Source of the DNA: a virus
Length of the DNA stretch: 20,360 nt
Virus record (IMG/VR): IMGVR_UViG_3300010885_000661
Location: 1 to 20,360 of that record
Strand: one strand, 5' to 3'
The position numbers were made by a program, and so were the translations under genes. Below, piece by piece: positions 1 to 20,360 of this stretch (the first letter of the stretch is position 1; each line of letters opens with the position of its first letter). Below the pieces are notes generated by a model. It saw only the letters and a list, made by a program, of their open reading frames with translations. It did no database searches and had not been told where the DNA came from.

Positions 1-1
1 C

Positions 2-34
2 AATATGCGCGTGGCCGGTAAGAAGAAGGGATAG
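2..34 (+). CDS. C-terminal end of an upstream gene (partial)
   Basis: An open frame entering from the left edge ends at TAG 32-34 and reads NMRVAGKKKG. Its position a few bases before the next start, and its basic tail, suit the last residues of the preceding gene. In this gene order that could be the terminase large subunit, but ten residues cannot identify it. The AGAAGGGA stretch inside it (about 23-32) probably serves as the ribosome binding site of the gene at 38. Confidence 0.35.
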   Translation, partial: NMRVAGKKKG

Positions 35-37
35 CTA

Positions 38-721
38 ATGACCAAACCTATCAACCTATCCATCTGCATACCGGCACGCGATCACGTAAACACCGGGTTC
101 GCTCACGATCTCGCGACGCTGTCTGCGCACTGGTACGGCGCAGCACCCGTCGGCTCCAAGTTCAACATACACATGGTCAGCGGAACGCTAATCGCTGACC
201 AGCGCCAGAAGCTCGTCAAGATCGCGCTAGAGGCAGGCGCTGACTGGATACTCTTCCTTGACAGCGATATGCGCTTCCCGAAGAACGTCGTGCAGCGCCT
301 GATGGCGAACGATCTCGACATCGTCGCCGCGAACTACCCGACGCGCAGGATGCCGACGAAGACTGTCGCCTTCTCGAACTTCGAGAAGCTGGAGTGCATC
401 TACTGGGACGAGGCAACGCAAGTTCTGCAAGAGGTAGACGCCGTCGGCATGGGCGTCATGCTGATCAAGGCGCAAGTGTTCAAGGCGCTCCCGCAGCCGT
501 GGTTCCAGATCGGGTACGCGCCAAAGATCGGCGAGTTCGTCGGCGAGGATATCTATTTCTGCAAGTTGGCGCAGAGGCACGGGTTCAAGGTTATGATCGA
601 CAATTCAGTGTCAGCCGAAGTGCGACACATAGGCGTATTCGAGTTTTCGCATGAGCACGCCGAGGCCGAGCGTGACATGGACAGCATGGTAATGGCCGAG
701 ATTGAAGGGGCAGCAGCATGA
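38..721 (+). CDS. GT-A fold glycosyltransferase (phage-encoded)
   Basis: This 227-aa protein looks like a single-domain GT-A nucleotide-sugar transferase, which would act in the host cytoplasm. It opens with a Rossmann-like strand (LSICIPARD, residues 7-15). It has a DSD metal/nucleotide-binding motif at 75-77 in the context LFLDSDMRFP, an AANYP segment near 97-101, the acidic pair GED at 169-171 (usual position of the catalytic base) and a late His (RHIG, about 196-199). There is no membrane segment. Its stop overlaps the next start (ATGA at 718). An AGAAGGGA site lies just upstream, so ATG 38 is a good start. The acceptor is unknown: it may glycosylate phage DNA, a virion protein or host surface glycan. 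Similar genes beside terminase and portal genes occur in environmental phages; that is recalled, not checked. Confidence 0.8.
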   Translation: MTKPINLSICIPARDHVNTGFAHDLATLSAHWYGAAPVGSKFNIHMVSGTLIADQRQKLVKIALEAGADWILFLDSDMRFPKNVVQRLMANDLDIVAANYPTRRMPTKTVAFSNFEKLECIYWDEATQVLQEVDAVGMGVMLIKAQVFKALPQPWFQIGYAPKIGEFVGEDIYFCKLAQRHGFKVMIDNSVSAEVRHIGVFEFSHEHAEAERDMDSMVMAEIEGAAA

Positions 722-894
722 AGAAGATGAGCAAGGCGCAGGCGAAGATCGGCAAGGTGATGGGCGAATACAAGATGGGTACGCTCAAGGCAGGCGTGAA
801 CCCGAAAGGCCCGGCCAAGGCACCGATGGCCAAGAGCCGCAAGCAGGCCGTCGCGATTGCGATGTCTGAAGCCGGAAAGATGAAACGCAAGTGA
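718..894 (+). CDS. Small basic DUF6496-like protein
   Basis: This 58-aa, lysine-rich protein has a central segment EYKMGTLKAG and an ending SRKQAVAIAMSEAGKMK. The pattern (EFKHGTLxSG followed by SRKQAIAIALSEA) is one I associate with the DUF6496 family of short basic proteins found in bacteria and phages; its function is unknown. The ATG overlaps the upstream stop as ATGA, and its own TGA overlaps the GTG of the next gene, so translation is probably coupled across all three. The basic charge would suit nucleic-acid binding, which is only an inference. The gene is short but convincing because of the motif and the overlaps on both sides. Confidence 0.75.
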   Translation: MKKMSKAQAKIGKVMGEYKMGTLKAGVNPKGPAKAPMAKSRKQAVAIAMSEAGKMKRK

Positions 895-1442
895 AGCACT
901 TCTACGAGGAGATCGAGGGCTGGTTCCAGTTCTCAAAGCCGTACCTTGAAGCCGTCGCGTCAGCTCGCGACGGTGCCGTGTTTGTCGAGCTTGGCTGCTG
1001 GAAGGGGCGATCCGCATCCTTCATGGGCGTCGAGATCGTCAACTCCGGCAAGGCTATCGAGTTCAACTGCGTCGACCACTGGAAGGGCAGCGACGAGGTC
1101 CACCTCGCCGATCCCGAGATTAAGAACGTCGCGAAGATATTTCGCGCCAACATGAAGCGCATCGACGGTCTGAACCTCGTCATCCACCGGGGCGAAAGCC
1201 CAGCCGCAGCCGAGAAGTTCGCCGACGAGAGCTGCGACTTTGTCTGGATCGACGCCGGTCACGACTACGCCTCGGTTCTGGCGGATATTAATGCGTGGCT
1301 CCCGAAGGTGAAGCGCGGTGGCGTGATCGGTGGCGACGACTACCCTATGGACGGCGTGGGGCAAGCTGTGAGAGAAGTATTCCCGAAACCAGAGATCGGC
1401 ACAGAACGTGGCTGGTCATGGTGGCGCGTCCGAAAGGTATAG
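891..1442 (+). CDS. Class I SAM-dependent methyltransferase
   Basis: This 183-aa protein has a class I (Rossmann) methyltransferase layout. The SAM-binding motif I is VELGCWKGRS at about 32-41. An acidic residue follows in VDHW (61-64), consistent with ribose binding. FVWIDAGHDY (117-126) and the post-strand GGVIGGDDY (143-151) follow in order. This arrangement matches the Methyltransf_24 group, which often modifies sugars or small molecules. The start is GTG 891, overlapping the previous stop (GTGA), and the length fits a stand-alone domain. Its coupling to a glycosyltransferase suggests it methylates a sugar added by that enzyme, or another surface or DNA modification. The substrate cannot be told from the sequence. 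Confidence 0.82.
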   Translation: MKHFYEEIEGWFQFSKPYLEAVASARDGAVFVELGCWKGRSASFMGVEIVNSGKAIEFNCVDHWKGSDEVHLADPEIKNVAKIFRANMKRIDGLNLVIHRGESPAAAEKFADESCDFVWIDAGHDYASVLADINAWLPKVKRGGVIGGDDYPMDGVGQAVREVFPKPEIGTERGWSWWRVRKV

Positions 1443-1446
1443 GCAC

Positions 1447-3714
1447 ATGATTAACGAAGCAGCACTCGGTGGGTACGATCCAGAGATGATCCCGCAGCGC
1501 GTCCTGAACGACGACAGCGGTATGCTCGTACCTACGCCCGACCAGCCGATGGACGAGGATGACTTCCGATATCGCGTCCGGCAGGCAATCGAGGACTGCG
1601 CAACCTATATCGACAGCTACATCGCGCCGGATCGCGAGACGGCGATGAACTACTACCTCGGCAATCTGTTCGGGAATGAGGAAGCTGGTCGCTCTCAGGT
1701 CGTGATGACCGAGGTGCGCGATACAGTTCTCGCCATGATGCCGAGCCTGCTGCGCATCTTTGTAGGCGGCACGAAGACGCTCGAGTTCGTCCCAAAGAGC
1801 GCTGAAGATGTCGAAGCCGCGGAGCAGATGACCGACCTCATCGACTACATCTTCTCCCAAGAGAATAACGGTTTCCGTATCCTGCACGACGCCATGAAGG
1901 ACGCGCTGATCCTGAAGGATGGCGTCCTGACGTGGTACGTGCGGACGGACGAGACGGTCGAGGAGTACAACTACTCCGGCCTGTCGCAGGACGAGGCCGC
2001 GTTTATCTTGTCGCAGCCGGGTGTTGAGATGATCGAGATGGTCGAGCATATGTCGATGACGCAGATGCAGACCAACATCATCCCGATGGACCCGATGATG
2101 TCGATGCATCCGCCAACGATCTCGATGCGCGTGCGCCGCATTAACAAGACGCCGAAGTATGTCGTCGAGTGCATCCCGCCCGAGCAGTTCCTGATCGACA
2201 ACGAGGCACCGACAATCGACGAGGCTCTCATCGTCGGCAGACGCAAGCTCGCGACGGTGTCCGAGCTGGTGGCGATGGGCTACCCGCGTGATGTCATCGA
2301 GGAGAACGCAGGCTCTGGCGGCTTCGAGATGAACATGGAGACGCTCGCACGTAACCCGGCAGACCAGTCGTTCTTTGGTATTACGCAGGGCGCTGACGAG
2401 AGCACGGACAAGGTCTACTACGTCGAGGCGTACATCCGCATCGACAAGGACGGTGACGGTATCGCCGAGCTGCACAAGGTCTGCACGGTCGGGAACGGCG
2501 GGACCATACTCCACGACGAGATCGTGCAGCAGGCACCATTCGCGCTGCTGTCGCCCGATCCGACACCCCACACAATCTTCGGCAAGTCGATTGCCGATCA
2601 GACGATGGACTTGCAGCTCATCAAGTCTGCCATTGTCCGCAACACGCTCGACAGCCTCGCGCAGTCGATCCATCCGCGCACAGCCGTCGTCGAATCACAG
2701 GTCAACATGGACGACGTGATGAACAACGAGACGGGCGCAGTTATCCGTATGCGCTCGATGGGTGCCGTGCAGGCGCTCTCGACGCCGTTCGTCGGGCAAC
2801 CGGCTCTCGGGGTGCTCGCATACCTAGACGACGTGAAGACGCAGCGCACGGGCCTCTCACGGGCTTCGCAGGGGCTTGACGGTGACGTGTTGCAGTCAAC
2901 CACCCGCTCAGCCGTGCAGGCACAGCTTTCGTCGTCGCAGGAGCGCATCGAGATGATCGCTCGCCTGTTTGCTGACGGGTTGAAGCGCTGCTTCCAAGGA
3001 TTGCTGAAGCTCGTCGTGCAGCATCAGGACAAGCCGAAGATCATTCGCCTGCGCAACAAGTTCGTGCCAATCGACCCGCGCAGCTGGGATGCGAATATGG
3101 ACATGGTCGTCAATATCGCGCTTGGTCGCGGTTCAGACGACCAGCGTATGCTGTTCCTGATGCAGATACTCGCGCAGCAGAAGGAAGTGATCGAGAAATA
3201 CGGCCCGAATAACCCGCTCGTAGACTTGCAGCAGTACCGCAATACTCTCGCTCAGGTGATTCAGTTGTCCGGGTTCCAAGACCCGTCGCAGTTTGTGAAG
3301 GAAGTAGACCCGGCTGCGGTCGACGCGTATATGCAGCAGATGTCCCAGCAGCAGAAGCCGATGGACCCGACCGAGATGCTGGCTCAGGTTCAGGCGAAGC
3401 AGATCGAGGCAGACATCCTGATCGCTGCTGCAAAGCAGGAGCTGGAGACGAAGAAGGCGCAGGCAGACGCGGACTTCAAGCGCGATCAGCTCATGGTCGA
3501 CGCGATGCTCAAGGCGGCAGAGATCGAGGCGAAGTACGGATCACAGGTCAACATGGCCGTGATCAACGCTGAAGTGAACCGCCAGCGCACCGAGATACAG
3601 GAGATGTTCTCTCTCCAAGCGCAGCGCGAGCAGGCCATGCTGAATATGAACCAGATACCGCAACAGGCACCGGCACCGCAGATGATGCCGCCAATGCCAC
3701 CGCAGATGATGTGA
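1447..3714 (+). CDS. Portal protein (P22-like, short-tailed phage)
   Basis: The portal is the dodecameric ring at the capsid vertex through which DNA is packaged and ejected. At 755 aa this protein has the length of P22-type portals. It has an N-terminal helical region typical of portals (DRETAMNYYLGNLFGNEEAG, then MTEVRDTVLAMMPSLLRIF), a central wing rich in charged strands, and a stem/clip zone including RNTLDSLAQS and a Gln-rich stretch. The last 120 or so residues are Gln/Ala/Glu-rich and predicted coiled coil, ending in a Met/Pro tail (QMMPPMPPQMM); this suits the barrel that projects into the head. An in-frame GTG at 1408 would extend it into the methyltransferase gene, but ATG 1447, 4 bases past that gene's stop and after AAAGG, is the better start. 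Confidence 0.88.
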   Translation: MINEAALGGYDPEMIPQRVLNDDSGMLVPTPDQPMDEDDFRYRVRQAIEDCATYIDSYIAPDRETAMNYYLGNLFGNEEAGRSQVVMTEVRDTVLAMMPSLLRIFVGGTKTLEFVPKSAEDVEAAEQMTDLIDYIFSQENNGFRILHDAMKDALILKDGVLTWYVRTDETVEEYNYSGLSQDEAAFILSQPGVEMIEMVEHMSMTQMQTNIIPMDPMMSMHPPTISMRVRRINKTPKYVVECIPPEQFLIDNEAPTIDEALIVGRRKLATVSELVAMGYPRDVIEENAGSGGFEMNMETLARNPADQSFFGITQGADESTDKVYYVEAYIRIDKDGDGIAELHKVCTVGNGGTILHDEIVQQAPFALLSPDPTPHTIFGKSIADQTMDLQLIKSAIVRNTLDSLAQSIHPRTAVVESQVNMDDVMNNETGAVIRMRSMGAVQALSTPFVGQPALGVLAYLDDVKTQRTGLSRASQGLDGDVLQSTTRSAVQAQLSSSQERIEMIARLFADGLKRCFQGLLKLVVQHQDKPKIIRLRNKFVPIDPRSWDANMDMVVNIALGRGSDDQRMLFLMQILAQQKEVIEKYGPNNPLVDLQQYRNTLAQVIQLSGFQDPSQFVKEVDPAAVDAYMQQMSQQQKPMDPTEMLAQVQAKQIEADILIAAAKQELETKKAQADADFKRDQLMVDAMLKAAEIEAKYGSQVNMAVINAEVNRQRTEIQEMFSLQAQREQAMLNMNQIPQQAPAPQMMPPMPPQMM

Positions 3715-3724
3715 GGAGATAAGC

Positions 3725-5134
3725 ATGGCTGAACCGTATAACCCATATCAGGGCCAGACTGTATCACCATACGAGCCAACGTGGCGTGACCGCTTGGCGG
3801 CTATCATGCTTGGCGATAACCCATCATTCGACAAGCGCCGCTCTATTGAGGGTCTGGTAGGATCGTCCGGGCTTGGAAATACCGGATTCAGCTTGGCTGA
3901 CATGACCGGCGTAGGCGGATTGCTTGACGCGCAGCAGGAAGCGGCATCTGGAAATTATCAAAACGCTGCCATAGCTATTATGCCCGGAGCTGGGCCGTTG
4001 AAGAAGGCAACTACTAAAGGAGCGAAGGCAGTATCAAAAGCGGTTGATGCTATTATGCCAGAGCTTGGTACAAGATATCCAGCAAATGCGCCTCCGGTGT
4101 TAAAGGTCGACCCCAAAAGTGGTGTTGAGTACTTTTCTAAAACGCTTTCACCTGAAGCAGAGGCTCTTCAAAAATTACGTATTGCAGCGCAAAGAGAGGT
4201 AGATGTTGGAAATTATATTCCGTACTACGACGTTTCAAAACGCGCTGACGTAGACCCGGCAAATTATGGGTCTTATGTTGATACCAAAACGCTAAAGCCG
4301 GTAAGGCCGGATACGAAAGAAAAGTATCGGGCTATTGCCGAAGACCCGGCAGCTTTAGCTAGACTTGATGAGGGGTATGAGCGCGGGTTGTTACAAAAGA
4401 AAGACGCTGAAAACTGGTATTTTATGAAACAACTTGAAGATGATTTCATCAAAGAGTTGGGACCAGATGAAGGCCGAAAAATGTTTAAGGAGCGTTTTGC
4501 AGACGCTATGGCTGCAACAACCGGAGGCGCAGACCCAACAAGCAATCTGATGATGGCGCATTATGGTAATTATCGTAAGCAACAGGGCTTACCAATGCCA
4601 TCAGCATCATATGAGTTCCCGTTCCCTGTAGGCGGTCGATACGTCACAGGTAATATGGAGCAGTTTAAGAAAATGCTTATGGAAGGCGCTGGGGTAACAC
4701 CTGACAACCCAAAGAGATATAACTTCTCTGGTAACTTTTTAGGTAGAAAAGGCGCGACACTGGACGAACAAATGTCAGGTGCATTTGACCCGAAGATGGC
4801 AATGCCGCCGAAGGTTGCTTATGGCAGTTTTGAAGAAGCTCTCTCAAACCAAGCCGCTAAAAAGTATGGCGTGGACCCAAGATATTATCAGGAGGTTGCT
4901 TGGGCTGGTATCAAGGATGCCAAAACCAAAGGCGGGTTTAAGGCGCAACCAATGATCGGCATTGTCAATGAAGCGATTGCTCGTACAAGTAAAATCACCG
5001 GACTTTCGCCAGAAGAGGTAGTTCGTCGTGGCCTAGTTCGAGCAGAGATTCCATTGTATGGCGCTGCCGCTGCCGGTGCTGCCGGTGCCGGTTATGGGCT
5101 GCTCGGACAACCACAGGAAGATCAGGTTTATTAA
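3725..5134 (+). CDS. Probable virion-carried (ejected) protein with DUF7178-like C-terminal region
   Basis: A 469-aa protein of unknown function. Residues 1-105 hold a low-complexity N-terminus (YNPYQGQ), then GLVGSSGLGNTGFSLADMTG and an Ala/Gly segment with IMPGAGPLKKA. From memory, this layout recurs at the N-terminus of proteins ejected from short-tailed phages. Residues about 255-445 carry AATTGGADPTSNLMMAHYGN, YEFPFPVGGRYVTGN, QEVAWAGIKDAKTKGG and IVNEAIARTSKITGLSPEEV; these resemble what I recall as DUF7178 (not verified). The C-terminus has a short hydrophobic Ala/Gly stretch, LYGAAAAGAAGAGYGLL (444-460). Base composition is unlike its neighbours: several sampled 60-base lines are 38-47% GC, against up to 73% in the portal. 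This suggests recent transfer. A GAGG site precedes ATG 3725. No catalytic motif is recognised. Confidence 0.72.
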   Translation: MAEPYNPYQGQTVSPYEPTWRDRLAAIMLGDNPSFDKRRSIEGLVGSSGLGNTGFSLADMTGVGGLLDAQQEAASGNYQNAAIAIMPGAGPLKKATTKGAKAVSKAVDAIMPELGTRYPANAPPVLKVDPKSGVEYFSKTLSPEAEALQKLRIAAQREVDVGNYIPYYDVSKRADVDPANYGSYVDTKTLKPVRPDTKEKYRAIAEDPAALARLDEGYERGLLQKKDAENWYFMKQLEDDFIKELGPDEGRKMFKERFADAMAATTGGADPTSNLMMAHYGNYRKQQGLPMPSASYEFPFPVGGRYVTGNMEQFKKMLMEGAGVTPDNPKRYNFSGNFLGRKGATLDEQMSGAFDPKMAMPPKVAYGSFEEALSNQAAKKYGVDPRYYQEVAWAGIKDAKTKGGFKAQPMIGIVNEAIARTSKITGLSPEEVVRRGLVRAEIPLYGAAAAGAAGAGYGLLGQPQEDQVY

Positions 5135-5391
5135 TGACCCCGCACGAACTCGAAGACATCTACCGCGCCGCCACGTCTCTTGCGAGAGACAAGGCAACGG
5201 ACGAAGTGCTGCGTCGCATGGAGCAGTCGTATATCGAGAAATGGAAGATGTCGCACCCTGATCGGGGCGACGAGAGAGATGATGCGTACCGCATGGTCCG
5301 CGCCATAAGTGAGTTCAGAAACGAGCTAACTGCGCTGGCCGCAGAGCCGACTGTGACTGCTTTCAACCGCCGCTTGAAACGCGGCCCATAA
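5134..5391 (+). CDS. Small helical phage protein, function unknown
   Basis: This 85-aa charged, mostly helical protein (MEQSYIEKWKMSHPDRGDER; DDAYRMVRAISEFRNEL) has no recognised enzymatic motif. Its ATG shares one base with the TAA of the gene before it (TAATG), so it is likely co-translated. GC content returns to the phage norm here, so it probably belongs to the head module rather than to the AT-rich cargo gene. Small proteins at this place between portal and scaffold genes are frequent in SU10-like and related phages, but no role can be assigned. Coding is supported by the overlap and by composition. Confidence 0.65.
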   Translation: MTPHELEDIYRAATSLARDKATDEVLRRMEQSYIEKWKMSHPDRGDERDDAYRMVRAISEFRNELTALAAEPTVTAFNRRLKRGP

Positions 5392-5404
5392 GGGAGTATT
5401 TAAG

Positions 5405-6430
5405 ATGGTATCAGCCGAACAATCCCAAGGCGGGGAACTCGGTGTTGCAGAAGCAGCAGCGCAAATGGATGCCCTACTGGGAGCCAGAGATGGCCAACCC
5501 GAAGCACCCAAGAGAGCTAATGCCCCTGCCGAGGCTCCAGAGGCCGAGGCGTCGGGGTACGAAGGCGAAGAGACTGAATCGGATGGGGCCGACCCAGCGT
5601 ATGACGCTGCCCCGGAAGGTGAAGAGCCGGAGTACTCCGAGGATACCGAAGGCGCGGACACGGAACCGCTTCCGCTTGACGCACTCGTCACCGTTAAGAT
5701 TAACGGCAAGACTGAGAACATCACGCTGAAGGAGGCTCTCGAAGGCTACCAACGGAACTCCGATTACACGAGGAAGACGCAGGCGCTAAAGCAGGAGGTG
5801 CAGACCTTCGCGCAGGAGCGCCAGCAAGTGGAAGTGGAGAGGCAGCAGTACGGGCAGCTCATTAATGCGCTGCACCAACAGCTACAGCAATTCGCGCCGC
5901 AGGAACCCAACTGGGAACAACTGCATCGCGATGACCCGCTCAACTTCCCAATCGTCGAGAAGCAGTGGCGAGACTATAAGGAGCGCGTGGCTGCGACAGG
6001 AGCCGAGCGCGAACGTATGGCCCACATTGCATCTCAGCAGGAGCAGGCGCAGCTTCAGCACATGGTCGAGCGTGGTAGGGAATACCTGTTCGACAAGGTG
6101 CCGGAGTGGAAAGACGCGCAGAAGTGGAACGAGGCAAGGAGCAGGCTTCGCGACTATGGCCAGAAGGTTGGCTATACGGACGAGGAACTCGGAGCTGCAT
6201 ACGATCCACGGGCGATCTTGGTGCTTGATAAAGCGAGACGCTATGACGCGATAATGGCCAATCGTCCCAAGCCAGACCAGTCTGCCGGGCCGAAGCCAAT
6301 GCGTTCAGGCACTATCTCAAACACTCCACGCGCAGCGACGGAAATCTCTCGTGCAAAGGATCGTCTCAGTAAAACCGGTAGCGTCGACGACGCTGCTAAA
6401 CTTTTTGGACTTCTCGACAGGAGAAAATAG
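5405..6430 (+). CDS. Scaffolding protein
   Basis: This protein directs capsid assembly inside the procapsid and is then lost. It is 341 aa, strongly acidic and Ala/Glu/Pro-rich in residues 1-90. A conserved-looking segment follows (VTVKINGKTENITLKEALEG, about 95-114, then YQRNSDYTRKTQALKQEVQ) and then a long Gln/Glu coiled coil (about 125-165). The C-terminus is more basic (about 285-341) and ends LFGLLDRRK, as expected for a capsid-binding helix. Its place directly before the major capsid gene and the acidic-helix-basic layout are typical of scaffolds. GGGAG lies upstream of ATG 5405. The ribosome binding site of the capsid gene lies inside its last codons. Confidence 0.82.
   Translation: MVSAEQSQGGELGVAEAAAQMDALLGARDGQPEAPKRANAPAEAPEAEASGYEGEETESDGADPAYDAAPEGEEPEYSEDTEGADTEPLPLDALVTVKINGKTENITLKEALEGYQRNSDYTRKTQALKQEVQTFAQERQQVEVERQQYGQLINALHQQLQQFAPQEPNWEQLHRDDPLNFPIVEKQWRDYKERVAATGAERERMAHIASQQEQAQLQHMVERGREYLFDKVPEWKDAQKWNEARSRLRDYGQKVGYTDEELGAAYDPRAILVLDKARRYDAIMANRPKPDQSAGPKPMRSGTISNTPRAATEISRAKDRLSKTGSVDDAAKLFGLLDRRK
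6419..6424 (+). promoter_or_regulatory. Ribosome binding site of the major capsid gene
   Basis: AGGAGA lies eight bases before ATG 6433, overlapping the final codons of the scaffold gene. It is a strong Shine-Dalgarno match at good spacing, as expected for the most highly expressed virion protein. Confidence 0.75.
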
Positions 6431-6432
6431 TC

Positions 6433-7413
6433 ATGGCTTCAGTTACAAAAGCGACCACCTATCAGGCGGTCAATTCGATGCGCGAAGACCTTTCGAACAT
6501 CATCTACAACATCAGCCCAACCAGCACCCCGTTCACGTCGAATATCGGTCGTGACACGGCTGACAACACATACTTCGAGTGGCAGACTGACACACTCGCA
6601 TCCGCAGACGGCTCGAACGCAGCAGTCGAAGGTGCAACCGCCGGTGACGCTGACTTCGTTGCCACTAACCGCGTTGCGAACTACACGCAGATTTCTACGA
6701 AGATCGTTGCCATCTCCGGCACAGCTCAGTCGGTCAACATGGCCGGTATGCGCACTCTCTTGGCCTACGAAATGGCGAAGAAGTCCAAGGAGCTGAAGCG
6801 CGACGTCGAGAAGATCATCTGCTCGAACCAAGCCGCATCTGCCGGTAGCTCGTCTGTCGCTCGTACGACTGCTGGTCTGCCTGCGTGGCTCCGCACCAAC
6901 AGCATCGCCAACAGCGCAGTAGCACCTACGCTGTCGTCCTCGCCGAACGGCTATCCAAACGCCGCTTGGACATCTCTCTCGACCGCGACAGACGTCGCCT
7001 TCACCGAGACGATGTTGAAGACAGCGATCCAGAGCGTCTGGACGCAGGGCGGCGAGCCATCAATCCTGATGACCGGTCCATACAACAAGACCGTCGCATC
7101 CGGCTTCGCTGGCCTCGCAGCGCAGCGTATGTACAACGACTCGGCGATGCCGCTGAAGATCGTCGCGACCGCTGACATCTACCTCTCGGACTTCGGTCAG
7201 GTGTCGATTGTACCTAACCGCTTCTTCGACGAGCGCTTCGCTATCGTCATGGACCCAGAGTACGCATCTATCTCGTACCTCCGCCCATACGAAACCCTCG
7301 ACATCGCCGCCGTTGGCGATTCGACGAAGAAGGAACTCATCGTGGAGTACGGCCTGCGCGTGAAGAACGAGCTGTCCGCTGCCGCGATTGCGAACCTCAC
7401 GCCGTCGGCTTAA
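6433..7413 (+). CDS. Major capsid protein, SU10/DUF5309 type (HK97 fold)
   Basis: This 326-aa protein forms the icosahedral shell. The N-terminus runs QAVNSMREDLSNIIYNISPT then TPFTSNIG, followed by YFEWQTDTLA, TKIVAISGTAQSVN and a helix LAYEMAKKSKELKRDVEK. This sequence pattern is characteristic of the SU10 major head protein family. Later come ILMTGPYNK, VSIVPNRF and an ending in VKNELSAAAIANL, the usual order of the A-domain strands and C-terminal arm. The length is normal for the family, there is no N-terminal prohead peptide, and it sits straight after the scaffold gene. Codon use is GC-rich and even. It is followed by a GC-rich hairpin. Confidence 0.92.
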   Translation: MASVTKATTYQAVNSMREDLSNIIYNISPTSTPFTSNIGRDTADNTYFEWQTDTLASADGSNAAVEGATAGDADFVATNRVANYTQISTKIVAISGTAQSVNMAGMRTLLAYEMAKKSKELKRDVEKIICSNQAASAGSSSVARTTAGLPAWLRTNSIANSAVAPTLSSSPNGYPNAAWTSLSTATDVAFTETMLKTAIQSVWTQGGEPSILMTGPYNKTVASGFAGLAAQRMYNDSAMPLKIVATADIYLSDFGQVSIVPNRFFDERFAIVMDPEYASISYLRPYETLDIAAVGDSTKKELIVEYGLRVKNELSAAAIANLTPSA

Positions 7414-7420
7414 TCTGGTC

Positions 7421-7442
7421 GGGGCCGGGTAACACCGGCCCC
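7421..7442 (+). terminator. GC-rich stem-loop after the capsid gene
   Basis: A perfect 8-bp inverted repeat (GGGGCCGG / CCGGCCCC) with a six-base loop (GTAACA) lies seven bases after the capsid stop, in the largest intergenic gap of the window. The sequence after it (TATCACTT) is only weakly T-rich, so it is not a textbook intrinsic terminator. It may cause partial termination or protect the 3' end of the capsid mRNA. Confidence 0.4.
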
Positions 7443-7464
7443 TATCACTTGAGGGGAGAGAACA

Positions 7465-7791
7465 ATGGCTGAAGAATTTGCGCCGGGCGTATTCACACTG
7501 GGCTACGACGGATTCACCGGCGAAATGTCAAAGATGCACGTCGACACCGACGGCAATATGCACTTCACGAACGAGACGCAGATCGACGAGATTGCTGAAG
7601 AGAATATCGCAATCCGAAACGACGTATCTCGCACTGCGAAATCAGGCGACATGGTGCGAGTTGCTCGCATCCCGATGGCCGTACACTTAGACTTGATGCA
7701 GCGCGGTATCCTGCGCGATAATATCGCAATGCGACGCTGGCTGAAGTCTGAAGAAGCCGCACCATACAAGACGCACTGGATGAACGGATGA
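7465..7791 (+). CDS. Conserved head-proximal protein, function unknown
   Basis: This 108-aa protein starts after a strong GAGGGGAGAG site. Its N-terminal half is acidic. The C-terminal half (GDMVRVARIP, MQRGILRDN, AMRRWLKSEE, THWMNG) follows a pattern I recall from proteins encoded just downstream of capsid genes in many phages. There is no signal peptide or membrane segment. It overlaps the adaptor gene by ATGA at 7788. A role in head completion or capsid decoration would suit its position, but nothing in the sequence shows it. Confidence 0.7.
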   Translation: MAEEFAPGVFTLGYDGFTGEMSKMHVDTDGNMHFTNETQIDEIAEENIAIRNDVSRTAKSGDMVRVARIPMAVHLDLMQRGILRDNIAMRRWLKSEEAAPYKTHWMNG

Positions 7792-8408
7792 CCACAATCA
7801 CCGACTACGCATCTCTCCAGTCGCAGATCGCGGCTTGGCTCAACCGGGACGATCTCACGGCTCAGATACCCGTGTTCATCCAATTCGTTGAGGCCGACAT
7901 CAACACGCGCCTGCGCACTCGTGAGATGATTGTCCGTGCGACCGCCACCAGCTCGGCTGAGTACGTACAGCTACCGGCAGACTGGCTCGAGGCGATCAAC
8001 CTCCACATCGTCGACGGCCAGCAGCCGATCCGCTTCGTGACGCTCGATGAGGCAGACCGCATTAACAAGTTGCAGAACTACACCGCGTCGACGTTCTACT
8101 CTCTGATGAATGGCGCAATCGAACTCGTACCGGCGCCCGGCAGCGACGTCGAGATCGAGATGATCTACTACGGTAAGGTTCCCGCTCTCACGACATCTGC
8201 GACAACGAATTGGCTACTCACGAAAGCGCCAGACCTGTACCTGTACGGCGCACTCGTACACGCCTCACCGTTCCTGATGGACGATCAGCGAATCCCGACA
8301 TTCGCGTCTATGTACTCGACGCGCTTCGAGGCTCTCAACGACGAGAGCAAGACGTCAACGCACTCTGGTGGGCCTCTCGTTGCCCGTACACGCATCACTT
8401 ACGGATAA
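7788..8408 (+). CDS. Phage adaptor (head-tail connector) protein
   Basis: Adaptor proteins sit below the portal ring and link it to the tail nozzle. This 206-aa protein begins with a helical segment (ITDYASLQSQIAAWLNRDDL, then IPVFIQFVEADINTRLRTRE). It continues with a strand-rich middle (YVQLPADWLEAINLHI; IELVPAPGSDVEIEMIYYGK) and a helical end (LYLYGALVHASPFLMDDQRI). This order and these signatures are characteristic of the phage adaptor family found in SU10-like and other short-tailed phages. The ATG overlaps the previous stop (ATGA), implying coupled translation. Length is normal. Confidence 0.85.
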   Translation: MTTITDYASLQSQIAAWLNRDDLTAQIPVFIQFVEADINTRLRTREMIVRATATSSAEYVQLPADWLEAINLHIVDGQQPIRFVTLDEADRINKLQNYTASTFYSLMNGAIELVPAPGSDVEIEMIYYGKVPALTTSATTNWLLTKAPDLYLYGALVHASPFLMDDQRIPTFASMYSTRFEALNDESKTSTHSGGPLVARTRITYG

Positions 8409-8417
8409 GGAGCTATT

Positions 8418-8810
8418 ATGGCCGGATTTACCAATTACGCTGAGAACCTCAATCTGACGTGGATGTTCACCGCATCTACGGCAACGCGCCCAACTGCGTG
8501 GTATGTCGCACTCTATACCGTAGCACCGGGCGAGACGGGTGGTGGTACGGAGTGCTCCGGCACGTCGTACGTTCGCCAGAGCGCCGCGTTTACCGTGTCA
8601 GGAACAGCTCCAACACAGGCGGCCAACAGTGCCGCAATCGAGTTCCCGACCGCTGGCGGTGCGTGGGGTACGATTGTAGCGGCAGGCGTGTTCGACGCGT
8701 CGACTTCCGGTAATCTTCTCGCATTCGCCAACCTAACGACGTCTAAGACTATCGACACTGGGGACGTGCTGCGCTTCAACACCGGCACCCTAATCATCAC
8801 GCTGGACTAA
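8418..8810 (+). CDS. Gp80-like tail or fibre-associated structural protein
   Basis: This 130-aa protein resembles the small beta-rich family often labelled 'phage tail fibre protein' (mycobacteriophage Gp80-like). It has TAWYVALYTVAPGETGGGTE, SYVRQSAAFTVSG, AGGAWGTIVAAGVFDASTSG and a C-terminal GDVLRFNTGTLIITLD. I place it in the family by this order, from memory. It is expected to be a virion component near the tail tip. AAGGAG lies seven bases before the ATG, a strong site. It is followed after one base by the repeat protein gene, which suggests the two are made together. Confidence 0.72.
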   Translation: MAGFTNYAENLNLTWMFTASTATRPTAWYVALYTVAPGETGGGTECSGTSYVRQSAAFTVSGTAPTQAANSAAIEFPTAGGAWGTIVAAGVFDASTSGNLLAFANLTTSKTIDTGDVLRFNTGTLIITLD

Positions 8811-8811
8811 T

Positions 8812-9636
8812 ATGGCGAACGGTCGCGACTATGGCTCATTTGACTACGGCATAGGCGTATACGGTCAGGCTCTGATCGTAGACGTCGATGCTACTATTGC
8901 AGCGACATCAGATGCTTCGGCTAATGCTACTGCAAATGTGTTGGCGGCGGAAACGATAACTGCGCAGAGCGACGCGACATTCGCGTGCGTCAGGGTCAGA
9001 CTGGCTGATCTTACAGCCGCAGTAACGTCTGACGCGTCAGCAGCAGCCGTGATGATCAAGTCAGCCGCAGAAACGATTGCGGCGACGTCTGACGCCACAT
9101 CTGACGCACAGCGTGTCAGGACAGCGGCTGAAACTATCGCCGCTCAGACTGACGCAACTATTACTGTGATCCGCATTCAGCCAGCCGCTGCAACGATTGC
9201 CGTTCAGAGTGACGCAACAGCAGACCCGTACGTCGTGCAGCTCGCTGCGTCCACGATTGTCGCGTCATCCGACATGACGTCAAACGCCATCCGCGTGATG
9301 GATACGTCGCTCGAAGCCGCAGCAACCAGCTCCGCAAGTGCGGGTGGCACTGCGACGTATTCTGGTGTATTGAATATCGAAGCACAGAGTGCGGCTGAGG
9401 CCGCCCCAGTGCGGATACTATTCGGCATCGCGTCGTCGATTGTCGTGTCTAGCATGACGGCCAACGGTCGCTACTTGTGGGAGCCAGACGCGGTCCCCGC
9501 AGAGACGTGGTCAGCGGAGACGGTGTCGGACGAGATGTGGACGCCGGTGGGCAACTCTGGCGGTTCGTGGGCGGTGCTGGACGTGGCGAGCGATACTTGG
9601 ACACCGGCGAGCGTATCGCCACAGACATGGCAGTAG
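8812..9636 (+). CDS. Repeat protein on an exact 20/10-residue grid, probable tail fibre component
   Basis: A 274-aa protein of unknown function, probably a virion fibre or spike part given its neighbours. Residues 25-224 are ten gapless copies of a 20-residue unit (consensus close to AAETIAAxSDATxxxxRVRx); the SDAT-type tetrad begins at residues 33, 53, 73, 93, 113, 133, 153, 173, 193 and 213. The C-terminus switches to a 10-residue unit, with Trp at 223, 233, 243, 253, 263 and 273. The N-terminus (MANGRDYGSFDYGIGVYGQA) is Gly/Tyr-rich. There is no signal peptide or enzyme motif. Regular short beta-forming units without indels suit a beta-solenoid or trimeric fibre shaft; this is inferred. 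The start is ATG 8812, one base after the preceding stop, with no strong Shine-Dalgarno, so reinitiation is likely. Confidence 0.75.
   Translation: MANGRDYGSFDYGIGVYGQALIVDVDATIAATSDASANATANVLAAETITAQSDATFACVRVRLADLTAAVTSDASAAAVMIKSAAETIAATSDATSDAQRVRTAAETIAAQTDATITVIRIQPAAATIAVQSDATADPYVVQLAASTIVASSDMTSNAIRVMDTSLEAAATSSASAGGTATYSGVLNIEAQSAAEAAPVRILFGIASSIVVSSMTANGRYLWEPDAVPAETWSAETVSDEMWTPVGNSGGSWAVLDVASDTWTPASVSPQTWQ
8884..9483 (+). repeat. Ten in-frame 60-bp repeats (20-residue units)
   Basis: Ten consecutive 60-bp coding units lie end to end with no insertion or deletion between them. The middle units are closest to one another (AAETIAATSDATSDAQRVRT and AAETIAAQTDATITVIRIQP), while the last three are degenerate. 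The bases have diverged more than the residues, so the array is old and held by protein structure rather than by fresh duplication. Confidence 0.8.
9478..9630 (+). repeat. Decapeptide Trp repeats
   Basis: Six TGG codons lie exactly 30 bases apart, giving Trp every ten residues to the penultimate residue of the protein. The consensus is roughly ETWTPxxVSS. The array continues the phase of the upstream 20-residue repeat at half its period. Confidence 0.75.
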
Positions 9637-9645
9637 GAGACAACG

Positions 9646-11049
9646 ATGGCCGATAGCTATACCGCAAACCTCAACCTGACGAAGCCGGAGGTCGGTGCGT
9701 CACGGGATACGTGGGGTACGAAGACAAACGCAGACTGGGACACGGTAGACGCGCTGTTCACTGCCGCAGGGACCGGCACCTCGGTCGGGCTAAACGTCGG
9801 CTCGGGCAAGACGCTGGCTGTCGCGGGGACGCTATCTCTCACGGGTTCACTGAACGGTGGCGGGACCATCAATAACGTCGCGATTGGCGGAACGACGGCT
9901 GCGGCTGGTACGTTCACGACTGTGACTGCGACGACTGTGGCTGCGACGACTGGTAATATAACAACGGTCAACGCTCCGACCGTGGTTGGCGGGAGCGCCG
10001 TATCATCCACGCTGACGCTTAAATCGACGTCCGGTATCGGTACGTCCGACAGCATCGCGCTAAAGGTCGGCAATAACGGTGCGACCACGGCGATGACCGC
10101 TAATACAAATGGGAATATCGAGTTTGGGGCAGGCACTGCGGCATTGCCAGCGATCACCACGACTGGCGACACCAATACGGGTGTATTTTACCCCGCCGCA
10201 GATACGGTAGGCGTAGCTACTGGTGGCACTGAAAAAGTCCGCGTTGCATCAGCAGGCCAAATCGGCATTGGTGGAGCCAACTACGGCACATCTGGTCAGG
10301 TATTAACATCAGGTGGTTCTGCTGCGGCTCCATCTTGGACTACTGTGTCGGCAATAGGTCGACTTCTCCGTGCTCCACAAATTATTACATCAGGAACATC
10401 ATACACAACACCAGCAGAGTGTACGTTCATAATGGTAACGGGATTTGGCGGCGGCGGTGGCGGCGGGGGCGGCTGTAGGGCTAGTACTACAGGGAACCTA
10501 AATGGCGGTGGCGGCGGGGGTGCGGGTGCTCAATTTCAAGCTAATATAACTGTCTCTCCAAGCACAGCATATACTATATCAGTCGGAGCAGGAGGTGCAG
10601 CAGGACTAGGAAGAACTGGTTCTACTGGATCAGGAACCGCTGGAGGTGATGGTGGCAATACATCTATAATTGTAAGTGCGGTAACTTATCAAGCTGGGCA
10701 AGGCACAGGTGGAGGCGGTGGAGCTAATAGTAGTACAACAGGTGCAGCTTCAGGACTAGGTGGATTAGCGACTCCAACAGCTTCACTAGTACTTTATGGC
10801 AATGGGCTTCCTCGAACTGTTACCAATAGGAATGTTAACGGTACTGGTCAAAATGGTTACGCAATGAGATTTGGGTTTTATGATAATGATGGTGGTGATG
10901 GTGGTGCTGCTAGTACTGCTGGTGCAGTCGGTGTTGGATATTCAGCCGGTGGTGGCGGCGGCGGTGCTCATGCTAATGCTAATCAAAACGGCTCTGATGG
11001 TGCTGCTGGCAATGGTGGAGCATTAATAATTACGGAGTACGCATTATGA
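9646..11049 (+). CDS. Tail fibre / receptor-binding protein with glycine-rich tip
   Basis: This 467-aa protein probably contacts the host receptor. The N-terminus (NLNLTKPEVGASRDTWGTKT, then NADWDTVDALF) matches a common virion-anchoring module of phage fibres. Residues about 45-240 are a Thr/Gly/Ala-rich beta shaft with fibre-like segments such as TLTLKSTSGIGTSD and GQIGIGGANYGTSGQVLTSG. From about residue 243 the protein is a glycine-rich domain with long Gly runs, VSPSTAYTISVGAGGAAG and an ending ALIITEYAL, like the polyglycine-rich tips of phage adhesins. Base composition drops from the phage norm to about 40% GC from about position 10370 on, inside the gene, pointing to an exchanged tip domain. 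AGGAGA precedes ATG 9646. The downstream 64-aa gene overlaps by ATGA. Confidence 0.85.
   Translation: MADSYTANLNLTKPEVGASRDTWGTKTNADWDTVDALFTAAGTGTSVGLNVGSGKTLAVAGTLSLTGSLNGGGTINNVAIGGTTAAAGTFTTVTATTVAATTGNITTVNAPTVVGGSAVSSTLTLKSTSGIGTSDSIALKVGNNGATTAMTANTNGNIEFGAGTAALPAITTTGDTNTGVFYPAADTVGVATGGTEKVRVASAGQIGIGGANYGTSGQVLTSGGSAAAPSWTTVSAIGRLLRAPQIITSGTSYTTPAECTFIMVTGFGGGGGGGGGCRASTTGNLNGGGGGGAGAQFQANITVSPSTAYTISVGAGGAAGLGRTGSTGSGTAGGDGGNTSIIVSAVTYQAGQGTGGGGGANSSTTGAASGLGGLATPTASLVLYGNGLPRTVTNRNVNGTGQNGYAMRFGFYDNDGGDGGAASTAGAVGVGYSAGGGGGGAHANANQNGSDGAAGNGGALIITEYAL
9916..9953 (+). repeat. 15-bp tandem repeat in the fibre shaft
   Basis: Two and a half copies of ACGACTGTGRCTGCG encode a Thr-Thr-Val pentapeptide repeat in the fibre shaft. 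Copy-number change would keep the reading frame and alter shaft length. Confidence 0.6.
10447..10473 (+). repeat. GGN tract encoding nine glycines (first of two)
   Basis: A run of GGC/GGT/GGG codons encodes an uninterrupted glycine stretch at the start of the fibre tip. A second, similar tract lies at 10504-10527. Both sit in otherwise AT-rich DNA. They are prone to codon-sized slippage and rich in G runs. Confidence 0.65.
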
Positions 11050-11240
11050 AATGTGCTGTAGTATCCTTAACTGACAACACTGTTATCAATCTTATTCTTG
11101 CTGACCCATCTATTGATCCTGCATATGAAGGAACAAGACTGATTGGCATAGACGATAATTTTCCAGTTAGGATGGGTTGGATATACGACCCCGCGACAGG
11201 CCAGTTCACAGACCCTAATCCTCCACAAGAGGAAGTCTAA
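11046..11240 (+). CDS. Small fibre-linked protein (possible fibre chaperone)
   Basis: This 64-aa acidic protein (MKCAVVSLTDNTVINLILAD; GTRLIGIDDNFPVRMGWIYD; ending FTDPNPPQEEV) is of unknown function. Its ATG overlaps the fibre stop (ATGA). It shares the low GC of the fibre tip (33-40% in the sampled lines), so the two probably moved together. Small genes directly after a fibre gene often encode assembly chaperones, and the W-Y-D-P-A-T-G-x-F ending resembles segments found in such proteins and at fibre ends; this is weak evidence. It could instead be a small virion protein. Confidence 0.65.
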   Translation: MKCAVVSLTDNTVINLILADPSIDPAYEGTRLIGIDDNFPVRMGWIYDPATGQFTDPNPPQEEV

Positions 11241-11419
11241 TGGCCATACACGAAACCAAACTTGCGATTGATTCAACCATAGCGACGGGTGCTATTACGA
11301 TGCCGCTATGGATGACTGAGTTGCAGGGGTGGATCGGGTTTGCCATTGCCGTCGGTGGATTGGTGCTTGTCGTGATCCGCATTGTGCTTGCCATAAGAGA
11401 CTGGCATAGGGGTTCGTAA
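11240..11419 (+). CDS. Putative one-TM holin-like protein
   Basis: This 59-aa protein has a polar, partly amphipathic N-terminal half (HETKLAIDSTIATGAI, PLWMTELQG), one strong membrane span at about 32-52 (IGFAIAVGGLVLVVIRIVLAI) and a short basic tail (RDWHRGS). The layout is that of a small phage holin or holin partner in the inner membrane. It starts with ATG sharing a base with the previous TAA and stops directly against the next ATG (TAAATG). It opens the lysis cassette, and GC returns to normal here. It may be the true holin, an antiholin, or a pinholin-type protein. Confidence 0.68.
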   Translation: MAIHETKLAIDSTIATGAITMPLWMTELQGWIGFAIAVGGLVLVVIRIVLAIRDWHRGS

Positions 11420-11890
11420 ATGGACCCTTTTACGCTTATCGCCGGGGCGACAGCCCTATATAACGGCATCAAGAGCGCCGTAGACGGTGGCCATGAGATG
11501 CTGGACGTTGCCGACCGTGTCGGAACGCTCTTCGGTCGCATTGCCCAGATCACGCAACTCACCAGCGGTAAGCGCAAGAAAAAGCTCTTCCAGAGCCAAG
11601 CCGAGTTTGAGGCCGAGGCGATCAAGCTGTACACACTGAAGCAGAAGGCGCAGCAACTCCAGCTCGAGACGCGGAACCTGTTCGTCGGAGCCTACGGAAT
11701 CGCGGCATGGACCAGTATCCAGAAAGAGGTGACGGAGATGCGCAAGCAGGCGGCACGCGAGGCCGCTGCCGCGCAGCTCGAAGCTGAAGAGAACCGCAAA
11801 GACCTCATCATGGGCGCGTGGCTCATTGGTGCCGTCATACTATTCGCCGTCGCAGTCGGGATCGCGATGGTGGTGTTCACACACAAGTAG
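11420..11890 (+). CDS. C-terminally anchored coiled-coil membrane protein of the lysis region
   Basis: A 156-aa protein with an N-terminal motif MDPFTLIAGATALYNGIKSA, a basic patch (GKRKKKLF, about 50-57), a long Glu/Gln/Ala helical region (about 58-128) and a single membrane span at 129-153 close to the C-terminus. I recall similar MDPxTLI...A..NGIK proteins in marine phages, where they are mostly called hypothetical. Its place between two holin candidates suggests a lysis role. Spanins normally have an N-terminal span or a lipobox, and neither is present here, so a spanin call is not supported. The protein starts immediately after the preceding stop. Confidence 0.68.
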   Translation: MDPFTLIAGATALYNGIKSAVDGGHEMLDVADRVGTLFGRIAQITQLTSGKRKKKLFQSQAEFEAEAIKLYTLKQKAQQLQLETRNLFVGAYGIAAWTSIQKEVTEMRKQAAREAAAAQLEAEENRKDLIMGAWLIGAVILFAVAVGIAMVVFTHK

Positions 11891-11899
11891 GAGATCGGG

Positions 11900-12433
11900 A
11901 TGGATATTCTAAAGACGTTTGGCCCACTGCTCGGCTCTATTGCGCCAAGCATCGCCACGGCTCTGGGAGGGCCACTGGCTGGCCTCGGGGTGAAGGCTCT
12001 ATCGCAGGCACTTCTCGGCAATGAGGACGGCTCAGAGGCAGACGTGATGGCTGCTATGGCTACAGCATCGCCTGAGCAGATGGCCGCAGTCAAGAAGATC
12101 GACGCTGACTTCAAGGTGCAGATGAAGGCTCTCGATGTCGATCTCGCAAAGCTCGCCGTCGACGACCGCAAGTCTGCTAGGGAGATGCAGCGCGAAACAC
12201 GCGACTGGCTGCCGAGAGCTTTGGCGATCTTGATCACCGCAGGCTATTTCGGGATCATCGGGTGGGTGCTAGTTGGTGGCCTGCCGACAAGCGGCAGCGA
12301 AATCCTTCTCATGCTTCTCGGTACTCTCACCGCCGGGTGGTCTGGCGTGATGGCGTTCTACTTCGGCGCTTCGGCTTCGGACACGGCCAAGGACAAGATG
12401 ATCTACAACTCGACACCAAAGGCAGAAAAATGA
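11900..12433 (+). CDS. Holin, GTA-type multi-span family
   Basis: This 177-aa protein should sit in the inner membrane and release the endolysin. It has a glycine-rich hydrophobic N-terminus (7-34), a charged middle (DADFKVQMKALDVDLAKL and DDRKSAREMQRETRDWLPR) and two clear spans at about 106-126 and 135-157. It ends in a polar tail after FYFGASASDTAKDK. The DRxSAREMQ...RDWxPRxLA signature followed by spans and YFGxSAxxxxKDK matches the three-span holin family described from gene transfer agents. AGGAGAT precedes ATG 11900. Its TGA overlaps the endolysin start (ATGA). Confidence 0.8.
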   Translation: MDILKTFGPLLGSIAPSIATALGGPLAGLGVKALSQALLGNEDGSEADVMAAMATASPEQMAAVKKIDADFKVQMKALDVDLAKLAVDDRKSAREMQRETRDWLPRALAILITAGYFGIIGWVLVGGLPTSGSEILLMLLGTLTAGWSGVMAFYFGASASDTAKDKMIYNSTPKAEK

Positions 12434-12954
12434 TTGCGAATTGGGAGAAGGCGTTCGCCGCAGTGCTAAAGCACGAGGGCGGCTTCGTTAACAACCCGAA
12501 AGACCCCGGCGGCATGACGAACCTCGGCGTCACGAAGAAGGCATGGGAAGCCTACGTCGAGAAGCCGGTAGGCGAGGCAGAGATGCGAGCGCTGACGCCG
12601 GAGATCGTCAAGCCGTTCTACAAGCGTCAGTACTGGGACAAGATTAAGGGCGACGATCTGCCTGACGGCGTCGACTACGCCGTCTACGATCTCGCGGTTA
12701 ACTCAGGCGTGGGTCGGGCGTCCAAGATGTTGCAGGAGGCCGTTGGCGCGACCGCTGACGGTATGATCGGTAAGGGTACGCTCGCGGCCATTGCCCAGCA
12801 CTCGCCGGACCATATCGTCAATCTGATCTCAAACGCACGCCTCGACTTCCTCCAGCGCCTATCGACGTTCGATACGTTCGGCAAGGGTTGGACCAGACGC
12901 GTAAATGAGGTACAAGTAGCGGCATCAGAACTTGCTCGATCAGGGGTTGCATAA
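12430..12954 (+). CDS. Endolysin, GH108 N-acetylmuramidase
   Basis: This enzyme cleaves the glycan strands of peptidoglycan to lyse the host. The 174-aa protein opens with FAAVLKHEGGFVNNPKDPGG, the GH108 signature; Glu16 in HEGG is the expected catalytic acid. It continues with TNLGVTKKAW, PFYKRQYWDKI and YAVYDLAVNSGVGRASKMLQ, then the C-terminal PG_binding_3-type half (VGATADGMIGKGTLAAI to the end). Length is standard. There is no signal peptide, so release should depend on the holins encoded just upstream. An in-frame start at 12262 would lie inside the holin gene and is not credible. ATG 12430 overlaps the holin stop. Confidence 0.92.
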   Translation: MIANWEKAFAAVLKHEGGFVNNPKDPGGMTNLGVTKKAWEAYVEKPVGEAEMRALTPEIVKPFYKRQYWDKIKGDDLPDGVDYAVYDLAVNSGVGRASKMLQEAVGATADGMIGKGTLAAIAQHSPDHIVNLISNARLDFLQRLSTFDTFGKGWTRRVNEVQVAASELARSGVA

Positions 12955-14912
12955 TGGCGCTTGTCCCGATACCCGTCCCTCCCGGAGTAATCAAGCCAGC
13001 GACACCGTTGCAGGCGAAGGGACGCTATTGGGATTCCAACCTCATCCGCTGGCAGAGCAACAAGCTGCTGCCGGTTGGCGGTTGGCAGAGGCTCAACTCG
13101 ACGCCTCTCGACAGCACCATCCGCACGATCTTCCCGTGGACGCTGAACAACGGCGTAAAGTTAACCGCACTGGGATGCGATGGCGATCTGTACGCGCAAG
13201 AGGGCGCAACATACACCAACATCACCCCAGCCAACTACGTCAGCGCCGAGACTGGTTCGTATGGCGGGTACGGAGCGGGTGACTTCGGCGAGCTGCTCTA
13301 CGGCTTGGATTACGCGTCATACGCCATCACGAGTGCCGTGAGATCGACTAACGTCGTGACGATCACGACAGGTACAACGCCGCACGGCTACCCCGTCGGC
13401 ATGAGCGTATTGATCTCTGGCGTCACCACGTCGACATTCGATGGCACGTTTACCATCGCGTCTGTCCCAACGACGACGACATTCACGTATGCACAGACTG
13501 CTGGCAATGCGACATCTTCTGGCGGCACGGCGGCTCTACCGGTCGCAGATCGCAGACCCGTAAATAGTTTCTACGCTTCGGATTTCTCGTGGACCATCGA
13601 CAACTGGGGGCAGGACATTCTTGCCGTAGCATCGTCTGACGGTCGACTGCTTCACTGGGAGTACGGCGACGCCGTAGCCAAGCAGGTAGGTGTAGCCACA
13701 ATCTCGGCAGCCGTCAGCCTGACGAATGTCACGACAATCACGACCACGCAAGATCACGATCTCCACGTCGGTGACAGCGTCATAATTGCCGGGGTAACGA
13801 ACACCGCATTTAATGGCACGTATGTCGTGACCACAACGGCGACGGCAACGACTTTCACATACGCTCACGTCACGGCAGACGCGACATCATCCGGCGGGAC
13901 TTCGACAAACCCAACGGTACCGGTAAGCAATCGCGGCGTAATTGTCACCGCCGAGAGATACGCGTCACTGTTCGGCTGCGGTGGTGAACCACGCCGCGTC
14001 GGATGGTCCAATCAGGAAGACTACACGGAGTGGAACTTCGCGTCTGCTACTACGACAGCCGGGTTCTACGACCTCGACACGCAGTCTGAAATTATTATGG
14101 CTACTCCAGTGCGCGAGGGTGTACTCATATTCACGGAGACTGAGGCGTGGCTGATGAAGTATGTCGGCCTGCCGTATATCTACGGCTTCGAGCGGATCGG
14201 CTTCGGGTGCGGCTTGATCGCGCCCAAGTCGTTCGCGACATTCGCCGGGCGGTGCATCTGGCTATCGAAGAATGGCTTCTGGATGTACGACGGCGGCTAC
14301 GTCAAGCCTCTCCCGTCTGACGTCGGCAACTACGTATTGCAGAATATCGACCCGGCTACCGGGCTTCTCTACACGAACGGGTCGGACAACGGTACGTTCA
14401 ACGAGGTGTGGTTCTGGTATCCGTCTGTCGGCTCCGCTGTGCCTGACCAGTACGTCTGCTACAATTATATGGAGGGCTGGTGGGGGCTTGGAGAGATGAC
14501 GCGGACGGCTGCGGCACCGTCCGGCGTGTTCTCGTACCCGATGGCGTCGGACGACAGCAATAATTTGTACTACCACGAGAACGGATGGACCGCTGCCGGT
14601 GTACCTCTGATCGGATCACGATACGCCGAGACGGGATCGTTGAACCTTGCGAACGGCGAGACGCTGATGACGGTCAAGCAGGCGATAACGGATTCCGGCT
14701 ACGGCTACGCGTCGACCGAGCTGACGTTCTTCGCCTCCACGACACCTGAAGCCGCAGAGACTACGGCTGGCCCGTACACGCCACGATCAAGCGGCTACAC
14801 GGACGTCCGCGTTACTGGCAGAGAGATACGATATCGGGTAGAAGCGACCGAGGACGCACCGTGGTCTGTCGGTGACATACGCCTAGACCTGACACCGAGG
14901 GGCAAGAGATGA
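12954..14912 (+). CDS. Tail nozzle / stabilisation-type protein with two inserted beta domains
   Basis: This 652-aa protein is a probable tail tube or nozzle part, comparable to P22 gp10-like stabilisation proteins. The N-terminus (PGVIKPATPLQAKGRYWDSN, then IRWQSNKLLPVGGWQRL) and later segments (GRCIWLSKNGFWMYDGG, FNEVWFWYPS, YVCYNYMEGWWGLGEMTRT) are typical of this family, from memory. Two similar domains of about 70 residues are inserted, at 124-193 and 249-317. Each reads as NVVTITT...VGMSVLISGV...FDGTFTIAS...TTFTYA...ATSSGGT. They are probably small exposed beta domains. The ATG shares a base with the endolysin TAA (TAATG). Finding it after the lysis genes shows that the lysis cassette is embedded among tail genes. 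Confidence 0.78.
   Translation: MALVPIPVPPGVIKPATPLQAKGRYWDSNLIRWQSNKLLPVGGWQRLNSTPLDSTIRTIFPWTLNNGVKLTALGCDGDLYAQEGATYTNITPANYVSAETGSYGGYGAGDFGELLYGLDYASYAITSAVRSTNVVTITTGTTPHGYPVGMSVLISGVTTSTFDGTFTIASVPTTTTFTYAQTAGNATSSGGTAALPVADRRPVNSFYASDFSWTIDNWGQDILAVASSDGRLLHWEYGDAVAKQVGVATISAAVSLTNVTTITTTQDHDLHVGDSVIIAGVTNTAFNGTYVVTTTATATTFTYAHVTADATSSGGTSTNPTVPVSNRGVIVTAERYASLFGCGGEPRRVGWSNQEDYTEWNFASATTTAGFYDLDTQSEIIMATPVREGVLIFTETEAWLMKYVGLPYIYGFERIGFGCGLIAPKSFATFAGRCIWLSKNGFWMYDGGYVKPLPSDVGNYVLQNIDPATGLLYTNGSDNGTFNEVWFWYPSVGSAVPDQYVCYNYMEGWWGLGEMTRTAAAPSGVFSYPMASDDSNNLYYHENGWTAAGVPLIGSRYAETGSLNLANGETLMTVKQAITDSGYGYASTELTFFASTTPEAAETTAGPYTPRSSGYTDVRVTGREIRYRVEATEDAPWSVGDIRLDLTPRGKR
13323..13532 (+). 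repeat. Inserted beta-domain, copy 1
   Basis: Encodes residues 124-193 of the nozzle-like protein. It shares with copy 2 the order AxxSAVxxTNVxTITT, VGxSVxIxGVT, FxGTxxxxS/T, TTFTYA and ATSSGGT. Confidence 0.7.
13698..13904 (+). repeat. Inserted beta-domain, copy 2
   Basis: Encodes residues 249-317, about 125 residues after copy 1. It follows the same pattern (TNVTTITT, HVGDSVIIAGVTN, FNGTYVVTTT, TTFTYA, ATSSGGT). Divergence between the copies at the base level shows the duplication is not recent. Confidence 0.7.
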
Positions 14913-15124
14913 AGTTCAACATTCCTACGCCACCGGAGACTTACAACGCATCGAACATGGCTTCAGCGTTCGAGAGCATCAAGCAGGCAATGGGCGACGC
15001 CGTCTCGCCTACGCAGGCAGTTGGTGGTATCATGTTGCAGTCACCGGATGGCTCTGTTTATCGGATCACAGTCAGCAACGCCGGGGTGCTGACGTCAACG
15101 GCGGTGCCGCTTGGGATTCGGTGA
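14909..15124 (+). CDS. Small tail-region protein, function unknown
   Basis: This 71-aa protein (MKFNIPTPPETYNASNMASA; FESIKQAMGDAV; then PDGSVYRITVSNAGVL) begins by ATGA overlap with the nozzle gene. The N-terminal half is helical and the C-terminal half looks like a short beta meander (SPDGSVYRITVSNAGVLTST) of a kind common at fibre and tail protein ends. Its TGA lies inside the next gene. It is probably a small virion or assembly factor; no firmer call is possible. Confidence 0.62.
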   Translation: MKFNIPTPPETYNASNMASAFESIKQAMGDAVSPTQAVGGIMLQSPDGSVYRITVSNAGVLTSTAVPLGIR

Positions 15125-15473
15125 AGACAAGATCATCGCGCTGATGGAGCGCGGCCTAATTAAGAGCGGATCGACGCACGATCTGGATGACGTGATCCAG
15201 TGTTTGCGGGATGGTACGATGCAGGCGATCTGGAACGACGGTGCCGTCATCGTCACCCAGATTGGTGAATATCCACGCAGGCGCGTGATCGACGTGTTTC
15301 TGTGTGCCGGTGATCTCGACAGCGTCTTGGCTCTGCGCCCTGAGCTGCTCGATCTGGCAAAGAGACACGGGTGCGACTACGGTCGGGCATACGTGAGACA
15401 CGGATTGGTTAAGCCTCTTCAGGAGGCGGGTTGGAAGACGGTGCAGACCGTCATGACGTTTGAGATGGAGTAA
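15111..15473 (+). CDS. GNAT-like small virion-region protein
   Basis: This protein of about 120 aa has a start that is not certain. TTG 15111 overlaps the previous gene by 14 bases, no start lies upstream before an in-frame TGA (15090), and the next Met is ATG 15144. The sequence has LDDVIQCLRDGTMQAIWNDG, YPRRRVIDVFLCAGDLDSVL, LLDLAKRHGCDYGRAYVRHG and LKP-type LVKPLQEAGWKTV. This looks like the acetyltransferase (GNAT) fold, and similar proteins are common in short-tailed phages just before the internal virion genes. Enzyme activity is unproven; many such phage proteins are thought to be structural or assembly factors. Confidence 0.68.
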   Translation: MGFGEDKIIALMERGLIKSGSTHDLDDVIQCLRDGTMQAIWNDGAVIVTQIGEYPRRRVIDVFLCAGDLDSVLALRPELLDLAKRHGCDYGRAYVRHGLVKPLQEAGWKTVQTVMTFEME

Positions 15474-15477
15474 GACA

Positions 15478-16590
15478 ATGGGTGGTGGTAGTCCGCAAGT
15501 GACGACGTCGAGGCAGGAACTCCCGAAGTGGCTGGAGCAGCCGACGCGTGAGAACATCGCAATCGCGGACGCAATCGCCAAGCGACCGTTCGAGCAGTAC
15601 GGTGGCCAGACCACTGCCGGTCTGTCGCCAGACCAGATCGCGTCGTACAACATGACACGCGAGAACGTCGGCGCGTATCAGCCAGCGTACGGCGCATCTC
15701 TCGGGACTACGGCTTCGGTCGCGGGATACCAGCCCGGCACGTTCACGGGAGGAGATATCGGGGCGTATATGAACCCGTACCTCCAGAACGTCGAGGCCAA
15801 CGCTCTGGGCGGTCTGGAAGCGCAGCGGCTCAAGGCGCAGCAGGGCATCGCACAAAGCGCACGCACCGCCGGAGCGTTCGGCGGTTCTCGTCAGGGTATC
15901 GCTGAAGCACTGTCGAACGTCGAGACTGCGCGGCAGGCAGGCGATCTCAGCGCGAAGATACGCTCTCAGGGTTACGACACGGCGGCTGGCTTGATGCAGT
16001 CCGATATGAACCGCGCACTCCAAGGGCAGGAGCTTCGGCTTCGGGCTGGCGGTCAGTTGTCCGACATTGCCGGTGCCGGTCAGAAGGCACTCTACGCTGA
16101 CGCTGCGGCTCTGGAGAACATCGGCAAGTCGCAGCAGGCGCAGCAGCAGGCGTTTCTCAATGACGCATACCAGAGATACCAAGCCGAGCGGAACTACCCG
16201 ATTGATATGCTCAACCTCCGCATCGGTGCCACGTCTGCCGTGCCGGGTGTCGGGACGACGACGCAGTCTACGTCAGGCGGCGGTAATTCGTTTCTGTCGT
16301 TCCTCGGTGGGCTTGGTTCAGCCGGTACTGGGTTAGCTAACTTACTGCCGCTGTTCGGGGCGTCCGACGAGGGCATGAAGACCGACATCACCAAGATGGG
16401 CAAGGACAAGGAGACGGGCCTCGACCTGTACGCGTACCGCTACAAGGGCGATCCGAAGTCCTACCCGAAGGTCGTCGGGCCAATGGCGCAGGACATCGAG
16501 AAGAAATTTCCCGATCAGGTAAAAGACATTGGCGGTCGCAAGGCTGTCAACCTCGGGTTCGGGCCAATGCGCCGTGCGTTTGCGGCATAA
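15478..16590 (+). CDS. Internal or tail virion protein with a minimal S74-like C-terminus
   Basis: This 370-aa protein has a Gly/Ser/Gln-rich N-terminus, then a long Ala/Gln helical region (about 95-250) including GGLEAQRLKAQQGIAQSART and RTAGAFGGSRQG. A hydrophobic Gly/Leu linker follows (SFLSFLGGLGSAGTGLANLL). The end (residues 296-370) begins ASDEGMKTDITKMGKD, then LYAYRYKGDP, VVGPMAQDIEKKFPD and KAVN. That is the pattern of the Peptidase_S74 intramolecular chaperone domain, with the Ser296/Lys301 spacing expected of its catalytic pair, but it is shortened to about 75 residues. Similar proteins in podoviruses lie among ejection proteins. I chose ATG 15478 (370 aa) over an upstream in-frame TTG (15460) that would overlap the previous gene. 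Role: probably ejected or tail-associated. Confidence 0.72.
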   Translation: MGGGSPQVTTSRQELPKWLEQPTRENIAIADAIAKRPFEQYGGQTTAGLSPDQIASYNMTRENVGAYQPAYGASLGTTASVAGYQPGTFTGGDIGAYMNPYLQNVEANALGGLEAQRLKAQQGIAQSARTAGAFGGSRQGIAEALSNVETARQAGDLSAKIRSQGYDTAAGLMQSDMNRALQGQELRLRAGGQLSDIAGAGQKALYADAAALENIGKSQQAQQQAFLNDAYQRYQAERNYPIDMLNLRIGATSAVPGVGTTTQSTSGGGNSFLSFLGGLGSAGTGLANLLPLFGASDEGMKTDITKMGKDKETGLDLYAYRYKGDPKSYPKVVGPMAQDIEKKFPDQVKDIGGRKAVNLGFGPMRRAFAA

Positions 16591-16600
16591 GGAGAGCGAA

Positions 16601-17116
16601 ATGAGCATACTCAGCGACATTGGTTCAATGTTTAGTGGCAATTCCGGTGACGTTCGCTCCAATATGGCGGGTGGAGCCGCTGGTGGATACAGCAACACAT
16701 ATGGCCCGTACGGGAACATGAGCCGAGCCGATTACCGTGACCAGTACGGCGGTCGTGATCGCGCACCCGTAGATCGCTCAGACGGTCAGGGTGACGGTCA
16801 AGGCGGCAAAGCAAAGCCAAAGACCATCGACGAGCTGATGGCTGAGTTCGACGTGTCGCAGTACGTTCCGACCGCACCGGCGACAAGCTATATGCCATTC
16901 TACAACGCAATACCGCTGGACTACGCCAACACCGCGGGGCCGCAGTCACCGGCGCTCGGGATGGATTACGGCCAGATGGTGCAGCAGTCGCTTCTAGCAG
17001 CGCCGCAGCCGTCTATGCCGTCCGGTATCCTCGGCCCGTCAGTGCAGTCGCAGACGCCTCTCACGGCACCGATCAGCTATGAGGACTTCCTGCGCTACTA
17101 CCGCGGTGGTGTCTGA
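16601..17116 (+). CDS. Uncharacterised virion-region protein, Gly/Tyr/Pro-rich
   Basis: This 171-aa protein is of unknown function. GGAGAG lies just before ATG 16601. A longer in-frame version from 16529 would overlap the preceding gene and is unlikely. It is low-complexity at first (SNMAGGAAGGYSNTYGPYGN), then basic and Gly-rich (DGQGDGQGGKAKPKT), with a short helical segment TIDELMAEFDVSQY. It ends in a Pro/Gln-rich region and ISYEDFLRYYRGGV. No domain is recognised. Its TGA shares a base with the start of the M15 gene (TGATG), so the two are probably produced together. Such disordered linkers are common in internal virion proteins. Confidence 0.65.
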   Translation: MSILSDIGSMFSGNSGDVRSNMAGGAAGGYSNTYGPYGNMSRADYRDQYGGRDRAPVDRSDGQGDGQGGKAKPKTIDELMAEFDVSQYVPTAPATSYMPFYNAIPLDYANTAGPQSPALGMDYGQMVQQSLLAAPQPSMPSGILGPSVQSQTPLTAPISYEDFLRYYRGGV

Positions 17117-17781
17117 TGGACCCAAAGCTCCAAGCAATACTCGACCAGATTTTGGCAAGCTATCCCAAGGTGCGCCTGACATCGGGCTATCGCTCGCCTG
17201 AGCAGAACGCCGCCGCCGGTGGAGCTAAGGGATCGCAACACCTTCACGGTAATGCGGCAGACTTGAACCTCAGCGCATACTCGCCGGAGGAGCAGGCGCA
17301 GATCGCCGAAGCGTTGCGCAAGGCTGGCGCGACGGGTTTCGGGTTCTACCCAAAGAGCGGCTCGCTACACGCAGACATCGGCACGCCGCGCTACTGGGGG
17401 CCGAACTACTCGAAGACGTCTCTCCCTGACACGCCAGCGTGGTTCCAACAGTTCGCCGGTATACAAGGTCCGATTGCTCCAACTGCCTCTGGCACTACGC
17501 AGATGGCGTCAGCACAACCCGTATACGCGCAAGACCTTGCCACGACGATGCGCCTGATCGGCAGCAAGATCGCGCCGGGGTCTATCGACGCACCCGTGCC
17601 TATGACGCCGGAGCAGCAGGCTGCGTCCAAGGTGCAGCAGGGCCGGATCGCGGATGCGGGTAAGTCGTTCGCGCAGCTCGCGGCGCTGTCGGCGCAGCGG
17701 GATCCGGTAGAGATGCTGCGGCAATTCGATTTCCAGAGGCGTAAGCCTCCGGTGCTACAATACCCTCGCGGACTGCTTTAA
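17116..17781 (+). CDS. Peptidase M15 domain protein (virion-associated peptidoglycan peptidase)
   Basis: Residues 1-95 form an M15-type D,D-peptidase domain. The sequence has VRLTSGYRSPEQN, the zinc motif SQHLHGNAADL (S40, H42, G45, A47, D49) and a second His in LHADIG (H85-x-D87), so the expected His/Asp/His zinc ligands are all present. Such enzymes cut peptidoglycan cross-bridges. The C-terminal 115 residues are a Pro/Gln/Ala-rich extension with helices (MTPEQQAASKVQQGRIADAG; FAQLAALSAQRDPVEMLRQ) that is not needed for catalysis and probably anchors it in the virion. Its place among internal protein genes, far from the lysis cassette, argues for a role at entry rather than at lysis. A second lysis enzyme is the alternative. 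Confidence 0.82.
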   Translation: MDPKLQAILDQILASYPKVRLTSGYRSPEQNAAAGGAKGSQHLHGNAADLNLSAYSPEEQAQIAEALRKAGATGFGFYPKSGSLHADIGTPRYWGPNYSKTSLPDTPAWFQQFAGIQGPIAPTASGTTQMASAQPVYAQDLATTMRLIGSKIAPGSIDAPVPMTPEQQAASKVQQGRIADAGKSFAQLAALSAQRDPVEMLRQFDFQRRKPPVLQYPRGLL

Positions 17782-17792
17782 GGAGACACGAC

Positions 17793-19217
17793 ATGGGAAT
17801 TCTCGATTTCTTCACTGGCGGCGGCGAGTACGCAGACCCGAACGCAATCGACGAGCGCTACGGCGTCTCCAAGGGCGACGTGCGTCAGGCTGCGCTGAAC
17901 ACACTCGGCAACGTGTCGGGGCTGCTCTTGGCTGCCGGTCAGCCGATGAGCGGATCGCAGCGTGCGCAGCTGCTCGGTCAGCTCGGCCCGGCATTTGGTG
18001 GCGCCCAGACGGACATCTACAACGCGGCACAGCGACGCCTGCTCGGTGCGGAGAACGAGCAGAAGATGGCGCAGATGCAGCAGATGAAGTCTCTGGCCGA
18101 CGAGATGAAAGACCCGGCAGCGTTTGCGGCCAAGTACGGCTTCAACCCAAGCGGTCTGCCGCCACAGGCCGTGTCGGAGATCATCATGGGGCAGCGTAAG
18201 GCTAAGGCTCTGGAGACGCCTGCGGATGTACTGATGCGTGAAATATTATCTGGGGGCGGCAATGTATCGCCTACGCAGGCGCTTACCGCTGGCGGTGGTC
18301 CGACTGTCGATAATGCCGCAACGATTGGCCAGCCGCAGGACGCAGCAACTCGCGCTCAGCGGTTATTTGCTGCGGGGAACGTAGCGATGCAGGCTGGACG
18401 TTTTGATGAGGGGAATAAGCTGTTTGATGCCGCGAAGAAACTTATGCCTGAACCTGCGAAGCCACGCGAGACGGCGACGATTGGTAGCATCCTCTACGAG
18501 CGCGATCCTGCGACTGGAGGTTGGGTGAAGGCTATCGAACCAGACAAGGCTGCTGACGTGTCAGCCAAGGCATTTGCTGCGGCTGAGCCGCTTCGCAAGG
18601 AGTTCCTAGCCCTACCGACAGTCAAGACGTTTACCGAATCACAGCGGAATTTTAACGTGATCAAGGATATCGCCGACCGTGCCAATAGTGGTGAAGCAGG
18701 TATCGGTACAGGCGTGAACGATATCACGCTCGTCTATAACTTCTTCAAGACGCTCGACCCTGCGTCAGTTGTCCGTGAGAGCGAGTTCGCGACTGTCGGC
18801 GAGAAGATGGGTCTGCCGTCGCAGATCACTGCCGCGTTCCAGTCCGTATCAGGTGGCGGGTTCCTGCCGCCAGAGATCAGGACTGAACTCGTCAAGATTG
18901 CTGAGCAATTCGTCGCTGCGCAGTACGGTGACGTCAGCAGAGTTGCGGATGAGTACTCGCGCATGGCGAAGACGATGGGCATCGACCCGAGCCTTGTCGT
19001 GCTTAACTTAAAGTCATCCCCACCTGTGCCGCAAAACAAAGCACCTGAGACGCCATCAGAAACTCCTGCCGGGGCTGCAAACATCGTCGGCCAGATTAAG
19101 GCTACGACAGACCCGAGGACGCTGCTCGATCTCGGTACCAACTATGAAACGTGGGACAATGCGACGAAAGCTGCGTATGCGGCACGGTTGAAGCAACTCA
19201 GCGCAGGAGTGGAGTGA
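17793..19217 (+). CDS. Internal virion (ejection) protein
   Basis: This 474-aa, mostly helical protein follows a strong AAGGAGA site. The N-terminus (MGILDFFTGGGEYADPNAID; ALNTLGNVSGLLLAAGQPMS) is Gly/Leu-rich. The middle is an Ala/Gln coiled region (about 85-130) and a linker. Residues about 275-405 carry a conserved-looking helical domain: LPTVKTFTESQRNFNVIKDI, LVYNFFKTLDPASVVRESEF and LPPEIRTELVKIAEQFVAAQ. I recall this segment from large ejected proteins of short-tailed phages. The tail is Pro-rich and then helical. Only one base separates its stop from the next large gene, so the two are likely partners in an ejected complex. No enzyme motif is seen. Confidence 0.75.
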   Translation: MGILDFFTGGGEYADPNAIDERYGVSKGDVRQAALNTLGNVSGLLLAAGQPMSGSQRAQLLGQLGPAFGGAQTDIYNAAQRRLLGAENEQKMAQMQQMKSLADEMKDPAAFAAKYGFNPSGLPPQAVSEIIMGQRKAKALETPADVLMREILSGGGNVSPTQALTAGGGPTVDNAATIGQPQDAATRAQRLFAAGNVAMQAGRFDEGNKLFDAAKKLMPEPAKPRETATIGSILYERDPATGGWVKAIEPDKAADVSAKAFAAAEPLRKEFLALPTVKTFTESQRNFNVIKDIADRANSGEAGIGTGVNDITLVYNFFKTLDPASVVRESEFATVGEKMGLPSQITAAFQSVSGGGFLPPEIRTELVKIAEQFVAAQYGDVSRVADEYSRMAKTMGIDPSLVVLNLKSSPPVPQNKAPETPSETPAGAANIVGQIKATTDPRTLLDLGTNYETWDNATKAAYAARLKQLSAGVE

Positions 19218-19218
19218 T

Positions 19219-20360
19219 ATGGCTGTCGATTACAATAAGTTAATTCGCGATCAACGCGCACTACTCGAACGTAAGCTGGCCAACCGAACACTGCCCGAGG
19301 AGTTGTTGCGTCAGGGTGGTCTAACCGCTCGCGCCTTGGCCGTCCCCACCAGTGGAGCAATACTCGGTGCCGCTATGGGCGCACCATTCGCTGGTATCGG
19401 CGCAATCCCCGGAGCAATCGCCGGGGCTACGGCTGCATCTCTCGCAGAGCCAATCTCGAACCTCGGGACGTCGATCTACAACTACTTCAGCGGGGCGAAC
19501 CAGCCAAATGCGTCACAAGTGATTGAGCAGGGTCTGACGAGCATGGGCCTGCCGCAGCCTGAGACGGCAACGGAACGCGTCGTGCAGAGTGCGTCGCGTG
19601 CGCTGACGGACGCCGCCACAGGCGCAGCCGCAGCGCGTGGTGTCGCCGGTGCGTTGCCGCAATTCAGTACTGGCCAGAGAGTCGCCCAGACGCTTGCGGA
19701 AGCTCCGGGTGCGCAGGCTGTATCGTCAGCTATCGGGGCAACTGTCGGGCAGGGTGCCGTCGAGCAGGGTATGTCACCAGCATTGGCTTTGCCTCTGGGT
19801 ATGCTTGCCGGTGCTGCTCCGTTCATCAGGCCGACGACTGTTATCCCATCAGCGGGTGGCGCTGAACGTGCTCGTCAGGTTGGGATGTTGCGGGAGCGCG
19901 GCGTACCATTGACGCCTGCGGCTGAGCTTGGCAGCCCGTTCGCGAGCGTTATGGAATCTGTGATGAAGTATCTCCCGACCTCAGCTCCGGGTGTTGCTAA
20001 GGCTGAAGACTTGCAGCAGCGCGGGTTTACGAGGGCGATATTTAAGCAGGCCGGTATCGACAGCGACATCGCGACGCCTGAAGTGCTGCGAGATGCGAGA
20101 GTGAAGATCGGCAAGGAGTACGACGCGCTCGAGGCGCAGACGCAACTCACTGGCGACACCCAGTTGTTCGACGACTTGCTCAACATCGAGCAGAACTACG
20201 TCGTTGGGTTCCCTGACACGATCAAGCCGATCTACAAGGCCCGCGTCGATGAAGTGCTGAAGTATGCGACGGGCGAGAAGACCGGTGACGGTGGAACTTA
20301 CAAGCGCCTCCAGAGCGCGTTGTCGGAGGAAGCCGCACGCGCAGCTCGCAGCACAGACCC
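19219..20360 (+). CDS. Large internal virion / ejection protein, N-terminal part (runs off the window)
   Basis: An open frame from ATG 19219, one base after the previous stop, continues for 380 codons to the right edge with no stop. It has a basic helical start (YNKLIRDQRALLERKLANRT). A Gly/Ala-rich hydrophobic region with repeated small-xxx-small spacing follows (GAILGAAMGAPFAGIGAIPG and onwards, about 50-80); a second Ala/Gly-rich hydrophobic part lies near 175-210. Then come GVPLTPAAELGSPFASVMES, QQRGFTRAIFKQAGI and VKIGKEYDALEAQTQL, segments I associate with phage ejection proteins. Glycine-zipper stretches suit insertion into the host membrane during genome delivery. Full length and any downstream enzymatic modules cannot be seen. 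Confidence 0.75.
   Translation, partial: MAVDYNKLIRDQRALLERKLANRTLPEELLRQGGLTARALAVPTSGAILGAAMGAPFAGIGAIPGAIAGATAASLAEPISNLGTSIYNYFSGANQPNASQVIEQGLTSMGLPQPETATERVVQSASRALTDAATGAAAARGVAGALPQFSTGQRVAQTLAEAPGAQAVSSAIGATVGQGAVEQGMSPALALPLGMLAGAAPFIRPTTVIPSAGGAERARQVGMLRERGVPLTPAAELGSPFASVMESVMKYLPTSAPGVAKAEDLQQRGFTRAIFKQAGIDSDIATPEVLRDARVKIGKEYDALEAQTQLTGDTQLFDDLLNIEQNYVVGFPDTIKPIYKARVDEVLKYATGEKTGDGGTYKRLQSALSEEAARAARSTD

Follow-up and report, generated by a model that had tools for sequence, protein, structure and literature searches.

The DNA analysed here (the window) comprises 20,360 bases of an uncultured virus record. Because portal, scaffold and SU10-type major capsid protein genes are present, we assign it, judging by these head genes, to an SU10/LUZ24-like podovirus. 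Among the head genes lies an uninterrupted ORF for a protein of 469 residues, hereafter the cargo gene, which is preceded by its own GAGGAG site; at this position, the ~10-bp spacer differs in relatives that lack the gene (Table 1). The initial annotation had placed the cargo gene between two normal head genes, and portal and scaffold genes do flank it, but an ORF of 85 residues intervenes before the scaffold gene. We refer to the interval between the portal gene and this ORF as the portal-scaffold slot; in relatives whose slot is empty, homologues of the 85-residue ORF lie directly 3’ of the portal gene. The low GC content reported by the initial annotation was borne out, as the cargo gene has a GC content of 48.7% (GC3 0.42) compared with 59.3% (GC3 0.80) in the portal gene, and the lowest-GC 1071-bp stretch of the contig begins at position 3946, within the cargo gene. 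The foreign composition is mainly that of the portion behind the N-terminal module (N-module, residues 1-93), which has a near-native GC content of 55%, whereas the C-terminal domain (C-domain) has a GC content of 46.8% and a GC3 of 0.39. As had also been anticipated, the protein is not named by any library searched directly, with no match in Pfam, PHROG, NCBIfam or INPHARED.

Table 1. Features of the portal-scaffold slot and its surroundings in the window.
Feature	Position	Strand	Basis and remarks
Slot 1, left flank	1..37	+	Matches the stretch immediately preceding the N-module gene in L011 and L015
Portal gene, SU10-type	1408..3714	+	PF23899, 8e-198; left border of the slot
GAGGAG, ribosome-binding-like, for cargo gene	3713..3718	+	Sequence; overlaps portal stop codon
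Cargo gene, 469 aa	3725..5134	+	ORF list; ATG start; absent or replaced in near-identical relatives
N-module, residues 1-93: WRDRLA...KRRSIEGLVGSSGLG...DMTGVGGLLDAQ...GNYQNAA...MPG	3725..4003	+	Shared N-terminus, iterated profile; proposed head-loading tag
Exchanged block	4006..5077	+	blastn: no similarity to L010, L011 or L012 inside; flanks highly identical
C-domain, residues 110-445, DUF7178 superfamily (very probable)	4052..5059	+	Profile and fold; predicted all-helical except two short strands
Motif TTGGADPTSNLMMAHYGN, residues 265-282	4517..4570	+	Near-invariant, 43 relatives
Motif PKRYNFSGNFLG...LDEQM, residues 329-350	4709..4774	+	Aspartate 347 common to superfamily
Motif QEVAWAG, residues 389-395	4889..4909	+	QxxxW common to superfamily
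Conserved C-tail AGAGYGLLGQPQEDQVY and stop	5078..5134	+	Survives domain swap (blastn)
85-aa ORF	5134..5391	+	Start codon overlaps cargo stop codon; right border of the slot
Scaffold gene	5405..6430	+	phrog_3927, 2e-58

Relatives from IMG/VR were aligned to the window by blastn. One of them (L010) is 94% identical to the window up to position 4005 and 91% identical from position 5078, and is unalignable in between; it encodes a 542-residue protein that retains the N-module and the final 18 residues around a different middle domain, a very distant homologue of the window’s own. Two further relatives (L011 and L012) have identical breakpoints. In a fourth (L015), identity of 96% extends up to position 3716 and resumes from position 5134, and the entire cargo gene is exchanged for a gene encoding a 422-residue ART-PolyVal-like protein (PF18760, E 1.3e-4, which is under the family’s gathering score). 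When the portal was used as the query of a scan, 49 loci were obtained, most of which have an empty slot, with the 85-residue ORF located directly, or ~10 bp, after the portal gene. The slot is empty in L099 and L100, whose portals are 98% identical to that of the window, and in the annotated isolates phiM5, LUZ24 and HTVC106P, which have the same gene order; phiM5 is a related phage with an annotated particle proteome. Other occupants include a methyltransferase gene that has neither the N-module nor the GLL-containing tail (L108:3419-4081, L109:5701-6363 and L113:2245-2913) and, in the Microcystis phage isolate MJing1 (OQ540923), a DUF7178 homologue (record positions 30667-32181) located beside a methyltransferase-like gene. 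As close relatives have the slot empty or refilled at its exact ends, the cargo gene is accessory and occupies a slot with precise borders. Residues ~95-450 of its product are an imported domain. We are close to certain that this is modular exchange, in which a domain or a whole gene is swapped between near-identical phages and is sometimes missing. The initial annotation had envisaged a gene swapped in as a unit, composed of an N-terminal packaging tag and an exchangeable C-terminal part. The exchange is real, and other C-domains do follow the identical N-terminus in the portal-scaffold interval of relatives, but sometimes only the middle domain moves and sometimes the entire gene does, and the constant N-module is retained along with a short tail at the C-terminus. 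Homologues of normal composition in all relatives, which it had named as evidence against its proposal, are not what the comparison returned, the slot often being empty.

These data bear on two alternative explanations. The first is that unrelated AT-rich sequence was joined into the head operon by an error of metagenome assembly or binning; the window does come from an uncultured virus record, and no second contig with exactly its junction was found. However, the reading frame is unbroken from the N-module through the domain to the C-tail, the same architecture with another domain occurs in separate IMG/VR datasets (L010, L011, L012 and L098), and a homologue occupies this interval in an isolate, MJing1; together, these findings render an artefact extremely improbable. 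The second is that the protein is an accessory to head assembly or structure (a minor capsid protein, a portal-associated protein or a protein of the internal core) and that its central domain has diversified through neutral change. Its location between portal and scaffold would suit such a role, as would the spacing seen in several lineages, where the C-domain gene begins only 2-11 bp past a recognisable portal gene (L001, L017, L021, L087 and L010); at most A-family loci, no portal of SU10 type was seen close by. We nevertheless regard a structural role as improbable, as the gene is missing from near-identical phages, can be replaced by one encoding an ART-like protein, and has central parts of foreign composition that include domains filed elsewhere as effectors.

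The N-module is not confined to the portal-scaffold slot. It precedes other domains in L010, L011, L012, L013 and L015, and it also opens a gene at a second site, slot 1, which is located upstream of a glycosyltransferase gene. At slot 1, the N-module is joined to a phrog_30118-type domain in L011 and L013 and to another unnamed domain in L015, and L011 has two N-module genes simultaneously. Slot 1 is empty in the window, because its left flank joins the glycosyltransferase gene directly. In a more distant phage (L114 and L115; E 6e-19) the N-module is positioned ahead of a GNAT acetyltransferase. The compositional difference between the two parts of the protein recurs: in the window lineage, every C-domain checked is more AT-rich than its N-module, with GC contents of 46-51% for the C-domains and 55-62% for the N-modules, and L115 differs likewise at a lower GC level (42% versus 54%). 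When a profile of residues 1-93 was iterated across the ORFs of all sequences examined, with a loose inclusion threshold (E 0.02), it returned 21 distinct sequences including the window, 15 of which belong to proteins carrying one or the other of the two DUF7178-type domains, and the remainder are mostly slot-1 and GNAT genes. The matched regions are mainly N-termini or linkers, in agreement with the earlier suggestion of a recurrent N-terminal module. AlphaFold predicts the N-module with low confidence, and no N-module was found elsewhere in two records whose slot is empty (L100 and L107). The slot-1 payload of L011 (L011:996-1970, C-domain 1281-1970; phrog_30118-like, KGPNGLDYIPATTGGS...) is without a Pfam name, although IMG/VR contains at least 219 relatives, many of them embedded in proteins of at least 1000 residues.

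A scan of IMG/VR with our first C-domain alignment (A2) identified 161 relatives located behind many differing N-termini. In a 43-member alignment (A4) the patterned motifs that the initial annotation had noticed in the C-terminal half are genuine and near-invariant. Compared using hhalign, A4 matches both the domain family of L010 (97.6%, E 4e-12) and the MJing1 protein (98.1%, E 7e-14), the latter of which clears the Pfam cut-off for DUF7178 (PF23802; 29.1 bits versus 27). The profile-profile match to the divergent Salinibacter protein by itself was not significant, and the PF23802 gathering cut-off is not reached within the family itself, the window protein giving no match and five of the 43 relatives matching only at E >= 0.012. 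In the AlphaFold model the C-domain has pLDDT values that are mostly >90, and a Foldseek search of BFVD with this model retrieved phage proteins, among them A0A2I6UH43 (TMt 0.65, rmsd 5.0, prob 1.00) and G8EYE9 (TMt 0.61). The matches include, at TMt 0.65, a 202-residue protein encoded by Salinibacter phage M31CR41-2; a 202-residue CDS of that phage, tied to the BFVD protein by its length, scores 1e-22 on PF23802. Searching the C-terminal part separately by profile and by structure, as had been proposed, thus points to the DUF7178 superfamily, and based on the profile-profile and predicted fold comparisons we consider this membership very probable. The superfamily core consists of a PKxxxF..N..G......D block followed by QxxxW. 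Single-domain DUF7178 proteins share this core and are ~200 residues in length, whereas the window’s C-domain spans ~340 residues, has extra conserved blocks and is accompanied by the N-module. The shared aspartate block and the QxxxW motif could form an active or binding site, and the conserved polar motifs make catalysis plausible, at roughly even odds.

No solved structure in the PDB matches the C-domain by sequence and none is convincing by fold; among the 50 matches listed for the window model, 8a5c has the top TMt (0.34) and is weak at E 2.3. A TIDxH-like motif in DUF7178 and this weak match to EndoIII had prompted the idea of a HhH/EndoIII-like DNA glycosylase fold, which we do not put forward, as no glycosylase is present among the 50 matches listed for the sister-domain model. 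Few genomes in GTDB contain the C-domain (two MAG contigs), a search of IMG/VR with the Salinibacter protein as the query found no DUF7178 singletons, and no paper on the superfamily was found in the literature searched.

In L002 the C-domain is part of a fusion with ART-PolyVal-like and PBECR5 domains, it also occurs within a SleB-type polyvalent protein of 1385 residues, and L245 has it fused to the same domain that L011 has as its slot-1 cargo. The last of these fusions suggests that the portal-scaffold slot and slot 1 feed one pathway. For polyvalent proteins with such domains, packaging and injection have been argued from domain and gene context (PMC5512222). The window system resembles these proteins (Iyer et al. 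2017) in its ART-PolyVal, PBECR5 and GNAT company and in its virion-gene neighbourhood, the cargo gene being encoded among virion genes between portal and scaffold. Polyvalent proteins are multidomain and contain at least two disparate effector domains, as do the relatives in L002 and L245, whereas only a single payload domain can be recognised in the window protein, and in its lineage payloads are swapped singly in slots behind a constant N-module. A second likeness is to the internal proteins of phage T4, in which a short shared N-terminal tag loads diverse payloads, including one with an anti-restriction function, and to T4 Alt, an injected ADP-ribosyltransferase head protein (PMC9026906). 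Like IPI, IPII, IPIII and Alt with their capsid targeting sequence (CTS), the window system has a constant N-terminal segment before divergent payloads. However, the T4 CTS contains ~10 residues and is cut by gp21, whereas the window’s candidate tag contains ~93 residues and belongs to an unrelated podovirus head; the annotations of the head genes revealed no obvious prohead protease. MuF-domain toxins and N4-type virion RNA polymerases similarly join a virion-targeting region to an enzymatic domain (PMC5512222), a resemblance in principle only, as a Pfam search found no MuF or RNAP domain in the window protein.

The best reading of these data is that the cargo protein is a virion-delivered modular effector, which would follow the same principle as the T4 internal proteins. 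The cargo gene is one occupant of an accessory slot within the head-gene operon that characterises this podovirus lineage of SU10/LUZ24 type, and its product would be made late, together with portal and scaffold. The N-module would then bring the protein into the procapsid, perhaps aided by the short GLL-containing C-tail, the protein would exit the head with the DNA, and, once inside the next host cell, the C-domain would work as an effector against that host or its defences. We assign this whole chain a probability of about 0.63. Packaging and injection, taken by themselves, are marginally more probable and are inferred from the gene’s position, its ART, GNAT and PBECR5 company and the shared N-module. 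Position alone does not prove packaging, because the methyltransferase genes found in the slot are devoid of the N-module and the tail. These genes, together with the dispensability of the cargo gene, would also fit a moron, i.e. an accessory gene that works inside the cell late in infection, for example against competing phages or defences, whose product is never packaged and for which the slot is no more than a place where insertions are tolerated. We think a moron unlikely, as it does not account for a ~93-residue N-module and a tail that are retained around a changing domain, for the reuse of the N-module at a second slot, or for the fusion of the C-domain into polyvalent proteins. Virion-delivered modular effectors are already known as a kind; new here are the long shared module, the base-resolution domain replacement, the two slots and the DUF7178-type payload.

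A more specific form of the virion-delivered effector reading, which we advance tentatively and consider somewhat doubtful, is that the N-module and a lineage-typical GLL tail together form a general head-loading and ejection tag, between the halves of which foreign domains would be captured by recombination, at two slots and with single domains exchanged in turn; GLL is also carried by some of the other putative virion proteins and by the C-terminus of the scaffold. The tail of the cargo protein (GAGYGLLGQPQEDQVY) resembles that of the unrelated ART occupant of L015 (AAGYGLLGAQDQ...), and their synonymous codons differ. GLL is likewise located close to the C-terminus in the slot-1 cargoes, in the products of both MJing1 accessory genes, and in the M15 peptidase and scaffold of the window. 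The motif GLL[DGSAQE] is enriched at the termini of the two DUF7178-type sets (16 of 25 and 8 of 38 sequences, versus 1.5 and 0.9 in shuffles). It is nearly missing at the C-termini of an independent cargo family (1 of 24), which rules out GLL as a universal cargo tail; for this reason it is at most a lineage-specific mark and, having been noticed post hoc, a lead. Comparing GLL with the presence of an SU10/LUZ24-type head gave 5/5 versus 15/55 (Fisher p 0.003), a post hoc choice of comparison that includes many truncated loci, and a scan for ART proteins, intended as an independent test of the tail, produced only three loci, too few to use.

Several further termini were recorded. The window scaffold ends in ...DDAAKLFGLLDRRK, and its relatives have a DAAxLFxxLL(D) pattern with variable residues. 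That the cargo GLL copies the scaffold sequence FGLLDRRK was set aside except as a lead, as the scaffold glycine is unconserved (EAFLD, IKALL, GKLL). An M15-type peptidase encoded at positions 17116-17781 (PF08291) terminates in ...QYPRGLL, and SLT-type hydrolases in L175 and L184 terminate in ...RPAGLLG and ...RPRGLLD, respectively; a terminal GLL motif is possibly common to virion hydrolases. Two different proteins of one contig (L079:1248-3332 and L079:4590-6062) have a common tail, GLLDDDKDYT(S/T)IDI(V/I)GGRR, and polyvalent proteins of other lineages (L017, L021, L258, L262, L030 and L238) have tails of the GGxxVDRALMLxSRxA or SFCARM...LRKWxC types. Terminal tags may be lineage-specific.

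To our knowledge, virion-loading tags have been described in few systems, T4 being one, and because payloads are also diverse, injected phage effectors are hard to spot. Near-identical phages in which one slot is empty or variously filled behind a single N-terminus constitute a natural experiment, which singles out what stays constant as the candidate tag and what varies as the candidate effector. Should this tag prove functional, it could be used to search uncultured phages for proteins that act against hosts or their defences and to load proteins into podovirus heads, and it would suggest a role for the DUF7178 superfamily.

Other genes of the window and its relatives also deserve mention. 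A tail-fibre-like gene (9646-11049; GC3 0.41) has a glycine-rich C-terminal part of low GC content, and its nucleotide identity to L010 ends after ~10097; this part is a second exchanged module and probably forms the receptor-binding tip. The glycosyltransferase gene (38-721) and a methyltransferase gene (891-1442) are located within the head-gene cluster before the portal gene and are kept in close relatives, two of which (L096:245-802 and L095:1-324) have a serine-recombinase-like gene and an HNH-like gene immediately before the terminase gene.
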